From positions 744,001 to 808,000 of the forward strand of contig NZ_CP081958.1 in NCBI RefSeq assembly GCF_019823105.1: 64,000 nt of DNA. Reading direction: 5' to 3'. The DNA is from Halobaculum magnesiiphilum (GTDB taxonomy: Archaea > Halobacteriota > Halobacteria > Halobacteriales > Haloferacaceae). Both the position numbers and the translations under genes were made by a program. Below are positions 1-64,000 of this stretch, piece by piece (position 1 is the first letter of the stretch; each line of letters starts with the position of its first letter). Under the pieces are notes generated by a model, which searched no databases, had not been told where the DNA came from, and saw only the letters and a list, made by a program, of their open reading frames with translations.

Positions 1-754
1 ACAACGGGAGGAACGCGAGCGTGGCGTTGTAGGCGAACGAGAACAGGGTCGTGACGAGGACGAACACGGAGAAGCGCCACTCCCGAAACAGCGCTCCGTA
101 CTCGCGGATCGGGACGGTGGTCTCGGTGTCGTCCCGGTCCGTCTCGAAGTCCGGAAGCCGTCGGGGAACCCGGGCGACGAACCCGACCGTAACGCAGATC
201 CCGACGATCCCGGCGACGAGGAAGGTCGTTCGCCAGCCGGCACCGACCACCCCGGGCGCGTTCGCGAAGAGCACGACTGCGGCGGGCGCCGCCGCGCCGC
301 CGAGGGTCCCGAACGTGTCGAACACGCCGAGGGCACGCCCGGTCTGTCGCGGATACGTCCGCGAGAGCACCCGGATGCCGACCGTCTTGACCGGGCCGGT
401 ACCGGCGCCGATCGTCAGCATGGCCCCGACGAGGACGACCAGCGGACTGTCGACCGCCAGCGCGAGCGCCCCGACCGCCGCGAGTACGGTCCCCCCGCCG
501 ATGACGGCGACGGAACTAACCCTGTCGGCGATGAGTCCCGACGGGAACTGCATCGCCGCGTAGACCATGAGCAGCCCGCTGAACGCCCCACCGAGGACCG
601 CCGGCGACACGCCGTACACGCGGCCGAGTCGTTCGAACAACGGCGGGAACGCGAAGCGAACGAACTTGCTCAGGAACCACAGTCCGGAGGTGAGCACGAT
701 CGCGTCGAAGCGGCCGATCCGGCCGACTAGCGATCGGATCTCCGCGGTCACCAC
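1..754 (-). CDS. MFS transporter, C-terminal part beyond window
   Basis: The reverse strand reads as one open frame from a GTG at 754 (a second GTG lies at 751) to the window edge, giving 251 codons. The product has the alternating hydrophobic segments and Gly-rich helices of the major facilitator superfamily, with a typical first half (SGLWFLSKFVRFAFPP, then GLLMVYAAMQFPSGLIADR). The second helix ends in the cytoplasmic GLIADR-type loop, the MFS motif A region. The charged linker RRLPDFETDRDD is the usual central loop before helix 7. It is a membrane carrier of unknown substrate. The C-terminal half lies to the left of the window. It points away from the ABC ATPase gene that follows, so the two do not share a transcript. 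Confidence 0.85.
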   Translation of the reverse strand, partial: MVTAEIRSLVGRIGRFDAIVLTSGLWFLSKFVRFAFPPLFERLGRVYGVSPAVLGGAFSGLLMVYAAMQFPSGLIADRVSSVAVIGGGTVLAAVGALALAVDSPLVVLVGAMLTIGAGTGPVKTVGIRVLSRTYPRQTGRALGVFDTFGTLGGAAAPAAVVLFANAPGVVGAGWRTTFLVAGIVGICVTVGFVARVPRRLPDFETDRDDTETTVPIREYGALFREWRFSVFVLVTTLFSFAYNATLAFLPL

Positions 755-1026
755 GTGCGCTCTCGGACGTCGTGTCCGGTGGATAGCATTACTCTGGTTC
801 TGGCTGGAGCGACCGATGATCTCTCCCGACGCGTGACGGATAGCCGACGAGACGAGCGCCCTCCTGTCGTGTCGAGTCTCAGTGCTATCCGAGGGTTCTT
901 AACATGTGTCATGCTACGCTGTGTCAGGATGAATCGGCGGGAACGAATCGGTTCGTCTCCGAGGTATCTCGATACCGCTCGGATCGGTATGATCGACCTC
1001 CGTACGTCGTCGGTGCCCGGACGACG

Positions 1027-3183
1027 ATGACGCTCCTCGATGTCGACGACCTATCGGTTCGGTACGACACGCGTGAGGGGCCGCTCCACAGCGTGAACGG
1101 CATTTCGTTCGGTATCGACGACGGTATCAACTACGCGCTCTCGGGTGAGTCGGCCTCGGGAAAGTCCACGACCGCGAAGGCCATCCTGGGGCTGTTGCCG
1201 GACCACGCGGAGATCGAGTCGGGAGCCATCGAGTTCGAGGGACGGGACCTGCGCTCGCTGACGCCGTCGGAGCGGCAGGATCTACTCTGGGAGGAGATCG
1301 CGTTCATTCCACAGACGGCCATCGACGCGCTCGACCCGGTGATGACGGCCGGCGCACAGATCAGGCAGGCGATCCAGACACACCGGGAGCTCTCGGAACG
1401 CAACGCCCGTCGGCGCGCACGCGAACTGTTCGAGATGGTCGGGCTGGACCCCGACCGGGTCGACGACTATCCCCACCAGTTCTCGGGCGGGATGCGCCAA
1501 CGTGTCGTCATCGCGATGGCGCTCGCGCTCGATCCGAAGCTCATCATCGCGGACGAACCAACGACGGGCCTGGACGTGGTGGTCCAGGACAAGATCATCG
1601 ACAACATCCTCCAGATACAGGAAGAGACCGACAGCTCGCTCCTGTTGATCACGCACGACTTGAGCGTCATCGCCGAGACCTGCGACGAGATGTCGGTCAT
1701 GTACGGCGGGAAGATCATGGAGCAGGGCCGCGTGGAGAACCTCCTGCTCAACCCCACGAACCCGTACACGATGGGGTTGAAGAACGCGTTTCCGGCGCTC
1801 GACGACGACGCCGACGACCTCGTCTCCGTCCCGGGAAAGCCGCCGAGCCTCGGCACCGAGCCGACGGGCTGTGTCTTCGAGCCGCGCTGTCCGTTCTCGA
1901 GCGAGGAGTGTGCGACGACGGAACCGGACGTGGAGACGATCCCGTACCGGAACCAGCGAGTCGCCTGCCACAACGCGGATCGAGCCGCACGGATACGCCA
2001 GGAGGCCGACGACGCCTCCAGGTGGGGCGGCGCCACGGAAGGGTCACGATCCCGTGACGGTGAGGTGTTGCTCGAAGTCACCGACCTCTGCAAGTGGTAC
2101 GAGCGTTCGGAGTCGCTGTTGGGGCGCTTCCCCATCGACGGCCTCTCGCCGACGGTAACCGGCATCTCGAACAGCGTCCGCCGGTGGTACGAACAGCGCG
2201 GCGAGATCCTCAACGAGGTGCTCAGGGACGGCGGATCGCACGTTCGCGCCGTCGACGGCGTTTCGTTGTCCGTCGCACGTGGAGAGATCCTGGGCGTCGT
2301 CGGCGAGTCGGGCTGTGGGAAGACGACGCTCGGCCAAACGCTCGCGCTTCTGGAGGATCCGACGGACGGCGGGTTCGAGTTCGACGGTCGCTCACACGAG
2401 TACTATCAGGACGGGAACCTCCAGTCGTTCCGGCAACGGGTCCAGATCGTCTTCCAGAACCCGTACGACTCGCTGAACCCGCGGCTGACCGTCGAACAGT
2501 TGGTCAAGGAGCCCCTGACGATTCACGACTACCGGACGGACGAGAAACCCGAGGCCGTCCGGGAGGCGCTCGAGCAGGTCGGGATGGCGCCCGCCGAGAA
2601 CTATCTCGAGAAGTATCCGAACGAGCTGTCCGGCGGGCAGCGACAGCGTGTCGCGATCGCCCGTGCGCTCGTTATCGACCCGGACTTCTTCATCTGCGAC
2701 GAGCCGGCGTCGATGCTCGACGTCTCGCTTCAGGCGGAGGTGCTCAACCTGCTTCGGACGCTCGCGAACACGCGGGGTATCGGCGTGTTGTACATCTCCC
2801 ACGACCTCGCGAGCCTCACCCAGATCGCCGATCGCCTCTCGATCATGTACCTCGGACGGTTCGTCGAACAGGGACGGACCGAGCGCGTCGTGAACGACCC
2901 GAAGCACCCCTACACGGAGGCACTACTCTCGGCCGTCCCCGAAACGGACCCGCGCGGCAGCCGCGAGCGCGTGTTCCTCGACGGGAACCCGTCCGACCCG
3001 GTCGGGGAACCGCAGGGGTGCCGGTTCGCCCCCCGCTGTCCGAAGGTAACCGACGAGTGTCTGGACGCGGAGCCCGAACTCGACGAGTGGACGGAACCGG
3101 ACCACTCGGCCGCGTGTTTCCGGCCGGCGGAGCGATCGGAGCCGGACGAGCCCGCACGGGTCAGTGAGTCCGTCGACGACTGA
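1027..3183 (+). CDS. Fused double-ATPase of peptide/nickel ABC transporter (DppD-DppF type), orphan
   Basis: This 718-residue protein carries two complete ABC ATPase domains in one chain and would power import through peptide/nickel family permeases. Domain 1 has Walker [10 protein letters not shown] near residue 40, signature FSGGMRQR near 152 and Walker [13 protein letters not shown] near 173. Domain 2 has Walker [10 protein letters not shown] near 426, signature LSGGQRQR near 534 and CDEPASMLD near 558. Each domain is followed by the OppD/F C-terminal cysteine region (CVFEPRCP and CRFAPRCP). The ATG at 1027 is preferred over an in-frame ATG at 904 because the N-terminus then matches the paralogue encoded at 9661-11766. 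No permease or binding protein adjoins it, so it may serve permeases elsewhere. Substrate unknown. Confidence 0.9.
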
Positions 3184-3359
3184 CCGGGTGAACGGTCGCA
3201 CTCGTCGAGTGCCCTGGGCCGCGCACGCTCACGACCGACTCACATCGGTCGCCCCCGCGGCGGTCGACCTCCCGACTACGCCGGACGGCACGTGTCGAGG
3301 GCGACGGACGTCCGTGCTTCACACTCGACCACGTCACTCCCCGTAACCGCCCATTGATC

Positions 3360-3365
3360 TTATCC
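3360..3365 (+). promoter_or_regulatory. TATA-like box for the CitE-like gene
   Basis: A TTATCC hexamer ends 22 nt before the ATG at 3388. That spacing is expected for a haloarchaeal leaderless transcript. No Shine-Dalgarno sequence is visible before the ATG. Confidence 0.4.
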
Positions 3366-3387
3366 ACCGACGGTGTGAGTCTCAGAC

Positions 3388-4242
3388 ATGGTTCAGCGCT
3401 CGCTGCTGTACTCGCCCGGGGACGACCGTGAGATGTTGAAGAAGGCCGTCGAGACCGGGGCGGACACGGTCGTCTTCGATCTGGAGGACGCCGTCGCGCC
3501 CGCCGCGAAGGAGGGGGCGCGGGCGACCGTCCGGTCGATGCTCGACGACCTCGACGACCCGACCCCGGACGTCGCCGTCCGCATCAATCCGTACGACCTT
3601 TCGGGACCGGCCGATGTCGCCGCAGTCGTCGGCGAGACCGAACGGCCCCCCGACAGTATCCTCCTCCCGAAAGTGAACGACGCCGAGCCCGTCGAGGCCC
3701 TCCGTGACCAACTCACGGAACTCGGGGCGGACGCCGTCGGCATCGTCCCGCTGATCGAGACGGCGGCGGGTGTCATCGCCGCCAACGAGATCGCGGCCGC
3801 ACCGGGCGTCACGGCCGTCGCGTACGGCGACCAGGACTTCACCGCCGATATCGGTGCGACCGTGACCGACGACAAAACGGAGTCGCTGTACGCCCGCCAG
3901 CGGACGGTCGTCGCCGCGGCCGCCGCCGGCGTCGACGCGCTCGACACCGTCCACACCGACATCGGTGACACGGAGGGACTCCGCGAACAGACCGAGTTCG
4001 TCGTCGAACTCGGCTTCGACGGGAAGCTCGCGATCCACCCGGACCAGATCGCCGTCATCAACGAGGCGTTCACGCCGGGGGAAGACGAGCTCGAGTGGGC
4101 CGAGACGGTGCTCGCCGGGCAGGAACGGGCGAGCGACGAGGGCGACGGCGTGTTCACCGTGGACGGGCAGATGATCGACCCGCCGCTGGTCGAGCGCGCT
4201 CGGACGATCGTCCGGCGGGCGGAGGCTGCCGGGATCCGGTAG
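3388..4242 (+). CDS. CitE-like HpcH/HpaI family lyase
   Basis: The 284-residue protein belongs to the citrate lyase beta / malyl-CoA lyase branch of the HpcH/HpaI aldolase family. These enzymes make or break C-C bonds in acyl-CoA thioesters such as malyl-CoA or citramalyl-CoA. Visible family features are SLLYSPGD near the start, DLEDAV at 31-36, VRINP around 65, LLPKVND near 93, the metal-binding Glu in PLIETAAGV near 124, the Asp-rich YGDQDFTADIG around 147 and AIHPDQI in the C-terminal part. Length is normal. It has its own promoter and is followed by convergent metallo-beta-lactamase-fold genes. The nearby ADP-forming acyl-CoA synthetase could supply its thioester substrate; that is inference. 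Exact substrate cannot be read from sequence. Confidence 0.85.
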   Translation: MVQRSLLYSPGDDREMLKKAVETGADTVVFDLEDAVAPAAKEGARATVRSMLDDLDDPTPDVAVRINPYDLSGPADVAAVVGETERPPDSILLPKVNDAEPVEALRDQLTELGADAVGIVPLIETAAGVIAANEIAAAPGVTAVAYGDQDFTADIGATVTDDKTESLYARQRTVVAAAAAGVDALDTVHTDIGDTEGLREQTEFVVELGFDGKLAIHPDQIAVINEAFTPGEDELEWAETVLAGQERASDEGDGVFTVDGQMIDPPLVERARTIVRRAEAAGIR

Positions 4243-4274
4243 CGACGACCGCTACCGACCCCGAGATCGACGGA

Positions 4275-5015
4275 CTACGCGACCGAGTGCTCCGAGGCGA
4301 TCCGCTCGATCGAATCGCGGAGTCGCTCGCGATACGTGTCGAGGTCGTCGCCCACGATGGGGTTACCGTGGATCGGCGCGACGGCGTTCACGTCGTACGA
4401 CGCGAAGATGTCGTCGAGCGTCCGGTCGACTTTCTCCGGGGCGACATAGCGGAGCCAGACGAGGTTGTCGCGATGGTACTCGTAGATCCGTTCCGTCGGG
4501 GTCGACTCCGGGAAGTCGTCAGAGAGGGAGTCGCATCGCCCGGGGTCGTGGTAGTTCCCGAACCCGTCGGCGGTGAAGAGGACGCCGTCGCCGTGGTCGT
4601 AGATCCACGTCGTGTGCGACCGGTCGGCCAGCGGCGGGTCGATGAAGCTGAACTCCCGGCCCTCGATCGTCAGCGAGCCGCCGATGTCGCACTTGCGGGC
4701 GTCCGGGAGCCCCTGCTGGGCCGGCGACGCCGACGAGGCGACGAGTTCGACGTCCTCGGTGTCGCCGCCCAGCGGCGAGACGTTCGCCGCGTGGGGATAA
4801 TCCGAGTGTGAGAGGACGATGGCGTCCGGCCCGTCGCCGTCGGTCGCCTCGTCGACGGCGGCGGTGATCTCCTCGCGGTGGTAGAACGACCCCGAGTCGA
4901 CGAGGACCGTCCCCTCCGGCGCGCGAAGGAGGTACAGCGAGACGTGTTCGTGGTCCCCCTCGTGTTCGTAACACTGGTTGATCCACTCGACGCTGGGGGT
5001 GACCTGGACCGTCAT
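4275..5015 (-). CDS. MBL-fold protein of flavodiiron (ODP)-like type
   Basis: The 246-residue protein has the metallo-beta-lactamase fold in the arrangement of the oxygen-binding di-iron domain of flavodiiron proteins. Candidate ligands are H70, D72 and H75 in SHSDYPH, H134, D150 in LFTADGFG and H216 in APIHG. The spacing follows the flavodiiron pattern H-x-E-x-D-H...H...D...H, but the Glu is Asp and the second-iron Asp is Pro (P74). There is no flavodoxin domain. A related gene lies just upstream in the same direction (5112-5918), 96 nt away, so the two are probably co-transcribed. Function is unknown; it could be a hydrolase or an altered oxygen/NO reductase-like protein. Confidence 0.75.
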   Translation of the reverse strand: MTVQVTPSVEWINQCYEHEGDHEHVSLYLLRAPEGTVLVDSGSFYHREEITAAVDEATDGDGPDAIVLSHSDYPHAANVSPLGGDTEDVELVASSASPAQQGLPDARKCDIGGSLTIEGREFSFIDPPLADRSHTTWIYDHGDGVLFTADGFGNYHDPGRCDSLSDDFPESTPTERIYEYHRDNLVWLRYVAPEKVDRTLDDIFASYDVNAVAPIHGNPIVGDDLDTYRERLRDSIERIASEHSVA

Positions 5016-5111
5016 GCGTGTCCCTCCGCGCTGGCGTGTGCGCTCGTCTCCTCGCTCGTGGTGGTGTGTGCGCTCACCTGCTTGCTCGTGTAGGTGTGTC
5101 CCGTCATCCGT

Positions 5112-5918
5112 TCACCCGAGGGTTCCCACCCGGCCCTGTTCGTCGATCGTGCGCGTCACGTCCTTCATGAGTTCCATGTAGTCGGTGGCGTCCTCGCGGA
5201 TGACGAGCCCGTGTGCCGGCGCGACGATCTCCGGGTCGAACTTCTCGATCAGGGCGTCGATCTCCGCGTTCGTCTTCTCGACGTCGACGTACTGGTACCA
5301 GAACAGCACCCGTCCGTGAAACTCGACGAGCCGACTGCTGTCGAACTCCCCGTCGAGTTCGTCCACGAAGACCAGCCGCTCGTCGTCGAGGTGCGTGAAC
5401 CCCATCCAGTCGACCGGGAACAGCGTCCCCGTCTCCCGTTCGGTCATCCACACCGAGACGGGCGCGTCGAGGAACGTCGCCTCGTGGAACTCGACGGTGC
5501 GGTTCCCGAGGTCGATCTCGTCGCCCTCGGTGACGTGGACCCCGTAGTCGAGCCGGTAGAGTTCGTGGTCGTTCCCGTAGCCGGGAGCGACGAGCGTCGT
5601 CTCCGGGTGCTCCTCGAGGATCGCGAGCGCGTTCCCCGCGTGGGGGACGTCGGGGTGGGAGACGACGAGGTAGTCGAGCCCGCGGTCGCCGACGAGCTCG
5701 TCGATAGCCGCGAGGATCTCGTCGGTGCTCGCGGGCGACAGCGTGTCGAACAGTAGCGTCTCGTCGCCGCCGTCGACGAGGTACGCACACTGGGGCACGT
5801 ACGCCTCCCGCCCTTCCTCGTACCATTCCGGCTCACGGTCCGCCAGGTCCCACGACTCCGTCCTGTCCGGCCCGGCCTCGTAGATCCAGTGGAGACCGGG
5901 CGCGATCTCGCGTGGCAT
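5112..5918 (-). CDS. Second MBL-fold protein, HxDxPH motif
   Basis: The start chosen is the ATG at 5918, giving 268 residues (MPREIAPGLHWIY...), because upstream in-frame codons do not resemble the family. The fold signature is SHPDVPH at 87-93, LFPVDWMGF around 166 with D170, and APAHG with H236. It shares the unusual H-x-D-x-P-H motif with the neighbouring 4275-5015 product, and it also lacks the central His found there (V155 stands at the equivalent place). It is longer by an N-terminal extension rich in Glu and Trp. Probably cytoplasmic. The pair look like diverged tandem paralogues, and no activity can be assigned with confidence. Confidence 0.75.
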   Translation of the reverse strand: MPREIAPGLHWIYEAGPDRTESWDLADREPEWYEEGREAYVPQCAYLVDGGDETLLFDTLSPASTDEILAAIDELVGDRGLDYLVVSHPDVPHAGNALAILEEHPETTLVAPGYGNDHELYRLDYGVHVTEGDEIDLGNRTVEFHEATFLDAPVSVWMTERETGTLFPVDWMGFTHLDDERLVFVDELDGEFDSSRLVEFHGRVLFWYQYVDVEKTNAEIDALIEKFDPEIVAPAHGLVIREDATDYMELMKDVTRTIDEQGRVGTLG

Positions 5919-6074
5919 GCGTTCACACCTGAACTGGCCGGCACAAAAGCCGTGGTGACCGTTCACTCCCCCCTATTTGAACGCCGGCGAGCATCGACGG
6001 CTATCGGGTACGGGTCGCCGCCGCCATCGGACACTCCGGGATGGCGTCCGGGACGTGAACGACCCGTTCGTGGA

Positions 6075-7211
6075 TCAGTCGACCCGGAACTCCGCGAGGG
6101 TCTCGGGGTCGATCTCGATGCCGAGGCCGGGTCCGTCCGGCACGGGCACCTCGGTCCCCTCGTTGCGGATCGGGTCGACCGCGAGTTCCTCGCGGATCGG
6201 GTTCGGCGTCCGGTCGAACTCCAGGCGCGGCGATCCCGGAAGCGTCGCGAGCAACTGCAGGCTCGCCGCGAGCGCGACGGCGCTCCCGAAGACGTGCGGG
6301 TACGTCGCCAGCCCGGCGGCGTCGGCGATCTCGGCGGCCCGGCGCGACGAGGTGAGCCCGCCGGCGCTGGTTACGTCCGGCTGGAGGACGTCGACCGCGC
6401 CGGCGTTCGCCACGCGCCGGAACTCGGGCGCGAACGCCCAGCATTCCCCGCCGGCGATCGATACGTCGCTGTCCTCGGCGAGTCGTGCGTACGCGTCGAT
6501 CCGGTCGGGAGGGAGCGGTTCCTCGAAGAACTCGACGTCCAGATCCGCGAGGCCGTCGGCCACGCGGCGGGCCGCCGGGAGATCGTAGGCGTGGTTCGCG
6601 TCCGCCATCAACGCGACGTCGTCGCCCACCGCCTCCCGGACGGCGCGGACGAGTTCCACGTCGTACTCCGGCCCCCAGCCGAAGTGTCGCTGCATGCCGA
6701 TCTTCATCTTGAGTGCGCCGAACCCGGCGTCGACGTGGGACTCCGCCTCCGAGACGACCGACTCCCTGACCGTCTCGAACTCGTCGGCTGGCGGCCAGAA
6801 GTGTCCGGTCGCGTACGCGGGGACCGCGTCGCGCCGTCGCCCCCCGAGCAGCGTCGCGGCCGACGCCCCGGCCGCGTTCCCGCGGAGGTCCCAGAGCGCG
6901 AGGTCGACACCGCTGACGGCGCCCGCCGGAATCGTCGAGTGGTACGCCGACCGGAGGTCGTGAACGAGGTCCCCGTGGACCGACTCGACGCGTTCGGCGT
7001 CCCGCCCCCGAAGAACCGCCGCGATCCGGTCGTCGATCAGTTCGCGCGTTCCCGCTATCGGCCCCCAGCACTCGCCCCAGCCGACGGCGCCGTCCGCGGT
7101 CTCGATCCGAACCAGACAGTACTCGCGCGAGTCGATCCACTTCTGTGCGTTCGCGAACCGCTCGTCGAGCTCTCGACGTAACGGAACCGCCTCGACGTGT
7201 CGGATCTCCAT
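6075..7211 (-). CDS. Enolase-superfamily (mandelate racemase/muconate lactonizing) enzyme
   Basis: The 378-residue protein has the full active-site set of the mandelate racemase/muconate cycloisomerase group. It shows KMK at 168-170, metal ligands D204 in ADANHAY, E230 in FFEEPL and E256 in GGE, plus QPD with D279 and the H306 of YPHVFGS. This combination of a KxK base and an Asp/His dyad typically abstracts a proton alpha to a carboxylate, in sugar-acid dehydration or racemisation. It sits beside an acyl-CoA synthetase transcribed divergently (7310), so a shared intergenic promoter region is likely. Substrate unknown; an acid-sugar dehydratase is the simplest guess. Confidence 0.88.
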   Translation of the reverse strand: MEIRHVEAVPLRRELDERFANAQKWIDSREYCLVRIETADGAVGWGECWGPIAGTRELIDDRIAAVLRGRDAERVESVHGDLVHDLRSAYHSTIPAGAVSGVDLALWDLRGNAAGASAATLLGGRRRDAVPAYATGHFWPPADEFETVRESVVSEAESHVDAGFGALKMKIGMQRHFGWGPEYDVELVRAVREAVGDDVALMADANHAYDLPAARRVADGLADLDVEFFEEPLPPDRIDAYARLAEDSDVSIAGGECWAFAPEFRRVANAGAVDVLQPDVTSAGGLTSSRRAAEIADAAGLATYPHVFGSAVALAASLQLLATLPGSPRLEFDRTPNPIREELAVDPIRNEGTEVPVPDGPGLGIEIDPETLAEFRVD

Positions 7212-7240
7212 CTCGTTGTGGGCCGATCGGTGCCATCCCT

Positions 7241-7246
7241 GATAAA
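7241..7246 (-). promoter_or_regulatory. TATA-like box for the enolase-superfamily gene
   Basis: On the reverse strand TTTATC lies 29 nt before the ATG at 7211. This fits a leaderless or nearly leaderless haloarchaeal transcript. Confidence 0.4.
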
Positions 7247-7309
7247 GAATGATTACTATGGCGTCGCTTCGGGGGCAGGTACAGGCCGGTCTCCGGAGTA
7301 GCGACCCCC

Positions 7310-9457
7310 ATGGAAGACACCGACCCGACGCTATCGAGCGCCGACCTCGCGGTCCCGGAACTGGGTCCGCTGTTCGACCCGGACTCGGTCGCCGTCGTCG
7401 GCGCCAGTCCCGACTCGTTTTACTCCGGGAACCTCGTGGACAACCTCCTCGGATACGGGTTCGACGGAACGTTGTACCCCGTCAATCCCGGACGTGACGA
7501 GGTCTGGGGGCGGGAGTGTTACGACGACATCGACGACGTGCCCGAGACGGTCGACCTCGCCGTCGTGAGCGTCCCGCGAGAGTACGTCGTCGATGTGGTC
7601 GCGTCCGCCGGCCAGCGGGGCGTGCCGGTCGCGCTCGTCCTCACCGCCGGGTTCTCGGAGGCCGACGAGGAGGGCCGCGACTTGGAGGCGCAGCTCGCCG
7701 AGGCGGCCGCCGACACCGGTATCCGCGTCGTCGGACCGAACTGTATCGGCGTGATGTCGGCCAGGGGCGCGACGCTCACGTCGACCTGTTCACGCGAACC
7801 GGAGCCCGGTCGGATCGGCCTCGTCAGTCAGTCAGGCGCGCTGGCGTTCACCACCTTCTTCGAGCGTGCGGCGGACAGGGATCTCCATTTCAGCCACATC
7901 GTCTCGACCGGCAACGAGACCGACCTGACGCTGACAGACTACGTCGCCTATCTCGCCGAGCGGGACACCGTCGACGTGATCTGTACCTACGTCGAGGGGA
8001 TCGACGACCCCGAGCGGTTCATGCGTGTCGCCGAGCGGGCGACCCGCGACGGTACCCCGGTCATGACGGTCAAGATCGGACAGTCCGACCTCGCCGAGGC
8101 GGCGACGCTCTCACACACCGGCTCCCTCACCGGTGGCGACGACGCGTGGCAGGCTGCGTTCGATCAAAGCGGCGTCCAGCGGGTACCCGACATTCCCGAC
8201 CTGCTCTCGCGGGCGACCGCCCACACCGCCTACGACCACGTCGACGGCGACCGACTCTGTATCGCCTCGACCAGCGGCGGCCTCGCGAGCCTCCTGGCGG
8301 ATATGGCGGACGAACGGGACCTCGGGTTGCCCGACATCGACGGTGAGACCGAACGAACGCTGCTGGACATCGACGAGCTGCTGACCTTCGGCGGCTTCCA
8401 TAATCCCGCGGACATCCGCGGGTACGGCGCCGAGGTGCTCCCGGACATCGCCGACGCGCTGCTGGCCGACGACGCCTTCGACGCCTACCTCTTCGCGATC
8501 GGTCTCCCGGGGGTCGACGAGCGCGCCGAGACCATCGCCGAGGATCTGGAGGAGATCGTCGCGGGTGCCGACGACCCGGTGTACGTCCTCTGGACCGGGC
8601 GGAAGGAACCGGACGACCCGACCGTGACGCCGCCGTACGCACGCCTCCGGGAGTCCGTGCCGGTGTACGAGGACCCGGGGCGGTGTCTGGACGCGATCGC
8701 GTCGACGACCCGGTACGTTTCGGACCGCGACCGCGTCGCCGGACGGCCGTCCAGGCGCGATCTCGCGGAGGATCTCGACGCGCCCGACCTCGACGTGCCT
8801 CGGGGGCGAGTCCTCGCGTGGGACGAGGCGGAACCCCTCCTGGACGCCTTCGACGTCCCCGTCGTCGAGACGCGCGTCGCGACCGACCCCGAGGAGGCGG
8901 TCGCGGCCGCCGAGGCCGTCGGCTATCCGGTCGTCCTGAAGGTGGACTCGCCGGCGCTCCCCCACCGGACGGACGCCGGCGCCGTCGCGCTCGACCTCGA
9001 CTCGCCGGAGGCGGTCCGTGAGGCGTACCGAGACGTGCGGGAGGCGGCGCTGGCACACGTCGACGAATCGGACGTAGCCGGCGTATTAGTCCAGCCGATG
9101 GTGGACGACGGCGTCGAGGCCATCCTGGGAGTCACCCCCGGCGACGTGTTCGACTCGGTCGTCACCGTCGGCCCCGGCGGTGTCCTGGTGGAGGCGCTCG
9201 ACGACAGCGCGGCACTCGTCCCGCCGTTCTCGCCGGTCGACGCGCGGCGAGCCGTCGAGGGAACCGCGCTCGCGGACCTGTTGACCGACCGCCGGGGCGG
9301 GGAGGCGCTGTCCGTCGACGCCGTCGTCGACCTCCTGGTGAACGTCGGGGAGTTGGCGGCGTCGGTGGACGCCGTGGCCGAACTCGACCTCAACCCGGTC
9401 GTGGTCACGGAGGACGGACCGATGGCCGTCGACGTACTGGTCCGGACGGACGAATAG
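7310..9457 (+). CDS. ADP-forming acetate/acyl-CoA synthetase (fused alpha-beta)
   Basis: The 715-residue enzyme would interconvert an acyl-CoA and ADP with the free acid and ATP. The N-terminal CoA-binding Rossmann domain starts with DPDSVAVVGASPD. The succinyl-CoA-synthetase-like region follows, with the phosphorylated His at H269 in LSHTGSLTGGD. The C-terminal third is an ATP-grasp domain (YPVVLKVDSPALPHRTDAG). Length is normal for the fused form used by haloarchaea. It is divergent from the enolase-superfamily gene and next in line after the CitE-like gene and the MBL pair, so it may activate or release the acid handled by those enzymes. That link is inferred from position only. Confidence 0.9.
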   Translation: MEDTDPTLSSADLAVPELGPLFDPDSVAVVGASPDSFYSGNLVDNLLGYGFDGTLYPVNPGRDEVWGRECYDDIDDVPETVDLAVVSVPREYVVDVVASAGQRGVPVALVLTAGFSEADEEGRDLEAQLAEAAADTGIRVVGPNCIGVMSARGATLTSTCSREPEPGRIGLVSQSGALAFTTFFERAADRDLHFSHIVSTGNETDLTLTDYVAYLAERDTVDVICTYVEGIDDPERFMRVAERATRDGTPVMTVKIGQSDLAEAATLSHTGSLTGGDDAWQAAFDQSGVQRVPDIPDLLSRATAHTAYDHVDGDRLCIASTSGGLASLLADMADERDLGLPDIDGETERTLLDIDELLTFGGFHNPADIRGYGAEVLPDIADALLADDAFDAYLFAIGLPGVDERAETIAEDLEEIVAGADDPVYVLWTGRKEPDDPTVTPPYARLRESVPVYEDPGRCLDAIASTTRYVSDRDRVAGRPSRRDLAEDLDAPDLDVPRGRVLAWDEAEPLLDAFDVPVVETRVATDPEEAVAAAEAVGYPVVLKVDSPALPHRTDAGAVALDLDSPEAVREAYRDVREAALAHVDESDVAGVLVQPMVDDGVEAILGVTPGDVFDSVVTVGPGGVLVEALDDSAALVPPFSPVDARRAVEGTALADLLTDRRGGEALSVDAVVDLLVNVGELAASVDAVAELDLNPVVVTEDGPMAVDVLVRTDE

Positions 9458-9660
9458 CCGGCGTCCCCTTCGAGACTGACCGTCTTCGACTCACAGGGTC
9501 GCCCTCGACCGTCGGTACCGTCCAGTCCGGCCCCGATTCAGTCTCTTTGCTCCGACCTCGTCGTTCGTGGAGCGTACGACGATCGCTAACTTCGAGAACG
9601 GCCGAATGTGAAAAAAGAGTCGAACGTGAACGGGATACGAACGAGGAGAACTGCTGTCGG

Positions 9661-11766
9661 CTACAGCGTCATCTCCTCGCCGATCGCGTTCGAGATCTCG
9701 TCCTCGTGTTCCTCGGCGTAGCGTTCCAGCAGTTCCGTCTCGACGTCGTCGACCGGGAAGTAGCAGGCCGCCTCGTGCCCGTCGTCGGCGAACGCGGACC
9801 GCGACGGCTCCTCGCCGCGACACTCCTCGGTCGCCTTCGGGCACCGGGGTGCGAAGTTGCACCCGTTCGGCAGATCGACCGGGTTCGGCGGCTCGCCGGG
9901 CAAGAGCACCCGCTGACGGTCGATGTCCGGGTCCGTCCGGGGTGAGGCGGCCAGGAGCGACGCCGTGTAGGGGTGTTTGGGCGTCCGAACGACGTCCTCC
10001 GTGTCCCCGAGCTCCGCGATCCGCCCGAGGTACATCACCGCGAGGCGGTCGGCGATCTGGGTGAGGCTCGCGAGGTCGTGGGAGATGTAGATGATGCCGA
10101 TGTCCCGCTCGTCGGCCATCTCCCGCAGAATGTTGAGGATATTGGCCTTCAGGGAGACGTCGAGCATCGACGCCGGCTCGTCGCAGATGAGCAATCGCGG
10201 CTCGAGTACCAGCGCCTGCGCGATGGCGACGCGCTGGCGCTCTCCGCCCGACAGCTGCGCCGGCAGCTTGTCGAGGTACTTCTCGGCCGGCTTCAGGCCG
10301 ACGTCCTCGACCGTCTGTCTGACCCGGCGGTCGATGGCTTCGCGGTCGACCCCCTGGATCTTCAGGGGTTCGGAGACGGCCGCCTCGACCCGCTGGCGCG
10401 GGTTGAGGGAGTCGAACGGGTCCTGGAAGATGAACTGTACCTGCGAGCGGAACTTCTTCGTGCTCTCCTCGAGCAGCTCGTCGACCGAGGTGCCGTCGAC
10501 GTGGATCTCCCCGCCGGTTCGTTCCTGCAGCGCGGCGATCACCTCCGCGAGGGTCGATTTCCCACATCCCGACTCGCCGGCGACGCCGACGATCTCGCCC
10601 TCATGAACGGTGAGGTCGACATCGTTGACGGCCTTCACGTAGTCGGGATCGTTCCCGCGAAAGTCGTCGAGGATCCCCTGTGGCTGCTCGAACCACTTCT
10701 CGAGCCCGCGGGTTTCGAGGATGACGTCGCCGGTGTCGCCCGTCCTCCCGCTTTCGTCCCGGGGCTCTATCCCCCACGTCTCGGGGTCTTTGGCCTGCTC
10801 CCGCATCTCGTCGGCCCGGTCCGTGTAGTGACAGGCCGACAGTTGCCCGTCCGTCTCGACCAGTGGGGGATGGCGTTCCCCACATTCCTCCGTGGCGAAG
10901 GGACACCGGTTACGGAACACGCAGCCGGTCGGCTCGCGGGTGAGATCCGGCAGCGACCCCGGGATCGAGATCGCCTGCTCGTCGAACTCGTCGACCTCCG
11001 GGAAGGCGTTCTTCAGGCCCATCGAGTAGGGGTTCGTCGGCGCCCGGAACACCTCGTCAGTGTTGCCCTGCTCCATCACTTTCCCGCCGTACAGGACCGA
11101 CACCTCGTCGCACGTCTCGGCGACCACGCCCACATCGTGGGTGATGAGTAGGAGCGAACTCCCCGTCTTCTCTTGGATCTCCAGCAGCTTGTCGATGATC
11201 TTGTCCTGGACGATCACGTCCAGACCGGTCGTCGGCTCGTCGGCGATGATGAGATCCGGGTCCAGGGCGAGCGCCATCGCGATCGTGACGCGCTGGCGCA
11301 TCCCGCCCGAGAACTGGTGTGGGTAGTCGCCGGTCCGTGCGGGATCGAGCCCGACCATCTCGAACACCTCGGCGACGCGCTCGTTCGCGGTCGCTTTCGA
11401 GACGTTCCTGTGTTTGCGGATGGCCTGCCGGATCTGTGCGCCGACTGTCATCACCGGATCCAGCGAGTCCATCGCGCTCTGTGGGATGTACGAGATCTCC
11501 TCCCAGCGGACCGACCTCCAGTCGCGCTCGGAGAGATCGATCAGCTCCCGACCGTCGAACCGGATGCTTCCCGAGCGGATCTCCCCGTTGTCGTCGAGGA
11601 GTCCGAGGACCGCCTTGGCGACGGTCGACTTGCCGGAGCCGGACTCGCCGACGAGTCCGTAGTTGTCCCCCTCGTCGATCGAGAAGGAGACGTTGTTGAC
11701 GGCGTGGACGTCCCTGTTCGGCATCCGATACGTGATCTTCACGTCGTCGACTTCGAGCAGACTCAT
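9661..11766 (-). CDS. Fused double-ATPase of peptide/nickel ABC transporter
   Basis: This is the last gene of the operon 15686 to 9661. The 701-residue protein has two ABC domains. The first has Walker A GESGSGKST and signature FSGGMRQR, the second Walker A GESGCGKST and signature LSGGERQR. Each carries the OppD/F-type cysteine tail (CVFRNRCP and CNFAPRCP). The start at 11766 overlaps the stop of the upstream permease gene by 4 nt (ATGA), which indicates translational coupling. It acts at the cytoplasmic face, driving the permease pair encoded at 11763-13666. It closely resembles the orphan ATPase at 1027-3183 in architecture and motifs. Confidence 0.92.
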   Translation of the reverse strand: MSLLEVDDVKITYRMPNRDVHAVNNVSFSIDEGDNYGLVGESGSGKSTVAKAVLGLLDDNGEIRSGSIRFDGRELIDLSERDWRSVRWEEISYIPQSAMDSLDPVMTVGAQIRQAIRKHRNVSKATANERVAEVFEMVGLDPARTGDYPHQFSGGMRQRVTIAMALALDPDLIIADEPTTGLDVIVQDKIIDKLLEIQEKTGSSLLLITHDVGVVAETCDEVSVLYGGKVMEQGNTDEVFRAPTNPYSMGLKNAFPEVDEFDEQAISIPGSLPDLTREPTGCVFRNRCPFATEECGERHPPLVETDGQLSACHYTDRADEMREQAKDPETWGIEPRDESGRTGDTGDVILETRGLEKWFEQPQGILDDFRGNDPDYVKAVNDVDLTVHEGEIVGVAGESGCGKSTLAEVIAALQERTGGEIHVDGTSVDELLEESTKKFRSQVQFIFQDPFDSLNPRQRVEAAVSEPLKIQGVDREAIDRRVRQTVEDVGLKPAEKYLDKLPAQLSGGERQRVAIAQALVLEPRLLICDEPASMLDVSLKANILNILREMADERDIGIIYISHDLASLTQIADRLAVMYLGRIAELGDTEDVVRTPKHPYTASLLAASPRTDPDIDRQRVLLPGEPPNPVDLPNGCNFAPRCPKATEECRGEEPSRSAFADDGHEAACYFPVDDVETELLERYAEEHEDEISNAIGEEMTL

Positions 11767-12683
11767 TCTTGCTCCGTTTGTAGGTCGGGGTTGACTATCT
11801 CCTCGAACGCCCGCCCGACCAGGAAGACGGACGTCGTGACGGCACCGATACCGATCGCGGGCGGGAGTACCCACCACCACGCGACGCGGATGGCGCCCGA
11901 GCGGAACACCTGCTGGAGCATCCGGCCCCAGGAGGTGGTCGTCGGGTCGCCGAAGCCGAGGAACGCGAGCGACGCGCCGGCGACGATCGACCAGCCGACG
12001 GCGTACGCGGTGTAGAGGAAGCCGATCCCCAGCACGTTCGGGGCGACGTGCAGGAACATCGTCCGCATGTGGCCGGCGCCCCGCGCCCTGGCGGACTTGA
12101 CGAACGTCCGCTCTTTGACCGTCATCACTTCCGAGCGGATGACCCGCGCGGGCATCTTCCAGAGGAAGACGACCAGCACAGCGGTGATCAGCCAGACGCT
12201 CGGGGTCACGAACGAGAGGATCACGAGCGCCATCGGCAGGAACGGCAACGCGAACGTCAAGTCGGTCAGCCGCATCAGGATCTCGTCGACGCGGCCGCCG
12301 AAGTAGCCGCTCGTGAGCCCGACGAGGAATCCCAACACGCCGGTCCCGACGCCGCCGAACAGGCCGACGATGAGCGTCGGCCGTGCGCCGGCGAGGAACT
12401 GGCTCAAGACGTCCTTTCCGAACGAGGTGGTTCCCAAGATAGCCTTCCCGCCGGGCTCCTGGAGCCGCATCATCGACCCGCCCTGTTGGAGCGTGTCCTG
12501 AATGGGCTGGTAGGGGGCGATGTACGGCCCGAAGAGCCCGAGGAACACGAACACGACGAGCGTCACGAAGCCGACTTTCGCCGCGGTGTCCTCGAGGACG
12601 TAACTGAGTGTCCGCTTGGCTCGCCCGAACTCCGAACGCAGTCTGTCGACCGCGGTGTCGGTATCAAGCGTGTATCCCGACAT
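11763..12683 (-). CDS. dppC: ABC permease, DppC/OppC type
   Basis: The 306-residue membrane protein has about six hydrophobic segments, beginning with VGFVTLVVFVFLGLFGPY. The cytoplasmic loop SARARGAGHMRTMFLH is the binding-protein-dependent transport signature that docks with the ATPase. The N-terminal extension and the FGKDVLSQFLAGAR segment are typical of the DppC/OppC branch. Its start codon shares one base with the stop of the DppB-type gene (TGATG), and its stop overlaps the ATPase start. It forms the membrane channel together with the product of 12683-13666. Solute presumably a peptide, nickel complex or oligosaccharide; not determinable here. Confidence 0.9.
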   Translation of the reverse strand: MSGYTLDTDTAVDRLRSEFGRAKRTLSYVLEDTAAKVGFVTLVVFVFLGLFGPYIAPYQPIQDTLQQGGSMMRLQEPGGKAILGTTSFGKDVLSQFLAGARPTLIVGLFGGVGTGVLGFLVGLTSGYFGGRVDEILMRLTDLTFALPFLPMALVILSFVTPSVWLITAVLVVFLWKMPARVIRSEVMTVKERTFVKSARARGAGHMRTMFLHVAPNVLGIGFLYTAYAVGWSIVAGASLAFLGFGDPTTTSWGRMLQQVFRSGAIRVAWWWVLPPAIGIGAVTTSVFLVGRAFEEIVNPDLQTEQE

Positions 12684-13666
12684 CAGACATCACCCGCCTC
12701 GACAGTCGGATCCAGTTTCGCGTACGCCACGTCGGCGGTGAGGTTCATCACGATGACCGCGAGCGCCATGATGAACACGGCCGCCTGCACCGTCGGGTAG
12801 TCCTGATTGAGGATCGCTTGAACGAGCGCGCGACCGATACCCGGCCACGCGAAGACGACCTCCAGCGTGATGACCCCCTGAAAGAGCATCCCCGTCCGGA
12901 GCGCGAAGTAGGTCACGAGCGGCAGCAGCGAGTTCCGCCCGGCGCGACCGAGTTGTTCCATCTCGGACAGCCCCTTCGCGCGGTGGAGCATGAGGAACTC
13001 CGAGCCTTTCCGTTCGACGACGGAGTTGCGGGCGAGCATCAGGAAGTCGCCGCTGTAGAACATCACCGTCGCCGCGAACGGAAGCGTGTAGTGTTTCAGG
13101 AAGTCGACCGAGAGATACGTCTCCAGATACCCGTCCGGGTTCGCCAGCGGGCTGCGCATCCCGAACGCCGGCAGCCAGCCCAGCCCGTACGAGAAGATGA
13201 TGAGCAGGAAGATCCCCGTCACGAAGATCGGGACCGCGCGAAAGACCGTGGTCACGACGATGCTCGACTGCTCGAACCACGACCCTCGGTTCCACCCGGC
13301 GTACATGCCGGCGACCGAACTGATGACCGCCGTCACGACGAGCGCGGGCAGAAGCAGGACGAGGGTGTTCACCAGCGCGGGAACGATGATCTCGCCGACC
13401 GGGCGTTGCTGGGTGAGCGAGATCCCGAACTGGAACGTGAACAGGTTCTGGATATATTTCAGGTACTGGACGTAGATCGGCTCGTCCAGCCCGTACATTG
13501 CGCGCACCTGTGCCACTTGCTCGGCCGTGAGGGCCCCGGACGCGACGAGTCCGCTGAACGGGTCCGAGGGTAACAGCCGCAGCGTCACGAAGATGATACT
13601 GACGGCGATCAGTGTCAGCATCACCGCGATCGCTGTCCGCTTTATCAGGAAGCGTCGAAAGCTCAT
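12683..13666 (-). CDS. dppB: ABC permease, DppB/OppB type
   Basis: The 327-residue protein starts with a membrane helix (FLIKRTAIAVMLTLIA) and has the long periplasm-facing loop between helices 1 and 2 with SLTQQRPVGEI, as in DppB/OppB. The coupling loop HRAKGLSEMEQLGRAG precedes the last helices. It is the first permease of the operon and lies 25 nt downstream of the binding-protein gene. Its stop overlaps the dppC-type start. With the DppC-type partner it should form the translocation pore. Confidence 0.9.
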   Translation of the reverse strand: MSFRRFLIKRTAIAVMLTLIAVSIIFVTLRLLPSDPFSGLVASGALTAEQVAQVRAMYGLDEPIYVQYLKYIQNLFTFQFGISLTQQRPVGEIIVPALVNTLVLLLPALVVTAVISSVAGMYAGWNRGSWFEQSSIVVTTVFRAVPIFVTGIFLLIIFSYGLGWLPAFGMRSPLANPDGYLETYLSVDFLKHYTLPFAATVMFYSGDFLMLARNSVVERKGSEFLMLHRAKGLSEMEQLGRAGRNSLLPLVTYFALRTGMLFQGVITLEVVFAWPGIGRALVQAILNQDYPTVQAAVFIMALAVIVMNLTADVAYAKLDPTVEAGDV

Positions 13667-13691
13667 TTTGGATGTTGAATCGTGATGCTAG

Positions 13692-15686
13692 TTACGAGAA
13701 GTCGGATTGATCGAGTTCGGAGCGGGAGGCGTGTCCGTTCTCGACGCGCTCGGCGAACGCGTCCCAGGCGTCGCCCTGGGGCCACACCAGCATGTCTTGG
13801 TCGTCGAAGGTGTACCCCGCCTGCCGGAGCAGTTGACGGGCACCCTCGACGTCGTACTCGTACGGCTCGGTTTCCCCGTGGAACGGCGTCAGGAGTGGTG
13901 TGAGGAGGTTCTGTCCCTCGATCACCTCACCACGCCCGCCGAGCGTGTTCTGGACGAATCCCTCCTTGTCGAAGGCGTGACTCAGCGCGACACGGAACGT
14001 TTTGTCCCGGAACAGCGGAACGAGGTGGCTGAGGTGGACGTCCGTGGGGACGTAGTTCCGCGCGGTCTGTTTCTCGACGCCGCTCCCTTGGGCAGCGCGG
14101 TCGGCCTGCAGGTTCGAGACGGTCGTCCCGATGGCGTCGATGTCGCCCGACTGCATGGCGCCGATGAGCGTCGACACGTTGCCCACGTTCGCGTGGACCA
14201 TCTCGTCGATCCCGTCGCCGGGGACGAAGTAGTCGCCGAGGAGTTCCTCCCGGACGTCGTCGTCCCACATCCAGTTGTTCTCGTGTTTCTCGAGCCTGAG
14301 CTCGGAGCCCTGCTCCCAGTTGACGAACGAGAACGGGCCGGTTCCGACCGGGTTGTCGGGGTTGTACTCGGCGGGACTGTCGACGTCCTCCCAGCGGTGT
14401 TTCGGGATGATGGCGCTGCGGACCACGCGCTGGGTGAGGAACGCCGCGTCGGGCTCGGTGAGGTTGAACCTGACGCGCCCGCCCCCGCTCTCCGAGACGA
14501 TCTCGACGCTGTCGATCGTCCGGACGAACGCCCCCTGCTGTGGCGCGTTGTTCTCCTTGTACATCTCGACGCTGAACTTGACGTCGTCCGGACCGAACGA
14601 CTCCCCGTCGTGCCACTCGACACCTTCGCGGAGGTCCATCTCGACGGTCGTGTCGTCGACGACATCGGCGTTCGTTGCCAGCGCCGGGACGATCTCGAGC
14701 TCCGGGGAGGCGTCGAACAATCCGTCATAGACGTTGAGGAGGCGCTTCTCCTCCTGGCCGCCGCTGGAGAACGGGAGGTTCGTCCCCTGCATCCCTGACG
14801 TGACGCCCTTGACCCAGGTGGTCGAGTCGCCCTGCGGCTGGAGGTTCACCTGCGTCCAGATGAACGAGTCCCGAGTCGTTCCGTTACCCGGCGTCGGGAC
14901 GTACCCCTCCCAGTCCGCGGTGTTCGCCACCGTGATGACCTCCGGGAAGTTCGCCGCGATGAGGTAGGCGTCCTCACTGAGTTTGCGCTGGATCTCCTTG
15001 CAGATCTCGGCGCGTGCCTCCACGTCGCCGATCGTCTGCGCCTGCTCGTCGAGGAGCTCCGTGATCTCGTCGTTCTTGTAGTTGTAGTAGTTCCCGCCCG
15101 TCTCCGGGTGCGCGCGCATGAGGAACGGGTTCGGATCCAGGCCACGCTGGGGGTCCGGACCGTGGAGGTTCATCGTCACCGGCACCGGGTGCCCGATGTC
15201 CGCCCGCCAGAACTCGCCGTACCGAGTACTGGGTTGGACGGTGATCAGGTTCACCGGGACGCCGATGTTGTTGAACGATTGCTGAACCTCCAGCGCGAAC
15301 TCGCGCATCCACGGGGTCTCCGCCTGCGCGAAGTGCGTATCGACCTCCGGCACGGACTGTCCTTCGACGGCCGTGTACTCGAACTGGATCGCCTCGTCGT
15401 TGACATCGACACCTTTCGTCTCGACGGGCCATTCCTCCCAGAACCGTGTCTCGATGGATTCACCGCCTCCGTTACCACCACCGCCATCGCCGCCACCGCC
15501 GCCGCCGCCACCGCCACCACCACCGTTGTCGCCACCGCCACCGCCTCCGTTACCGTCATCGGATTGGTTCCCTCCACATCCCGCCAGCCCGGCCATTCCC
15601 GCCGCACCCGCGATCCGCATGAATCGCCGGCGCGATGCGTTTCCAGTCGTCCCCGATTCGATCTCGAACGGCTTGTCCTGCGACAT
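13692..15686 (-). CDS. Peptide-family (SBP_bac_5) binding lipoprotein, apparently circularly permuted
   Basis: The chosen ATG at 15686 gives 664 residues. A twin-arginine lipoprotein signal (SRRRFMRIAGAAG, lipobox LAGC with C37) is followed by a Gly/Asp-rich linker to about residue 75, so the protein is exported folded and anchored outside. The order of the SBP_bac_5 domain is reversed. Residues about 95-282 resemble the family's C-terminal part (QQSFNNIGVPVNLI near 135, YNYKNDEITELLDE near 201, then EARAEICKEIQRKLSED). Residues about 288-638 resemble the N-terminal part (TTWVKGVTSGMQ near 289, NVYDGLF near 318, REGVEWHDGESFGPDD near 353, GTGPF near 448, and the central GARQLLRQAGY near 615). 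The orphan binding protein at 28854-30869 shows the normal order. First gene of its transporter operon. Confidence 0.88.
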   Translation of the reverse strand: MSQDKPFEIESGTTGNASRRRFMRIAGAAGMAGLAGCGGNQSDDGNGGGGGGDNGGGGGGGGGGGGDGGGGNGGGESIETRFWEEWPVETKGVDVNDEAIQFEYTAVEGQSVPEVDTHFAQAETPWMREFALEVQQSFNNIGVPVNLITVQPSTRYGEFWRADIGHPVPVTMNLHGPDPQRGLDPNPFLMRAHPETGGNYYNYKNDEITELLDEQAQTIGDVEARAEICKEIQRKLSEDAYLIAANFPEVITVANTADWEGYVPTPGNGTTRDSFIWTQVNLQPQGDSTTWVKGVTSGMQGTNLPFSSGGQEEKRLLNVYDGLFDASPELEIVPALATNADVVDDTTVEMDLREGVEWHDGESFGPDDVKFSVEMYKENNAPQQGAFVRTIDSVEIVSESGGGRVRFNLTEPDAAFLTQRVVRSAIIPKHRWEDVDSPAEYNPDNPVGTGPFSFVNWEQGSELRLEKHENNWMWDDDVREELLGDYFVPGDGIDEMVHANVGNVSTLIGAMQSGDIDAIGTTVSNLQADRAAQGSGVEKQTARNYVPTDVHLSHLVPLFRDKTFRVALSHAFDKEGFVQNTLGGRGEVIEGQNLLTPLLTPFHGETEPYEYDVEGARQLLRQAGYTFDDQDMLVWPQGDAWDAFAERVENGHASRSELDQSDFS

Positions 15687-15710
15687 ACCACCTGATCGAA
15701 TAGGTGGTAT
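15685..15710 (-). promoter_or_regulatory. Perfect palindrome overlapping the start codon of the binding-protein gene
   Basis: Two perfect 9-bp arms (ATACCACCT and AGGTGGTAT) are separated by 8 bases. The arm nearest the gene includes the AT of the start codon. In RNA it would form a hairpin covering the AUG. In DNA it has the shape of a dimeric regulator site. A TATA-like box further upstream implies that the sequence is transcribed. Confidence 0.6.
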
Positions 15711-15751
15711 CTGCCTCAACCTGTTCCCGATGGCCGCCAATATGCATCATC

Positions 15752-15762
15752 CTTTATTAGGT
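15752..15762 (-). promoter_or_regulatory. TATA-like box for the peptide-type ABC operon
   Basis: On the reverse strand CCTAATAAAGG lies about 66-76 nt before the ATG at 15686. With initiation about 25 nt downstream, the mRNA would have a leader of roughly 45 nt that contains the palindrome at 15685-15710. That would be unusual in a group where leaderless transcripts dominate. Confidence 0.35.
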
Positions 15763-15908
15763 ATGCCGGGAGCGACGGGAGCGACTCGGTTGGATACGCC
15801 AAGCGGACCGCAATATGATAGTTCAGAAATACAATGAGGATTCGACATGAAGTAACGGGGCGCTACATTGGGATCGATCGCGATTCGCTCGATCAGATCG
15901 CGGACAGA

Positions 15909-16577
15909 TTAGGGCTCGTTCGTGTCCCCGGCCCGTTCGCTTCCGGACCCCGAGAAGACGAGGTCGAACAGCCGCTGCTCCGCGAGCCGGAGCCGTTCGC
16001 TGAGTGTCGACTGTGCGATATCGAGTTCGGCGGCGATGTCATCCGCCGACGCCTTCCGTGGAACGTCGAAGTAGCCGAGCCTGTGGGCGGTTTGCAGGAC
16101 AGTAAGCTGTTCCTGCGAGAGTTCGTTCCGCAGGACACGCCCGAGTTGCCCGCTGCCGAACGGTTCGCCGGTGGTTTCGACTTGATTGACGCTTAATAGC
16201 TTGAACCGTCCGAACTGTTCTTCGATCTGCTCTGCGAGCGCTCGAAACGATTCCCACTCCTTGACGGTAACAACTCCCTCAAACGAGTCGTGGTGGAGTT
16301 GGAGTCGATTCGGGATCGCCCTTCCACGTAAGATCACACCGAGGAGGAACGGATAGGGTTCCCGGGCGACGACGGTCAGTCGATAGCTCGCGTTGTCGAC
16401 GGTCGGGCCCGATACTCGTTCGTGATGAAACAGCTCCACCCGCGAGAGGTCCTCCGTCACCGACTCCGGATCGAATTGAGACCGTGACGTGACGAGGAGC
16501 GACTCGATCCAGTTGCCCTCGTCCGCGTAGAACGCGTTCTCAAACTCGATCCGTTCTCCGTCCGGGATCCGTTCCAT
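15909..16577 (-). CDS. HTH_10 (Bat-like) transcriptional regulator
   Basis: The 222-residue protein ends in the haloarchaeal HTH_10 domain: LSQEQLTVLQTAHRLGYFDVP around 152-172, then the recognition region AAELDIAQSTLSERLRLAEQRL. The N-terminal 140 residues form the usual poorly conserved ligand or interaction domain. It lies between the ABC operon (same strand, 222 nt away) and the divergent aconitase-family gene. It is therefore a candidate regulator of either. The palindromes at 15685-15710 and 16870-16889 could be targets, but that link is only positional. Confidence 0.88.
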   Translation of the reverse strand: MERIPDGERIEFENAFYADEGNWIESLLVTSRSQFDPESVTEDLSRVELFHHERVSGPTVDNASYRLTVVAREPYPFLLGVILRGRAIPNRLQLHHDSFEGVVTVKEWESFRALAEQIEEQFGRFKLLSVNQVETTGEPFGSGQLGRVLRNELSQEQLTVLQTAHRLGYFDVPRKASADDIAAELDIAQSTLSERLRLAEQRLFDLVFSGSGSERAGDTNEP

Positions 16578-16897
16578 GAGATCCCGTACGACCCCGGACG
16601 CATCTGTCCGAAACTCGATTCGAAGGATACCAGATCACCACCCAGGGTGTATTGAGCGTTCCCACGACCCACATATAAAATTTGGTTAGAGGTCTAATAT
16701 TGGCGGAGCGCGGCGCTGAGCCTCCGTTCTCAGCGAGTGCCGACTGAACGGGCGGCGAGAACAGCACGGAATCCAGAATAATGTCATTTGAATGGCTGTT
16801 TCGGTGGCAGGCGGATGAACCATTCGAAGGTACAGTCCTTCTCTCGCTCAGCGGCGGAGTACTGTTATTGTGTTGCACTGTGCAAACACCGGTAGTT
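16578..16897. other. Divergent intergenic region between regulator and aconitase gene
   Basis: No convincing gene is seen in these 320 bases. An AT-rich stretch at 16671-16680 (ATATAAAATT) can be read as a TATA box on either strand and lies 94 nt upstream of the regulator start. The last 30 bases hold an imperfect palindrome next to the aconitase start. An in-frame ATG at 16781 would extend the aconitase by 39 residues, but those residues do not resemble the family. Confidence 0.5.
16870..16889 (+). promoter_or_regulatory. Imperfect palindrome 8 bp before the aconitase start
   Basis: The sequence reads GTGTTGCAC-T-GTGCAAACAC, an inverted repeat with one unpaired base. It ends 8 bp before the ATG at 16898. 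In a leaderless transcript it would cover the initiation region, a typical operator position for repression. Confidence 0.4.
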
Positions 16898-18865
16898 ATG
16901 GAAGGGACACTGACGGAGAAGGTGCTAGAAGACCACCTCGTCGACGGCGAGATCGAGACGGGCGAGGAGATCGGCATTACGGTCGATCAAACCATCGCTC
17001 ACGACCTGACCGGGACGATGGCGTGGCTGCAGTTCGAGGCGCTCGGCCTCGACGAGGTACAGGTCGAGGTAGCTGGCCAACACTGCGACCACCAGACCTA
17101 CCAACCGGATTTCAAGGTGTCCGACGATCACCGGTTCCTCCGTTCGGCGGCGGGCACCTTCGGCGCCTACTTTGCGAGACCGGGGACAGGGATCCTCCAT
17201 CAAGTTCACAAGGAGAACTTCACGGCGCCCGGGAAGACCCTCATCGGCGCCGATTCGCACACGCCGACCGCTGGCGGTCTCGGGTGTCTCGGAATCGGCA
17301 CCGGCGGACTCGACGTAGCCACCGCGATGGGCGGCGCACCGTACTATCTCGACATGCCCGAAATCGTCAACGTCCGCCTCCAGGGCGAGCTTCCCGAGTG
17401 GTCGACGGCGAAGGATGTCATCCTCGAACTCCTCCGCCGGTTCTCGGTCAAACACGGCGTCGGTAAAGTGTTCGAATACACCGGTCCGGGCGTCGAGAGC
17501 CTCTCAGCCCACGAGCGCACCGTTATCGCCAATATGGGAACGGAACTCGGTGCGACAAGCTCCGTTTTCCCGACGGACGAGCGAACGAGGGAGTTCTTCG
17601 AGCGCCTCGGCCGGCCAGAAGACTACGTCGAACTGAAACCCGACGACGACGCGGAGTACGACGACGAGATCGTGGTTGATCTCTCGGAGATCGAACCCTT
17701 GATCGCCTGCCCGTCCATGCCCGATAACGTCGTGCCGGTCCGGGAGGTTGCGGGGACGGAGACCGAACAGGTACTCGTCGGCTCCTGCACCAACGGCGCA
17801 TACGAGGACATCCTCCCCGTCGCGAAGATGCTCCGGGACCGTGAGGTAGCCAAGCGGACGGAGACGATCATCGCGCCCGGATCGAAACAGGCAGCCGAAA
17901 TGCTGGCACGGAACGGGCACACGGCCGAGTTGATGGCCGCGGGCGTCAACTTCTCCGAGGCGACGTGTGGCGCCTGTATCGGGGCCGGCCATGTCCCCGC
18001 TTCCGACACCGTGAGCGTCCGTACGTTCAATCGCAACTTCGAGGGGCGGTCCGGCATGGAAGACGACGTGGTCTACCTCTGCTCGCCCGAGGTGGCCGCG
18101 GCGACGGCCCTCACAGGGGAGATCACGGATCCGCGCGACCTGGCTGACGAACTCGGCGACTTGGAGGCACCGGGATTCGAATACCCTGAGCGGTATATCG
18201 GCGCCAGCGAGTCGGACATCATCATGCCCGAGCAGGCCGTTGACGACGGGCTCGTCAAGGGGCCGAACATCGACGAGGTCCCCTTGAAGGACCCCCTCGG
18301 CAGCGATCTGGCGGGACCGGCGCTCCTGAAAATGCCGGACAACATCACGACCGACCACGTTATCCCGGCGACCCAGGAGGTGTCGGTATACCGCTCGAAC
18401 GTGCCCAAACTTTCGGAGTTCACGCTCCAGCGGGTGGACGAGACGTTCGCTGCCCGCGCCGCGGAGGCCGACGGCGGCTTCCTCGTTGCCGGCGAGAACT
18501 ACGGCCAAGGGTCATCGCGGGAGCACGCCGCGCTCTGTCCGATGTATCTCGGAATTCACGGGGTCCTCGCGCGGTCGTTCGCCCGCATTCACAAGTCGAA
18601 CCTGATCAACTTCGGCTTACTCCCGCTAACCATCGACGAGGAGACGTATGACGAGATCGAGCAGGGCGACGATATCGAACTCGTCGATGACGCGCTCGAG
18701 GTGGTCGAGAGCGGTCGCCGGACGTTCACGGTCCGAGTGAACAACGACTGGGAGGCGAACGCCCGTCTGGACGCCAACGAGCGTGAACGCGATCTGCTCG
18801 TTGCGGGCGGGAAACTTCCGCACACCCGGCGAGCGTTTGCCGACGGCGTTGACGAGGAGTCGTAG
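16898..18865 (+). CDS. acn: Aconitate hydratase family enzyme
   Basis: The 655-residue protein contains the complete aconitase set. The [4Fe-4S] cysteines lie in GSCTNGAYED and ATCGACIGAGH. The substrate loops are ADSHTPTAGGLG and, in the C-terminal swivel domain, GENYGQGSSREHAA. The start at 16898 gives MEGTLTEKVLEDHL, which fits the family; longer in-frame starts do not. The expected reaction is reversible citrate/isocitrate interconversion in the citric acid cycle. Aconitase-family enzymes acting on methylcitrate or homologous acids look the same at this level. It stands alone and divergent from an HTH_10 regulator, inside an accessory region. It may therefore be a second, pathway-specific copy. 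Confidence 0.88.
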   Translation: MEGTLTEKVLEDHLVDGEIETGEEIGITVDQTIAHDLTGTMAWLQFEALGLDEVQVEVAGQHCDHQTYQPDFKVSDDHRFLRSAAGTFGAYFARPGTGILHQVHKENFTAPGKTLIGADSHTPTAGGLGCLGIGTGGLDVATAMGGAPYYLDMPEIVNVRLQGELPEWSTAKDVILELLRRFSVKHGVGKVFEYTGPGVESLSAHERTVIANMGTELGATSSVFPTDERTREFFERLGRPEDYVELKPDDDAEYDDEIVVDLSEIEPLIACPSMPDNVVPVREVAGTETEQVLVGSCTNGAYEDILPVAKMLRDREVAKRTETIIAPGSKQAAEMLARNGHTAELMAAGVNFSEATCGACIGAGHVPASDTVSVRTFNRNFEGRSGMEDDVVYLCSPEVAAATALTGEITDPRDLADELGDLEAPGFEYPERYIGASESDIIMPEQAVDDGLVKGPNIDEVPLKDPLGSDLAGPALLKMPDNITTDHVIPATQEVSVYRSNVPKLSEFTLQRVDETFAARAAEADGGFLVAGENYGQGSSREHAALCPMYLGIHGVLARSFARIHKSNLINFGLLPLTIDEETYDEIEQGDDIELVDDALEVVESGRRTFTVRVNNDWEANARLDANERERDLLVAGGKLPHTRRAFADGVDEES

Positions 18866-19332
18866 GTGGACCCTCCGGCAGACGGCGCCGGATACGTTGA
18901 CTGGTTTCACTCCGGGTTCTACAGTTTCTGTCCTCCCGTCTGAAATCGGGGGATTTCCGAATGGTTTGTTGCCGAGGGGCTGTCCGGGACCGAGGTCGTG
19001 CTCTCTTCGCGTTCTTCCTCGAGTCACTGGTCGGCGACAATCAACGGACCTGTGAGCTCACAGGCGTGTGACTGCAGCGTCGTCACGACGCTCGCGACCT
19101 CTTCGAAGCGGGGCTCCCCTCAACACAACAGCGGATCTTTCTACTCGAGTGCGTTCCGGTGCTTGCGAAGCGTCACCGGCGTCGTGTCCGCAGCGATCCC
19201 CAATTCCGCTTGAGTGAACCGATCGCGGACATGTGAGAACCGCCACCGAAGTCATGGTAATATCCGACCGGGAGACCACGGATCGAACCCCCAGCTACAG
19301 ATAGTTTGATTTTCATTTGTCTGTGAGCAGCG
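18866..19332. other. Gene-poor stretch with relic sequences
   Basis: These 467 bases hold no complete gene. Near 18930-18957 there is a short GC hairpin of the kind seen at ends of IS200/IS605-type elements, but no transposase accompanies it. At 19141-19251 a 36-codon reverse-strand fragment resembles the end of a TFB (see separate entry). The last 30 bases before the oxidoreductase start are AT-rich and may carry its promoter. Confidence 0.4.
19141..19251 (-). pseudogene. Remnant resembling the C-terminus of a TFB/cyclin-fold HTH protein
   Basis: Thirty-six codons between two stops read LRWRFSHVRDRF then TQAELGIAADTTPVTLRKHR. The second part matches the pattern of the last helices of archaeal transcription factor B (TQ.E.A..A..T.VTIR.R...L). 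No start codon or upstream cyclin repeat is present, so it would be a truncated fragment. Another short HTH fragment is possible. Confidence 0.4.
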
Positions 19333-20679
19333 ATGGTACTCGAATCGGTCGCCGAGTACGACGAGTCAGCGGTCGGTGACGTGGGCGCACACGCCGTCGT
19401 CGGCGGCGGGAGCATGGCAGGGTTGCTGTCCGCTCGCGTGCTCGCCGACGGATACGACCGGGTGACGCTCCTCGAACGGGACCCGCTGCCGGACGAGGCC
19501 GTCGCACGTCCGGGCATCCCGCAGGCGAACCATGTCCACGTGATGCTCGAGCCCGCCCGCGTGATTCTCGAAGCCCTCTTCGACGGCTACCAGTCGGAGC
19601 TGCAACCCGCCGGCGGGGTCATCATCGACGCCTGTCGGGAGTTGGACTACTACGAGAACGGCGCTGTGTTGGCGGCCGCGGAGCCGGAGATGTTGATGCC
19701 CTGCGCCAGCAGAGCGCTGTTCGAACAGATCACGCGACGACGCGTCGCCGCGACGGCCGGAGTCACGATCCGGGACGAGTGTCACGTCACCGAGTACGAG
19801 ACTGCCGCCGACGCGGCCACGGTCGAGGGCGTCTCGTTCATTGACCCCAACGGCGACGAGACACTGCTCGACGCCGATCTCGTCGTCGACGCGACGGGAC
19901 GCAGGTCGAAGACGCCACGGTGGCTCGATGAGCACGGATACCCGACGCCTCGGACACAGCGGGTCGAGATCGATCTCGCCTACGGTACCGTGATACTTGA
20001 TCGCCCCGCCGCGGACACGTCGGCGTACCTGTGTGCTCCGTCCGCGCCGACTACGAGAGGCGGGACGGCAGTTCCGATCGAAGCGGATCGATGGCTGGTG
20101 ACGCTGTTCGGACTGCACGGCGATCACCCGCCGTCGGACCGGCCTGGATACCTCGGGTTCGCTGACGCGCTGCCGTCCGATCAACTCGCGACGTTGCTCC
20201 GGGAACGCGAGTGGCGGAGCGACGAGATCGCGCGGTATCCGTTTCCGGCCAGCGAGTGGCGTCGGTACGATGACCTCGAACGGTTCCCGGACGGACTTGT
20301 CGTGACCGGGGACGCGATCGCGAGCTTCAATCCGATCTACGGGCAGGGAATGTCCGCGGCCGCGCTCGACGCGCTGCAACTGCATCACACGATCGCGAAC
20401 GGCCCCGAGAACATCGGCGTCCGATTCTTCGACCGTGTCGCTGACCACCTCGATGTCGTGTGGCAGATAGCGGTGGGCGCGGACTTCGAGTTCGAGGAAA
20501 CGACGGGAACGAAGCCGACCGGTGTCGGGCTGTTCAATCGCTACGTGGACCGGGTGGTTGCCACTGCCCACACCGACGCCACCGTCGCCGAGGCGTTCTA
20601 CCGGGTGCTCCGGCTCGAACGCGAACCGACCAGTTTGTTCCACCCGCACATCGCCGCCCGCGTCCTCTGGCCGTCATGA
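19333..20679 (+). CDS. FAD-dependent oxidoreductase/monooxygenase-like protein
   Basis: The 448-residue protein has the glutathione-reductase-2 fold of FAD monooxygenases and geranylgeranyl-reductase-like enzymes. It shows the dinucleotide site AVVGGGSMAGLLSARVL near residue 20, the DATGR motif around 190 and the flavin ribityl motif TGDAIASFNPIYGQGMS near 325. The second Gly-x-Gly position is unusual (GGGSMAG). No membrane segment is visible. It is a single gene flanked by relics on the left and a convergent propeller gene on the right, so context gives no substrate. Hydroxylation or saturation of a lipid or isoprenoid ring are the commonest roles in relatives. Confidence 0.8.
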   Translation: MVLESVAEYDESAVGDVGAHAVVGGGSMAGLLSARVLADGYDRVTLLERDPLPDEAVARPGIPQANHVHVMLEPARVILEALFDGYQSELQPAGGVIIDACRELDYYENGAVLAAAEPEMLMPCASRALFEQITRRRVAATAGVTIRDECHVTEYETAADAATVEGVSFIDPNGDETLLDADLVVDATGRRSKTPRWLDEHGYPTPRTQRVEIDLAYGTVILDRPAADTSAYLCAPSAPTTRGGTAVPIEADRWLVTLFGLHGDHPPSDRPGYLGFADALPSDQLATLLREREWRSDEIARYPFPASEWRRYDDLERFPDGLVVTGDAIASFNPIYGQGMSAAALDALQLHHTIANGPENIGVRFFDRVADHLDVVWQIAVGADFEFEETTGTKPTGVGLFNRYVDRVVATAHTDATVAEAFYRVLRLEREPTSLFHPHIAARVLWPS

Positions 20680-20944
20680 CGGCCTGCACTGTAACCGCCA
20701 TCGGAACAAGCTTCTCGGAGTGTATGAACGGCGAAACACGTCAACCTCGTTCTCCAGTCATCGAGTAGGAATGGACGGCTGAGACCGGTATATCGAGAAT
20801 GAGCCCTCCTTCCGGAGCTGAGTAATCGTTCGCGGTTTCGACAGAGACCACGGGAGGTTCCGTTATTGGACCATCGGGGGGTGCAGTTGCCCGGTGAGTG
20901 AGGCTACTGTAGCAATCGAACGGGAGGCGTGACCTCGCTGCGTC

Positions 20945-22063
20945 TTATCGGACTGCGTACAACGTCCTGTCGTTGCCCGGAACGTACAACGTCTCATCGA
21001 CCAAGATCGGATATTGGCCGCCCCGGATCGCCGTCGCCTTCCACCGCTCGGCACCCGTCTCCCGGTCGAACCCGCGAAGCACACCCGCTCCGAGATAGAG
21101 CATCTCGTCGGTTACGATCGGGCGTGCATCGCCGGACCGCGGAACCGAAACCGACCACTGCTCGACCCCGTCGGCCGCACTCACGGAGTACACCTCGTCA
21201 CCGGCGGTTGCGAAGTAGACGTCCCCGTCAGCGACGGCCGGGGAGGACGTGATCGACGGGGCCCCGGAGGTCGTGTTTACCTCCGTGGGCCGGAACCGCC
21301 ACTCGACCGTCCCGGTCGTCGCGTCGAGTGCATACAACAACCCGTCCCCGGATCCGACGTATGCAGTTCCGTTGGCGACGGCGATCGCGTTGCGCGTTCC
21401 CCCGCCGGGCGGCGCGTCGAACAGGTCGTGATCGTCGGTCTCGAACCACCAGCGTCGGGTTCCGTCGTCCGCATCGATCGCATAGATGTACTCCCCGCCG
21501 CCTACGTACACCGTGCCGTCGACTACTGCGGGTGGCGAGAAGATGTCGCCGAGCGTCTCGTACGTCCACTCGATCTCCCCGGACGCCACACTGAGCGCGT
21601 ACAGTGTTTGATCGGTACAGCCGACATACACTGTGCCATCGACAACTGTCGGTGCCGCGAGAACACAGTCGTCCGTCTCCGTTCGCCACCGAACAGCACC
21701 AGTATGGCGGTTGAGTGCAGTGATCGCGCCGGCGGTCTCACCGTCGAATGGAGTCAGACTCTCGACGACGATCAGCGTGTCTCCAGTGATCGCGAGCGAT
21801 TGTGCATCGACTGAGTCCACAGCCGCGTTCCACCGGACGCTCCCGTCCGCCGCGTCGATCGCATACACGTGCGTGTCGTCATCGGGATACCCGTTCTCGC
21901 CGATATACAGCGTGTCATCGATGTGGACGGGGCCCGCTGTAAGCGACTGTCCCGTCTCGACTAGCGGTGAGACGACGACGGTATCGGTTGGTCCCGTTCC
22001 GTTGACCGCAGATGTCTGTGCGGCATCAGGCCCGTGCATCAGCCATTCTGACGACTCACTCAT
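20945..22063 (-). CDS. PQQ-like beta-propeller repeat protein
   Basis: The 372-residue protein consists almost wholly of blades of the PQQ/BamB type. Repeats such as TVYVGCTDQTLYALS, TVYVGGGEYIYAID and TAYVGSGDGLLYALD are each followed by a turn of the form G..EW.F. About seven blades can be counted. No signal peptide, twin-arginine motif or lipobox is seen at the start chosen (MSESSEWLMHGPD), so it appears cytoplasmic, whereas most haloarchaeal relatives are secreted. The Trp/Gly docking motifs serve protein interaction rather than catalysis in such proteins. Function unknown. Confidence 0.85.
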   Translation of the reverse strand: MSESSEWLMHGPDAAQTSAVNGTGPTDTVVVSPLVETGQSLTAGPVHIDDTLYIGENGYPDDDTHVYAIDAADGSVRWNAAVDSVDAQSLAITGDTLIVVESLTPFDGETAGAITALNRHTGAVRWRTETDDCVLAAPTVVDGTVYVGCTDQTLYALSVASGEIEWTYETLGDIFSPPAVVDGTVYVGGGEYIYAIDADDGTRRWWFETDDHDLFDAPPGGGTRNAIAVANGTAYVGSGDGLLYALDATTGTVEWRFRPTEVNTTSGAPSITSSPAVADGDVYFATAGDEVYSVSAADGVEQWSVSVPRSGDARPIVTDEMLYLGAGVLRGFDRETGAERWKATAIRGGQYPILVDETLYVPGNDRTLYAVR

Positions 22064-22297
22064 CGCTTCCCACCGCCTGAACTACTCCGTGTGATTCACA
22101 GTCGCCGCCGTGTCGGCGATAGAACATTAACACGAACTCGATATGATAGTTGAATAAACGTTTCGGCTACGGAGTGAGCCCGGATCCCGTCGGACCGACG
22201 AGTCAGCCGGTAGTGGCCGTCTCGATCAGTACGTGTCCCCCCACCGCGTAAATCGACAGGGGGTAGTACGACTTCGTCCGGAGAGTCCTCCCCGGGG

Positions 22298-23896
22298 TCA
22301 GTCGTCCGCCGTCGGCACGTCCGGTGAGGAACCGGCGGACTTCGGGTCGAGGCCGCGACGCCGGGCGTCGAACTCCGAGAGGCCGTAGACGAGCCCGACC
22401 AGCGCCAGCACGCCGACCGGGAGCAGCACGAACGGGCTGATCCGGGTGAACCCCCAGACGAGCATCAGCCCGGCCACCACGACCACGACGGTGATCGCGT
22501 AGTAGATCTGCGTCCGGACGTGGTCGATGAGGTCCGCGCCGGTGAACGTCGAGGAGAGCACCGTCGTGTCCGAGATCGGCGAGGAGTGGTCGCCGAAGAT
22601 GGCCCCGGAGAAGACCATCCCGACCATGACCGCGACCATCGTGTGGGTGCCGGCGATGTTCCAGGCGACGGGCACGGCGATCGGGGTCACGATGCCCATC
22701 GTTCCCCAGGAGCTCCCCGTCGAGAAGGCGATGAACGCGGCGGTGAACAGCACGACGACCGGGAGCAGTTCCGCCGAGAGGCCGGCCGACTCGGCCCAAG
22801 CGGCGACCACGTCGCCCGTGCCGAGCGCCTCGACGACGTTGCCGATCCCCCACGCGAGCACGAGGATCGTCACCGCCGTCAGCATGATCCCGAAGCCGTC
22901 GATGGTGGTGTCGACGCTCTCGCCCAGCGAGAGCAGCCCGTAGGCGTACCCGAGCGCGTACGTCGTCGCTACCATCGCGAACGACCCGAAGATCAACGCG
23001 ACCGCGTAGTCGGCGCCGGTGACCATGTCGTACAGCGTCGCGCCGGGCCCGTAGCCCGTCCACAGCGCCGAGCCGACGGTGACCCCGATCAGCACCAGGA
23101 TGGGCAGGAAGAACGACAGCAGCTTCGGGTCGTCGACGTTCGGCTCGCCGAGCTCCGCCTCGACGTCCTGCATGGGTCGGGCGTCGTCGCGGGTCACCTT
23201 GCCGGTCTCGGCGGCGCGGTGTTCGGCCGTGAGCATTTCCCCGTAATCGCGCTGGCTGATCACGACGATCCCGACCATCACGATCGCCAGGATCGCGTAC
23301 ATGTTGTACGGGATCGACTGCAGGTACACCTCGAAGGTGTCCGGGATCTCGTCGGCGGCCAACCCCGTCGCCTCGTAGCCCGACTCGATCATCGACAGCT
23401 GGAACGCGACCCACGAGGAGATCGCGAGCGTCGCGACCGGCGCCGCCGTGGAGTCGACGAGATAGGACAGCTTCTCCCGGGAGACCTTCAGGTGATCGGA
23501 GACGTCCTTCATCGTGCTCCCGACGACGGCCGTGTTGGCGTAGTCGTCGAAGAACAAGACGACGCCCAGGAGCCACGCCGCGACGCCCGCCTTTCGTTTC
23601 GTGTCGATGCGGTCGATCGCCCAGTTCCGGACGGCGTGTGAGCCGCCCAGCCGCCAGATCATCGCCACCGCCGACCCCAGCAGCAGGGTGAAGATGATGA
23701 TCTGGGCGTGGAACACGCTGTCGCCGATCGCGGCGGCGATCCAGTCGAAGGTCTGTCCGAGCCCGAGCCCGCCCGTGACGATGACGCCGCCGGACCAGAT
23801 GCCCAGGAACAGCGACAGCACCGCCTTCCGGGTCGCGATCGCGAGCACGATGGCCAGCAGCGGCGGGACGAGCGAGAGCGCGCCGAATTCTGCCAT
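22298..23896 (-). CDS. nhaC: Na+/H+ antiporter, NhaC family
   Basis: The 532-residue protein has about a dozen hydrophobic helices and the NhaC-family core: LFLGIWSGGVIVTGG in the first helices, VVLFFDDYANTAVVGSTM near residue 110, TGSSWGTMGIVTPIAVP, and SGAIFGDHSSPISDTT in the C-terminal half. It would exchange sodium or a related solute for protons at the membrane, and some family members exchange organic acids or amino acids. A hydrophilic tail with PDVPTADD ends the protein. Monocistronic, with a well-placed promoter at 23914-23926. Confidence 0.9.
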   Translation of the reverse strand: MAEFGALSLVPPLLAIVLAIATRKAVLSLFLGIWSGGVIVTGGLGLGQTFDWIAAAIGDSVFHAQIIIFTLLLGSAVAMIWRLGGSHAVRNWAIDRIDTKRKAGVAAWLLGVVLFFDDYANTAVVGSTMKDVSDHLKVSREKLSYLVDSTAAPVATLAISSWVAFQLSMIESGYEATGLAADEIPDTFEVYLQSIPYNMYAILAIVMVGIVVISQRDYGEMLTAEHRAAETGKVTRDDARPMQDVEAELGEPNVDDPKLLSFFLPILVLIGVTVGSALWTGYGPGATLYDMVTGADYAVALIFGSFAMVATTYALGYAYGLLSLGESVDTTIDGFGIMLTAVTILVLAWGIGNVVEALGTGDVVAAWAESAGLSAELLPVVVLFTAAFIAFSTGSSWGTMGIVTPIAVPVAWNIAGTHTMVAVMVGMVFSGAIFGDHSSPISDTTVLSSTFTGADLIDHVRTQIYYAITVVVVVAGLMLVWGFTRISPFVLLPVGVLALVGLVYGLSEFDARRRGLDPKSAGSSPDVPTADD

Positions 23897-23913
23897 ATGT
23901 GAACATACAGCAA

Positions 23914-23926
23914 GATATTATGTAAA
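23914..23926 (-). promoter_or_regulatory. TATA-like box for nhaC
   Basis: On the reverse strand an AT-rich run TTTACATAATATC lies about 18-30 nt before the ATG at 23896. A small inverted repeat TATGT-GA-ACATA (23896-23907) sits between it and the start and could be an operator. Leaderless transcription is likely. Confidence 0.45.
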
Positions 23927-24042
23927 CTTCTCCGGGGATCCCACCGCCGCGAGATCGTACTGTGTCGGTCGCCAAAGGTGCGGTATTACGGAGAGATCGG
24001 TTCCGTTCGACAGGGATGCGCTGTCGCGGCGGGAACCGGTCC

Positions 24043-25182
24043 CTACCCACTGATCCCGCTTCGGAACCCCTTGCGGACCGTCATGGCGTGCGCGTAGTCC
24101 GATTCGGTCAGGATACCGACGAGCTCGCCCGCCTCCTCGACGATGGCGGTCGACCCGCCTGCCTGGTTCAACGTGGCGAGCGTGTCGAAGGCGTCCGCGC
24201 TCGCGTCGACCCGCGGAACCTCCTGCATCACCGCCTCGACCCGGGTCGACCCGCGGTCGTCCCCCCGAACCGAACGGAGCCCGGACAGCGAGACGAGCCC
24301 GACGACCGCCCCGGCGTCATCTGTGACGAGGTGGACGGTCTGCCGGTCGCGAAGCATCCGGGAGCCCAGCTCCTCGATCGTGGTGTCCACCGAGACGGTC
24401 GGGGGATCGCGCGTCATGATGTCGCCGACGGTGATCCCCTCGAGGAGTTCATCCAGCAGGACCGTCCGTGACTCCGTCGTCGCGGCGCCGTAGACGAAGA
24501 ACGCCAGCAGGAGCATGACGATGTTGAACGAGACGACGCCGACGATGGCGAACAGGAAGGCGAAGACGACGCCGACCCGTGCGGCGATCCGCGTCGCGGT
24601 GCCGTACGGTCGAGAGCGAGCCAGGAGCGCCCGGAAGATCCGGCCGCCGTCCATCGGAAACGCGGGCAGGAGGTTGAACCCGGCCAACAGGAGGTTCGTG
24701 AACGCGAGGTAGCCGAGGACGAACCGCGTGACCGGGATGGAACCCGGGACGACGAGCGCGCCCGCGTAACACACGGCGGCGACGAGCACGCTCACGACCG
24801 GGCCGGCGATGGCGATCCAGAACTCGCGGTTCCACTCCTTGGGTACCGACTCCAGGGCGGCGAGCCCGCCGAGGATCCACAGCGTGATCGACTCGATCCC
24901 GATGTCGTAGCGCAACGCGACCCACGAGTGGCCGAGTTCGTGGAACAGGACGCTCACGAACAGGCCGACCGCGGCCGCGATGCCGATCACCCACGGCGTC
25001 GCGCCGGCGCCGAGGACCGCCAGGTCGAACCCGACGCCGGTGAACCCCTCGATGATCCCGGCGTAGAACGCGATCTGCTGGCCGCTACCGATGAGCCACG
25101 CGAGCACGGGCAGGAAGATCAACAGCGAGGTGTTGATGCGGATCGGGATGTCCCAGATCTCCGTGATGGTGTAGCTTCGCAC
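24043..25182 (-). CDS. Site-2 protease family (M50) membrane metalloprotease with CBS pair
   Basis: The 379-residue protein has zinc-site HELGH at 81-85 in the second or third membrane helix and the second site NLLPAFPMDGG with D178. These are the hallmarks of intramembrane M50 proteases. Residues about 245-365 form two CBS domains (VGDIMTRDPPTVSV, then EVPRVDASADAF and VGILTESDYAHAM), which bind adenosine ligands in other proteins and may sense energy state. Relatives release membrane-anchored regulators. No anti-sigma-like partner can be seen nearby. It lies downstream of and on the same strand as the M20 peptidase gene with a 61-nt gap. Confidence 0.9.
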   Translation of the reverse strand: MRSYTITEIWDIPIRINTSLLIFLPVLAWLIGSGQQIAFYAGIIEGFTGVGFDLAVLGAGATPWVIGIAAAVGLFVSVLFHELGHSWVALRYDIGIESITLWILGGLAALESVPKEWNREFWIAIAGPVVSVLVAAVCYAGALVVPGSIPVTRFVLGYLAFTNLLLAGFNLLPAFPMDGGRIFRALLARSRPYGTATRIAARVGVVFAFLFAIVGVVSFNIVMLLLAFFVYGAATTESRTVLLDELLEGITVGDIMTRDPPTVSVDTTIEELGSRMLRDRQTVHLVTDDAGAVVGLVSLSGLRSVRGDDRGSTRVEAVMQEVPRVDASADAFDTLATLNQAGGSTAIVEEAGELVGILTESDYAHAMTVRKGFRSGISG

Positions 25183-25243
25183 GGTTCGTGCTCTCCCCGG
25201 GGACAGGTAAGTGACGTGAACGTGGAAGTTCAGTGTTCGCAGA

Positions 25244-26434
25244 TCAACACAGCAGCTCTTCTCCCGCCGCCACGAGCATCTCCGCCACCTCGATCACCTC
25301 GTCGGTGTAGACGAACTCGCCCGCGCTGTGGATGTTCTCGCCGTCGGGGCCGACGATGACCGTCGGCAGGTCGGCCCGGTCGCCGAGGTAGTTGAAGTCC
25401 CCGACGCTGGCGAAGTAGCCGAGTGCGGGGGGCTTGCCGGTGACCGTGCGCGAGGCTGACTGCAGCGCCCCTACCAGCGGGTGGTCCTCGTCGGTGACGT
25501 AGGGACCGTACGTCATGTCCGGGTCGGGTGCGTCTCGGAAGGACACCGCCACCTCGCTCTCGATGTCGAGCGCGTCGATCGCCTCCTCGGCGTCGGCACG
25601 GACCCCCGCTTCGGTCTCGCCGACGACGACGTGCCGGTCGACCATGAGGTGGGCCGACTCGGGCACCGAGAGCGTCTGGCTTCCGCCTTCGAGCAGGATC
25701 GGACAGGTCGAGCCGTCGCCCAGCTTCGGATGCGATCCCACGGCTAGGTTGTCGAGCGCGTCCGCGACCATCCCGGCGTCGACGACCGCGTTGACCCCCT
25801 TGTACGGCTGCGAGCCGTGGGCGGCCTCGCCCGTAATCGTCACGTCGTAGAGGAACCGACCGCGTGCGCCGAGCAACAGCGCGGGGTTTTCGAGGTCCTC
25901 CTGCGCGAGGACGGGCCCCGGTTCGGTGACGACGGCCATGTCCACGTCGTCGGTGTAGCCGTCGCGAATGAGCCGGTCCGTGCCGAGCCCGTAGGGGCCC
26001 TCCTCGTCGACGACAGCGGTGAGAAGCACGTCACCCTTCAGGTCTCGTTCCGCGAGCGCCGCGAACGCGACCAGGACCGACGCGAGTCCGCCCTTCATGT
26101 CGCAGGCGCCCTGGCCGTAGAGCTTCCCGTCCTCGATGCGGCCCGAGCAGGGGTCCTCGTCCCACGCCTCGACGAGTTTCACGGTGTCCATGTGCGCGTT
26201 CAGAAGGAGCGTCGGCGCGTCCGGGTCCGACCCCTCCAGTCGAGCGATCACGTTGTCGCCCTCGTACTCCGTGATCTCGGGTTCAGAGACGTGGTGGTAC
26301 GTCGGGTCGAGGTCACGCTCCGCGAGCCACTCGTAGACGAACTCGGCACACTCGTGTTCCTCGAAGTACGGACTGGGGATCCGCACGAGGTCCTGGAGGA
26401 GGTCGATGATCTCCTCCGGGTCGACGTCAGTCAT
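25244..26434 (-). CDS. M20 family metallopeptidase/deacylase (ArgE/DapE type)
   Basis: The 396-residue protein carries all M20 zinc-site elements: NAHMDTV with H81 and D83, bridging D112 in GACDMKGG, catalytic Glu and ligand in VVDEEG (E144, E145), a TEP Glu near 170, and a C-terminal His in NIHSAGE. The dimerisation domain sits in the middle (GEAAHGSQPYKGVNA). Enzymes of this group hydrolyse N-acyl amino acids or dipeptides in the cytoplasm. Its start overlaps the end of the APC permease gene by 8 nt, so the two form an operon. Uptake followed by hydrolysis of an amino acid conjugate is the simplest reading. Confidence 0.88.
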   Translation of the reverse strand: MTDVDPEEIIDLLQDLVRIPSPYFEEHECAEFVYEWLAERDLDPTYHHVSEPEITEYEGDNVIARLEGSDPDAPTLLLNAHMDTVKLVEAWDEDPCSGRIEDGKLYGQGACDMKGGLASVLVAFAALAERDLKGDVLLTAVVDEEGPYGLGTDRLIRDGYTDDVDMAVVTEPGPVLAQEDLENPALLLGARGRFLYDVTITGEAAHGSQPYKGVNAVVDAGMVADALDNLAVGSHPKLGDGSTCPILLEGGSQTLSVPESAHLMVDRHVVVGETEAGVRADAEEAIDALDIESEVAVSFRDAPDPDMTYGPYVTDEDHPLVGALQSASRTVTGKPPALGYFASVGDFNYLGDRADLPTVIVGPDGENIHSAGEFVYTDEVIEVAEMLVAAGEELLC

Positions 26435-27854
26435 CGGACGTTACCTCGATGTCCGGGTCGTGTTCCGCGTCCGTGGAGTGGACGCCCGGCAGCGTCGCGA
26501 GGATGGCCTCCACGTCCGTGTCCGACTGCTTGCCGCGGTACCAGTAGGCGCCGAAGACGGCGAGGCCGACGACCATCCAGGGGACATACACTTGGAGCGA
26601 CCCCTGATACGCCTGCGTCAGGAGGGCGCCGGAGCCGATGATGGCGACGACCGCCGTGGCGAACAGCCCGTAGCCGAGATCGAAGCCGGCCGCCTCGCCG
26701 AGGCCGGTGTCGCCGAGGAGGATGTACAACACGGTCACCGAGACGCTGAAGTACGCGATGAGGTAGCTGAACGTGGCGATGGCGATGGCCTGCGCCAGCC
26801 CGGTCGACCAGAACGTCAGCGCCGAGGCGACGACGTACAGCGTCAACAGCGAGAAGTGCGGCGTCCCGAACCGGTCGCTGACGGCGACGAACTGCGTCGG
26901 GAACACCTCGTCCCACGCCCACGAGTACGGCATCTTGATGCCGGCGGCCATCACCGCGTGCACGCTGGAGGCCGTCGCGAGCAGGCCGCCGATCGCGACG
27001 ATGGCGGTGCCCGCTTCGCCGAGGAACACCTCGGCGGCGGTGGCGAGCGGCCGGGCGGAGTTCGCCAGCACCGTGTAGTCGCTGACGACCCCGTAGATGA
27101 CCGCCGCGGTCCAGACGTACAGCAGGATGAGGATGGCCGTGCCGCCGGCCATCGCCAGCGGGAGGTTCCGCGAGGGGTTCTTCACCTCGGCGCCCATCTG
27201 CCCGGCGACGGCGATGCCGATGTAGGCGTAAAACAGCGGCACGGCGGCCGCGATGAACCCGTCGAACCCGCCGGTGAAGAACGGCCGGTAGTTCGCCGCG
27301 TCGATGTTCGCCGTCCCCGGAACGACGAGAACGAGGATGGACAGGATCAGCGCGCCGAAGATGACGTTCTGGGAGACGCTGTACCCCTTCGACCCGACGA
27401 GGTTCACGAGAAAGAGGACGGTGAGCAGCCCGAAGCCGGCGCCGACGGTGAAGTCGATGCCGAACGGGAGCGTCACGTTCGGGTAGAACACCTGTAAGTA
27501 GCTCCCGAACCCGATCGCGAGGGCGGCGTCGGCGGCCATGTAGCCGAGCCACTTCGACCACGTGACGACGAAGCCCGGGAGGCGGCTGTCGAACGTCCGT
27601 GAGATGTACGCGTACGACCCCGCGGCGGCCGGGAAGATGGTCGCCATCCAGGAGTAGTTGGTCGCGATGCTCATCGCCAGGATCCCCGAGAGCACGACGA
27701 CGAGGATGACGCTCGGCCCCGTGGTCGAGGAGGCCGTCCCGAGCGTCACGAACAGTCCGGCGCCGAGCGTGCCGGCGACCACGGTGCTGACCGCACCGAG
27801 CAACCCGATATCGCGCGAGAGGCTGTTACTGTCGCGTCTCTGTGTGGATGACAT
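26427..27854 (-). CDS. APC family amino acid permease
   Basis: The start at 27854 (MSSTQRRDSNSLSRDIGL) gives 475 residues; an upstream in-frame ATG at 27881 adds nine unconvincing residues. There are twelve or so hydrophobic helices. The first contains the APC substrate motif AGTLGAGLFV, and ESSYAYISRT-type family sequence is represented by AAGSYAYISRTF. It imports amino acids, polyamines or related amines. It overlaps the M20 peptidase gene and lies 51 nt from the HTH_10 regulator upstream on the same strand, so all three could share control. Confidence 0.88.
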   Translation of the reverse strand: MSSTQRRDSNSLSRDIGLLGAVSTVVAGTLGAGLFVTLGTASSTTGPSVILVVVLSGILAMSIATNYSWMATIFPAAAGSYAYISRTFDSRLPGFVVTWSKWLGYMAADAALAIGFGSYLQVFYPNVTLPFGIDFTVGAGFGLLTVLFLVNLVGSKGYSVSQNVIFGALILSILVLVVPGTANIDAANYRPFFTGGFDGFIAAAVPLFYAYIGIAVAGQMGAEVKNPSRNLPLAMAGGTAILILLYVWTAAVIYGVVSDYTVLANSARPLATAAEVFLGEAGTAIVAIGGLLATASSVHAVMAAGIKMPYSWAWDEVFPTQFVAVSDRFGTPHFSLLTLYVVASALTFWSTGLAQAIAIATFSYLIAYFSVSVTVLYILLGDTGLGEAAGFDLGYGLFATAVVAIIGSGALLTQAYQGSLQVYVPWMVVGLAVFGAYWYRGKQSDTDVEAILATLPGVHSTDAEHDPDIEVTSDD

Positions 27855-27905
27855 ACGCTCGCATGGACGAACGATAGTCAAAGGATCGGTGGCTAGAATG
27901 AGAGG

Positions 27906-28613
27906 CTACGCGCCGAGGAGCTTCGACTCGGCCTTCCGGAGGTGTTCGAGCAACGTCGCCTTCGAGACGTCGAGCCGCTCGGCGAGTTCGCCCGCGCTGG
28001 TCTCCCTGGGCCACGTGTAGTAGTCCTCGCTGCGGGCGAGTTCGTATACCTCGCGCTGGCGCGTCGAGAGGTCGTCCGTGTTGAACATGCCTGTCCCGGC
28101 GGAGGGGGCGGTAATGAGCTCGACGCGCACGTCGGCGTTCTTCTCGGCGCGGACCTCCTCCAACCTATCGTGGACCGTCTCGCGGCTCTCGTTGACGAGG
28201 ACGGTCCAGTACTCGCGGCCGTCCGCTATCCGGACCGGTTCGTCGGGGATGAACCCGCGAGCGACGAGCGCGTCGTTGATGCTGTTCTCGATGTCGTACT
28301 CGACGACGATGCCGCGCGTGGCGTGACCGGCGACGGGCTCGGGAACGCTCCGCTGCTCGTCGGTCTCCCAAACCGAGTGAGTGAGCGGGGACTCGGTGAT
28401 GGCCGCGATCAGCTCGTCGACGATCTCGGTGGACTCGCCGTAGGCGGTGAACCGACCCGTCGCCCGCCCGTCGATGGTGTGGACGCCGTGACCCAGCAGC
28501 CCGCCCTCGGTCGACTCGGTCACGCGGAGCGTCCAGCAGTCGGGGTGCCAGATGTCGAGTCTGACACGGACGCCCGTTTCGCCGTTTGTTGTCCCCGCTA
28601 TACCGCGTTCCAT
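27906..28613 (-). CDS. HTH_10 (Bat-like) transcriptional regulator
   Basis: The 235-residue protein ends in a clear HTH_10 domain: LSTRQREVYELARSEDYYTWP near 185, then LAERLDVSKATLLEHLRKAESKLL at the C-terminus. The N-terminal half is a haloarchaeal sensing-type domain containing two beta-rich repeats (LDIWHPDCWTLRVTES and GREYWTVLVNES). It is immediately upstream of the APC permease and M20 peptidase genes and reads in the same direction, so it is the likely local regulator. A TATA-like box lies at 28635-28642. Confidence 0.88.
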   Translation of the reverse strand: MERGIAGTTNGETGVRVRLDIWHPDCWTLRVTESTEGGLLGHGVHTIDGRATGRFTAYGESTEIVDELIAAITESPLTHSVWETDEQRSVPEPVAGHATRGIVVEYDIENSINDALVARGFIPDEPVRIADGREYWTVLVNESRETVHDRLEEVRAEKNADVRVELITAPSAGTGMFNTDDLSTRQREVYELARSEDYYTWPRETSAGELAERLDVSKATLLEHLRKAESKLLGA

Positions 28614-28634
28614 ACCCCGAGTATGAGATGTGTT

Positions 28635-28642
28635 GGCAAAAG
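28635..28642 (-). promoter_or_regulatory. TATA-like box for the HTH_10 regulator
   Basis: CTTTTGCC on the reverse strand lies 21-29 nt before the ATG at 28613, a standard leaderless arrangement. Confidence 0.4.
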
Positions 28643-28660
28643 ACTACCCCACCGTCGCTC

Positions 28661-28805
28661 GTTCGAGTGGGTGCAGGTTTCGGTATCACCGTCGCGAAGA
28701 CGATGGCCGCCGACTGCACCGTCATCGCGGCCGACCACCCCGACTCCGCGGCCGACGAGCTGATCGACAACGGAGATCGAGCTGTTGCAGTTGTCGGAAA
28801 ATGTA
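28661..28805 (+). pseudogene. Fragment of a GT4 glycosyltransferase
   Basis: The frame reads GAGFGITVAKTMAADCTVI followed by AADHPDSAADELIDNG. This is the nucleotide-sugar-binding region of the C-terminal Rossmann domain of GT4 (GT-B) glycosyltransferases (EGFG.tvaEAMA...VIA). The first Glu of that motif is replaced by Ala, and the family Glu of EAMA by Thr. Nothing of the remaining 300 or so residues is present on either side, so this is a gene remnant. It marks a site of past deletion between the HTH_10 gene and the binding-protein gene. Confidence 0.7.
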
Positions 28806-28853
28806 TCAGCCGTTTCAACAACCTAGGACGCCTCGGAAACTCACTTCATGTTC

Positions 28854-30869
28854 TCATTCCGTCCGGTGAAGCTGCTGGACCGTCAGCGGCCAATTCGCGT
28901 AATAGGGGCTGGCGATATCGTTGACGTAGCCATCGAAGTTCTGCCCGTCCACGCCCCAGCGGGTCTTTGGATAATACCAGGTCATGTACGGGCAATCAAG
29001 ATAGATGCGTTCGATCGCCTTGGCCGCCGCACGGTTGCGCTCTTCGGGATCCAGACTCTGGCGCATCGTCTCTAGGAAGCCGTCTGCGCCGGCGTTGACA
29101 AGGCCGTACCCTGTCGCATTGTAACTCGGGGTATCCTGGTTCCCGTCGCTGTGGTCGTCTGCACGTGACGAGTGGAAGTACCGGTACAGGTGAGTCCCGT
29201 ATGGCGAGGTATCGGCCCAGGCCATCGGGAACATGTCGTACTCTTCCTCGTAGAAGACACGCTGCACAAGCGAGTTGAACGAGATGGGCGACATCTCGAT
29301 GGGGACGCCTAAGCTCCTGAGCGTCATGATCCACGTTTCGATCATCTGCGCCTCGGCCGGTTTCTTCTTCGGGGGGTCCATCAACAGACTGATCGGGCCG
29401 CCGTGTGCCTCCGAGAGTGCAGTCCCATCGACGTAGAGTTCCTGTTCCGACCCTTCGTGTTCCCGCAACGTCTCGCTCTCGATCGGACCGAGCGAGTAGT
29501 CATGACGCGAACTGGACCGGCTGGCGGTTACCCCCGAAAGAGTACCCGGATACTCCTTCCCGACGTAGGTACCGCCCGTTCCATCGATAACCTCACCGTC
29601 CGTGAGGAACGCACGGATCCCCTCGATGTCGGTCACGCCACTCGACCCTCGGAACGCGAATGCCTCGGTTGCGGGATCCGTAAGAAGCTCCCCATCGTAC
29701 ACGGACTCCGGACGAACGGCACGGTAGCCGGGCGGGTGGGGATAATCCCCGTCGTACGCGTACCCTCGTTGAAGCCGATCCGTCCAGTAGATGTCGTCGA
29801 ACGCCATCGAGATGGCTTGTCGGAACGTGATGTCGTCGAACGGGGTCCGCCGGAGGTTGAAGCCGAAGAACGCGAAGCCGCTGCTGTACCCATCGACCAG
29901 CTGCGTTCCCTCCTGTGACTCCGCTTGGTCAATGTACGATGGTTTCAGGCTCCCGTACACTGCGTCGACCTCCCCTTGGAAGTACGCCCGGACCAACGCG
30001 CTTTGGCTTCCGTAGATCCGGTAGTTCACCGCGTCGAGGTAGGGGCCACCGGCGACCAGGTCCTCGTGCTCCTCGATCCAGTCCAGGGAGGAGAGACTCT
30101 CGTAGTCGTCGCGGAACGTTACCTGCATCGCCGTGGCTGGGTCGAACGTCGTTACCCGACCAGGACCGAGACCGACCGGGCCCCCGTTCTCGGTCGGTTC
30201 GTACGTCTGGGGGTCGGTCCCGGCCCACTGGTGCTCCGGAAGCAACGGAACCCCGCCGACCTGTCTGGTTTCCCACGTGCTGATCACGTCGGACAGACGC
30301 AGGTGAACGTCCCAGTCCCCCGAGGCGGCTTCGACCGATTCGATGGGCTCGAGCAGGCTCACATACCGACTGGGTTCGTGTTCGAGGAGGTAGCGGTACG
30401 TGAACAGAACATCGTCAACGGTGAACTCTTCACCGTCGTTCCACGTCAGCCCGTCGCGGACGTCAATATACACATCCGCACCGCCGTCGCTCGTCTCTTC
30501 GATGGCCCAGTCGGTGTAGACGTTCGGACGCACCTCGTAGGTGAACGGATCGACCGTCGTCCCTCGCTCGTAGACGAGATCCAGCGCGACGCCGGCGTAG
30601 GCACTCCCGGTCCGGAGGACGTTCATCGTATCCGGTTGGGAGGAGAGCCCGTAGGTGAACACACCACCCGCTCGAGGGGTGTCGGTCGATGGCTCGCTGC
30701 TTGGTGTGGCCGTCTCGGATTCGGAGTCCGTCGGTGTGTTCGTGGGTGTACTCCCGGTTCGACCGGAACAACCTGCGACTGCGGAGGTAACTACGGCGGT
30801 CGAGGCCCCCGCCAAGACACGGCGGCGTGTTTGTGTGTGGTGGTCGTTGTCGGCCGATGACTCCTCCAT
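28854..30869 (-). CDS. Peptide-family (SBP_bac_5) binding lipoprotein, orphan
   Basis: The ATG at 30869 gives 671 residues with a twin-arginine lipoprotein signal (TRRRVLAGASTAVV and lipobox VAGC), then a Thr/Ser/Pro-rich linker. The domain order is the standard one. GGVFTYGLSSQPDTMN starts the first lobe, RDGLTWNDGEEFTVDD follows, then the hinge region. The C-terminal segment has QMIETWIMTLRSLGVPIEM and FLETMRQSLDPEERNRA. It should capture a peptide or related solute outside the cell. No permease or ATPase gene adjoins it, so it must use a transporter encoded elsewhere. Base composition is more AT-rich than in the flanking transport operons, and debris lies on both sides, both suggestive of transfer. 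Confidence 0.88.
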   Translation of the reverse strand: MEESSADNDHHTQTRRRVLAGASTAVVTSAVAGCSGRTGSTPTNTPTDSESETATPSSEPSTDTPRAGGVFTYGLSSQPDTMNVLRTGSAYAGVALDLVYERGTTVDPFTYEVRPNVYTDWAIEETSDGGADVYIDVRDGLTWNDGEEFTVDDVLFTYRYLLEHEPSRYVSLLEPIESVEAASGDWDVHLRLSDVISTWETRQVGGVPLLPEHQWAGTDPQTYEPTENGGPVGLGPGRVTTFDPATAMQVTFRDDYESLSSLDWIEEHEDLVAGGPYLDAVNYRIYGSQSALVRAYFQGEVDAVYGSLKPSYIDQAESQEGTQLVDGYSSGFAFFGFNLRRTPFDDITFRQAISMAFDDIYWTDRLQRGYAYDGDYPHPPGYRAVRPESVYDGELLTDPATEAFAFRGSSGVTDIEGIRAFLTDGEVIDGTGGTYVGKEYPGTLSGVTASRSSSRHDYSLGPIESETLREHEGSEQELYVDGTALSEAHGGPISLLMDPPKKKPAEAQMIETWIMTLRSLGVPIEMSPISFNSLVQRVFYEEEYDMFPMAWADTSPYGTHLYRYFHSSRADDHSDGNQDTPSYNATGYGLVNAGADGFLETMRQSLDPEERNRAAAKAIERIYLDCPYMTWYYPKTRWGVDGQNFDGYVNDIASPYYANWPLTVQQLHRTE

Positions 30870-31207
30870 CGTGTTCGCGTCGACTGATAACCGCGTGAAC
30901 ACGTCGCCCGAATCAAAGAATGTGACAGATAACCCTTGGGGTAGTTTACAGCCGAGGACATCGGCTCGTAGAACGCTGTGTGAGGGATATCCTCGGTTAG
31001 GTACCCTGGCTGTAACCGGGCACGTGAGCACAACGGACGAGCTTGAAATCCTCGACTCACTGAAGAGTGGGGAGGTCTCCGTGGACGATACTGCGCTCTC
31101 GAATACCCGTTACCCAGACGCAGGAGCTATCGAACACTGATCCAGGCCGTCCTCAGGGATACTCAGGACTCAACAGCACAGCGAGGCTGTCCACTCGAAG
31201 GCGACGC
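30870..31207. other. Intergenic region upstream of the orphan binding-protein gene
   Basis: No confident gene lies in these 338 bases. An interrupted inverted repeat fills 30946-31015. On the plus strand a GTG at 31024 opens 38 codons ending at 31140, with an acidic start (STTDELEILDSLKSGEV) that resembles haloarchaeal coding sequence. It may be a gene remnant, but it is too short to assign. The promoter for the binding-protein gene must also lie here. Confidence 0.4.
30946..31015. repeat. Interrupted inverted repeat upstream of the orphan binding-protein gene
   Basis: TTACAGCC (30946-30953) pairs with GGCTGTAA (31008-31015). CCGAGGACATC (30952-30962) pairs with GATATCCTCGG (30986-30996) with one mismatch. 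Together they could fold into a long stem with an internal loop about 80-150 nt upstream of the ATG at 30869. It might be a leader structure or a relic of a mobile element end. Confidence 0.4.
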
Positions 31208-32002
31208 TCACCCGCGCAGGTCGGTCCGGATCGTTCGCGCCGTGCTTATCACCTGCCCGGCGATGTCCTCCTCGAGCTGCCGTCCCCGCAGTCGTTCCCC
31301 CGGGCCACAGATGCCGACCGCCGCCGCTGGCGCGCGCTCGAGCGGGGTGATCGGTGCGGCGACGCCGATCGTGTCCGCCGACTGTTCGCCTCTGCAAAAC
31401 ACCACACCGTTCTCGCGGATGCTCCCGAGCTGTGCGGCGAGGTCCGCCCGCTCCGTGACGGTCTTGTCCGTCATCCGGTCGAGCCCGCGGTCGTCGACGA
31501 TCTCGTCGACCCTGGCCCCGTCGAACGTCGAGAGTATCGCCTTCCCCGGGGCGGTCACGTGGAGGGGGATCCGACTCCCGCTCGTGTACTCCGGCGTCCA
31601 CGCGTCGCTGCTCGGTGCGACGTAGACACAGACGCCCACGCCGTCCTCCTCGACGAACAGCGTCGCGACCTCCCCCGTGACGCGAGCGAGATTGTCGACG
31701 CGGCGTCGCACCCGATCGAACTGCGGGAGCTGTCGTCGGGCACCGTCCCCGAGACCGACGAGACCGAAAGAGGGGAGATACGACTGTTCTTCCTTCCGGA
31801 CGTACCCGAGGTCGACGAGCGTGTTGAGGTGGGTGTGGACGACGCCCTTCGAGAGGTCGACCGCGTCGGCGAGTTCGGTCACCCCCATCGGTCGTCCGGC
31901 CTCGACCAGCCGCTCCAGTATTCGGACGGAGTGCACCGTCGCCTGGACCCGTTGTGAGCCACGGCCGGTCATCCTTACCCCGTGCGAACGACTACCACCC
32001 AT
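31208..32002 (-). CDS. IclR family transcriptional regulator
   Basis: The 264-residue protein has an N-terminal winged helix (SVRILERLVEAGRPMGVTELADA, read in two parts, followed by HTHLNTLVDLGYV) and the C-terminal IclR effector-binding domain (IPLHVTAPGKAILS, DRMTDKTVTERADL, FCRGEQSADTIGVAAPI). An alternative ATG at 31972 would shorten it by ten residues. IclR proteins bind small carboxylates or sugar catabolites. It is divergent from the dehydrogenase and sugar ABC transporter genes to its right, so it most probably regulates the 32252-43422 island. A perfect 12-bp palindrome sits right at its start. Confidence 0.88.
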   Translation of the reverse strand: MGGSRSHGVRMTGRGSQRVQATVHSVRILERLVEAGRPMGVTELADAVDLSKGVVHTHLNTLVDLGYVRKEEQSYLPSFGLVGLGDGARRQLPQFDRVRRRVDNLARVTGEVATLFVEEDGVGVCVYVAPSSDAWTPEYTSGSRIPLHVTAPGKAILSTFDGARVDEIVDDRGLDRMTDKTVTERADLAAQLGSIRENGVVFCRGEQSADTIGVAAPITPLERAPAAAVGICGPGERLRGRQLEEDIAGQVISTARTIRTDLRG

Positions 32003-32004
32003 TT

Positions 32005-32016
32005 AGAACTTGTTCT
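32005..32016. promoter_or_regulatory. Palindrome at the IclR gene start
   Basis: AGAAC-TT-GTTCT is a perfect inverted repeat beginning 2 bp upstream of the ATG at 32002. Position and symmetry fit an autoregulatory operator, but 12 bp is short enough to arise by chance. Confidence 0.35.
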
Positions 32017-32209
32017 CCACAGCAAAATCGAGCGGTCCGATCCCCGCCACGAGATCCCGAGTGAGACATAGTCACACGGAGCGGATCTCTCGGTTAACAA
32101 ACAATTATGAAGGTTCGGAGACTTCTGTTTCGCCATGCAAAACAACCCAATTCTCCTGTTTTCGCGGTTTAGCGGTTATCTATCGACAGTTCACAGCTCA
32201 CGCCGATGG

Positions 32210-32217
32210 CTTTATCA
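32210..32217 (+). promoter_or_regulatory. TATA-like box upstream of the first dehydrogenase gene
   Basis: CTTTATCA lies about 35-42 nt before the ATG at 32252, in the AT-rich divergent region between the IclR gene and the dehydrogenase. A short leader of about 10 nt is implied. Confidence 0.35.
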
Positions 32218-32251
32218 TTATCTTTGGGTGGGGCTCTGACGCGGTGAGCCA

Positions 32252-33277
32252 ATGAAAACCGCCACCCTAACCGACGCCCGCACGATCGAGGCCAGCGACC
32301 GGGAGCGACCGGACCCCGATCCGGACGAAGTACTCGTCGCGATCGGTGCGTGTGGGGTCTGTACGACGGACCTGCATATGTACAGCGGATCGTTCACGGT
32401 CGACTACCCGCTGGTGCCGGGCCATGAGAGCGCCGGCGAGGTCGTCGCGGCCGGCGACGCCGTCACCGACATCGGCGAGGGGGACCGCGTCGCGATCAAC
32501 CCCTCGGTGCCGTGTCACGACTGCCGAGCGTGTACGGCCGGTCGCGAGAACCTCTGTCGGGATCTCACGTCGATCGGCGGCGCGGCCGAACACGTCATCG
32601 ACGGAGCGTTCGCCGAGTACGTGGCCGTCCCGGCCGGGAACGTCGAACGGATCGGCGACCTCGACTACCGGACGGCGGCGCTCGCGGAGCCGCTCGGCTG
32701 CTGTATCCAGGGCGTCGACCAGGTCGACCTGACGACCGGCGAAACGGTCGCCGTGGTCGGCGGCGGGTTCATCGGCCTGCTGCTCGTCCAGTTGCTTCGG
32801 ACGAGCGGAGCGGGGACCGTCGTCGTCTCCGAACCGATCGAGGAACGGCGTGCGGCGGCGCTCGACCTCGGGGCCGACCACGTGGTCGACCCGACGGCCG
32901 AGGACCCGACGAGCGCCATTCCCGACCTCGTCGGCGACGTCGACGTCGCCATCGAGGCCGTCGGGGTCCCGACGGTGACAGAACAGGCCCACGCGCTCAC
33001 GGGACCGGGCGGCCGAACGCTCGTGTTCGGCGTTCCCCCCGAGGACGCGACGATCGAACTCTCGCCGTTCGACCTGTTCTACGAGGAGCGGGAGGTCATC
33101 GGGACCTACTCGCTCACGCCCGACACGTTCGCGCGGGCGGTGACGCTGCTCGAGAACGGCCGGATCGACGTCGAACGGCTCATCACCGACGAGTTCGGCC
33201 TCGACGGCCTCGAGGAGGCGTTCGCCGAGATGGAGAACCGACAGGGACTGAAGAAGATGGTGTACCCCGACCGGTGA
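32252..33277 (+). CDS. Zinc-dependent alcohol/polyol dehydrogenase (MDR family)
   Basis: The 341-residue enzyme is a medium-chain dehydrogenase/reductase of the sorbitol/threonine dehydrogenase type. Catalytic zinc residues are C37 and H58-E59 in GHESAG. Structural zinc cysteines are C88, C91, C94 and C102 in PCHDCRACTAGRENLC. The NAD(P) site is AVVGGGFIGLLL around residue 170, and the acidic tip SEPIEE favours NAD. It would oxidise a sugar or polyol hydroxyl in the cytoplasm. The gene opens the island, divergent from the IclR regulator, and lies 46 nt before the sugar-binding protein gene. Confidence 0.9.
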   Translation: MKTATLTDARTIEASDRERPDPDPDEVLVAIGACGVCTTDLHMYSGSFTVDYPLVPGHESAGEVVAAGDAVTDIGEGDRVAINPSVPCHDCRACTAGRENLCRDLTSIGGAAEHVIDGAFAEYVAVPAGNVERIGDLDYRTAALAEPLGCCIQGVDQVDLTTGETVAVVGGGFIGLLLVQLLRTSGAGTVVVSEPIEERRAAALDLGADHVVDPTAEDPTSAIPDLVGDVDVAIEAVGVPTVTEQAHALTGPGGRTLVFGVPPEDATIELSPFDLFYEEREVIGTYSLTPDTFARAVTLLENGRIDVERLITDEFGLDGLEEAFAEMENRQGLKKMVYPDR

Positions 33278-33323
33278 CTCGGATCGCTCGCTAACCAGCC
33301 AACGAAACCCACAGAACACGACC

Positions 33324-34763
33324 ATGACGGACACATACGATCGACGGACGCTACTGAAAACGGCCGCGGGAACCACGCTCGGAACGGCACTCGCCGGGTG
33401 TACCCGTGGCGGAGACGGATCGGGCGGCAGTACCGACGGCGGCGGCGACGGCTCAGACGGCGGATCCGGCGGCGGCTCCGACGGCGGGTCGGACGACCTC
33501 GCCATTCCGCTGAGCGAGTACGACGCCGACATCGACTGGACGCAGTTCGAGGGCTCACAGATCAACATCGGCGCGGTCCAGCACCCGTGGGTGGACGCGA
33601 TCGAGCCCGCGGTGCCGGTGTTCGAGGAACTGACCGGGATCGAGGTCGTCTGGAACGTCCTCCCGGAACAGCAGTTCCGGACCAAACGCCAGACGGACGT
33701 GAGTACCGGCGCGGGCCAGTTCGACGTCTTCTTCATGGACCAGGTGGTGAACCAGTTCCGCAACGAAGGCTGGATCCAGCCCCTCGACCCGTACTTCGAG
33801 GACGACAGCATGTACGACGAGGACTGGTACCAGCCCGACGACCTCTTCGAGTCGTCCCGGTGGCAGGCCCACGGGGGCGGCTACAGCGACACGTGGACGG
33901 GCCTCCCGATCACCGTCGAGGTGCAGACCCAGTTCTACCGGACGGACCTCTACGAGGAACACGACCTCGAGGTCGCCGAGACGCTCGAGGAGTTCGTCTC
34001 GAACGCGCAGACGATCCACGAGAACGAGGAGGGCGTCGTCGGCACCGTCGGCCGTGGCGAGAAGGGCTACGGGATGAACATCTACGTCCTGAACACGTTC
34101 ATCCGCGAGCACGGCGCACAGCTCTGGAGCGACTTCCCGGACGACTCCGGCCTCGACACGGAGGGCGTCATCGAGGCGGCCGAGTGGTACACGAACCTGC
34201 TTCAGGACTACGGCCCGGAGGGTGCCTCGACGCAGACGTGGTCGGACGTCCTGTCGACGATGCAGGAGGGACGGGCCGGCCACATCGTGTCCGACGCCAA
34301 CCTGTTCTGGCCCGGCCTGACCGGGTCGGGGTCGTCGGTCGCCGACGACATCGGCATCGCGAAGGTGCCGCGGCCGTCCGACGGCGAGTTCGCTCCCAAC
34401 GCGTACAACTGGCAGATCTCCACCTCGAAGAACGCGGAGAACTCCGAACAGGGCTTCCTGTTCATGCTGTGGGCGACCTCGCAGCCGACCAACGACTGGA
34501 TGCACCTGGAGAACGAGGCAGCGTTCTCCGTGCGCCAGTCCGTCTGGGAGAACGACGAGTTCCGCTCGCGCGTCGGCGAGAACTTCGCCCAGGTGACGCT
34601 CGAATCGCTGCAGGAGGCCGCCCCCGACCCGTTCGACCGGAAGTACCCCCAGTGGGGCCAGCGCTACTCGGAGGAGCTTCAGCGGGCGATCGCCGGCCAG
34701 AAATCCGCCGAGGCGGCGATGACGGACGCCGCGTCGATCGCCGAGGACATCTACGACGAATAA
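33324..34763 (+). CDS. Sugar ABC transporter substrate-binding lipoprotein (SBP_bac_1)
   Basis: The 479-residue protein begins with a twin-arginine lipoprotein signal (DRRTLLKTAAGTTLG, lipobox LAGC) and a Gly/Asp/Ser-rich linker. It then has the family-1 carbohydrate-binding fold: INIGAVQHPWVDAIEP, EELTGIEVVWNVLPEQ and FDVFFMDQV. It is exported folded by Tat and anchored outside the membrane. It is first of the transporter genes and followed by two permeases and an ATPase on the same strand. The gene context points to a mono- or disaccharide, a polyol or a sugar acid as ligand. Confidence 0.9.
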   Translation: MTDTYDRRTLLKTAAGTTLGTALAGCTRGGDGSGGSTDGGGDGSDGGSGGGSDGGSDDLAIPLSEYDADIDWTQFEGSQINIGAVQHPWVDAIEPAVPVFEELTGIEVVWNVLPEQQFRTKRQTDVSTGAGQFDVFFMDQVVNQFRNEGWIQPLDPYFEDDSMYDEDWYQPDDLFESSRWQAHGGGYSDTWTGLPITVEVQTQFYRTDLYEEHDLEVAETLEEFVSNAQTIHENEEGVVGTVGRGEKGYGMNIYVLNTFIREHGAQLWSDFPDDSGLDTEGVIEAAEWYTNLLQDYGPEGASTQTWSDVLSTMQEGRAGHIVSDANLFWPGLTGSGSSVADDIGIAKVPRPSDGEFAPNAYNWQISTSKNAENSEQGFLFMLWATSQPTNDWMHLENEAAFSVRQSVWENDEFRSRVGENFAQVTLESLQEAAPDPFDRKYPQWGQRYSEELQRAIAGQKSAEAAMTDAASIAEDIYDE

Positions 34764-34814
34764 CGCCGCCACACCGCCAGACTCGGATCCGCAACACGAC
34801 CCACCCGAACCCAC

Positions 34815-35753
34815 ATGAGCACCCAAACACAGACGGAGGCGCCGACGAAGAACGAGCCGCGGTTCGCCCGCGTGCGGGACCTGTGGAACGAGTACCTCCC
34901 GTACTGGTTCATGGCGCCGATGGTGATCGTCATGGCGATGATCACCGTCTTCCCCGGCGCCTACGACCTGTACCTCAGCCTGATCGCCGAGCCGACGCTG
35001 AACGTCCTGAACGCCGAGTTCGTCGGGCTGCGTAACTACGAGACGGCGTTCACGCGCGGCGGCGCGATAAACTCGTTCGTCATCACGATCACCGTCGTCG
35101 CCAGCGCGTTGCTCCTCGAGAGCGTCCTGGGGTTCGTCCTGGCCGCCCTCGTCGCGGGCGTGGACTCCTCGGGCGCCAAGTCGTTCTACCGGGTCCTGTT
35201 CATCGTGCCGATGGCCGTCGCCCCCGTGTCGCTGGCGACGATCGGTCGGATCATGTTGAACAGCGAGATCGGGATCATTCCGTACGTCATCAACACGGCG
35301 ACGCCGTTCGCGGCGCCGGCGTTCCTCTCCGACGTGCCGCTGTTGACCGTCGTTCTGCTCGACACGTGGAACTGGACGCCGTTCATGTTCATCATCTTCT
35401 ACGCCGGCCTCTCGTCGGTGCCCGAGACGCTGATCGAGGCGTCACGGGTCGACGGTGCGCCGCTGTGGCGACGGTACCTCCACGTCATCATCCCGTACAT
35501 GAAGCCCGTGGTGTTCGTCGCCATGCTCATCCGGATGATCGACCTGTTCCGGACGTTCGGCGTCGTCTACGGGCTGACCGGGGGCGGCCCCGGGACGGCC
35601 ACGCAGCTCGTGAGCATCAACATCTACGAACAGATGTTCATCAACAACCAACCGGGCGTGGCGGCCGCGATGGCGGTCGTCTACCTCGGCCTCGTGGTGG
35701 CGCTCGCGAACGTCGTCATCGCGAAGGTCGGCTTCGAGGGGGTGTGGGACTGA
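34815..35753 (+). CDS. Sugar ABC permease, MalF/UgpA type
   Basis: The 312-residue protein has six hydrophobic helices, starting with YWFMAPMVIVMAMITVFPG. The coupling (EAA) loop EASRVDGAPLWRRYLH sits near residue 212. The motif GGPGTATQLVS in the late loop is typical of the MalF/UgpA branch. It pairs with the product of 35753-36637. Its stop shares one base with the next start (TGATG), implying coupled translation. Confidence 0.9.
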   Translation: MSTQTQTEAPTKNEPRFARVRDLWNEYLPYWFMAPMVIVMAMITVFPGAYDLYLSLIAEPTLNVLNAEFVGLRNYETAFTRGGAINSFVITITVVASALLLESVLGFVLAALVAGVDSSGAKSFYRVLFIVPMAVAPVSLATIGRIMLNSEIGIIPYVINTATPFAAPAFLSDVPLLTVVLLDTWNWTPFMFIIFYAGLSSVPETLIEASRVDGAPLWRRYLHVIIPYMKPVVFVAMLIRMIDLFRTFGVVYGLTGGGPGTATQLVSINIYEQMFINNQPGVAAAMAVVYLGLVVALANVVIAKVGFEGVWD

Positions 35754-36637
35754 TGGCGACCCGGGACGGACCCGCCGAGTCGGCGACCGGCTCCCAACGC
35801 CTCGAGAAGGGGACCCGCGAGACCCTCGTCAAAGTCGCCCGTCACGGGGTCCTCCTCACGTGGTCGTTCGTCGTGTTGTTCCCCCTCTACTGGGTGGTGT
35901 CCATGTCGCTGAAGCCGCCGGGACAGGCCAACTCGCTGCCGCCGGACTGGGTGTTCCTGCCGACGGTGTACAACTACATCCAGTTGGCCCAGCGCGGCGA
36001 GTTCGTCACGGCGTTCGCGAACAGCGTGATCATGGTCGCCGCGTCGGTGGTCCTCGTGTTGCTGATCGGCGTGCCCGCCGCCTACGTGCTCTCGCGGTGG
36101 GACATCCCGAGAGAGCGGGACGTGCTCGTGTGGATCCTCTCCTCACGCATGCTCCCGCCCATCGCCGTCGTCATCCCCTTTTTCGTCATCTTCCGGGCGC
36201 TGAACCTGTTCGATACGCGGATCGGGATGGTGATCATGTACGTCAGCATCAACCTCTCGCTGGTGGTGTGGGTGATGAAGGCGTTCTTCGACGGCATCCC
36301 GGAGACGCTCGAGGAGGCCGCTCGAGTCGACGGCGCCACCCGGTTCCAGAGCTTCCGGAAGGTAATCCTCCCGGCGGCCAAACCCGGGATCTTCTCGGTC
36401 GCGATTATCAGCTTCATCTTCGCGTGGATCGAGCTGCTGTTCGGGCTCGTGTTGACGAGCTTCGAGGCCGTTCCGGTGACGCTGTACGTCTACTCGTTCA
36501 TCGGCTCGCGCTCGATCGAGTGGGGCATGCTCGCGGCCGCCTCCACGGCGATGATCGTCCCCGTGGTGATCTTCCTCATCGCGGTGAACAAGTACCTCGC
36601 CGCGGGGCTCAGCTTCGGCGTGGTGATCAAGGAATGA
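35753..36637 (+). CDS. Sugar ABC permease, MalG/UgpE type
   Basis: The 294-residue protein has six helices (SFVVLFPLYWVVSMSL first), the MalG-type motif NSVIMVAASVVLVLL, and the EAA loop EAARVDGATRFQSFRK with the following PAAKPG. It completes the channel with the preceding permease. Its stop overlaps the start of a 35-codon ORF (ATGA), which in turn overlaps the ATPase start, so the whole block may be translated as a chain. Confidence 0.9.
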   Translation: MATRDGPAESATGSQRLEKGTRETLVKVARHGVLLTWSFVVLFPLYWVVSMSLKPPGQANSLPPDWVFLPTVYNYIQLAQRGEFVTAFANSVIMVAASVVLVLLIGVPAAYVLSRWDIPRERDVLVWILSSRMLPPIAVVIPFFVIFRALNLFDTRIGMVIMYVSINLSLVVWVMKAFFDGIPETLEEAARVDGATRFQSFRKVILPAAKPGIFSVAIISFIFAWIELLFGLVLTSFEAVPVTLYVYSFIGSRSIEWGMLAAASTAMIVPVVIFLIAVNKYLAAGLSFGVVIKE

Positions 36638-36741
36638 CTGGCGATCGACGACCGACTCACGGCACGGGCAGGCGGGACGCATCGACCGCGAACCACCCCA
36701 CAGCGGCGGGGGCGGACAGCCGCACTACGGAGGGCAACTAA
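36634..36741 (+). CDS. Tiny ORF bridging permease and ATPase genes
   Basis: This ORF has 35 codons (MTGDRRPTHGTGRRDAS...). Its ATG overlaps the permease stop by 4 nt (ATGA) and its TAA shares one base with the ATPase ATG (TAATG). It fills the intergenic space in frame from end to end. The product is basic and rich in Thr, Arg and Gly, unlike the acidic haloarchaeal proteome, and resembles no family I know. It may serve only to carry ribosomes to the ATPase start rather than to make a functional peptide. Confidence 0.35.
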   Translation: MTGDRRPTHGTGRRDASTANHPTAAGADSRTTEGN

Positions 36742-37913
36742 TGGCAAGCATCACACTCGACAGCGTAACGAAGCGGTTCGGGGACGACGAGTCGATCGTC
36801 GCGGTCGACGACGTCTCCCTCGACATCGAGGACGGCGAGTTCGTCGTCTTCGTCGGCCCGTCCGGGAGCGGGAAGTCGACGCTCATGCGGATCGTGGCCG
36901 GCCTGGAGACGCAGACGGAGGGCGACGTGCACATCGGCGACTCGCTCGTCAACGAACTCGGTCCACGGGCGCGGGACATCGCGATGGTATTTCAGAACTA
37001 CGCGCTGTACCCGAACATGACCGTCGAGGAGAACATGTCCTTCGGGCTGAAGATGTCGACCTCGATGTCCGACTCCGAGATCGAAGCGCAGGTCACCTCC
37101 ACCGCGGAGATGATGGACATCGGCGAGCTGCTCGACAACACGCCGGGCGAACTCTCCGGCGGGCAACAGCAGCGCGTCGCGCTGGGGCGGGCGATCGTTC
37201 GCGACCCCAACGTCTTCCTGATGGACGAGCCGCTGTCGAACCTGGACGCCAAGCTCCGGACGACGATGCGGACGGAGATCAACCGGCTCCAGAACGACCT
37301 CGGCGTGACTACCCTCTACGTCACCCACGACCAGACGGAGGCGATGACGATGGGCGACCGGCTCGTCGTGCTCGACCAGGGCGAACTCCAGCAGATCGGC
37401 ACGCCGCTGGAGTGCTTCTACCGGCCGGCGAACCGGTTCGTCGCGGGGTTCATCGGGTCGCCCTCGATGAACTTCTTCGACGCTACCGTCGAGGGCGACA
37501 CGCTCTCGTGTGACGGCTTCACGTACGAACTCTCAGACCGGATGGAATCGAGCGTGGGCGATCGGGAGGCGGCGACGCTGGGTGCGCGGCCCGAGGACAT
37601 CGATCTCACGGATGACCCCGTCGAGGCGAACAGTTTCGAGGTGGAAGTCGACGTGGTCGAGCCGATGGGGAGCATCTCGTACGTGTACGCCAGGCCGGTC
37701 GACCAGTCGCACGACGACACGTTCGTCGTCGAAATCGACGGCCAGCGGCCGATCACGGAAGGCCGCCGGCTGTACGCGCACGCGCCGGCGACGGACGTCC
37801 ACCTGTTCGATGCGCGAACCAGCGAGACGATCCACCAGCGGAAACTGAACGAGAAGGCACGGGAGGCGCTCTCCCAGCGACTCCAGCAGGACGCGACCGC
37901 CGGGGACGACTGA
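36741..37913 (+). CDS. Sugar ABC transporter ATPase (MalK/UgpC type)
   Basis: The 390-residue ATPase has Walker A GPSGSGKST near 46, Q-loop QNYALYPNMTVEENM, signature LSGGQQQR near 138, Walker B VFLMDEPLSNLDAKLR and the switch His in YVTHDQTEA. After residue 240 comes a regulatory TOBE/OB region (FIGSPSMNFFDATV and the ALGARPEDI-like TLGARPEDIDL). This C-terminal domain marks the CUT1 carbohydrate family. It energises the permease pair encoded just upstream. Confidence 0.92.
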   Translation: MASITLDSVTKRFGDDESIVAVDDVSLDIEDGEFVVFVGPSGSGKSTLMRIVAGLETQTEGDVHIGDSLVNELGPRARDIAMVFQNYALYPNMTVEENMSFGLKMSTSMSDSEIEAQVTSTAEMMDIGELLDNTPGELSGGQQQRVALGRAIVRDPNVFLMDEPLSNLDAKLRTTMRTEINRLQNDLGVTTLYVTHDQTEAMTMGDRLVVLDQGELQQIGTPLECFYRPANRFVAGFIGSPSMNFFDATVEGDTLSCDGFTYELSDRMESSVGDREAATLGARPEDIDLTDDPVEANSFEVEVDVVEPMGSISYVYARPVDQSHDDTFVVEIDGQRPITEGRRLYAHAPATDVHLFDARTSETIHQRKLNEKAREALSQRLQQDATAGDD

Positions 37914-37970
37914 CCGCCGCGCGCCTCCCGCACGCGGGTCCGTCGGTCGACGATCGCCAGCAGTCCGTAC

Positions 37971-38004
37971 AGCACCAGTCAGCACACAGCACCAGTCAGC
38001 ACAC
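37971..38004. repeat. 17-bp perfect tandem duplication
   Basis: AGCACCAGTCAGCACAC occurs twice with no gap (37971-37987 and 37988-38004) in the short spacer between the ATPase gene and the aldolase gene. It ends 27 bp before the aldolase ATG. It may be a slippage product or a duplicated binding site. Confidence 0.75.
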
Positions 38005-38031
38005 CTCACGACCTACCACTCACCACGATCC

Positions 38032-38685
38032 ATGGATTCACAGGACACCTCACAGTACGAAGCGCGCCAAACCATCTGCGAGCTCGGTCGCAGTTTGCTC
38101 GACGACGACCTGACCACCGGAACCGGCGGAAACCTCAGCGTCCGCCTCGACGACGACCACATCGCGATCAGTCCCTCGGGTGTCCCCTACGGGGAGATCG
38201 AACCCTCTGACGTTCCCGTCGTCCGGACCGACGGGACGGTCGTCGCGGGCGACGGTGACCCGTCGACGGAGCTCCCGATGCACCGCGCGGTCTACGACCG
38301 ACGCCCGGACGTGGGCGGCGTCGTCCACACGCACTCGCCGTACGCGACCACGTTCGCGTCGCTCGGGGAACCGATCCCGGCCTCGCACTACCTGCTCGCG
38401 TTCGCCGGCACCGAGGTCCCGGTGACGGAGTACGAGACGCACGCCACCGAAGAACTCGGGGAGGAGGCCGTCGAGGCGCTCGGCGACTCGGCCAACGCGA
38501 CGCTGCTGCGGAACCACGGCGTGTTGACGACCGAGTCGTCGCTGGCCGACGCGTACTCGGTCGCACAGATGGTGGAGTACTGCGCCCGCATCCACTACCA
38601 GGCGAGCGTCATCGGCGACCCGGAGATACTGCCCGACGAGGAGCTCCACCGGATCCAGGGGAAACTGGACAGCTACGGCACCTAG
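38032..38685 (+). CDS. fucA: Class II sugar-phosphate aldolase, fuculose-1-phosphate aldolase type
   Basis: The 217-residue protein has the zinc site of class II aldolases: E80 in STELPMH, H99 and H101 in VVHTHSPYA, and H162 in RNHGVL. The spacings (19, 2, 61) match those of E. coli FucA (E73, H92, H94, H155), and the length is nearly the same. The phosphate-binding TGTGGNLSVR and ISPSGVPY loops are present. It should split a ketose-1-phosphate such as fuculose- or rhamnulose-type into dihydroxyacetone phosphate and an aldehyde. The kinase gene that follows by 4 nt would supply the substrate. The exact sugar is unknown. Confidence 0.85.
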   Translation: MDSQDTSQYEARQTICELGRSLLDDDLTTGTGGNLSVRLDDDHIAISPSGVPYGEIEPSDVPVVRTDGTVVAGDGDPSTELPMHRAVYDRRPDVGGVVHTHSPYATTFASLGEPIPASHYLLAFAGTEVPVTEYETHATEELGEEAVEALGDSANATLLRNHGVLTTESSLADAYSVAQMVEYCARIHYQASVIGDPEILPDEELHRIQGKLDSYGT

Positions 38686-38689
38686 ACCG

Positions 38690-40150
38690 ATGCAGCACGT
38701 CGCCATCGACATCGGCGCCAGCGGGGGGACGGTGTACCTCGGGACGATCACGCCCACGGAGTTCGCGGTCGAGGAGGTGCACCGGTTCGACAACCGCCCC
38801 GTCGAACGCGACGGCCGCTACGTCTGGGATCTCGCGGCCCTTCGCGAGCGCCTGATCGACGGCCTCCGGGCGGCCGGCGAGCGGGTCGACGCCGTCGACG
38901 TGGTCGGGATCGACACGTGGGGGCTCGACTTCGGGCTCGTGGCCGACGGCGAGGTGCTCCGCGACCCGACCTCCTACCGCGACCCGAACGCGACGGCGAC
39001 CCGCGAGGCCCTCTTCGAGACGGTGGACCGGCGCCGGATCTTCGAGGCCACCGGCATCACGAACTGGCGCACGCCGAACACGCTGTGGCAACTCCACACG
39101 CTCGCACGCGAGGACCCGGAGTTACTCGACCGGGCCGACGGGCTCCTCATGATGCCCCAGCTCCTGTCGTCGCTGCTGGGCGCCCGCGAGTGCAGCGAGG
39201 TGACGATCGCGTCCACGACACAGATGGTCGATCCCGGGGAGCGCGCCTGGGCGACGGACCTCCTCGAGGAGCTGTCGCTCCCGACGGACCTGCTCGCGCC
39301 GCTCGAAGAGCCGGGGCAGCACCTCGGCCCCGTCAGCGACGACGTCGCCGCGGCGCTCGGGTCGACTCCCGAACTGGTCACCCCCGCGAGTCACGACACG
39401 GCCGCGGCCGTCGCCGGCCTTCCGCTGGCCGACGACGCCGCCTTCCTCAGTACGGGATCGTGGTTCGTTCTCGGCGTCGAGCGACGGAGTCCCGTCCGGA
39501 ACGACGCCGCGTTCAAGCACGCCGTCTCGAACGAACTCGGCGTCGACGGGACCGTCCGGCTCCTGAAGAACGTGAACGGCTTCTTCCTCCTCGAGGAGTG
39601 TCGCGAGGCCTGGCAGGAGGAGGGGCGGTCGGTGGACTACGACGGCCTCCTGTCGGCCGCAGAGGAGGCTCCGGCGCGTGCCGCGCTCGTCGATCCCGAC
39701 GCGGAGGCGTTCGGCATCGACGCGCCGATGCCCGAGCAGATCCGGTCGTACTGCCGGGAGACCGACCAGCCCGTGCCCGACGGTCGAGGGGAGGTCGTCC
39801 GGTGTCTCATCGACAGTCTCGTGACGAAGACCGCGATCGCCCTCGACGGCATCGAGGCGGTCGTCGACGACCGTCCGAAGAGCATCACCCTCGGGGGCGG
39901 CGGGGTCCGAAACGAGCTGTTCTGCCGACTCCTCGCCGACGCGACGGATCGGCCCGTCGTCGCCGGGCCGGTCGAGGCGACCGCGGTGGGGAACCTCCTG
40001 ACGCAGGCGCTGGCAACGGGCACGGTCGAGGATCTGGAGCGCGGCCGTCGGTTGATCGAGTCGGCGTTCTCCCCCACGCGGTACGAACCGGCCGGGACCG
40101 GCGAGTGGGCGGCGGCGAAACGGCGGCTGAAGGCGCTGTCCGCGGCGTGA
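38690..40150 (+). CDS. rhaB: FGGY carbohydrate kinase, rhamnulokinase type
   Basis: The 486-residue kinase has the N-terminal phosphate motif AIDIGASGGTVYLG, the rhamnulokinase-like segment GIDTWGLDFGLV near 78, ASHDTAAAVAG near 230, LSTGSWFVLGVE and NVNGFFLLEECREAW, and the adenosine motif TLGGGGVRNELFCRLLAD near 400. The final motif with VEATAVGNLLTQALATG is also normal for the family. It would phosphorylate a ketose at C1 using ATP. It directly follows the aldolase gene and the pair forms a phosphorylative branch. No isomerase gene is seen, so a dehydrogenase may make the ketose from a polyol. Confidence 0.85.
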   Translation: MQHVAIDIGASGGTVYLGTITPTEFAVEEVHRFDNRPVERDGRYVWDLAALRERLIDGLRAAGERVDAVDVVGIDTWGLDFGLVADGEVLRDPTSYRDPNATATREALFETVDRRRIFEATGITNWRTPNTLWQLHTLAREDPELLDRADGLLMMPQLLSSLLGARECSEVTIASTTQMVDPGERAWATDLLEELSLPTDLLAPLEEPGQHLGPVSDDVAAALGSTPELVTPASHDTAAAVAGLPLADDAAFLSTGSWFVLGVERRSPVRNDAAFKHAVSNELGVDGTVRLLKNVNGFFLLEECREAWQEEGRSVDYDGLLSAAEEAPARAALVDPDAEAFGIDAPMPEQIRSYCRETDQPVPDGRGEVVRCLIDSLVTKTAIALDGIEAVVDDRPKSITLGGGGVRNELFCRLLADATDRPVVAGPVEATAVGNLLTQALATGTVEDLERGRRLIESAFSPTRYEPAGTGEWAAAKRRLKALSAA

Positions 40151-40228
40151 CGAACCGACGAGTTTCGGCCGTTCGCGTAACAGCCGCGACGGCCGTTCCG
40201 TGACAACCCACCGCCCCCGGAGATCACG

Positions 40229-41008
40229 TCAGCGGGAGGTGTACCCGCCGTCGATGACGACCGTCGACCCCGTCATGTACGAGGAGGCGTCGGAGGCGAG
40301 ATAGACGACGAGTTCCTTGAGCTCCTCCGGGCGACCGAGCCGCCCCATCGGCGTGTTCTCCACCCACTCCTCGGCCATCTCGGGGTTCTCCTCCAACACC
40401 TCGTCGACGAGGTCCGTCCGCATGTACCCCGGGGCGATGGCGTTGACCCGGACGCCGCGGTCGCCCCACTCGACGGCCAGCGACTGGGTCAACATCCGGA
40501 CGCCGGCCTTCGTCGTGTTGTAACTGGCCTGCTTCTGGGGGACGTTCACATCGAAGCCGGACATCGAGGAGATGTTGACGATGCGCCCCTCGCCGCGCTC
40601 GAGCATCCGTTGGCCGACCTGTTTCGCACAGAGGAAGACGCCGTCGAGGTTGACGGCGACGACGCGCCGCCACGACTCGATGTCCGTCTCCTCGGCCGGG
40701 GCGTTCTCGACGATCCCGGCGTTGTTCACGAGGACGTCGATCGGGCCGAGCCGGTCGGTGACGGATTCGACCATCGACGCCACCGACGCCTCGTCGGTTA
40801 CGTCCACGCCGACGGCGATCACCGCCGATTCGGTTCCCTCCCCGAGGGTCGTCGCCGTTCGCTCGGCCTTCTCGGTGTTCACGTCCGCGATGGCGACATC
40901 GGCCCCCACGTCGACGAGCGCGCTCGCCATCTGCCGACCGAGCCCCTGCGCCGCACCCGTGACGACCGCCGTCTCCCCGTCGAGCGAGAAACTGTCGAGT
41001 ACGCTCAT
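40229..41008 (-). CDS. SDR family oxidoreductase (sugar/gluconate dehydrogenase-like)
   Basis: The start at 41008 (MSVLDSFSLDGETAVVTG) gives 259 residues; an earlier in-frame ATG at 41032 is less plausible. Cofactor motif TGAAQGLGRQ, the Asp after strand 2 (IADVN, favouring NAD), NNAG, catalytic Ser in NISSMSG and YNTTK mark a classical short-chain dehydrogenase. The C-terminal SYMTGSTVVIDGGY is also typical. Relatives oxidise sugars, sugar acids or deoxy-sugars. It is convergent with the kinase gene and divergent from the next dehydrogenase. Confidence 0.88.
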   Translation of the reverse strand: MSVLDSFSLDGETAVVTGAAQGLGRQMASALVDVGADVAIADVNTEKAERTATTLGEGTESAVIAVGVDVTDEASVASMVESVTDRLGPIDVLVNNAGIVENAPAEETDIESWRRVVAVNLDGVFLCAKQVGQRMLERGEGRIVNISSMSGFDVNVPQKQASYNTTKAGVRMLTQSLAVEWGDRGVRVNAIAPGYMRTDLVDEVLEENPEMAEEWVENTPMGRLGRPEELKELVVYLASDASSYMTGSTVVIDGGYTSR

Positions 41009-41178
41009 GGTCCGTGCCGATCCCCTCTCCACACCACCATATCAGTACTCCCTCAGAACCCGGTGCGACCCCACCCTCCGTCCGGCGCGACGACTGTCGC
41101 CGAGGAGGCCCGCAGGGCAGCCGCTTGGACCGCTCCGATCGGCAGCTTTTCGTCGGTTCAGTATGTCAGTATTTATCA

Positions 41179-42207
41179 ATGCGGACCGTTGTTTTGCGCG
41201 AGCCCGGCCAGTTCGAGATGCGGGAACGGGATCGACCGGAGCCGGCCGACGACGAGGTCCTCGTCGCCGTCAGGGACGTGGGCATCTGCGGCTCGGACGT
41301 CCACTACTACGAGCACGGTCGGATCGGCGACTACGTCGTCGAGGACCCGCTCGTCCTCGGGCACGAGAGCGCGGGGGACGTGGTCGCCGTCGGCGAGAAC
41401 GTCGAAACGCTGGTGCCGGGCGCCCGCGTGACGCTCGAACCGGGGGTCCCGTGTCGGCAGTGCCGCCACTGCAAGCGCGGGGAGTACCACCTCTGCACGG
41501 ACGTCGAGTTCATGGCGACGCCGCCCCACGACGGGGCCTTCGCCGAGTACGTCGCCTGGCCGGCGGACTTCGTCTACGAACTCCCGGAGGCCGTCTCGCT
41601 GCGGGAGGGAGCGTTATGTGAGCCGCTGAGCGTCGGGATTCACGCCTGTCGCCGCGGCGATGTCGGCGTCGGCGACACGGTGCTCGTCACGGGCGCCGGC
41701 CCGATCGGGATGCTCGCGATGGAGGCCGCACGCGCGGCCGGTGCGACCGACGTCCTCGTCTCCGACGTCGTCGGGTCGAAACTGGACCGCGCGCTCGACC
41801 GGGGAGCCGACCGCGTCATCGACGTCACGGAGACCGACCTCGACTCGGCCGTCGACGAGTACACCGACGGCGTCGGCGCGGACGTCGTCGTCGAGGCGTC
41901 CGGCGCCGAGCCGTCCATCGAGTCGACGCTCGACGCCGTGCGACGCGGCGGGACGGTCGTCCTCGTCGGGCTCGCCGACGAGGCGGAGGTCCCGCTCGAC
42001 GTCCTCGAGATCATCGACAACGAACTCGACGTCCACGGGTCGTTCCGCTACGCGAACACCTACGACGCCGCCGTCGACCTCCTCGCCGACGGAACCGTCG
42101 ACGTGGAGGGGATCGTCGACTTCACCGACCCCCTCGAGGAGATCGACGCCGCGTTCCGACGCTCGATGGAGCCGGACACGGTCAAGGGGATGATATCGAT
42201 CGACTGA
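41179..42207 (+). CDS. Zinc-dependent polyol/sorbitol dehydrogenase (MDR family)
   Basis: The ATG at 41179 gives 342 residues. The catalytic zinc site is ICGSDVHYYEHG and GHESAGD, with downstream E in LCEPLSVG. Structural cysteines lie in PCRQCRHCKRGEYHLC. The NAD-binding motif is VTGAGPIGMLA near 170. The HYYEHGRIGDY segment is characteristic of sorbitol/xylitol dehydrogenases. It would oxidise a polyol to a ketose with NAD. It lies between the divergent SDR and the convergent galactonate-dehydratase-like gene. It is the second zinc dehydrogenase of the island and could start a kinase/aldolase route. Confidence 0.9.
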   Translation: MRTVVLREPGQFEMRERDRPEPADDEVLVAVRDVGICGSDVHYYEHGRIGDYVVEDPLVLGHESAGDVVAVGENVETLVPGARVTLEPGVPCRQCRHCKRGEYHLCTDVEFMATPPHDGAFAEYVAWPADFVYELPEAVSLREGALCEPLSVGIHACRRGDVGVGDTVLVTGAGPIGMLAMEAARAAGATDVLVSDVVGSKLDRALDRGADRVIDVTETDLDSAVDEYTDGVGADVVVEASGAEPSIESTLDAVRRGGTVVLVGLADEAEVPLDVLEIIDNELDVHGSFRYANTYDAAVDLLADGTVDVEGIVDFTDPLEEIDAAFRRSMEPDTVKGMISID

Positions 42208-42270
42208 GGCGACCCGATCGCCGGTCGAACGACCGATTCCGGACGCGGCGGGTGTCGCGCCGAACGCTCC

Positions 42271-43422
42271 TCACCACTCGGCGATCCGGCCGTCGTCGTG
42301 GTACCAGAGGGGGTTGTACCAGTTGACGTCCAACCTCGACTGTTCGCGCACGTACTCCTCGTCGACATCGATCCCCAGCCCGGGCCCCGTCGGTCGCTCG
42401 ACGTAGCCGTCCTCGAAGGTGAAGGTGTCGGGGTCCTCGAGGTACGCCAGTCCGGTGCTCTCGCTCGGGTCGTGGAGGCTCAGATCCTGTTCCTGCATGA
42501 CCGCGTTGTGCGAGGTGAACACCGCCTGAAGGTTCGCCGCGAACGCGATGGGACTCAGCGGACAGTGGGGGATCACGGCCACGTCGAACGCCTCGGCCAT
42601 CGTCATCAGCTTCCGGAGTTCGGTGATCCCGCCCACGTGAGAGACGTCGGGCTGCAGCACCGAGACCGCGTCATCGACGAGGAGCGGCTTGAAGTCGTAA
42701 CGAGAGTAGAACCGCTCGCCCGTGGCGATCGGAACGGTCGTCCGGTCGGCGATCGATCCGAGCTTCTCGGTGTGTTCCGGCAGGACCGGCTGGTCGACGA
42801 ACATCGGCTCGTACGGCTCGAGCGCCTCCACGAGTCGCATCGCCATCGGCTTCGAGACGCGGCCGTGGAAGTCGATGCCGAGGTGGAGGTCGTCCCCGAC
42901 GGCCTCACGGACCGTCGCGACGCGTTTCCGCGCCGTCTCAACCCCGGCCGGCGGCTCCAGCGGCGCGAACTCCGCCGTCGCGTTCAGCTTGAGCGCCCGG
43001 TACCCCTGATTGCGACGCTTGATCGCCTCCTCGGCGATCTCCGCGGGGTCCTCGCCGCCGATCCACTGGTGGACCATGACCCGGTCGCGGACGTGGCCGC
43101 CGAGCAGTTCGTGCACCGGCGCGCCGTAGTGGTGCCCCTTGATGTCCCACAGCGCCTGATCGATACCCGCGAGGGCGCTCATGAGGATCGGGCCGCCCCT
43201 GAAGTACCCCCCCTGATACATGGTTCGCCAGTGGTGCTCGGTCCGAAGCGGGTCCTCGCCGAGGAGATAGACGTCGACGAGTTCCTCGACGGCCGCTCGG
43301 ACCGTCTCCAGCCGTCCCTGGACGATGGGTTCACCCCAGCCCACCAGTCCGTCACTCGTCTCCAGCCGGAGGAGCAGCCACCGCGGCGGGACGGCGAACA
43401 GTTCGTAATCCGAGACGTGCAT
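42271..43422 (-). CDS. dgoD: D-galactonate dehydratase-like enolase-superfamily enzyme
   Basis: The start at 43422 gives 383 residues, within one residue of E. coli DgoD, and similarity runs end to end: VPPRWLLLRLET, GGPILMSALAGIDQALWD, DFHGRVSKPMA, QPDVSHVGGITE, PHCPLSPIA, NPLWYHDDG and the last residues IAEW. By alignment from memory, catalytic and metal residues are D184, H186, E236 and H286. The third metal ligand, Glu in DgoD, is Asp here (D210 in FVDQP), and the next Glu is Gln. It should dehydrate an aldonic acid to a 2-keto-3-deoxy acid. It closes the sugar island and is convergent with the polyol dehydrogenase gene. Confidence 0.85.
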   Translation of the reverse strand: MHVSDYELFAVPPRWLLLRLETSDGLVGWGEPIVQGRLETVRAAVEELVDVYLLGEDPLRTEHHWRTMYQGGYFRGGPILMSALAGIDQALWDIKGHHYGAPVHELLGGHVRDRVMVHQWIGGEDPAEIAEEAIKRRNQGYRALKLNATAEFAPLEPPAGVETARKRVATVREAVGDDLHLGIDFHGRVSKPMAMRLVEALEPYEPMFVDQPVLPEHTEKLGSIADRTTVPIATGERFYSRYDFKPLLVDDAVSVLQPDVSHVGGITELRKLMTMAEAFDVAVIPHCPLSPIAFAANLQAVFTSHNAVMQEQDLSLHDPSESTGLAYLEDPDTFTFEDGYVERPTGPGLGIDVDEEYVREQSRLDVNWYNPLWYHDDGRIAEW

Positions 43423-43686
43423 ACCGCCGTATCTCCGAGGGGCGACTTGAATGATGGGCTGCAAACGGGGACGGGAGCAGGCTCGGACTCTCGACCGCCG
43501 TCCCACGGGGACGTACCGGCGGACTCACACGGGGGTGAGAAGACACAGCTTACTTCGTTCGCCGTTCGCTGTCGCGCTCTTCCTGGGCGGCTCGCCCACA
43601 AACTCGCCGCCCTGAGGCCGTGACGCTCGCGTCGCTCGCGCCACGCTCTCGCCGCGCTTATTCGCGTCCACCACCCAATCGAAGGT

Positions 43687-44208
43687 ATGAGCGCCCCCCA
43701 CCGCAACGACATCGCGCCCGCGAGCGTCTCGGTCTCCCTCCGCGAGGAGGGCGTCGAGGTCGAGTACCTCGACGGCCGCGTCACCTTCTACCACGGCGTC
43801 CCGAAGGTCGTCGAGGACACCCTCACCACCCCGCCGGGCAAGGAGACCCACGTGCTCGTCACCGACCCCACCGAGACCGAGGGCGTGCTGCTGTACGTGA
43901 ACGACCTGAAGACGCACGACGACATCCTCGAACAGACCGGCGTCGGCCGCGTCATCCTCGGCGAGGGCGACGAGGAGGAGCTGTTCCCGGGCGTCACCGC
44001 TCGGCGTCCGGGCGGCCAGCGCACCGAGATCGAGGCCGACCCCGAGGTCGCCGGCGGGCGCGTGTTCGCCTTCGTCGAGGACGACTGGGGCGAGCAGAGC
44101 TACGAGTTCGCCGCGGGCGACGACGGCGCCGACGCGCGCGACGCGGACGGCGAGTCGACGACGGACGCGGACCGCGCCGGCGACGCCGGAAGCGACGGGG
44201 ACGAGTGA
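43687..44208 (+). CDS. DUF5796 family haloarchaeal protein
   Basis: The 173-residue acidic protein matches a haloarchaea-restricted family I recognise as DUF5796, by the segment EYLDGRVTFYHGVPK near 25, THVLVTDPTETEGVLLYVND near 55 and HDDILEQTGVGRVILGEG near 78. The last 35 residues are a low-complexity Asp/Ala/Gly tail. No catalytic motif or membrane segment is visible. Function unknown. A TATA-like TTATTC about 25 nt upstream implies a leaderless transcript. A second small gene follows after 1 nt, so they form a two-gene operon that marks the start of conserved backbone. Confidence 0.8.
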   Translation: MSAPHRNDIAPASVSVSLREEGVEVEYLDGRVTFYHGVPKVVEDTLTTPPGKETHVLVTDPTETEGVLLYVNDLKTHDDILEQTGVGRVILGEGDEEELFPGVTARRPGGQRTEIEADPEVAGGRVFAFVEDDWGEQSYEFAAGDDGADARDADGESTTDADRAGDAGSDGDE

Positions 44209-44209
44209 G

Positions 44210-44443
44210 ATGAGCCTCCGGAAACCGTGGCGGGATCTGGACCGATCGGCGGCCGCGGCCGCGCCGGACCGCTTCGGTGTCTACGAGCTGGGCGACGACG
44301 ACGGGGAGCCGGTCGGGTACGGGGTCGGCGTCCTCCGCGACGAAGTGAAGGAGGCGCTGGCCTACGGCGACGCCGCGAAGGTGCGCTGGCTCATCGCGGA
44401 GTCGCGCGAGCACGCCGAGCGGCTCGCTGACGACCGGTTCTGA
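44210..44443 (+). CDS. Small conserved haloarchaeal protein, GIY-YIG-like appearance
   Basis: The 77-residue protein follows the DUF5796 gene by 1 nt. The stretch FGVYELGDDDGEPVGYGVGVLRDEVKE resembles the beginning of GIY-YIG domains (GVYEL...YIG.G.LR..L), read here in parts, but without the catalytic Arg and Glu further on, so nuclease activity is doubtful. The C-terminus is helical (VRWLIAESREHAERLADDR). Its function is not known. Confidence 0.7.
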   Translation: MSLRKPWRDLDRSAAAAAPDRFGVYELGDDDGEPVGYGVGVLRDEVKEALAYGDAAKVRWLIAESREHAERLADDRF

Positions 44444-44490
44444 CCCCCCCTCTCCGCCGTCGGCGCGCGACGTCGCGGCGATGACGGACG

Positions 44491-44625
44491 TTACTGGAGG
44501 TACGAGGGGTCCTCCGCGTCGCAGTGTTCCTCGTGCTGTTCGGCGTCGTCGGGGTCATCGAACAGCAGGCCGCAGGCGTCACACTGGTACCAGGTCATGT
44601 CGTCACGCTCCGTTGCCGTGACCAT
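44491..44625 (-). CDS. Small C2H2-like zinc-finger protein
   Basis: A 44-codon gene starting MVTATERDDMTWYQ. It holds C15-x2-C18 followed by H31 and H34-C35 (CDACGLLFDDPDDAEQ then HEEHC), the pattern of a single small zinc finger, and ends SYLQ. Such one-finger acidic proteins are widespread in haloarchaea and annotated as hypothetical. An alternative ATG within the frame (M10) would start it right before the finger. It is convergent with the small gene to its left. Confidence 0.7.
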   Translation of the reverse strand: MVTATERDDMTWYQCDACGLLFDDPDDAEQHEEHCDAEDPSYLQ

Positions 44626-44681
44626 AGGTAGCACTCACCGTTCCGGCGGTAAATCGCTACCGGCGGTTTCCGGCCGCCGAC

Positions 44682-45134
44682 TCAGAAATCGGGGAGGTCG
44701 TCGGGCGCCTCGAACTCGCTTTCCCAGTCGACGTACTCCTCCTTCAGCACCTCGCAGACGACCTGCCCGAACTCGGTGAGGGCGGCGTTGATCGCCGACA
44801 CCTGCCCCCAGCTTTCGAGGTCCGGGTGGGGGTCGCGCTCCTTCCAGTCCTCGGGGATGCCCGGCGCGTGGTAGCCGACGCGGTCGGCGAAGTCGTCCCA
44901 GAAGAAGTCGAACCGCTCGAACAGCCCCAGGTCGCCGGCGATCCGCCACGTGTCGGCGTCGATGTCGGCGTCCACGGCCCACCGATCGAACGCCTCCTCC
45001 CACGCGCCCTCCTCCAGGAACGCCTCCAGCTCTTCGCGGTGGTACTCGTCGCCGGCGACCTCCGTGTCGTCGTACTGGCTCGGGTCGACCGTCGACAGGG
45101 TCGGCGTCGGCGGGGTGTCGGCGTCGAGGCTCAT
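44682..45134 (-). CDS. Conserved haloarchaeal protein of unknown function
   Basis: The start at 45134 (MSLDADTPPTPTLS) gives 150 residues. The protein is very acidic and rich in aromatic residues, with the distinctive segments EAFLEEGAWEEAFDRW and LGLFERFDFFWDDFADRVGY, and a helical C-terminus. Longer in-frame starts upstream give basic, low-quality sequence and are rejected. No family function is known to me. It is divergent from the HtrA-like protease gene, and the 184-nt spacer holds that gene's promoter. Confidence 0.75.
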   Translation of the reverse strand: MSLDADTPPTPTLSTVDPSQYDDTEVAGDEYHREELEAFLEEGAWEEAFDRWAVDADIDADTWRIAGDLGLFERFDFFWDDFADRVGYHAPGIPEDWKERDPHPDLESWGQVSAINAALTEFGQVVCEVLKEEYVDWESEFEAPDDLPDF

Positions 45135-45289
45135 GTCAGTGCGTACCCCCGCACCGGGCAAATGCCTGCCGGAGCGATCGGCGCGACCGGGTCGGATCAC
45201 GTCGGACCCCGTCGAACCGCGCCGGACCACGCCGGACCGCGGCGAAGCGCGATCCCCAGACCGGGGCACGGTGGCCGAGAGCGCCGGAG

Positions 45290-45295
45290 TTATTC
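45290..45295 (+). promoter_or_regulatory. TATA-like box for the HtrA-like protease gene
   Basis: TTATTC ends 23 nt before the ATG at 45319, in the standard place for a leaderless transcript. Confidence 0.45.
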
Positions 45296-45318
45296 GGATC
45301 AGGGCCGTATCGTGGTTC

Positions 45319-46425
45319 ATGCCAACACGACGCGACGTTCTGGCGGGGCTCGCGAGCGCGGGCGCCGTCGGCGCCGCCGGCTGCGTGCAGGTGGGCTCCT
45401 CCGACGCCGCGCCGCGGGCGACCGACACGAACGGGACGACCGCCGCCGACGCCGGCGGGGCGGGCGCCGCGTCGTCGGCGACCGAGACCGACGTGTACCG
45501 GTCGACCATCGAGTCGGTCGTCGGGATCCTCAACTACGGCCCGAGCGGCCCCCAGGGCAGCGGCTCCGGCTTCGTCGCGGGCGACGGCTACGTCGTCACG
45601 AACCAGCACGTCGTCGCCGGCGCGAGCGAGGTGAAGCTCCGCTTCCAGGGGAACACGTGGCGCGACGCCGAGATCGTCGGCACCGACGCCTACTCGGATC
45701 TCGCGGTGTTGCGCGCCGAGGACCGCCCCGAATCGGCGACGCCGCTGTCGTGGGTCGACACCGACCCCGAGCCGCCGGTCGGAACGCCCGTCATGGCGAT
45801 CGGCTCGCCGTACGGCTTCAGCGGCTCCGCCTCCACCGGCATCATCTCCGGCGTCGACCGGGTGTTGTCCGCGCCGAACAACTTCACCGTCGCCGACTCG
45901 GTACAGACCGACGCCGCGCTCAACCCCGGCAACTCCGGCGGCCCGCTGGTCACCTACGACGGGAACGTCGCGGCGGTCGCCGCCCGCGGCGGCGGGGACA
46001 ACCTCGGGTTCGGCGTCTCGGCCGCGCTGTCGAAGCGCGTCGTCCCCGAACTCGCGGAGAACGGGGAGTACGACCACCCCTACATGGGGGTGCGCCTGAT
46101 CGAGGTGTCGCCCGCCATCGCCGAGGCGTACGACATCGACGACGTGGGCGGCGTGCTCATCGTCGAGGTCGTCGAGGACGGCCCCGCCGCCGGCACCCTT
46201 CGAGGGACGGACGGGTCGACCGCCGTCGACGGCGTCAGCGTGCCCACCGGCGGCGACGTGGTCGTCGGGATCGCCGGCACCGACGTGGAGGTACAGGCGG
46301 ACCTCTCGAACTACCTCGCGTTGGAAGCCTCCCCCGGCGAGTCGGTGGAGTTCACCGTGCTTCGCGACGGGTCCGAGACGACCGTCTCGTTCGAACTCGG
46401 GGAGCGTCCCGACCCCGGCGTCTGA
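45319..46425 (+). CDS. HtrA/DegP-like serine protease with PDZ domain, Tat lipoprotein
   Basis: The 368-residue protein begins with a twin-arginine lipoprotein signal (TRRDVLAGLASAGAV, lipobox with C22). The trypsin-like domain has the full triad: H97 in TNQHVV, D127 in SDLAVL and S206 in GNSGGPL. A C-terminal PDZ domain follows (YMGVRLIEVSPAIAE, GGVLIVEVVEDGPA, ending in GESVEFTVLRDG). It should act outside the membrane in protein quality control or signalling. It stands alone, convergent with the transducer gene. Confidence 0.92.
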   Translation: MPTRRDVLAGLASAGAVGAAGCVQVGSSDAAPRATDTNGTTAADAGGAGAASSATETDVYRSTIESVVGILNYGPSGPQGSGSGFVAGDGYVVTNQHVVAGASEVKLRFQGNTWRDAEIVGTDAYSDLAVLRAEDRPESATPLSWVDTDPEPPVGTPVMAIGSPYGFSGSASTGIISGVDRVLSAPNNFTVADSVQTDAALNPGNSGGPLVTYDGNVAAVAARGGGDNLGFGVSAALSKRVVPELAENGEYDHPYMGVRLIEVSPAIAEAYDIDDVGGVLIVEVVEDGPAAGTLRGTDGSTAVDGVSVPTGGDVVVGIAGTDVEVQADLSNYLALEASPGESVEFTVLRDGSETTVSFELGERPDPGV

Positions 46426-46460
46426 ACTCCGGTCGACTCCCCTGAATTTCGGTCGACTCG

Positions 46461-48923
46461 CTATCGTCCGTCGCGTTCCGTCCCGTTCGCATCGCCGCTC
46501 GTTCCGTTCGTCTCGCCGCTCGTCCCGTTCGTCTCGCCACCGTCCGCGACCGCCGATCCCTCGTCGAACTCGACGCCGTCGGGGCCGTCGACCGCGTCGT
46601 CGCCCGCGCGGGGCTCGACGCCGCCCTCGGCAGTGGCCTCGGCGGCGGTCTCGAAGCTCCCCGCCAGCTCCCGCAGGTCGGCCGCCCGCTCGGCCAGGCG
46701 CTCGACCTCGCCGCTCACCTGGTTCAGCGACGCGGACTGCTCGGCGGCCGCCGCCGACACGCTCTCGGCCTCCGCCGCCGCCTCCTCGCTCACGCTCGCG
46801 ACCTCGTCGGCCATGGCGACGACCTCCTCGGCGCTGGCGGCCTGGTCGTCGGCGGCCGTGGAGATGGACTGGACGCCGTCGTTGGCCTCCTCGACGGCCT
46901 CGACCACGTCCCCCAGCGCGCCAAGGCCGGCCTCGATCGTCTCGGCGCCCTCCTCGACGCGCTCGGTCGTCTCCTCGATGTCGTCCACGGCGTCCGCGGT
47001 CGACGACTGTACGGCCTCGATCCGGTCGGCGATTCGGCCGGTTGCCTCTCGCGTCTCCGTGGCGAGCGTCTTGACCTCCTCGGCGACGACCGCGAAGCCG
47101 TCGCCCTCCGCGCCGGCACGGGCGGCCTCGATGGAGGCGTTCAGCGCCAGCGTGTTCGTCTGCTCGGCGATGTCGTCGATCAGGTCCACGATGTCGCCGA
47201 TCGCGGTCACCTCGGATTCGAGCCCGCGGACGACCTCGGCGGTCGTCTCGGTCTGATCTTCGATGGCTTCCATCTCCGCGACGGCGTCGTCGGCGAGCGC
47301 GGCGCCGCGCTCGCCGCGTTCGGCGGCCTCGTCGCTCACGTCCGCGACCTGGTCGGCGGTGGCGGCGACCTCCTCGACGGCCGCCGAGAGGTCGGACATC
47401 TCGCCGGTCACCTCCTGGAGGTGGCTCACCTGCTCGTCGACGCCGGCGGCGATCTCGTCGGTCGAGTCGGCGACCTCGCCGGCCGCGCGCTCGGCCTCGG
47501 CGACGCCGGCGTCGGCCTCCGCGCTCGCACTCGCGACGGCGGCGGCGACGCGGTCGACCTCGCCGACGGTCGCCGACAGCTCGTCCATCATCTCGTTGAA
47601 CTCCGTGGCGATCCGCGCCATCGACTCGTCGTCGACGTCGGCGTCCATCCGGGCGGTGAGGTCGCCCTCGGCCGCCCGCTCCATCGTCTCGCCGTACGAC
47701 TCGGCGGCGTCGGCGAGCGCCTCGTTCGTCGCCTCCATCTCCGCGATCAGCGACCGGAGGTCCTCGCGCATCTCCGCGAGCGCGTCGCCCAGGTCGCCCG
47801 GCACGTCCCGGTCGAGCACCGGGGCGTCGAACTCGCCGTCGGCGACGACGGTCGCCTGCGCGGTCGCGGTCGCGAGGTAGCGGCGGACCTCCTCGAAGGA
47901 TCCCTGGACCGCGCCGACCTCGTCGATCCGGTCGTCCGCGTCGCCGGCGGCCCCGTCGGTGTCGCCGGCAGCCAGCGCCTCAGCCCGGGCCGCGAGATCG
48001 CGCAGCGTCCGCGAGGTCGACCGGCCCATCGTCACGCCGATGAGCAGGAAGCCGAGCGCGGCGAGGCCGATGACGGCTCCAAGCGCCGTCTGCACCTGCG
48101 TCACGAGCCCGTAGGCGACCGACTGCGGCACCGACCTGACGACGACCCAGTCGGTCCCCTCGACGGGCGCGTACGCCATCACGGTGCCCGAGTCGGCCAT
48201 GTCGTGGGCGCCGGCGCCCTCGACCCCCTCGGCGATCGCGTGAGAGTCGACGCCGCCCGCGAACGTCTCGGTCAACGCCGCGGGATCGGAGGCGAGGTGG
48301 ATCGCGGCGTCCTCGCTGTCGACGACGCGGAGGTTCCCGTCGGAGTCGACCGTTGTCCCGCCGGCGACCGCGCTCGCGTCGACGGTCATCACGACCGCGT
48401 TCGCGGTGCCGGGAACCCAACTCGCGAACGCGATCCGGTGGGTCCCCTCGTGCTCGTAGGTCTTCGAGAGTACGGAGCCCGTCGGCGGGATCGCCGCGAG
48501 GTCGCTCGCGCCGGACTCCCACCGGACGTGGTCCAGCGAGGACCCGACGGCGTCGTCGCTCGTGCTCCGCTCGACGCGCATCGAGTCCTTGTTCACGTAG
48601 TGGAGGGCGACGACCGAGTCCGGGAGCTTCCGGTGTTCGAGCTCGATCGTCGTCTTGACCGCGTCGGCGTCGCCGGCGTCGGCCTTCAGCTGCTGGGAGA
48701 CGAGCCGGACGGTCCGCTCGTTGTTGTCGATCCAGATCGACACCTCGCTGGCGGTCGTCTCGGCGTTCGCGGTCAGGTCGTCGTGGGTTCGATCCGTCAA
48801 CTGTGCGGCGACCTGTCCCTGGAGAACGACCCCGGCGCCCGTGACGATCAACAGCGTCGCCAGCGTGAGCGCCGTGAACTTCCGGAGGTACGTCCGTCTG
48901 AGGACGTCTGGAATACGGCTCAT
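46461..48923 (-). CDS. Methyl-accepting chemotaxis/signal transducer protein
   Basis: The 820-residue protein has a first membrane helix ([20 protein letters not shown]) and an extracellular sensor region of about 220 residues. A second helix ([20 protein letters not shown]) follows, then HAMP-type linkers and a long helical cytoplasmic domain. The conserved hairpin contains [17 protein letters not shown] and [13 protein letters not shown], which bind CheA/CheW. It is a haloarchaeal Htr-type transducer. No che genes are near. The C-terminus has a 7-residue tandem repeat (GETNGTS). A promoter with a small inverted repeat lies just upstream. Confidence 0.93.
46482..46544. repeat. 21-bp tandem repeat, three copies, in transducer C-terminus
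   Basis: Three imperfect copies of a 21-bp unit (46482-46502, 46503-46523, 46524-46544) encode the 7-residue units ending the transducer. Being in frame, copy-number change would not disrupt the gene. Confidence 0.7.
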
Positions 48924-48925
48924 AT

Positions 48926-48950
48926 CCCTCGTTTCCGCGAGGGGTATTTA
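48926..48950 (-). promoter_or_regulatory. Promoter with inverted repeat for the transducer gene
   Basis: On the reverse strand a TAAATAC box (48944-48950) lies 20-27 nt before the ATG at 48923. An inverted repeat CCCTCG-6-CGAGGG (48926-48943) fills the space between it and the start, a suitable place for repressor binding. Confidence 0.45.
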
Positions 48951-49074
48951 CGCCTCAGGCCTCGGCTATCAGTTCGGAAAATTGCCGTATCGGCGCGTGT
49001 TATCGCTGGACATGGGACGATCACCCGGCGTGGACGCCCGGCGTGATCGGCCGGCGTGACTGTCGGAGCGGGCG

Positions 49075-49617
49075 TCAGCCGAGCCGTTCGCTCACGTCGG
49101 CCAGCTGCGTCCGCCGCTCCTCGGTCGCCTCCTCGCGCAACGCCGTCTCCTCGGGCGTCGGACAGTCGAGGTCCGGGACGGGCGTCGGCGAGCCCTCCTC
49201 GTCGAGCGCGACGAAGGTGAGAAACGAGGTGGTCGTCCGGCGTTCCTCGCCCGTTCGGGGGTTCTCGGCGCGCACGTCGACCTTCACGTCGACGCTGGTG
49301 CGGCCGGTGTTGAACACGTACGCCTCCAGCACCGCGACCTCGCCCAGATCGATGGGCGCGATGAAGTCGACGTGGTCCATCGACGCCGTCACGCACTGGC
49401 GCCGCGAGAAGCGCATCGCCGCGATGGCGCCGCAGATGTCCATCCAGTGCAGCACGGCGCCGCCGAGCGCCCGCCCGAGGTTGTTCGTGTCGTTGGGAAG
49501 CAGCAGCTCCGTCATCTCGGTGTAGGAGGCCGCGAGCGTTCCCTCGCCGTCCTCGCGGGCGCCATCGTCGCCGGATCGGTCGACGGTTCCGTCGACGGCC
49601 TCGTCGGCGTCACTCAT
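49075..49617 (-). CDS. Acyl-CoA thioesterase, hotdog fold
   Basis: The start at 49617 (MSDADEAV) gives 180 residues. The hotdog core is clear: EMTELLLPNDTNNLGRALGG near 35, then GGAVLHWMDICGAIAA with the catalytic Asp in the long helix, VTASMDHVDFIAPI, and AENPRTGEER. This is the YciA/acyl-CoA thioesterase arrangement, which hydrolyses acyl-CoA to acid and free CoA. The N-terminal 35 residues are an acidic extension. It is divergent from the small gene at 49699. Confidence 0.88.
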   Translation of the reverse strand: MSDADEAVDGTVDRSGDDGAREDGEGTLAASYTEMTELLLPNDTNNLGRALGGAVLHWMDICGAIAAMRFSRRQCVTASMDHVDFIAPIDLGEVAVLEAYVFNTGRTSVDVKVDVRAENPRTGEERRTTTSFLTFVALDEEGSPTPVPDLDCPTPEETALREEATEERRTQLADVSERLG

Positions 49618-49668
49618 ATCGCGTCCTTCCGACGGCGCCGGTATCAAGCCCTGCGGTCCGCCCGAACC

Positions 49669-49674
49669 GTTATG
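49669..49674 (+). promoter_or_regulatory. TATA-like box deciding the GTG start at 49699
   Basis: GTTATG lies 24 nt before a GTG at 49699, preceded by CGAACC like a BRE. The ATG within this box (49672) is therefore probably promoter, not start codon. Confidence 0.4.
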
Positions 49675-49698
49675 CGGCGCTCCATCGAAGAGTGTCCC

Positions 49699-49902
49699 GT
49701 GATAACGAACCGCGAGATATCGTCGCGGGCGCTGTTCGAGGAGGCCCTCGACGAGCTGGTCGAGTCGGCGCGCGAGAACGACGTTCCCGACGAGACGCTA
49801 GCGGAGGTGCTGCGCACGCGAGCGAGCGGAGTGGACGAGGGCGGATCCGAGGAGAGCAGCGAACCCGACGGGAGCCCCGCCGCCGGCGACGTTCAGCGGT
49901 AG
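49699..49902 (+). CDS. Small acidic haloarchaeal protein, unknown function
   Basis: From the GTG at 49699 the product has 67 residues, starting ITNREISSRALFEEALDELV after the initiator. It has an amphipathic helical first half and an Asp/Ser/Gly-rich tail. An in-frame ATG at 49672 would add nine residues, but it falls in the presumed TATA box. The sequence is consistent with a small conserved haloarchaeal protein, but I do not recognise a family. It overlaps the convergent nuclease-family gene by 10 nt. Confidence 0.6.
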   Translation: MITNREISSRALFEEALDELVESARENDVPDETLAEVLRTRASGVDEGGSEESSEPDGSPAAGDVQR

Positions 49903-50435
49903 CGGAAGTCGTCGTCCGCGTCCGACTCCGAGCGCCCCGGATCGCGGTCGTCGGGGTCGGTGCCGTGCGGTCGGTCGTCGTCGTCGTCGGGGTCGCCGTC
50001 CTCGTCGACGTCGACCGACTCCGGCGGTTGGCCGGCGGCGTCGACCACCTCGTCGCTGACGCGGATCGGGCACTCCAGGCGCGCGGCGATGGCGATGGCG
50101 TCGCTCGGACGCGCGTCGAACACGAACCGGTCCGGCTCGCCGTCGACGTAGCGCTCGGCGGTGAGTTTGCCGTAGAAGGTTCCCTCGACGATGTCGTCGA
50201 TCCGGACGGAGTCGACGGCGCCGCCGAACTCCGTCACCATCTCGACGAGCAGGTCGTGGGTGAGCGGGCGGTCGAACTGGTCGCCCGCGAGCGCGCCGCG
50301 GATGGAGCGTGCCTGATCCGGGGTCACGAAGATCGGGAGGTACTCCCCGCGCGCCCGGAGCACGACCGCGGGCACCTCCTCGCCGCCCGGCCCCGCCCCC
50401 ACGCCGATGCCGGCGACCTCGGCCTCGTGGTCCAT
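49893..50435 (-). CDS. Bifunctional nuclease (BFN/DUF151) family protein
   Basis: The 180-residue protein (start at 50435; ATG at 50441 adds two residues) has the DUF151 features: PAVVLRARGEYLPIFV near 22, DQARSIRGAL, RPLTHDLLVEMVTEFG and RFVFDARPSDAIAIAARL near 105. The last 35 residues are an extremely acidic tail. Plant and bacterial members have been reported as nucleases; archaeal roles are not established. Cytoplasmic. Convergent with the small gene at 49699. Confidence 0.85.
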   Translation of the reverse strand: MDHEAEVAGIGVGAGPGGEEVPAVVLRARGEYLPIFVTPDQARSIRGALAGDQFDRPLTHDLLVEMVTEFGGAVDSVRIDDIVEGTFYGKLTAERYVDGEPDRFVFDARPSDAIAIAARLECPIRVSDEVVDAAGQPPESVDVDEDGDPDDDDDRPHGTDPDDRDPGRSESDADDDFRYR

Positions 50436-50611
50436 ACGCACACCACGCGGCCCGGGCTTGAATACCTACCGCGGCGTCCCGAACCGGGGCAATCGGTCGG
50501 CCCGACGATCACCCGCGACCCGGGAGATGAAACTCCGACAGGCGTATACGGACCGGACGGAAAGACGCCGCCAATGACCACCGGAACCGGACCGTACGCG
50601 GGGTGGCGGCC

Positions 50612-52435
50612 GTGAGCCGCGACCCCGACGCCGCGGACATCCCCGCCTCCGACGCGGCCGGCGACCGCACGTCCGACGCGGGCGGTGCCCCCGCGTCCGC
50701 CCCCCAGGCCGCCGACGCCCCCGCCCCCGGCGGCGGGCCGAACCCCTCCAACGAGCGCGGCGAGGGGAGCGTCCGCGTCGTCGGCACGGCTCACGTCTCG
50801 GAGGCGTCCGTCCGCGAGGTCGAGGAGACCGTCGCCGAGGAGCGCCCCGATATCGTCGCCGTCGAGCTGGACGAGGGCCGCTACCGCCAGATGAAGGGGG
50901 AAACGCCCGACGACCTCGACCCGGGCGACCTCCTCAAGGGGAACACCGTCTTCCAATTCCTCGCGTACTGGATGCTCTCGTACGTCCAGACGCGGCTGGG
51001 CGACCGCTTCGACATCGAACCCGGCGCCGAGCTGCTGGCGGCCGTCGAGACCGCCGAGGACTTAGGGATCTCCGTCGCGCTCGTCGACCGCGACATCCAG
51101 ACGACGATCCAGCGCTTCTGGGCGCGGCTCTCGCTTATCGAGAAGTTGCGGATGGTCGGCGCGCTCGCGTTCGGCGTCACCGACCCCCGTGTCGCCGGGA
51201 TCACCCTCGGGCTGATCGTCGGCGTCCTGCTCGGCCCGGCGATCGGGCTGTTCGGCGGGGCCGTCGGGATCACCGACGCCGTCCTCACGCGCGTCGGCGT
51301 CGGCGCGCTCGCCGGACTCGTCGCCGGCTACCTCGGCTACCGCACCGCGTCGCTGTCGCTTGGCGGCGGCGTCGACGCGGACGCCCCCGGCGACGCGACC
51401 ATCCTCGGCGTCGCCGCGGTCGTCGCCGTCGCGGTCGCCGGGGCGGTGACGGTCACCGGCGCCGGCGTCGACGCGGTCGCCGGGCTGCTCTCGGGCACAA
51501 TCGTGCGCGCGGTCGGGAGCCTCGGACTGGGCCTCCTCGCGGGCGTGGGCGTCGGCGCCGTCGTCGCCGTCGCCATCGGCGCGCTCGGGATCGCGCCCGA
51601 CGACGACGCGGACGACCTCGACGACTTCGACCCCCACGAACTGACCGACACCGACGTTGTGACGGCGATGATGGAGGAGTTCCGGGAGTTCTCCCCGGGC
51701 GGCGCGGAGGCGCTCATCGACGAGCGCGACGCCTACATCGCCCACCAGCTCGTCGGCCTCCGCAACGAGGGGTACGACGTGGTCGCCGTCGTCGGCGCGG
51801 GCCACCGCGAGGGCATCGAGTCGTACCTCGCGGAGCCCGAGTCGCTCCCGCCGATGGAGGGGCTCGTCGGGGCGGCGAAGTCGGGCGGGATCCCGTGGGG
51901 GAAGATCGCCGCGTTCGGCATCTCCGCGGGGTTCATCGCCTTCTTCGTGCTGCTGGCGATGGCGGGCGTGCGCAACGAGCAGCTGCTCACGCTGTTTGCC
52001 GCGTGGTTCCTGATCAACGGCGTCTTCGCGGCCGGGCTGGCGAAGCTCGCGGGCGCGCGGTGGCGCTCGGCCGGCGTCGGCGGCGCCGTCGCGTGGATGA
52101 CCTCGGTGAACCCGCTGCTTGCGCCGGGGTGGTTCACGGGCTACATGGAGCTTCGCCACCTCACGGTGAACGTGGCGGACATCGGCACGCTGAACGAGCT
52201 GCTGTCGGACGAGTCGCGGCCGATCCGTGCCATCTTCTCCGACATGCTCGACGTGCCGCTGTTCCGGCTGATCGTCGTCGTCGCGGCGACGAACGTCGGG
52301 AGCGTCATCGCGTCGCTGCTGTTCGCCGCGTACGTCGTCCCCGTGTTCGCCGGGTCGCTCGACGCGAGCATCACCGACCTCATGATCCGGGGCGCACGCG
52401 AGTCCGCGCGGATCCTCTGGGGGGCCGTCGCGTGA
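50612..52435 (+). CDS. TraB-family membrane protein
   Basis: The GTG at 50612 gives 607 residues (MSRDPDAADIP); a GTG at 50603 would add three. After a disordered N-terminus, the TraB/PrgY-type domain starts with RVVGTAHVSEASV near 55, with VAVELDEGRYRQM, VALVDRDIQTTIQRF and the closing VGAGHREGIESYL. The middle and C-terminal parts hold eight or more hydrophobic helices, including a Gly/Ala-rich insert (GVLLGPAIGLFGGAVG). The conserved Glu/His/Gly residues look like those of the protease-like EreA/ChaN/TraB group. Its stop overlaps the M50 gene start (GTGA), so the two are co-translated. Confidence 0.85.
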   Translation: MSRDPDAADIPASDAAGDRTSDAGGAPASAPQAADAPAPGGGPNPSNERGEGSVRVVGTAHVSEASVREVEETVAEERPDIVAVELDEGRYRQMKGETPDDLDPGDLLKGNTVFQFLAYWMLSYVQTRLGDRFDIEPGAELLAAVETAEDLGISVALVDRDIQTTIQRFWARLSLIEKLRMVGALAFGVTDPRVAGITLGLIVGVLLGPAIGLFGGAVGITDAVLTRVGVGALAGLVAGYLGYRTASLSLGGGVDADAPGDATILGVAAVVAVAVAGAVTVTGAGVDAVAGLLSGTIVRAVGSLGLGLLAGVGVGAVVAVAIGALGIAPDDDADDLDDFDPHELTDTDVVTAMMEEFREFSPGGAEALIDERDAYIAHQLVGLRNEGYDVVAVVGAGHREGIESYLAEPESLPPMEGLVGAAKSGGIPWGKIAAFGISAGFIAFFVLLAMAGVRNEQLLTLFAAWFLINGVFAAGLAKLAGARWRSAGVGGAVAWMTSVNPLLAPGWFTGYMELRHLTVNVADIGTLNELLSDESRPIRAIFSDMLDVPLFRLIVVVAATNVGSVIASLLFAAYVVPVFAGSLDASITDLMIRGARESARILWGAVA

Positions 52436-53157
52436 GCCGCGCGGGCGCTCCCGGCGGCCCCGGCGGCGCTTCGGGCCGTCGCGGATCCGGAGGCGGACGC
52501 GACGGCGACGCCGCCGCGGTGGTCGCGGGACTGTCCTTCTCCGGTCGCGAGCTTCGCGACCTCCTGCTCGCGTGGATCGCGCTGTCGGTCGCGTTCGCGG
52601 TGTTCTTCGCCGGCGGCGGCACCGTCGTGATCGACACGCTCGCTTCAGGCGCGCTCGGCTCGCTGGGCGGCCTGTTCGTGGTGAGCCTCGTCACCGCCGG
52701 CGTCGCGTTCCTGCTGCACGAACTGGGACACAAGGTCACGGCGGTGCGGTACGGCCAGCGCGCCGCCTTCCGCGCGGACTACGGGATGCTGTTCCTCGCG
52801 GTCGTCGCCGCGACCGCGGGCTTCCTGTTCGCCGCGCCGGGCGCGGTCCACCACGTCGGCCGGATCACCGAGCGCCAGAACGGGCTCATCGCGCTGGCCG
52901 GCCCGGTCGTCAACCTCGTGCTCGCGGTCGTGTTCGCGCCGCTGCTGGTGATCGGATTCGCGGGGTTCTCCGGACTCGCGTTGACGGTCGGGACCTACGG
53001 CGTCGCCGTGAACCTCCTGCTCGCGGCGTTCAACCTCATCCCGTTCGGCCCGCTCGACGGCGCGACCGTCCGGGCGTGGTCGACGCCGGTGTGGCTCGCG
53101 ACGTTCGTTCCCAGCGCCACCCTCGCTGTCGGGTTCGCGCTGTTCGTGCTGTTCTGA
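52432..53157 (+). CDS. M50 family intramembrane metalloprotease
   Basis: The GTG at 52432 gives 241 residues and overlaps the TraB-family stop by 4 nt. HELGH lies in LLHELGHKVTAVRYGQ near residue 98 and the second metal site in AAFNLIPFGPLDGA near 205. It has about six membrane helices and a short Gly-rich N-terminus. It is shorter than the CBS-containing M50 protein at 24043-25182 and belongs to a different branch. Coupling to TraB suggests that the two membrane proteins act together, though on what is unknown. Confidence 0.88.
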   Translation: MSRAGAPGGPGGASGRRGSGGGRDGDAAAVVAGLSFSGRELRDLLLAWIALSVAFAVFFAGGGTVVIDTLASGALGSLGGLFVVSLVTAGVAFLLHELGHKVTAVRYGQRAAFRADYGMLFLAVVAATAGFLFAAPGAVHHVGRITERQNGLIALAGPVVNLVLAVVFAPLLVIGFAGFSGLALTVGTYGVAVNLLLAAFNLIPFGPLDGATVRAWSTPVWLATFVPSATLAVGFALFVLF

Positions 53158-53235
53158 CTCGCCGTCCCCGCGAGCGATTCTCGGCCGGCGGGTCCGGGGC
53201 ACACGCCTTTGGCGACGGCCCGTGTGACACCACCC

Positions 53236-54651
53236 ATGGAGAGTGTCAACCCCGAGACGGGAGACGTGATCGCGACGTACGACGGCCACGACGGGGCGGC
53301 GGTCGAGTCGGCGCTCTCGGACGCCGCCGAACGGTTCGAGTCGTGGGCCGCGCGGCCGATCCAGGAACGGTGTCGGCTGCTCGAACGCACGGCGGACCTC
53401 CTCCGCGAACGGACCGACGAGTACGCCGAGTTGATGACCCGCGAGATGGGCAAGCCGGTCGACCAAGCCCGCGCGGAGGTCGAGAAGTGCGCGTGGGTGT
53501 GCGACTACTACGCCGAGCGCGCCCCCGAGCAGCTCGCGGACGAGACGATCGGCACCGAGGCGGACGCCCGGACGCTGGTGAGCTACGAGCCGCTCGGGCC
53601 GGTACTGGCGGTGATGCCGTGGAACTTCCCGCTGTGGCAGGTGTTCCGCTTCGCCGCGCCGAACCTCGCGGCCGGCAACGTCGGCCTGCTGAAACACGCC
53701 TCGAACGTCCCCGGCTGCGCGCTGGCGATCGAGGAGGTGCTGCACGACGCGGGCGTCCCCGAGGGCGCGTTCACCACCCTGCTGATCGGCTCGGACCGCG
53801 TCGACGACGTGATCGCCGACGACCGCGTCCGCGCGGTCACCCTCACCGGGAGCGAGCCCGCGGGCCGGGCGGTCGCCGAGACGGCGGGCCGGGAGCTGAA
53901 GAAGACGGTGCTGGAGCTCGGCGGGTCGGACCCGTTCGTCGTCCTCGACGACGCGCCGATAGCCGAAACCGCCGAGAAGGCGGCGTACGCGCGCACCCAG
54001 AACAACGGCCAGTCGTGCATCGCTGCCAAGCGGTTCATCGTCCACACGGACGCCTACGACGAGTTCGTCGGCGCGTTCGCGGCGGAGCTTGACGCGCTGA
54101 CCGTCGGCGACCCGACGGACGAGGACACCGACGTGGGGCCGCAGGCGCGCGAAGACCTCATGCGCGAGCTCCACGACCAGGTCGAGCGAACCGTCGAGGC
54201 GGGGGCGACGCTGTCGGTCGGGGGCGAGCCGCTCGACCGCGACGGACCGTACTACCCGCCGACGCTGCTCACCGACGTGCCCGTGGACAGCCCCGCCGCC
54301 ACCGAGGAGACGTTCGGCCCGGTCGCGGCCGTGTTCGAGGTCGCCGACGAGGCCGAGGCGCTCGCGCTCGCGAACGACACGAGCTTCGGGCTCGGCGCGA
54401 GCGTCTGGACGGACGACCCCGACCGGGGCGAGCGGTTCGTCCGTCGCTTCGACGCCGGCTGCTGTTTCGTCAACGAGTACGTGAAGTCCGACCCCCGGGT
54501 GCCCTTCGGCGGCGTGAAGAACTCGGGGTACGGGCGCGAGCTGTCGCGTCACGGCATCCGCGAGTTCGTGAACCGCAAGACGATCTGGGTCCAACACGGA
54601 TTCGGTGACGACGGCGACGGGGCGGGGACCGACCGCGGGGACGGGTCGTGA
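53236..54651 (+). CDS. NAD(P)-dependent aldehyde dehydrogenase (succinate-semialdehyde type)
   Basis: The ATG at 53236 (MESVNPETGDVIATY) gives 471 residues. It has the ALDH elements PWNFPLWQVFRFAAP near 130, the cofactor loop VTLTGSEPAGRAVAE, the general base Glu in LELGGSDPF, and the nucleophilic Cys in NNGQSCIAAKR near 263. The closing PFGGVKNSGYGRELS follows. It resembles the YneI/SSADH branch. A TATA-like sequence lies 25-30 nt upstream (near 53205). Its stop overlaps the ThDP enzyme start by 4 nt, so aldehyde produced by that enzyme may be oxidised here. Confidence 0.9.
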   Translation: MESVNPETGDVIATYDGHDGAAVESALSDAAERFESWAARPIQERCRLLERTADLLRERTDEYAELMTREMGKPVDQARAEVEKCAWVCDYYAERAPEQLADETIGTEADARTLVSYEPLGPVLAVMPWNFPLWQVFRFAAPNLAAGNVGLLKHASNVPGCALAIEEVLHDAGVPEGAFTTLLIGSDRVDDVIADDRVRAVTLTGSEPAGRAVAETAGRELKKTVLELGGSDPFVVLDDAPIAETAEKAAYARTQNNGQSCIAAKRFIVHTDAYDEFVGAFAAELDALTVGDPTDEDTDVGPQAREDLMRELHDQVERTVEAGATLSVGGEPLDRDGPYYPPTLLTDVPVDSPAATEETFGPVAAVFEVADEAEALALANDTSFGLGASVWTDDPDRGERFVRRFDAGCCFVNEYVKSDPRVPFGGVKNSGYGRELSRHGIREFVNRKTIWVQHGFGDDGDGAGTDRGDGS

Positions 54652-56231
54652 GCCGGCGCGTCTCCGACCTCGTCGTCGACAGCCTCGCCGCCGAGGGCGT
54701 CGAGTACGTGTTCGGCCTGCCGGGCGAGGAGCTGGAGGACCTCCTCTTCTCGCTGCGCGACAGCGACGTGCAGTTCGTCCCCGTGCGCCACGAGCAGGGG
54801 GCGGCGTTCATGGCCGACGTTCACGGCCGGCTCACCGGCGACGCGGGCGTCTGTCTCGCGACGCTCGGGCCGGGCGCGACGAACCTGATCACCGGCGTCG
54901 CCGACGCCCACCTCGACAAGGCCCCGCTGGTCGCGATCACGGGGCAGGGGAGTCGCGAGCGCCTCAACAAGGAGAGCCACCAGAAGCTCGACGTCGTCCA
55001 CGCGTTCGAACCGGTGGTGAAGTGGAACGCCCAGCTGTCTGACCCGCAGGGCGTCGCCGAGTCGGTGCGCAAGGCGTTCAAGGTCGCCGAGTACGAGAAG
55101 CCCGGCGCGACCCACCTCGAACTCCCCGAGGACGTCGCCACCGAGCCGACCGAGGACGAGCCGCTGCCGGTGCGGCCGCGGGTCGCCCGTCCCGCCCCGA
55201 ACGACGACGCGCTCGCGGCCGCCGCCGGAGCGATCGCGGACGCCGACCGGCCGCTCGTGCTCGCGGGCAACGGCGCGGTGCGGGCCGACGCCGCGAGCGC
55301 GCTCGCCGCGTTCGTCGAGTCGACGGGGATCCCGGTCGTCTCGACGTACATGGGGAAGGGCGCGCTGTCCGACCGGAACGAGCGGTCGCTGATGACCCTC
55401 GACTCCGGGCCCGAGCGGGAGGCCGGCGGGGCGGTCGCGGCCGCCGACTGCGTGCTCGCGGTCGGCTACGACATCGCGGAACACGACCCCGCGGGCTGGA
55501 ACCCGGACCGCGACAAGACGGTCGTCCACCTCGACAGCGAGCCGGCGGAGGTGTACGCCCACTACAACCCGGCGGTGGAGGTCGTCGCCGATCCCTCGAC
55601 CGGACTCGATCGGCTCGCGGCGGCCGTCGACCGGCGGTGGGACGCGTGGTGCGTCGACGCCCACGAGCGGGTGTACGACCACGCGACCGCCCGCCCCGAC
55701 CCCGGCGACCCGGTGACGGTCGGGGGCGTGCTCCCCCTGCTGCGTGCGGCGATGGCCGACGCGGACGTGCTGATCTCCGACGTCGGGAGCCACAAGATGG
55801 CGATCGCCCGGCGGTTCCCCGTGTACGAGCCGGGCCGGTGTGTGATCTCCAACGGCCTCGCGAGCATGGGGATCGCGGTGCCGGGGGGCGTCGCGGCCGA
55901 CCTCGCGGTCGACGCGAACGTCGTCGTCGCGACCGGCGACGGCGGGTTCCTGATGAACGCCGCCGAGCTGGAGACCGCGAAGCGGCTCGACTGCTCGTTC
56001 ACGACCGTCGTGTTCCGCGACGACGACTACGGCCTCATCTCCGAGAAGCAGGCCGAACACCGGGGGGAGTCGTTCGGCACCGAGTTGGGGAACCCCGACC
56101 TCGTCGCGTTCGCCGAGAGCTTCGGCGTCGACGCCCGCCGGGCCGCGTCCGTCGAGGCGGTGGAGGCGGCGTTCGCCGAGACCGTCGACGGCGACGACCT
56201 CTCGCTGATCGACGTGCCGATCGCCCGGTGA
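54648..56231 (+). CDS. Thiamine diphosphate enzyme, acetolactate synthase-like
   Basis: The GTG at 54648 gives 527 residues. The catalytic Glu is E49 in VRHEQGAAFMADV. The central domain has PLVLAGNGAVRA, and the ThDP/Mg site is ATGDGGFLMNAAELETA near 428. The order matches the acetolactate synthase / glyoxylate carboligase / benzoylformate decarboxylase superfamily. It lacks an adjacent regulatory small subunit (ilvN), so biosynthetic acetolactate synthase is less likely than a catabolic 2-oxoacid carboligase or decarboxylase. Translation is coupled to the aldehyde dehydrogenase. Confidence 0.88.
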   Translation: MSRRVSDLVVDSLAAEGVEYVFGLPGEELEDLLFSLRDSDVQFVPVRHEQGAAFMADVHGRLTGDAGVCLATLGPGATNLITGVADAHLDKAPLVAITGQGSRERLNKESHQKLDVVHAFEPVVKWNAQLSDPQGVAESVRKAFKVAEYEKPGATHLELPEDVATEPTEDEPLPVRPRVARPAPNDDALAAAAGAIADADRPLVLAGNGAVRADAASALAAFVESTGIPVVSTYMGKGALSDRNERSLMTLDSGPEREAGGAVAAADCVLAVGYDIAEHDPAGWNPDRDKTVVHLDSEPAEVYAHYNPAVEVVADPSTGLDRLAAAVDRRWDAWCVDAHERVYDHATARPDPGDPVTVGGVLPLLRAAMADADVLISDVGSHKMAIARRFPVYEPGRCVISNGLASMGIAVPGGVAADLAVDANVVVATGDGGFLMNAAELETAKRLDCSFTTVVFRDDDYGLISEKQAEHRGESFGTELGNPDLVAFAESFGVDARRAASVEAVEAAFAETVDGDDLSLIDVPIAR

Positions 56232-56272
56232 ACCGGGTGCGGGCGCCCGAACACCCCGCTCGAACCTCGCTG

Positions 56273-56277
56273 TTTTT
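56273..56277 (+). terminator. Oligo-T terminator after the ThDP gene
   Basis: A T5 run lies about 42 nt after the stop at 56231 in otherwise GC-rich sequence. Such runs are the usual archaeal intrinsic termination signal. Confidence 0.35.
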
Positions 56278-56318
56278 AGGCCGAGACTTCCCTTTGGTCG
56301 GTCTCACCGGTTCTGTGT

Positions 56319-56378
56319 GCGGAGCGACCCAGGACCGCTCCGCCGTTCTTCCGAGGTGCTCGCTCCGCTCACACCTCG
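56319..56378. repeat. Two hairpins upstream of purM
   Basis: GCGGAGCG and CGCTCCGC (56319-56326 and 56336-56343) form a perfect 8-bp stem with a 9-base loop. CGAGGTG and CACCTCG (56352-56358 and 56372-56378) form a second 7-bp stem. They fill the spacer between the ThDP gene and purM. They may reinforce termination or be common haloarchaeal intergenic GC repeats. Confidence 0.5.
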
Positions 56379-56389
56379 CTGTCGGAGCG

Positions 56390-56396
56390 CTTTTGC
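56390..56396 (+). promoter_or_regulatory. TATA-like box for purM
   Basis: CTTTTGC ends 23 nt before the ATG at 56420, consistent with leaderless initiation. Confidence 0.35.
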
Positions 56397-56419
56397 TCCC
56401 GCCGGAACCCCGCTCACAC

Positions 56420-57427
56420 ATGACCGACGACGCCGCGGGGGACGACGCCGAGGAAGGGACGGAGGAACTCACCTACGCCGACGCCGGCGTCGACATCGAC
56501 GCCAGCGAGGCCGCGACCGCGGCGCTCGTGTCGGCCGTCGGCGACGCCGGCGCGGAGGGGAGCGACTACGCCGGCCTGCTGGACATCGGCGACCGCTACC
56601 TCGCGCTCGCCACCGACGGGGTCGGCACGAAGCTCATCGTCGCCGAGGCGCTCGGCGACTACTCGACGGTCGGCATCGACTGCATCGCGATGAACGCCAA
56701 CGACCTCGTCGCCGCCGGCGTCGACCCGGTGGCGTTCGTCGACTACCTCGCCGTCGACGAGCCCGACGAGACGTTCTCCGAGCAGGTCGGCGCCGGCCTC
56801 CGCGAGGGCGCCGAGCGCGCCGGCGTCGCCCTCGTCGGCGGCGAGACAGCGGTGATGCCCGAGGTGATCAAGGGGCTGGACCTGGCGGGCACCTGCGCCG
56901 GTCTCGTCGCGAAGGACGCCGTCTTCGAGGGCCACGCCGAGCCGGGCGACGCGCTCGTCGGCTGGGCGTCGTCGGGCATCCACTCGAACGGACTCACGCT
57001 CGCCCGCGAGGCCGCTACCCGCGACCACGAGTACACCGACCCGTGTCCCTTCGAGGGGTACGACACCGTCGGCGAGGCACTGCTAGAGCCGACGCGCATC
57101 TACGCCGACCTGCTGGAGCCGATGCGCGATCACGGCGTCCGCGGCGCCGCCCACGTCACCGGCGGCGGGTGGACCAACCTGGAGCGGCTGGGCGACAATC
57201 GCTACGAGGTCACCGACCCGTGGCCCGTCCAGCCCGTCTTCGAGTTCGTCGCCGAGGAGGGGAACGTCGCCGACGAGGAGATGCACCGCACGTTCAACAT
57301 GGGAACCGGCTTCGTCGCCGCCGTCGACCCCGAGGAGGCCGAGTCGTTGGCAGCCGAGACAGACGGCCGCGTGATCGGCGAGGTCGCCGAGGGCGAGGGG
57401 GTCGCGATCCGCGGCCTGGAGTTGTAA
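56420..57427 (+). CDS. purM: Phosphoribosylformylglycinamidine cyclo-ligase
   Basis: The 335-residue enzyme performs the fifth step of purine synthesis, closing FGAM to aminoimidazole ribonucleotide with ATP. Diagnostic segments are YADAGVDIDASE near 18, ATDGVGTKLIVAE near 63, CIAMNANDLVAAGVDPVAFVD read as two blocks, LVGGETAVMPEV near 140, SSGIHSNGLTLAR near 190, and HVTGGGWTNLERL and FNMGTGF in the C-terminal half. Length is normal with an acidic N-terminal extension. No other pur gene is adjacent. It has its own promoter. Confidence 0.95.
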   Translation: MTDDAAGDDAEEGTEELTYADAGVDIDASEAATAALVSAVGDAGAEGSDYAGLLDIGDRYLALATDGVGTKLIVAEALGDYSTVGIDCIAMNANDLVAAGVDPVAFVDYLAVDEPDETFSEQVGAGLREGAERAGVALVGGETAVMPEVIKGLDLAGTCAGLVAKDAVFEGHAEPGDALVGWASSGIHSNGLTLAREAATRDHEYTDPCPFEGYDTVGEALLEPTRIYADLLEPMRDHGVRGAAHVTGGGWTNLERLGDNRYEVTDPWPVQPVFEFVAEEGNVADEEMHRTFNMGTGFVAAVDPEEAESLAAETDGRVIGEVAEGEGVAIRGLEL

Positions 57428-57504
57428 CGTCGATCGAACGGTCCGAGCCCGGTCGTGCGGACAACGTCGGACCCCTCTTGGTCGTCCCGCCGTAACGCTG
57501 CTGT

Positions 57505-58329
57505 ATGACCGAGGAGTTCTCGCTCGTCGGCGACCTCGTCGACCGCGAGCGCCGCAGCGAGCGCCCCGCGCTCTATGCGGCCGCGCTCGACCGGACGTAC
57601 AGCTACTTCGACCTGTGCAACACCGCCGCCAAGGCCGGCAACGTCCTCAGCCACGTGGGCGTTCGCGAGGGCGACCGTCTCGTCGTCGACGCGGACCACC
57701 ACCCGCAGGCGGTGTTCACCTTCCTCGGGGCCGCGCTGCTGGGCGCCGTCACGGAGTTCGCGTCCGACATCGACCCCGAGTGCGACGCCCGCGCGGTCGT
57801 CGTGCCGGTCGAACGGGAGGGCGAGTTCGACCTCCCCGGGGGATCGAAGCTCGTCGCGTTCGGCGGCGACCCCGACCGTCCGGGGACGACCCACTGGGAA
57901 GCGGAGGTGTGGAGCGAGAACCCCGCGTTCCCGCCGACGTTCCACGACCCGGCCGACCCGGTTCTCCGCGGTCGCGTCGGCGACGCGGTCGGAGACGCCG
58001 CCGGCGACACTGCCGGAGACGCCGGCGGCGACGGGACCGGAGACGGGGGCAGCGACGACGCCCGGGCGTACTCGCACGCCGACTTGCTCGCCGCCGCCGG
58101 CGAGGCGGTCGACGCGCTCGACCTCGACGCGGACTCCCGGGTCGCCGTGCGGGCCCCGCTGTCGGACCCGCGGGCGGTCGCGGCGGGCGTGCTCGCGCCG
58201 CTGGTCGCGGGCGGGGCGATCGCCCTCCCGAACGGGGACGCCCCGTTCGACGCGACGGCTACGGTCGTCGCGGCCCGCGGGGGCGACGACGAGTCTGTCG
58301 TCCTCGACGTGGCGGACGTGCGACTGTGA
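57505..58329 (+). CDS. Short AMP-binding (ANL)-like protein lacking the P-loop
   Basis: The 274-residue protein begins like acyl-CoA synthetases (SLVGDLVDRERRSERPALY, TYSYFDLCNTAAKAGNVLS, GVREGDRLVVDADHHPQAVF). It ends with the segment that follows the adenylation P-loop in those enzymes (YSHADLLAAAGEAVDALD, then VAAGVLAPLVAGGAIALPNG). The Ser/Thr/Gly-rich P-loop itself is absent, and at its place is an Asp/Gly/Ala repeat (GDAVGDAAGDTAGDAGGDGT). The C-terminal half of the family is missing. It is about half the usual length, so catalysis is unlikely. It follows purM by 77 nt, and whether the two are functionally linked is unclear. Confidence 0.7.
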   Translation: MTEEFSLVGDLVDRERRSERPALYAAALDRTYSYFDLCNTAAKAGNVLSHVGVREGDRLVVDADHHPQAVFTFLGAALLGAVTEFASDIDPECDARAVVVPVEREGEFDLPGGSKLVAFGGDPDRPGTTHWEAEVWSENPAFPPTFHDPADPVLRGRVGDAVGDAAGDTAGDAGGDGTGDGGSDDARAYSHADLLAAAGEAVDALDLDADSRVAVRAPLSDPRAVAAGVLAPLVAGGAIALPNGDAPFDATATVVAARGGDDESVVLDVADVRL

Positions 58330-58404
58330 GCGATCGTCGCGTGCGACCGCGGATCGGCGTCGGCGACGGTTCTCGGGGGCGCTCGCGTCGGTCTTCCCGT
58401 CGGG

Positions 58405-59274
58405 TCACTCGTAGGTGAGCGTCATTCCGCCGTCGAACGGCAGGTCGCCGCCGTTCAGGTGGCGGGCGTGCTTCGAGAAGCCGAAGACGAACAGGTTCGC
58501 CACGTCGACCGGGTCCATCATCTCCTTGACGCGCGACTGACCGAGCATCACGTCGTCGATCACCTCGTCGACCGTCAGACCGCGTTGCTCTGCGGTGTCG
58601 GGGATCTGTCCGGTGACGAGCGGCGTCTTCACGTAGCCGGTGCTGACCGAGAACGACCGAAGGTCGCCGTCCCCCTCCGCGGCGATCGACTGGGTGAGCC
58701 CGCGCAGCCCGAACTTCGAGACGTTGTAGCCGACCTTGTCGGCGGTGACGTAGTGGCCGTGGACGGACGCCATGTTCCCGACCGCGCCGACGCCGTCGTC
58801 GGTGGCCCGGACGTGCGGGAGGGTGAGCTTCGCGAGATGCAGCGGGGCCCGGAGCATCACGTCGTGCATGCGGTCGTACTGCTCCATTGGGAAGTCCTCG
58901 ATGGCGTCGATGTGCTGCATGCCGGCGACGTTCGCGAGGTAGCGGAGGTCGCCGTGTCCCGAGGCCGTCTCGACGATCCGCTCGATGTCGCCGTCGTCGG
59001 TCAGGTCGCCGACGACCGTCTTGACGCCCCCCCGCGCGTCCATGTCGGCGGCCATGTCGGACGTTTCCGCGAGCCCGTCCTCGTCGACGTCGGTCGCCAC
59101 GGCGGTGAGGCCGTTCGCCGCCATCGCGAGGGCGATCGCGCGTCCGATGCCGGAGGCGCCGCCGGTGACCAGACACACCGACTCCGGTACGAAGTGGTCG
59201 TCGTCGACGGTCAACACCGTCTCCTCGGTCACCGGACGAGGTTCGAGTCGCTCCCGCGTGTCGGAGTCAGCCAT
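58405..59274 (-). CDS. SDR family oxidoreductase (3-hydroxybutyrate dehydrogenase-like)
   Basis: The 289-residue protein has a 30-residue acidic N-terminus and then a classical SDR: VTGGASGIGRAIALAMAA near 36, ATDVDEDGL (NAD-type Asp), NVAGMQHIDAIEDFP in place of NNAG, SVHGHYVTADKVGYNVSK with catalytic Tyr and Lys, and GGMTLTYE at the end. The NVAG variant and the SVH pattern resemble D-3-hydroxybutyrate dehydrogenases. It is isolated, convergent with the AMP-binding-like gene, and lies 129 nt from the IS6 element. Confidence 0.87.
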   Translation of the reverse strand: MADSDTRERLEPRPVTEETVLTVDDDHFVPESVCLVTGGASGIGRAIALAMAANGLTAVATDVDEDGLAETSDMAADMDARGGVKTVVGDLTDDGDIERIVETASGHGDLRYLANVAGMQHIDAIEDFPMEQYDRMHDVMLRAPLHLAKLTLPHVRATDDGVGAVGNMASVHGHYVTADKVGYNVSKFGLRGLTQSIAAEGDGDLRSFSVSTGYVKTPLVTGQIPDTAEQRGLTVDEVIDDVMLGQSRVKEMMDPVDVANLFVFGFSKHARHLNGGDLPFDGGMTLTYE

Positions 59275-59403
59275 TGCCGGCCGGTCGCCCGCCGTCCCGG
59301 AATAACGGTGGGTTCACATGTATACCGACCGCCGCCGCGGACCGACTCCGTCCGCCGACGTCGTCGATCGCGAGGGAGTAGCTTTATAAAACGATACCAG
59401 AGA

Positions 59404-59429
59404 CACTTCGCGAGGCGTCGTGTTAACTT
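59404..59429. repeat. Left terminal inverted repeat of the IS6 element
   Basis: It begins CACTTCGCGAGGCG and runs to GTGTTAACTT. It matches the right end in inverted orientation with a few mismatches and one extra base. It abuts the transposase stop codon. Confidence 0.8.
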
Positions 59430-60061
59430 TAGCATCGATTCCACCAGACGGCGAAGGCTTGGAGCCACGATTCTGCCGTCGGTGGCTCCACGTTGCTGAA
59501 CGTATTTGAAAACGAAGAGGTTCTGCGTTTTACCTCACGAAAGACACGTTCGACAGCATTCCGATTTCCGTGGCGAGATATTTGAAATCGGAGTCCGAGC
59601 CGCTCCAGCGCGGCTTTGAGATAGTGCGCTCCATCGACGAGAAAAGTCGTTTGCTCGATCTGCTGTTTCTCGCGGAGTTCACGAAGGAACAGCACGGTGA
59701 GTTGCGTGGTTCTCGTCTGAAACAGCCTAACATGGAGGAATTCGTTCGTTTCGGGATCGACGGCAGCGTACAGCCAGTGTCGTTCGTTGTTGATCCGAAT
59801 CACTGTCTCGTCGACTGCGATCTGATTCGGAGCTCCGTCGCCAGCCGGCTGTAGATCTGCCTTCTGTACCCAGTTATGAATCGCGGTACGACTCCGTTCG
59901 ACACCCAACCTCTCAAGATACTGTTTGGTATTCGAAAGTGATAGACCCGCGAGATGGAGTTGAATACCGACTTCAATGATCTGCTCGGGTGTCCGCTCTC
60001 GCTCCACAAACTCCAAGTCGATCCACTCGATATCTCCGCTGAGGCGGTCGAATTCGGTCAT
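59429..60061 (-). CDS. IS6-family transposase (DDE)
   Basis: The 210-residue protein has the length of haloarchaeal IS6 transposases. An N-terminal HTH region (LAGLSLSNTKQYLERLGV, HNWVQKADL) precedes the catalytic triad: D84 in IAVDETVIRI, D143 in FLVDGAHYLK and a Glu at about 171 in RNAVERVFREVKRR. No frameshift or internal stop is seen, so it is probably active. The stop lies against the left terminal repeat and the start lies about 57 bp inside the right end. Confidence 0.93.
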   Translation of the reverse strand: MTEFDRLSGDIEWIDLEFVERERTPEQIIEVGIQLHLAGLSLSNTKQYLERLGVERSRTAIHNWVQKADLQPAGDGAPNQIAVDETVIRINNERHWLYAAVDPETNEFLHVRLFQTRTTQLTVLFLRELREKQQIEQTTFLVDGAHYLKAALERLGLRFQISRHGNRNAVERVFREVKRRTSSFSNTFSNVEPPTAESWLQAFAVWWNRC

Positions 60062-60093
60062 AGATCACCCGAACCAACGACCGCCTCATTCCT

Positions 60094-60118
60094 AACTTAA
60101 CACGGCCTTCGCGAGGTG
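60094..60118. repeat. Right terminal inverted repeat of the IS6 element
   Basis: In reverse complement it begins CACCTCGCGAAGGCCG and runs to GTGTTAAGTT, pairing with 59404-59429. Confidence 0.8.
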
Positions 60119-60124
60119 TGCTAA

Positions 60125-60838
60125 ATGATATCACTGCAGATGGACATGGTCCAGTACGACTGTCCGTACATCGACACGACCGTCGAGCACGACGTGTCCT
60201 TCTCCGCCAAGCAGTGGGACTTCAACACCGCCAGGGAGCTGTTGGAAACCAGGATCATGGTGAGAGGGGCCGACCGGGGGGCGCTCGATAACGCGCTCAC
60301 GACCCTCGGAACGCACGACAACATGCGCGGCTACGACCTGATCAAGCGGGAGGGGGAGGTGGCGCTGATCCGCTCGCGGATCGGACAGACCGACGCGATG
60401 CGGGTGATCCGGGACCGGGACGGCTACATCACCGGGCCGTTCGAGATCGCCGACGGCAGCGAGACGTGGCACGTCGGCTTCGACCGCCAGTCGACGGCCG
60501 ACGGGGCGCTCTCGGCGCTGTCGAGGAACAACGACTTCTCCGTCGAGTCGCGCGACTCGATGGACCTGGAGGAGTACTCCGACCTCATGCGGAACGTCGG
60601 GGCCGCGACGACACTGCTGAACGCGTGTCGGGACCTATCGGCCGTCGAACGGGAGACGCTTCGGACGGCCGTCTCGGACGGCTACTTTACGACCCCGAGG
60701 GACGCGACGCTGTCGACGCTCGCCGAGGAGTTCGACGTCTCGAAGATGGCCGTCTCGAAGAACCTCCGTCGCGGCCAACGGAAGCTCCTCGGGCGGGTGA
60801 CGGAGGCCATGGACGACCTCGACGCCGAGGACGCGTGA
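60125..60838 (+). CDS. HTH_10 (Bat-like) transcriptional regulator next to IS6
   Basis: The 237-residue protein is complete. It begins MISLQMDMVQYDCPYIDTT, as in a well-known haloarchaeal subgroup whose N-terminal domain contains DVSFSAKQWDFNTARELLE and GYITGPFEIADGSETWHVG. It ends with the HTH_10 domain (LSAVERETLRTAVSDGYFTTP, FDVSKMAVSKNLRRGQRKLL). The IS6 element ends 6 bp before its ATG, so its original promoter has been displaced and transcription must start inside the element. It is convergent with the livF-type operon. Which genes it controls is unknown. Confidence 0.87.
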   Translation: MISLQMDMVQYDCPYIDTTVEHDVSFSAKQWDFNTARELLETRIMVRGADRGALDNALTTLGTHDNMRGYDLIKREGEVALIRSRIGQTDAMRVIRDRDGYITGPFEIADGSETWHVGFDRQSTADGALSALSRNNDFSVESRDSMDLEEYSDLMRNVGAATTLLNACRDLSAVERETLRTAVSDGYFTTPRDATLSTLAEEFDVSKMAVSKNLRRGQRKLLGRVTEAMDDLDAEDA

Positions 60839-60898
60839 ATACCTCGCCCCGCCTCGGGATCGGGTGAGGGGGAACGGACGACGAAACCTGACCGACGG

Positions 60899-61645
60899 TT
60901 ACTCGCGGCCGCTGCCCTGCATCAGCTTCGTCAGCTCCTCGTCTCCGACGATCGCTCCCGGCTCGCCGCTGGCGACGATCTCGCCGCGTTCGATGACCGC
61001 GAGTTCGTCGACGATCTCGGGGACGTGCGTCGCGTTCGACTCCGCGATCAACACCGCGATCCCGCGGTCGTTGATGTCTCTGATGTACCCCTTCAGCTTC
61101 TCGACGACGACCGGGGCCAGTCCCTCCAGGGGCTCGTCGAGGATGAGCAGGTCGGGGCGGAGCGCGAGCGCCCGCCCGATCGCGACCATCTTCGCCTGGC
61201 CGCCGCTGAGGTTCTCGACCTTCGCATCGCGCCTGTCGTCGAGCTCGTCGAGCAGGTCGTACACCTCCTCGACGACGGCGTCCTCGTCGTCGATGCCGCG
61301 TGCGTCGCCGGCCGACCAGATCGGGAGCCGGAAGTTCTCGTCGACGGACATCCCGGAGAACAGCTTCCGGTCCTCGGGCTGATAGCCGATCCCGCGCTTC
61401 GGGACGAGTTCCGGCCGGATCTCCGTCAACTCTTCGCCGCGGAACCGAACGGAACCGGATAGCACCTCGGTCAGTCCCATGATCCCACGGAAGGTCGTCG
61501 TCTTGCCGGCGCCGTTGCGGCCGACGAGCCCGATCGCTTCGCCGCGGTCGACCTCGAGAGAGACGCCCTCGGTCACCGGGAACCCCTCGACTGCGGCCTC
61601 AAGTCCCTCCACCGAGAGGAGCGGCTCGGCGTCGTCGTCGCTCAT
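60899..61645 (-). CDS. livF: Branched-chain amino acid-type ABC ATPase LivF
   Basis: The 248-residue ATPase has Walker A GRNGAGKTT near 42, signature NLSGGQAKMVAIGRALA near 145, Walker B LLILDEPLEGLAP and a switch His replaced in context by AESNATHVPEI. The GVSLEVDRGEAIGLVG opening and YQPEDRKLFSGMSVDENF are typical of the LivF branch. It is the last gene in the operon, overlapping the livG stop/start by 4 nt. Relatives import branched-chain amino acids, urea or amides. Confidence 0.9.
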   Translation of the reverse strand: MSDDDAEPLLSVEGLEAAVEGFPVTEGVSLEVDRGEAIGLVGRNGAGKTTTFRGIMGLTEVLSGSVRFRGEELTEIRPELVPKRGIGYQPEDRKLFSGMSVDENFRLPIWSAGDARGIDDEDAVVEEVYDLLDELDDRRDAKVENLSGGQAKMVAIGRALALRPDLLILDEPLEGLAPVVVEKLKGYIRDINDRGIAVLIAESNATHVPEIVDELAVIERGEIVASGEPGAIVGDEELTKLMQGSGRE

Positions 61646-62391
61646 TCCTCCACCCCCAACAGTACCCGCCGGAGCCGGTCATCGGTCTCCAGGATCGAGG
61701 GGCCTCCCTCGCCGAGGACGCCGCCTCGGTGGAGCGCGATCACGCGGTCGGCGTACGCGCTGACGATGTCCATGTCGTGTTCGATCGCGACGGTCGTGAC
61801 CCCCTCGGCCTCGCCGACCTCGACGATCGTCTCGATGACGTGTTCGGTCTCCTCGGCGGAGACCCCCGCGGTCGGCTCGTCGAGGAGCAGGTACTTCGGA
61901 TCGAGCCCGAACGACATCGCGACGTCGAGCAGCTTCCGGTCCCCGTGCGGGAGCGTCTCGGCGACCTCGTGCTCGCGGTCCCGAAGCCTGAAGCGGTCGA
62001 GCAGGTCGTCGACCGCGGACTCGACCTCCTCGTGTTCGTCGCTGAAACTGAACGCGCTCCGGGTCTTGCCCCGTTCCGAGAGCACCGCCGTCCGGAGGTT
62101 CTCGCGGACGGTCATCTCCTCGAAGACGTGGACGACCTGGAAGCTCCGGACGAGCCCCTCGTGGACCCGCTCGTCGGGCCGGAGTCCGCCGATGTCGGTT
62201 CCGTCGAGGACGACGCTGCCCGAGTCCGGGGAGAGCAGCCCCGTCAGGAGGTTCACCAGCGTCGTCTTCCCAGCGCCGTTCGGGCCGACGATGAACACCA
62301 TCTCGCCGTCCTCGCGGCCGAACTCCACGGTGACGTCGTCCGTCGCGACCAGCTTTCCGAATCGTTTGGTTAGGTTGCGTGCTTCGAGCAT
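61642..62391 (-). CDS. livG: Branched-chain amino acid-type ABC ATPase LivG
   Basis: The 249-residue ATPase has Walker A GPNGAGKTTLVNLLTG near 35, the LivG-type extended helical region (LVRSFQVVHVFEEMTVREN), a modified signature (EVAETLPHGDRKLLDVAMS) and Walker B YLLLDEPTAGVS. The His switch lies in AIEHDMDIV. The LSGGQ core reads LPHGD, a substitution found in this branch. It pairs with LivF at the cytoplasmic face. Confidence 0.9.
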   Translation of the reverse strand: MLEARNLTKRFGKLVATDDVTVEFGREDGEMVFIVGPNGAGKTTLVNLLTGLLSPDSGSVVLDGTDIGGLRPDERVHEGLVRSFQVVHVFEEMTVRENLRTAVLSERGKTRSAFSFSDEHEEVESAVDDLLDRFRLRDREHEVAETLPHGDRKLLDVAMSFGLDPKYLLLDEPTAGVSAEETEHVIETIVEVGEAEGVTTVAIEHDMDIVSAYADRVIALHRGGVLGEGGPSILETDDRLRRVLLGVEE

Positions 62392-62394
62392 CGG

Positions 62395-63600
62395 TCAGTT
62401 CACCCCGAACAGGAGGATCCGCAGGTTCTCTCCCGCGCGATACGCGGCTGCGACGGCGGCGTCTCCAGCCCCCCGAAGCCACGTCCCGGCAAGCGACGGG
62501 TCCGCCGCGAGCCGCCCGAGGCGCTCGCGGAACGGGCTCCCGCGCTTCAGCGACCCGACGATGCCGCGCGGGAAGCCGAACACGAGCGCGACGAGCACGA
62601 CGCCGGTCAGGGCGTCGAAGTAGCTCGTCACGTCGCGGCCCACGTCCTGCAGGAACACGAGGACGATGCCGCCGACGAGCGGCCCGACGAGCGTCTGGAA
62701 CCCGCCGAGGATCGCCATGAACAGGATGTCGCCCGAGCGCAGGAAATACAGCGTCGACTCCGGCCGGACGTGCTGTTGGACGAGCCCGTACATGCCGCCG
62801 GCGAGCCCGCCGTACACCCCCGAGAGGACGAACGCGGCGAACACGTACCGCCGGACCGGGATCCCGATGAACCGCGCGCGTGTCCGGTTCTGCCCGATGG
62901 CGTCGAGCGCGTTGCCGAACGGGGAGTTGATCACCCGCCACATCACGAGCAGCCCGACCACCACGACCAGCACGGTCAGGTAGTAGACGATGACGCTGTA
63001 CGCCTCCGAGCCGAACTCGACGCCGAACAGCAGCGCCTGGTTCGCCTCGCCGGGACGCACCGAGAGCCCGTCGCTGGAGCCGAAGTACCCCTGCCCGATG
63101 ACGACCGCGTACAGCAACTGGCCGAACGCGAGCGTCAGCAGCGAGAAGTACAGTCCGGTGTGGCGAAGCGAGAGGTAGCCGACGACGCCGGCCATCAGCG
63201 TCCCGAACAGGGTCGCCCCCGCCAGCAACAGCAGCATGCTGGTCACGTCGAAGTGAGTCGCCAGTATCGCTGCGGCGTACGCGCCGGTCCCGAAGAAGGC
63301 CGCGTGGCCGAACGAGACGAGCCGCGTGTGTCGCAACAGGAGGTTCAGCCCGACCGCCGCCAGCCCGAACAGGGCGCCCTGATGGACGACCTGAAGCTGC
63401 AGTAGCGGCGACAGCGTCGCGAGGTCGGGCACCGCGACGAACAGGATCACACCGAGCAGTCCGAGCGCCGCCCGCCGCGGCGGCAGCTCCAGCCCGCGCG
63501 TGACGCGGACGTACCGATCCCCGTCGCGGGTGACGATCCCGGGGAGCCGTCCCTCGCGGGACGCTGACCCGCCGTCCGCAGCGGTTCCGTCGTCGCTCAC
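62395..63600 (-). CDS. livM: Branched-chain amino acid-type ABC permease LivM
   Basis: The 401-residue membrane protein has a 45-residue hydrophilic N-terminus followed by about nine hydrophobic helices. Conserved LivM segments are GLAAVGLNLLLRHTRLVSFGHAAFFGTGAYAAAIL (read in pieces) and the cytoplasmic coupling region NSPFGNALDAIGQNRTRARFIG. Its start overlaps the livH stop by 4 nt. It forms the channel with LivH. Confidence 0.9.
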   Translation of the reverse strand: MSDDGTAADGGSASREGRLPGIVTRDGDRYVRVTRGLELPPRRAALGLLGVILFVAVPDLATLSPLLQLQVVHQGALFGLAAVGLNLLLRHTRLVSFGHAAFFGTGAYAAAILATHFDVTSMLLLLAGATLFGTLMAGVVGYLSLRHTGLYFSLLTLAFGQLLYAVVIGQGYFGSSDGLSVRPGEANQALLFGVEFGSEAYSVIVYYLTVLVVVVGLLVMWRVINSPFGNALDAIGQNRTRARFIGIPVRRYVFAAFVLSGVYGGLAGGMYGLVQQHVRPESTLYFLRSGDILFMAILGGFQTLVGPLVGGIVLVFLQDVGRDVTSYFDALTGVVLVALVFGFPRGIVGSLKRGSPFRERLGRLAADPSLAGTWLRGAGDAAVAAAYRAGENLRILLFGVN

Positions 63601-64000
63601 GCCGTCTCACCCCAGGTTCCGAACAGTCCGTCGGGCTTGACGAGCAGGACGAGGATCATGATCGCGAACGGCGCCGCAAGCTCCGCGGGCGGGTACTGCC
63701 AGACGGCCCACCGGCTGAGGACGCCGACGAGCAACGCGGCGACGAACGCCCCGCGGAGGCTGCCCAGCCCGCCGATGACGATGACGACGAACGACAGCAC
63801 CAGCGGGTTCGCCCCCATGGCGAGGTTCGCGGTGCTCTGCGGGAGCGCGATGGCGCCGGCGAAGCCGGCGAGGAACGCGCCGAGCGCGAACACCAGCGTG
63901 AACGTCCGGTCGGTGCTGACGCCGATGGCGGTCGCCATCTCCCGGTCGATCGCGGTCGCGCGGATGAGCCGTCCGGTCTTCGTCCGGTCGAAGAACCAGA
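63597..64000 (-). CDS. livH: Branched-chain amino acid-type ABC permease LivH, partial
   Basis: The frame runs off the right edge (residues WFFDRTKTGRLIRATAIDRE precede an internal Met), so only the C-terminal part is present, about 134 residues. RATAIDREMATAIGVST is the coupling loop. ALGAFLAGFAGAIALPQ and VLSFVVIVIGGLGSLRGAFV are LivH-type helices and conserved loop. The end is PDGLFGTWGETA. It is the first permease of the operon; any binding-protein gene would be outside the window. Confidence 0.88.
   Translation of the reverse strand, partial: WFFDRTKTGRLIRATAIDREMATAIGVSTDRTFTLVFALGAFLAGFAGAIALPQSTANLAMGANPLVLSFVVIVIGGLGSLRGAFVAALLVGVLSRWAVWQYPPAELAAPFAIMILVLLVKPDGLFGTWGETA

Follow-up and report, generated by a model that had tools for sequence, protein, structure and literature searches.

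Two adjacent genes in the window (the whole stretch of 64,000 nucleotides of Halobaculum magnesiiphilum DNA that was analysed) encode MBL-fold proteins that resemble flavodiiron proteins (FDPs) and carry other residues at several of the FDP metal-binding positions. What kind of protein family, or pair of proteins, do such genes specify? The records that we read give its members no name beyond 'MBL fold metallo-hydrolase' or 'hypothetical protein', and we found no description of this pair in the open-licence (PMC) literature.

Two FDP-like proteins without a flavodoxin domain

The two genes, denoted here a and b (Table 1), are 96 bases apart on the minus strand, and the tandem arrangement, strand and coordinates given by a first-pass annotation of the sequence hold. 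Both products score above the Pfam cut-offs for Lactamase_B and ODP (PF19583), the two families against which that annotation had proposed to search. For ODP the scores are 30.4 bits for a and 36.7 for b against a cut-off of 27.2, a poorly selective threshold that is exceeded in 91 of 284 haloarchaeal genomes, by HxHxDH proteins among others. As had also been claimed, Pfam matches no flavodoxin domain in either protein, and both stop after the MBL domain. Neither matches PF04909 in Pfam. With NCBIfam, every model (of hydrolases or of other proteins) stays below its cut-off for a and b, the best of them, flavorubredoxin, by a wide margin.

The best relatives of both proteins in a sequence search of PDB were FDPs (1ycf for b, 1.4e-13; 6etb for a, 1.9e-4), and profile searches sharpened these matches to 2.5e-23 for b and 1.1e-11 for a. 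Between themselves, a and b of one locus share 23% identity on average (71 pairs). AlphaFold2 models (pLDDT 88.3 for b and 89.8 for a; pTM 0.90 each) give a similar picture. With VIA, the model of b matched 1ycf and 1e5d in PDB best (Z 25.2; 3.0 and 2.8 Å over 244 and 240 residues), followed by the chemotaxis ODP 6qwo (Z 21.8) and by beta-lactamases at about 19–20. Foldseek placed FDP cores on top for both models, with ODP next in the case of a. Both a (by Foldseek) and b (by Foldseek and VIA) are thus predicted to have the MBL core fold of FDPs.

Table 1. Genes and putative metal-site residues of the locus (positions in the window)
Feature	Positions	Strand	Remarks
HpcH/HpaI, CitE-like CoA-ester lyase	3388..4242	+	Pfam/NCBIfam
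Subunit a (MBL1)	4275..5015	-	246 aa; ODP-type MBL domain; intact-type ligand set HDPHDDH
a His216 (APIHG)	4368..4370	-	invariant in 34 a sequences
a Asp150, bridging-Asp position	4566..4568	-	invariant in 34 a sequences
a Asp131, replaces FDP middle His	4623..4625	-	alignment register with FDP
a motif His70-x-Asp72-x-Pro74-His75	4791..4808	-	alignment of a sequences
Subunit b (MBL2)	5112..5918	-	268 aa; ATG at 5918; ODP-type MBL domain; ligand set kept in 93/93 relatives
b His236 (APAHG)	5211..5213	-	93/93
b Asp170, bridging-Asp position of FDPs	5409..5411	-	93/93
b Asp151, replaces FDP middle His	5466..5468	-	Asp 93/93 in b; His 7/7 in FDPs
b motif His88-x-Asp90-x-Pro92-His93 (FDP: H-x-E-x-D-H)	5640..5657	-	His88 93/93; Asp or Glu90 93/93; Pro92 90/93; His93 93/93
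Enolase-superfamily (MR/MLE) enzyme	6075..7211	-	below-cut-off NCBIfam: sugar-acid dehydratases, cycloisomerases
ADP-forming acyl-CoA synthetase type	7310..9457	+	Pfam/NCBIfam

A conserved alteration of the metal site

The first-pass annotation had read H-x-D-x-P-H in both products within an otherwise partly kept di-iron layout, and the motif letters agree (LSHSDYPHAA, LFTAD and APIHG in a; VSHPDVPHAG, LFPVD and APAHG in b). We counted residues at the ligand positions in 103 a and 104 b sequences, a mixture of genomes and plasmids that came down to 97 and 93 once identical sequences and those shorter than 195 aa were removed, with seven FDPs as the reference. All seven FDPs have H-x-E-x-D-H followed by H, D and H. 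In b, six potential ligands (His88, Asp/Glu90, His93, Asp151, Asp170 and His236) are kept in every sequence, including the first and last motif His, the LFPVD Asp and the APAHG His on which the claim of a retained layout had rested. Position 90 is Glu in 51 sequences and Asp in 42, and position 92 is Pro except for two cases of Asn and one of Ala. Both substitutions noted at first, Glu to Asp and the second-iron Asp to Pro, are therefore real relative to FDPs. The alignment of metal positions proposed at the outset also revealed a third, common to both proteins: in register with the FDP 'LHWP' segment, a has Asp131 (LADR) and b has Asp151 (LDAP). The middle His had been said to be missing from the second protein; this is correct for b, but it is not peculiar to b. 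In a, the His of RSHTTW, which had been taken for the middle His, sits three residues past that position and is at least 90% conserved in 34 intact-type sequences, but it is absent from others, such as those of loci L018, L019, L021 and L023. Outside the ligand positions, Trp157 of b is found in 93/93 sequences and its equivalent in a in 97/97, and His176 of b in 84/93, with Leu in the remaining nine.

Thus b has neither the FDP ligand set (Pro in place of the second-site Asp in 90/93, Asp in place of the middle His in 93/93) nor the H-x-H-x-D-H motif of MBL hydrolases, the Asp of which is the same Pro and the second His of which is Asp or Glu in all 93.

Protein a occurs in two main forms. 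Exactly HDPHDDH is present in 49 of 97 sequences, while in 43 the site is degenerate: Arg replaces both the first His and the motif-3 Asp, and 38 of these sequences conform to R-E-[DE]-C-R-D-[RYH]. The remaining five of the 97 carry different variants. The site is intact in archaea and Gemmatimonadetes-type bacteria and lost in actinobacterial and alphaproteobacterial pairs. Taken together, the ligand counts provide good support for the earlier suggestion of a conserved subfamily, in which a and b share an altered metal site. Judging by the sequences, the six potential ligands could accommodate one or two metals.

Pairing of the two genes

The most informative feature of the family is the pairing of a and b across archaea and bacteria. 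We scanned genome contigs with the pattern HP[ED]xPHAGN, derived from alignment A3, which biases the resulting 59 loci to near relatives; their hosts are haloarchaea, actinobacteria, and Gemmatimonadetes-type and proteobacterial MAGs. The partner gene adjoins b in 58 loci, and in the remaining one (L125) the sequence breaks off at a contig end, 24 bases past b. All 74 a+b pairs counted are encoded on the same strand, and gene order follows the state of a: degenerate a precedes b in 36 pairs and follows it in one, whereas intact a follows b in 36 and precedes it in one (L109). The pair scan used the first possible ORF starts, and the odd order in L109 is an artefact of a premature start, since the a domain there in fact follows b. 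Two pairs are present in one cluster in 16 loci, in one of which (L095) the reading frames are broken. Evolutionary distances of a and b are strongly correlated (r = 0.967, 71 pairs), a value to which shared descent alone contributes a part. Fusion of the two genes was considered as well, but long ORFs such as L012 1486-2949 turned out to be overlapping reading frames, and no fusion was seen among the loci.

Among 292 haloarchaeal genomes, the class to which the window belongs, 21 match a at E ≤ 0.001 and 19 do so strongly (E ≤ 2.3e-42). In all 19, b adjoins a; the other two are weak single matches. The pair is therefore rare in haloarchaea (19/292), and it is accessory, since only one of the seven genomes searched in the window's own genus has it. 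A search of 394 genomes from the Arthrobacter class found the pair in none but the centre genome, and single-gene relatives in eight others. Plasmid-borne pairs occur in haloarchaea, Rhodococcus, Paracoccus, Agrobacterium, Arthrobacter and Roseomonas, and the partner is annotated as a 'hypothetical protein' in the Rhodococcus, Agrobacterium and Roseomonas plasmids. The chromosome of Halorarius litoreus (NZ_CP101454.1) has two diverged a+b pairs (L106 and L108) about 16 kb apart. Halalkalicoccus jeotgali has an intact pair on plasmid 1 and, on a second plasmid (NC_014299.1, 110087-110368), a fragment that matches the N-terminal 95 or so residues of b; the match in another copy of this sequence (G060:C3:110087-110371) contains an internal stop.

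Single-gene relatives and the origin of the pair

Actinobacterial MBL relatives encoded at eight loci (L143–L150) are stand-alone domains with Asp at motif 3, as in the pair; they differ from it in being encoded by a single gene and in keeping the second-site Asp (H-x-[DE]-x-D-H). The motif-3 Asp was established for the seven that were aligned (L143–L147, L149 and L150), and no second relative scored within the 1.5 kb flanks of any of the eight. Because these proteins retain the second-site Asp but already have the motif-3 Asp, a stepwise change of the metal site is suggested, in which motif-3 His was replaced by Asp first and the second-site Asp by Pro later, in the paired family. It is possible that they represent its ancestral form. 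The series from FDPs through single genes to the pair would then make a readable case of metal-site rewiring.

In a tree of 95 rows, filtered to under 75% identity, FDPs form one branch (100/100) and b sequences group together weakly (63/35). Sequences of a fall into two blocks, degenerate (100/100) and intact; of 200 bootstrap trees, 19% contain a branch that separates all of a from the rest. A single duplication giving rise to a and b is likely, though not proven.

Genomic neighborhoods

In the window, the pair is surrounded by genes for a CitE-like lyase, an enolase-superfamily enzyme and an acyl-CoA synthetase (Table 1). This block is bracketed by two long genes for ABC transporter ATPases that resemble each other (904-3183 and 9661-11880). 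ABC transporter genes, a regulator and an aconitase near the pair could be named from a near-identical plasmid cluster of Halobaculum roseum, as could MFS-type transporter, PEP-mutase/methylisocitrate-lyase-like and PrpF-like genes further upstream in the genome of the window.

The first-pass annotation had linked the pair to CoA-ester and enolase-superfamily genes and had proposed to look for co-occurrence with the CitE-like gene. A CitE gene close to that of the window is present in 3 of 59 loci (L103–L105) and on plasmid L064. A more distant gene of the HpcH/HpaI family (PF03328) accompanies another 16 loci, of the Arthrobacter/Microbacterium type, so that 19 of 59 have an HpcH/HpaI neighbor; such a distant gene is also present in L072. 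An 'aldolase/citrate lyase family protein' is also annotated alongside the Roseomonas pair. No enolase-superfamily relative was found in the 59 loci (flanks up to 9 kb, E ≤ 1e-8), although one is present in plasmid L064 and, weakly, in L066. The link to CoA-ester chemistry thus stands for a part of the family and that to the enolase superfamily is local; neither is supported as a family-wide trait.

Other neighbors vary. An acyl-CoA synthetase like that of the window is encoded in 3 of the 59 loci, TctA transporters in 9 and TRAP-type DctM transporters in 11, with both types in one locus. One Arthrobacter-type cluster that we scanned gene by gene (L081, 10 genes) is rich in hydrolases and includes genes for isochorismatase, PuuE-like deacetylase, AMDase/EutA-like protein, amidohydrolase, amidase and cupin. 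Plasmids of Natrinema zhouii and Roseomonas carry 3-isopropylmalate-dehydratase-like, HMG-CoA-lyase-like and CoA-transferase genes. Our heuristic gene calls picked some antisense ORFs (producing false absences of the pair in L091 and L127), and statements about neighbors rest on other reads. Their gene content suggests that the clusters serve the peripheral catabolism of small molecules, many of them carboxylated or nitrogen-containing, with no single substrate in common. Upstream of the island in L141, a long ORF (4928-8694) resembles by eye the HerA/VirB4-type ATPases of mobile elements.

A Rieske protein and its probable partner

In seven of the 59 loci (L091, L092, L097, L099, L100, L102 and L123), from haloarchaea, Pseudonocardia and one proteobacterial MAG, a small Rieske protein is encoded near the pair; Pfam confirmed it in L100, L091, L092 and the L068/L102 record. 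We considered whether this ferredoxin might be the electron donor of the pair. However, a PF04909 gene is present in all seven loci, and in Saliphagus (L100) all four genes share a strand in the order b, a, PF04909, Rieske, with the last two overlapping. In L100 and L092, the PF04909 product has its best structure matches among ARO monooxygenases (8sm7, 8sm9 and 8sm6, AibH1H2 entries), and passages of PMC10401708 and PMC10811679 report that AibH2-like PF04909 proteins can be accompanied by small Rieske proteins. Moreover, 70 of the 292 haloarchaeal genomes have this Rieske type, for which the window's own genome shows no match. The idea was therefore dropped as a main argument: given the PF04909 gene in 7/7 loci, the ARO structure matches and the known company of ARO and Rieske proteins, the Rieske gene probably serves the ARO-type protein and not the pair. 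In this subset the pair may be a companion of ARO-type pathways, which is a lead in itself. According to PMC10811679, its authors could not infer the natural ARO substrates from genomic data, and PF04909 and Rieske genes beside the pair (ARO-type in the two cases tested) could help to find them.

A possible two-subunit metalloenzyme

How might these observations fit together? Our tentative proposal, to which we give slightly less than an even chance, is that a and b form a two-subunit, FDP-derived metalloenzyme of peripheral catabolism, in which b is catalytic and uses iron or manganese together with O2 in an oxidative step. Two paralogous MBL proteins with an FDP/ODP core would make up one enzyme. 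The catalytic role would belong to b, with its ligand set kept in all sequences, and a would be its paralogous partner, its site retained in some lineages and degenerate in others. With sites numbered as in FDPs and other MBL proteins, replacement of the second-metal Asp by Pro and of the first-metal His by Asp would produce an acidic site 1 (His88, Asp/Glu90, Asp151 and Asp170), and site 2 would retain two His (His93 and His236) and one Asp (Asp170), with one position freed. A small organic substrate and O2 might bind iron or manganese at that position. No direct redox partner was found in the neighborhoods that we read. The named cultured genera carrying the pair are, we presume, aerobes; since in addition the hydrolase site is gone, site 2 would keep two His and one Asp and the core is FDP-like, iron or manganese with O2 is slightly favored. 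In passages of PMC7785958, MBL oxidoreductases are described as binding iron in sites of more acidic character than those that hold zinc. An excerpt of PMC6658166 offers a precedent for FDP heterodimers in cyanobacterial Flv1/Flv3 and Flv2/Flv4.

Most MBL proteins are hydrolases, and the pair could instead be a two-subunit hydrolase of a lactone, ester, cyclic amide or CoA thioester that uses one or two divalent metals and follows an oxygenase or cycloisomerase encoded elsewhere in the cluster. Such a role is somewhat less likely but a serious possibility. In its favor, oxygenases are already at hand in several clusters: PF04909/ARO-type proteins with Rieske, an FMO-like protein near the Rhodococcus pair (L075), and an LLM-class oxidoreductase with flavin reductase annotated near the Agrobacterium pair. 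Many neighbors are themselves hydrolases, as in L081, the cupin of which may itself be an oxygenase, and an MR/MLE enzyme adjoins the pair in the window. Against hydrolysis speak the absence of HxHxDH in b and the failure of any NCBIfam hydrolase model to reach its cut-off. On balance, oxidative chemistry is slightly preferred. That a and b are independent neighboring enzymes of one pathway, each a homodimer, is improbable. Intact-type a does have a complete site of its own, and the FDP ROO is a homodimer (as described in passages of PMC7785958), but 43 of 97 a proteins have lost the site and their genes still adjoin b, so that a partner role fits a better. A non-enzymatic role such as sensing of O2 or a metal seems more improbable still: the chemotaxis ODP is indeed the closest stand-alone, flavodoxin-free solved relative among those listed, yet the neighbors read are mostly transporters and catabolic-type genes, and 16 loci have two pairs per cluster.

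A more specific form of the oxidative proposal would make the family a hitherto undescribed class of two-subunit non-heme iron (or manganese) oxygenases, in which loss of the second-site Asp opens a 2-His-1-Asp triad to substrate and O2 and the partner is a pseudoenzyme in some bacteria. Such oxygenases would serve clusters that lack a typical oxygenase in the parts read (the window type and, cupin aside, the Arthrobacter type). We regard this full version as rather unlikely. If the reaction is oxidative, it would represent a new oxygenase type in the MBL fold and could fill missing steps of catabolic clusters, some of them ARO-bearing. Whatever the reaction, the pairing marks out a family found across archaea and several bacterial groups.

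Relation to known systems

FDPs (FprA, ROO and flavorubredoxin) share with the pair the MBL core fold, the first and last motif His, the bridging Asp, the last His and an acidic second position. The pair differs in having no flavodoxin domain, Pro for the second-site Asp, Asp for the middle His, and two different genes. Because both the FDP ligand set and the FMN flavodoxin domain were looked for and neither is present, the pair is not an FDP proper. The chemotaxis ODP proteins (6qwo, 6r9n and 6qrq) are likewise stand-alone MBL domains of similar fold without flavodoxin, but they differ from the pair in ligand set, gene setting and pairing.

Comparisons can also be drawn with more distant systems. 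ETHE1 persulfide dioxygenase is described in passages of PMC4383860 as a mono-iron enzyme of the MBL fold that binds iron through His79, His135 and Asp154. Two His and one Asp would thus serve in both cases, but in ETHE1 they form site 1 and in the pair site 2. Flv1/Flv3 and Flv2/Flv4 are FDP-type heterodimers, as the pair may be, and some class-C FDPs have lost metal ligands (as noted in passages of PMC7785958), as have the degenerate a subunits. The Flv proteins differ from a and b in being three-domain proteins of photosynthetic electron flow.

Follow-up and report, generated by a model that had tools for sequence, protein, structure and literature searches.

Evidence for a naturally circularly permuted SBP_bac_5-type binding lipoprotein in Halobaculum and for permuted relatives in archaea and bacteria

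Introduction

Naturally occurring circular permutants are generally regarded as rarities. The window analysed here, a 64,000-nucleotide stretch of the Halobaculum magnesiiphilum genome, contains a gene for an SBP_bac_5-type substrate-binding protein (SBP), here called P0001, in which the family landmarks are found in swapped order, and a sequence-only reading of the window had proposed that it is a natural circular permutant. The locus therefore raises the question of whether P0001 is a genuine permutant of the cluster C (DppA/OppA-type) fold, where its chain was rejoined and reopened, whether it still serves an importer, and whether it is a single case.

Gene layout and operon

The features under discussion, numbered from the first letter of the window, are as follows.

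9661..11880, - strand: fused DppD-DppF double ATPase (two ABC_tran and two oligo_HPY matches)
11763..12683, - strand: DppC/OppC-type permease (Pfam BPD_transp_1 and OppC_N)
12683..13666, - strand: DppB/OppB-type permease (Pfam BPD_transp_1 and BPD_transp_1_N)
13692..15686, - strand: P0001, 664 aa, SBP_bac_5-type lipoprotein read as circularly permuted (ORF and translation; Pfam match to model 1-285 only)
13695..13808, - strand: new C-terminal tail of P0001, residues 627-664, TFDDQDMLVWPQGDAWDAF...SDFS (read directly; kept in orthologs)
13809..14816, - strand: old N-terminal part, now last, residues 291-626 (Pfam 331-632 to model 1-285; AppA 19-346)
14817..14840, - strand: joint linking the former C- and N-termini, residues 283-290, QPQGDSTT (family alignment; no PDB chain matched across)
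14838..15458, - strand: old C-terminal part, now first, residues 77-283 (phmmer, profile and HMM alignments)
15462..15575, - strand: Gly/Asp-rich linker (tether), residues 38-75 (read from the translation)
15576..15686, - strand: Tat-type lipoprotein signal SRRRFM...LAGC with lipobox Cys37 (read from the translation)
15909..16577, - strand: HTH_10 (bacterio-opsin-activator-type) regulator (Pfam HTH_10; upstream in orthologs too)
28854..30869, - strand: conventional-order SBP_bac_5 protein P0002 (= L005), the internal control (single co-linear domain; rotation without gain)

The mature domain of P0001 comprises approximately 589 aa, and in its old N-terminal part the landmarks WVKGVTSG, WHDGESF, GTGPF and ARQLLRQAGY appear in order. 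The Tat lipobox and the adjoining genes for DppB, DppC and the fused DppDF give P0001 an export and importer context that is kept in orthologs, in agreement with the earlier statement that its signal is intact and its transporter operon full. The DppD- and DppF-type ATPases form one 739-aa fusion (9661-11880), which is likewise kept in orthologous operons.

Evidence for the swapped order

The order of P0001 is almost certainly not an assembly or sequencing artefact or the mark of a decayed gene, as the former proposal had allowed for in the case of the assembly, because the same order is shared by ten orthologs (74-89% identical) in independently sequenced, named Halorubrum, Halobellus, Haloarcula and Haladaptatus genomes, by co-linear relatives of nearly full length and no less than 41% identity, counted by hand in 69 of 392 haloarchaeal genomes, and by complete records for plasmids of Halobaculum and Halobacterium, among others, and because dN/dS of the gene is 0.07-0.18 overall.

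Pfam SBP_bac_5 (PF00496) matched residues 331-632 of P0001 to model positions 1-285 of 368 (177.8 bits against a cut-off of 32.4), and the same search of P0001 returned neither an SBP_bac_5 match beyond these residues nor another family above cut-off. Ordinary full-length members also cover the end of the model, as most PF00496 matches in six haloarchaeal genomes extend to model positions ~360-366. A co-linear match of the whole protein, named earlier as a refutation of the permutation, was thus absent; when the two halves were considered separately, the expected match to the model start was found, while the model end was left unmatched by Pfam.

The lone N-terminal Pfam match would also suit a C-terminally truncated conventional SBP whose residues 77-283 are an unrelated fused domain, and in isolation the first-part match to Listeria CtaP (5isu) is weak (18 bits by phmmer). 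Nevertheless, several comparisons place these residues on the C-terminal part of the SBP fold. In a phmmer search of the PDB, P0001 matched 5isu in inverted order, with residues 329-628 aligned to 55-339 and residues 129-252 to 355-472. A profile of 57 family members matched B. subtilis AppA with positions 208-531 on residues 19-346 (E 3.5e-67) and positions 46-192 on residues 361-506 (E 2.4e-12), and matched E. coli DppA with positions 212-529 on residues 29-368 and positions 50-183 on residues 381-515 (E 2e-14); overall, the matches to C-terminal residues of AppA, CtaP and DppA had E values of 1e-12 to 1e-14. The two stretches jointly span AppA 19-346 and 361-506 of 520, indicating that all parts of the fold are present, and the first part of P0001 aligns from residues ~96-129 onwards with AppA 361-506, DppA 381-515 and columns ~402-542 of an HMM built from 28 conventional-order SBPs (with the permuted L062 and L067 left out). 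Scored in isolation against conventional columns 402-542, residues 77-284 reached 40.5 bits, compared with 7.5 bits for the best of 500 shuffles.

Rotation provided a further line of evidence. When every rotation in 10-residue steps was scored against the conventional HMM, a rotation of P0001 by ~180 residues raised its best single domain from 209.3 bits, covering half of the model, to 243.6 bits, covering model positions 77-542. Gains were also obtained for the other permuted proteins P0003 (218.5 to 266.9 bits), L067 (254.8 to 367.0 bits) and L141 (268.4 to 376.4 bits), and rotation turned each permuted protein tested into one co-linear match. Among the conventional controls, L077 and L202 scored best unrotated, and P0002 changed by no more than 0.2 bit, bearing out the earlier view that this second binding protein of the window has the usual order. 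Together with the absence of a further Pfam family in P0001 and a predicted structure that folds as one unit (see below), the profile and shuffle tests led us to reject an unrelated N-terminal domain, which we consider highly improbable. Since its halves are swapped and become co-linear only after rotation, P0001 is classed, on its alignments, as a permuted variant within SBP_bac_5 and not as a conventional member. The proposal of a natural circular permutant is thereby upheld, and we conclude with high confidence that P0001 is a genuine permutant of the cluster C fold that would work as a binding protein.

Joint, new termini and predicted structure

In P0001, the former C-terminal end ...GYVPTPGNGTTRDSFIWTQVNL is connected with the former N-terminal end WVKGVTSGMQGTNLPF... 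by a joint of ~8 residues, in agreement with the short linker near 14840 noted previously. Among 60 solved PDB chains listed for a profile of the joint region alone, none matched across the joint, and the portions of this profile on either side of the joint fell on opposite ends of conventional chains. At the cut, ...ARQLLRQAGYTFDDQDMLVWPQG... precedes the new C-terminus, and the new N-terminus lies just ahead of strand IQFEY (residue 100). By homology, the cut site corresponds to AppA ~346-361, in the loop that leads from the ARQLLRQAGY helix into the following strand, a region that we take to lie within the C-lobe. Because the cut maps there, the earlier placement of the new termini in a hinge-proximal loop is unsupported. 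A cut near the lobe boundary was found only in a separate group of Bacillota permutants, termed class B, which share the swapped SBP_bac_5 order with P0001 but have their cut at conventional column ~254, whereas the cut of P0001, at column ~390, is the one that defines class A.

AlphaFold2, run on a 57-row alignment, predicted a P0001 structure with a pLDDT of 93.2 and a pTM of 0.91. The best PDB matches of this model in Foldseek were cluster C SBPs (E ~1e-18, TM 0.4-0.5); since Foldseek keeps sequence order, it has no power to prove a permutation, and low TM values despite such E values are what a permutant should give in a search of this kind. We infer that the three-dimensional fold of P0001 is probably equivalent to that of cluster C SBPs.

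Function, selection and ligand

Both halves of P0001 are under purifying selection, with dN/dS low in each. The order HTH_10 - permuted SBP - DppB - DppC - fused DppDF is found in nearly all of 26 ortholog loci, down to ~50% SBP identity, and DppB/C genes lie on the same strand within 3.5 kb in 63 of the 81 class-A loci whose flanks were long enough on either side. The operon kept in close relatives and the low dN/dS argue that the P0001 gene is functional, as had been judged probable. By inference from the DppABCDF structure (PMC12136057), its most likely mechanism would be ordinary. The sequence shows that a short linker joins the old termini and that the new termini open in the C-lobe loop past the ARQLLRQAGY helix; P0001 would act as an ordinary lipid-anchored binding protein whose two lobes close on the ligand in the manner of a Venus flytrap. 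Closed P0001 would then dock on DppBC for ATP-driven import through the DppBC/DppDF importer of the operon, the main difference being that the lipidated N-terminus and Gly-rich tether would leave from the C-lobe and not from the N-lobe.

In the DppABCDF structure, Asp436 of DppA binds the amino group of the peptide (PMC12136057). By alignment, this residue corresponds to Asp178 of P0001, which 34 of 35 close relatives retain, whereas the carboxylate-binding Arg383 of DppA corresponds to Gln121, at a position mostly occupied by S or Q in close relatives, where Arg is not kept. Only the Asp of the peptide-binding pair Arg383 and Asp436 is therefore found in P0001. These residues make a ligand that carries a free amino group possible, the alignment gives no support for a carboxylate contact of the dipeptide type, and no dipeptide binding is claimed because the Arg383 position is mostly S/Q. 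A divergent aconitase-like gene lies beside the HTH_10 regulator (window 15909-18865 and locus L197). It was dropped as a clue to the ligand because, among the 26 ortholog loci, only that of Halobaculum roseum has the gene (95% identical).

Distribution of permuted SBPs

P0001 is one of many permuted SBP_bac_5 proteins of archaea and bacteria, a large group that seems not to have been described before, so that the earlier question of a family or a single case is settled in favour of a family. Beyond the close relatives described above, many further genomes among the 392 haloarchaeal ones contain ~30% identical relatives with matches spanning the joint. With the joint-region profile, a hand count of joint-spanning matches gave 51 or more of 81 haloarchaeal genomes, 2 of the 312 genomes from other Halobacteriota and ~27 of 249 genomes of the phylum of Ruminiclostridium, all of which are lower bounds, given that genome G006 was found by the second half only and yet encodes a permuted protein. 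Permuted SBPs also occur on alphaproteobacterial plasmids of Maritalea, Nitratireductor, Ketogulonicigenium and Neorhizobium. Scoring with the conventional HMM sorted 222 SBP ORFs into 164 permuted, 56 conventional and 2 incomplete ones, a ratio that is biased because permuted ones were sought and that includes duplicate loci. Database records label permuted SBPs merely as 'ABC transporter substrate-binding protein'.

The host genome itself encodes two further permuted SBPs, P0003 (contig C3, 586 aa; ~26% identical to P0001) and L144 (contig C1, 716 aa), both with the swapped order and cut region of P0001. L144 (3535-5673) is part of a haloarchaeal permuted subgroup with L145, L148, L149, L151, L152, L155-L157 and L159, in which no locus with sufficient flanking sequence has a same-strand permease of the Dpp type within 3.5 kb; the loci L145 and L156 each carry two permuted SBP genes of this subgroup side by side. 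The SBPs of this subgroup may be orphan receptors or may be served by a distant permease, and, given the subgroup, permuted SBPs need not all be transporter subunits. In another Halobacteriota genome (G551), the C-terminal tail of L141 (3233-4996) is hydrophobic and closes with Arg residues, GFGVIAVIAGVMAATYLLRRRR; no lipobox was seen at the N-terminus, and from its sequence the protein looks anchored at the new C-terminus.

Several origins of the permuted order

To place the permuted proteins, all sequences were de-permuted, aligned to the conventional HMM and analysed with FastTree and with an IQ-TREE mixture model. For class A, both programs gave at least five changes of order across strongly supported branches. 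L067 is nested with the conventional L077 and L059, its nearest relative being L077 in both halves (47% and 35% identity); it recurs at 63-100% identity in 12 genomes of the same family and is cut about one helix upstream of the P0001 cut. L170 and L180 of Bacillota are nested with the conventional L202 and L206 (53% and 40-44% identity per half), and their old ends are joined by about three residues (RINLHDVGL-VRGG-TIVVG). L146/L153 and L141/L142 represent further separate changes of order. Class B (L188, L190-L192 and L209-L217) forms one well supported clade in Bacillota, is found in 11 of 41 relatives of one genome and has a predicted fold with a pLDDT of 86.8. Neighbouring class B pairs occur in some genomes (G988:C70, G990:C125 and G989:C101).

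It is very unlikely that one ancient permutation gave rise to all permuted SBPs, with the nested conventional relatives having been re-permuted or misplaced. P0001, P0003, most haloarchaeal rows and some Bacillota and alphaproteobacterial rows, together the main set, do group in the trees, though unsupported (value 32), and counts of order change alone cannot separate gain from loss. However, forcing all class-A rows into one clade cost 445 log-likelihood units (AU p 1.2e-56) and joining L067 alone to the main set cost 174 units (p 9.7e-6), the p-values serving as guides since the groups to be tested were chosen with the first tree already in view. The nearest conventional relatives of L067 and of L170/L180 are moreover the same for both halves, and L067, L146/L153 and class B have differing cut sites. 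Permuted SBP_bac_5 proteins have thus arisen several times, in archaea and in bacteria, with the fold and transporter operon apparently retained; the deep branches of the main set are weak, which makes the exact number of events approximate.

Regarding the route, the three-residue joint of L170/L180 fits the putative origin by tandem duplication and truncation that had been proposed earlier. No fused SBP duplicates were found as intermediates, as the long frames L228 (1336 aa) and L073 (1006 aa) each hold one SBP. Locus L100:5240-8736 of a haloarchaeal genome (G171) carries two conventional SBPs in tandem and in the same orientation, a layout that fusion followed by truncation could turn into a permutant.

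Inheritance of the permuted order across a large family, together with several independent origins, suggests that new termini are tolerated, and perhaps favoured, in the C-lobe loop. Whether permutation was selected for a specific function, such as turning the C-lobe side towards the membrane or changing the order in which the lobes dock, is a separate matter. The independent origins, the repeated use of one cut region, the tethering of Gram-positive-type and archaeal SBPs, as noted for TpMglB-2-like permutants (PMC4990184), and the tail of L141 with its suggested C-terminal anchor all point in this direction. Against it, permuted forms exist in Alphaproteobacteria, and in one or more of these forms (L194) the signal looks like an ordinary cleavable one; we regard selection for such a function as rather unlikely. 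As a broader and still doubtful conjecture, permutation might be a recurrent, selected route of SBP evolution, with at least five to seven cluster C origins that mostly used one C-lobe loop, moved the tether from the N-lobe to the C-lobe and changed docking.

Relation to known systems and implications

By profile and structure prediction, P0001 appears to have the fold of E. coli DppA (1dpp), B. subtilis AppA (1xoc) and Listeria CtaP (5isu), and it shares their WHDG, G(T/S)GPF and A..LL..AGY landmarks and the DppB-DppC-DppD/F operon type. In contrast to these proteins, its parts are swapped, its termini lie in the C-lobe and its lipid anchor is on the C-lobe side, and unlike DppA it has no peptide-carboxylate Arg.

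One described class of permuted ABC-importer binding proteins was found, namely TpMglB-2 (Tp0684) of Treponema pallidum, a naturally permuted cluster B sugar binder that still binds its ligand and closes, and for which 'Type Ic' was proposed (PMC4990184). P0001 resembles this 'Type Ic / cluster Bc' protein in being a naturally permuted binding lipoprotein of an ABC importer. However, TpMglB-2 belongs to cluster B, has another cut with three strands moved and apparently represents one lineage, whereas P0001 belongs to cluster C, has ~200 residues moved and is part of a set with several origins. Neither TpMglB-2 nor another cluster B protein appeared among the best 60 sequence and 50 fold matches of P0001 in the PDB, and none of the 60 PDB chains listed was a solved SBP_bac_5 structure spanning a permuted joint. 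A search of the open-licence literature found no report of permuted SBP_bac_5 proteins, and an unseen report may exist.

Collectively, one of the commonest receptor families of bacteria and archaea holds many permuted members that database matches cover incompletely. This affects annotation, homology modelling and phylogenies, from which the C-terminal third is silently dropped. The close conventional sisters of permuted proteins (L077 for L067, and L202/L206 for L170/L180) open the cost, benefit and mechanism of permutation to direct study.
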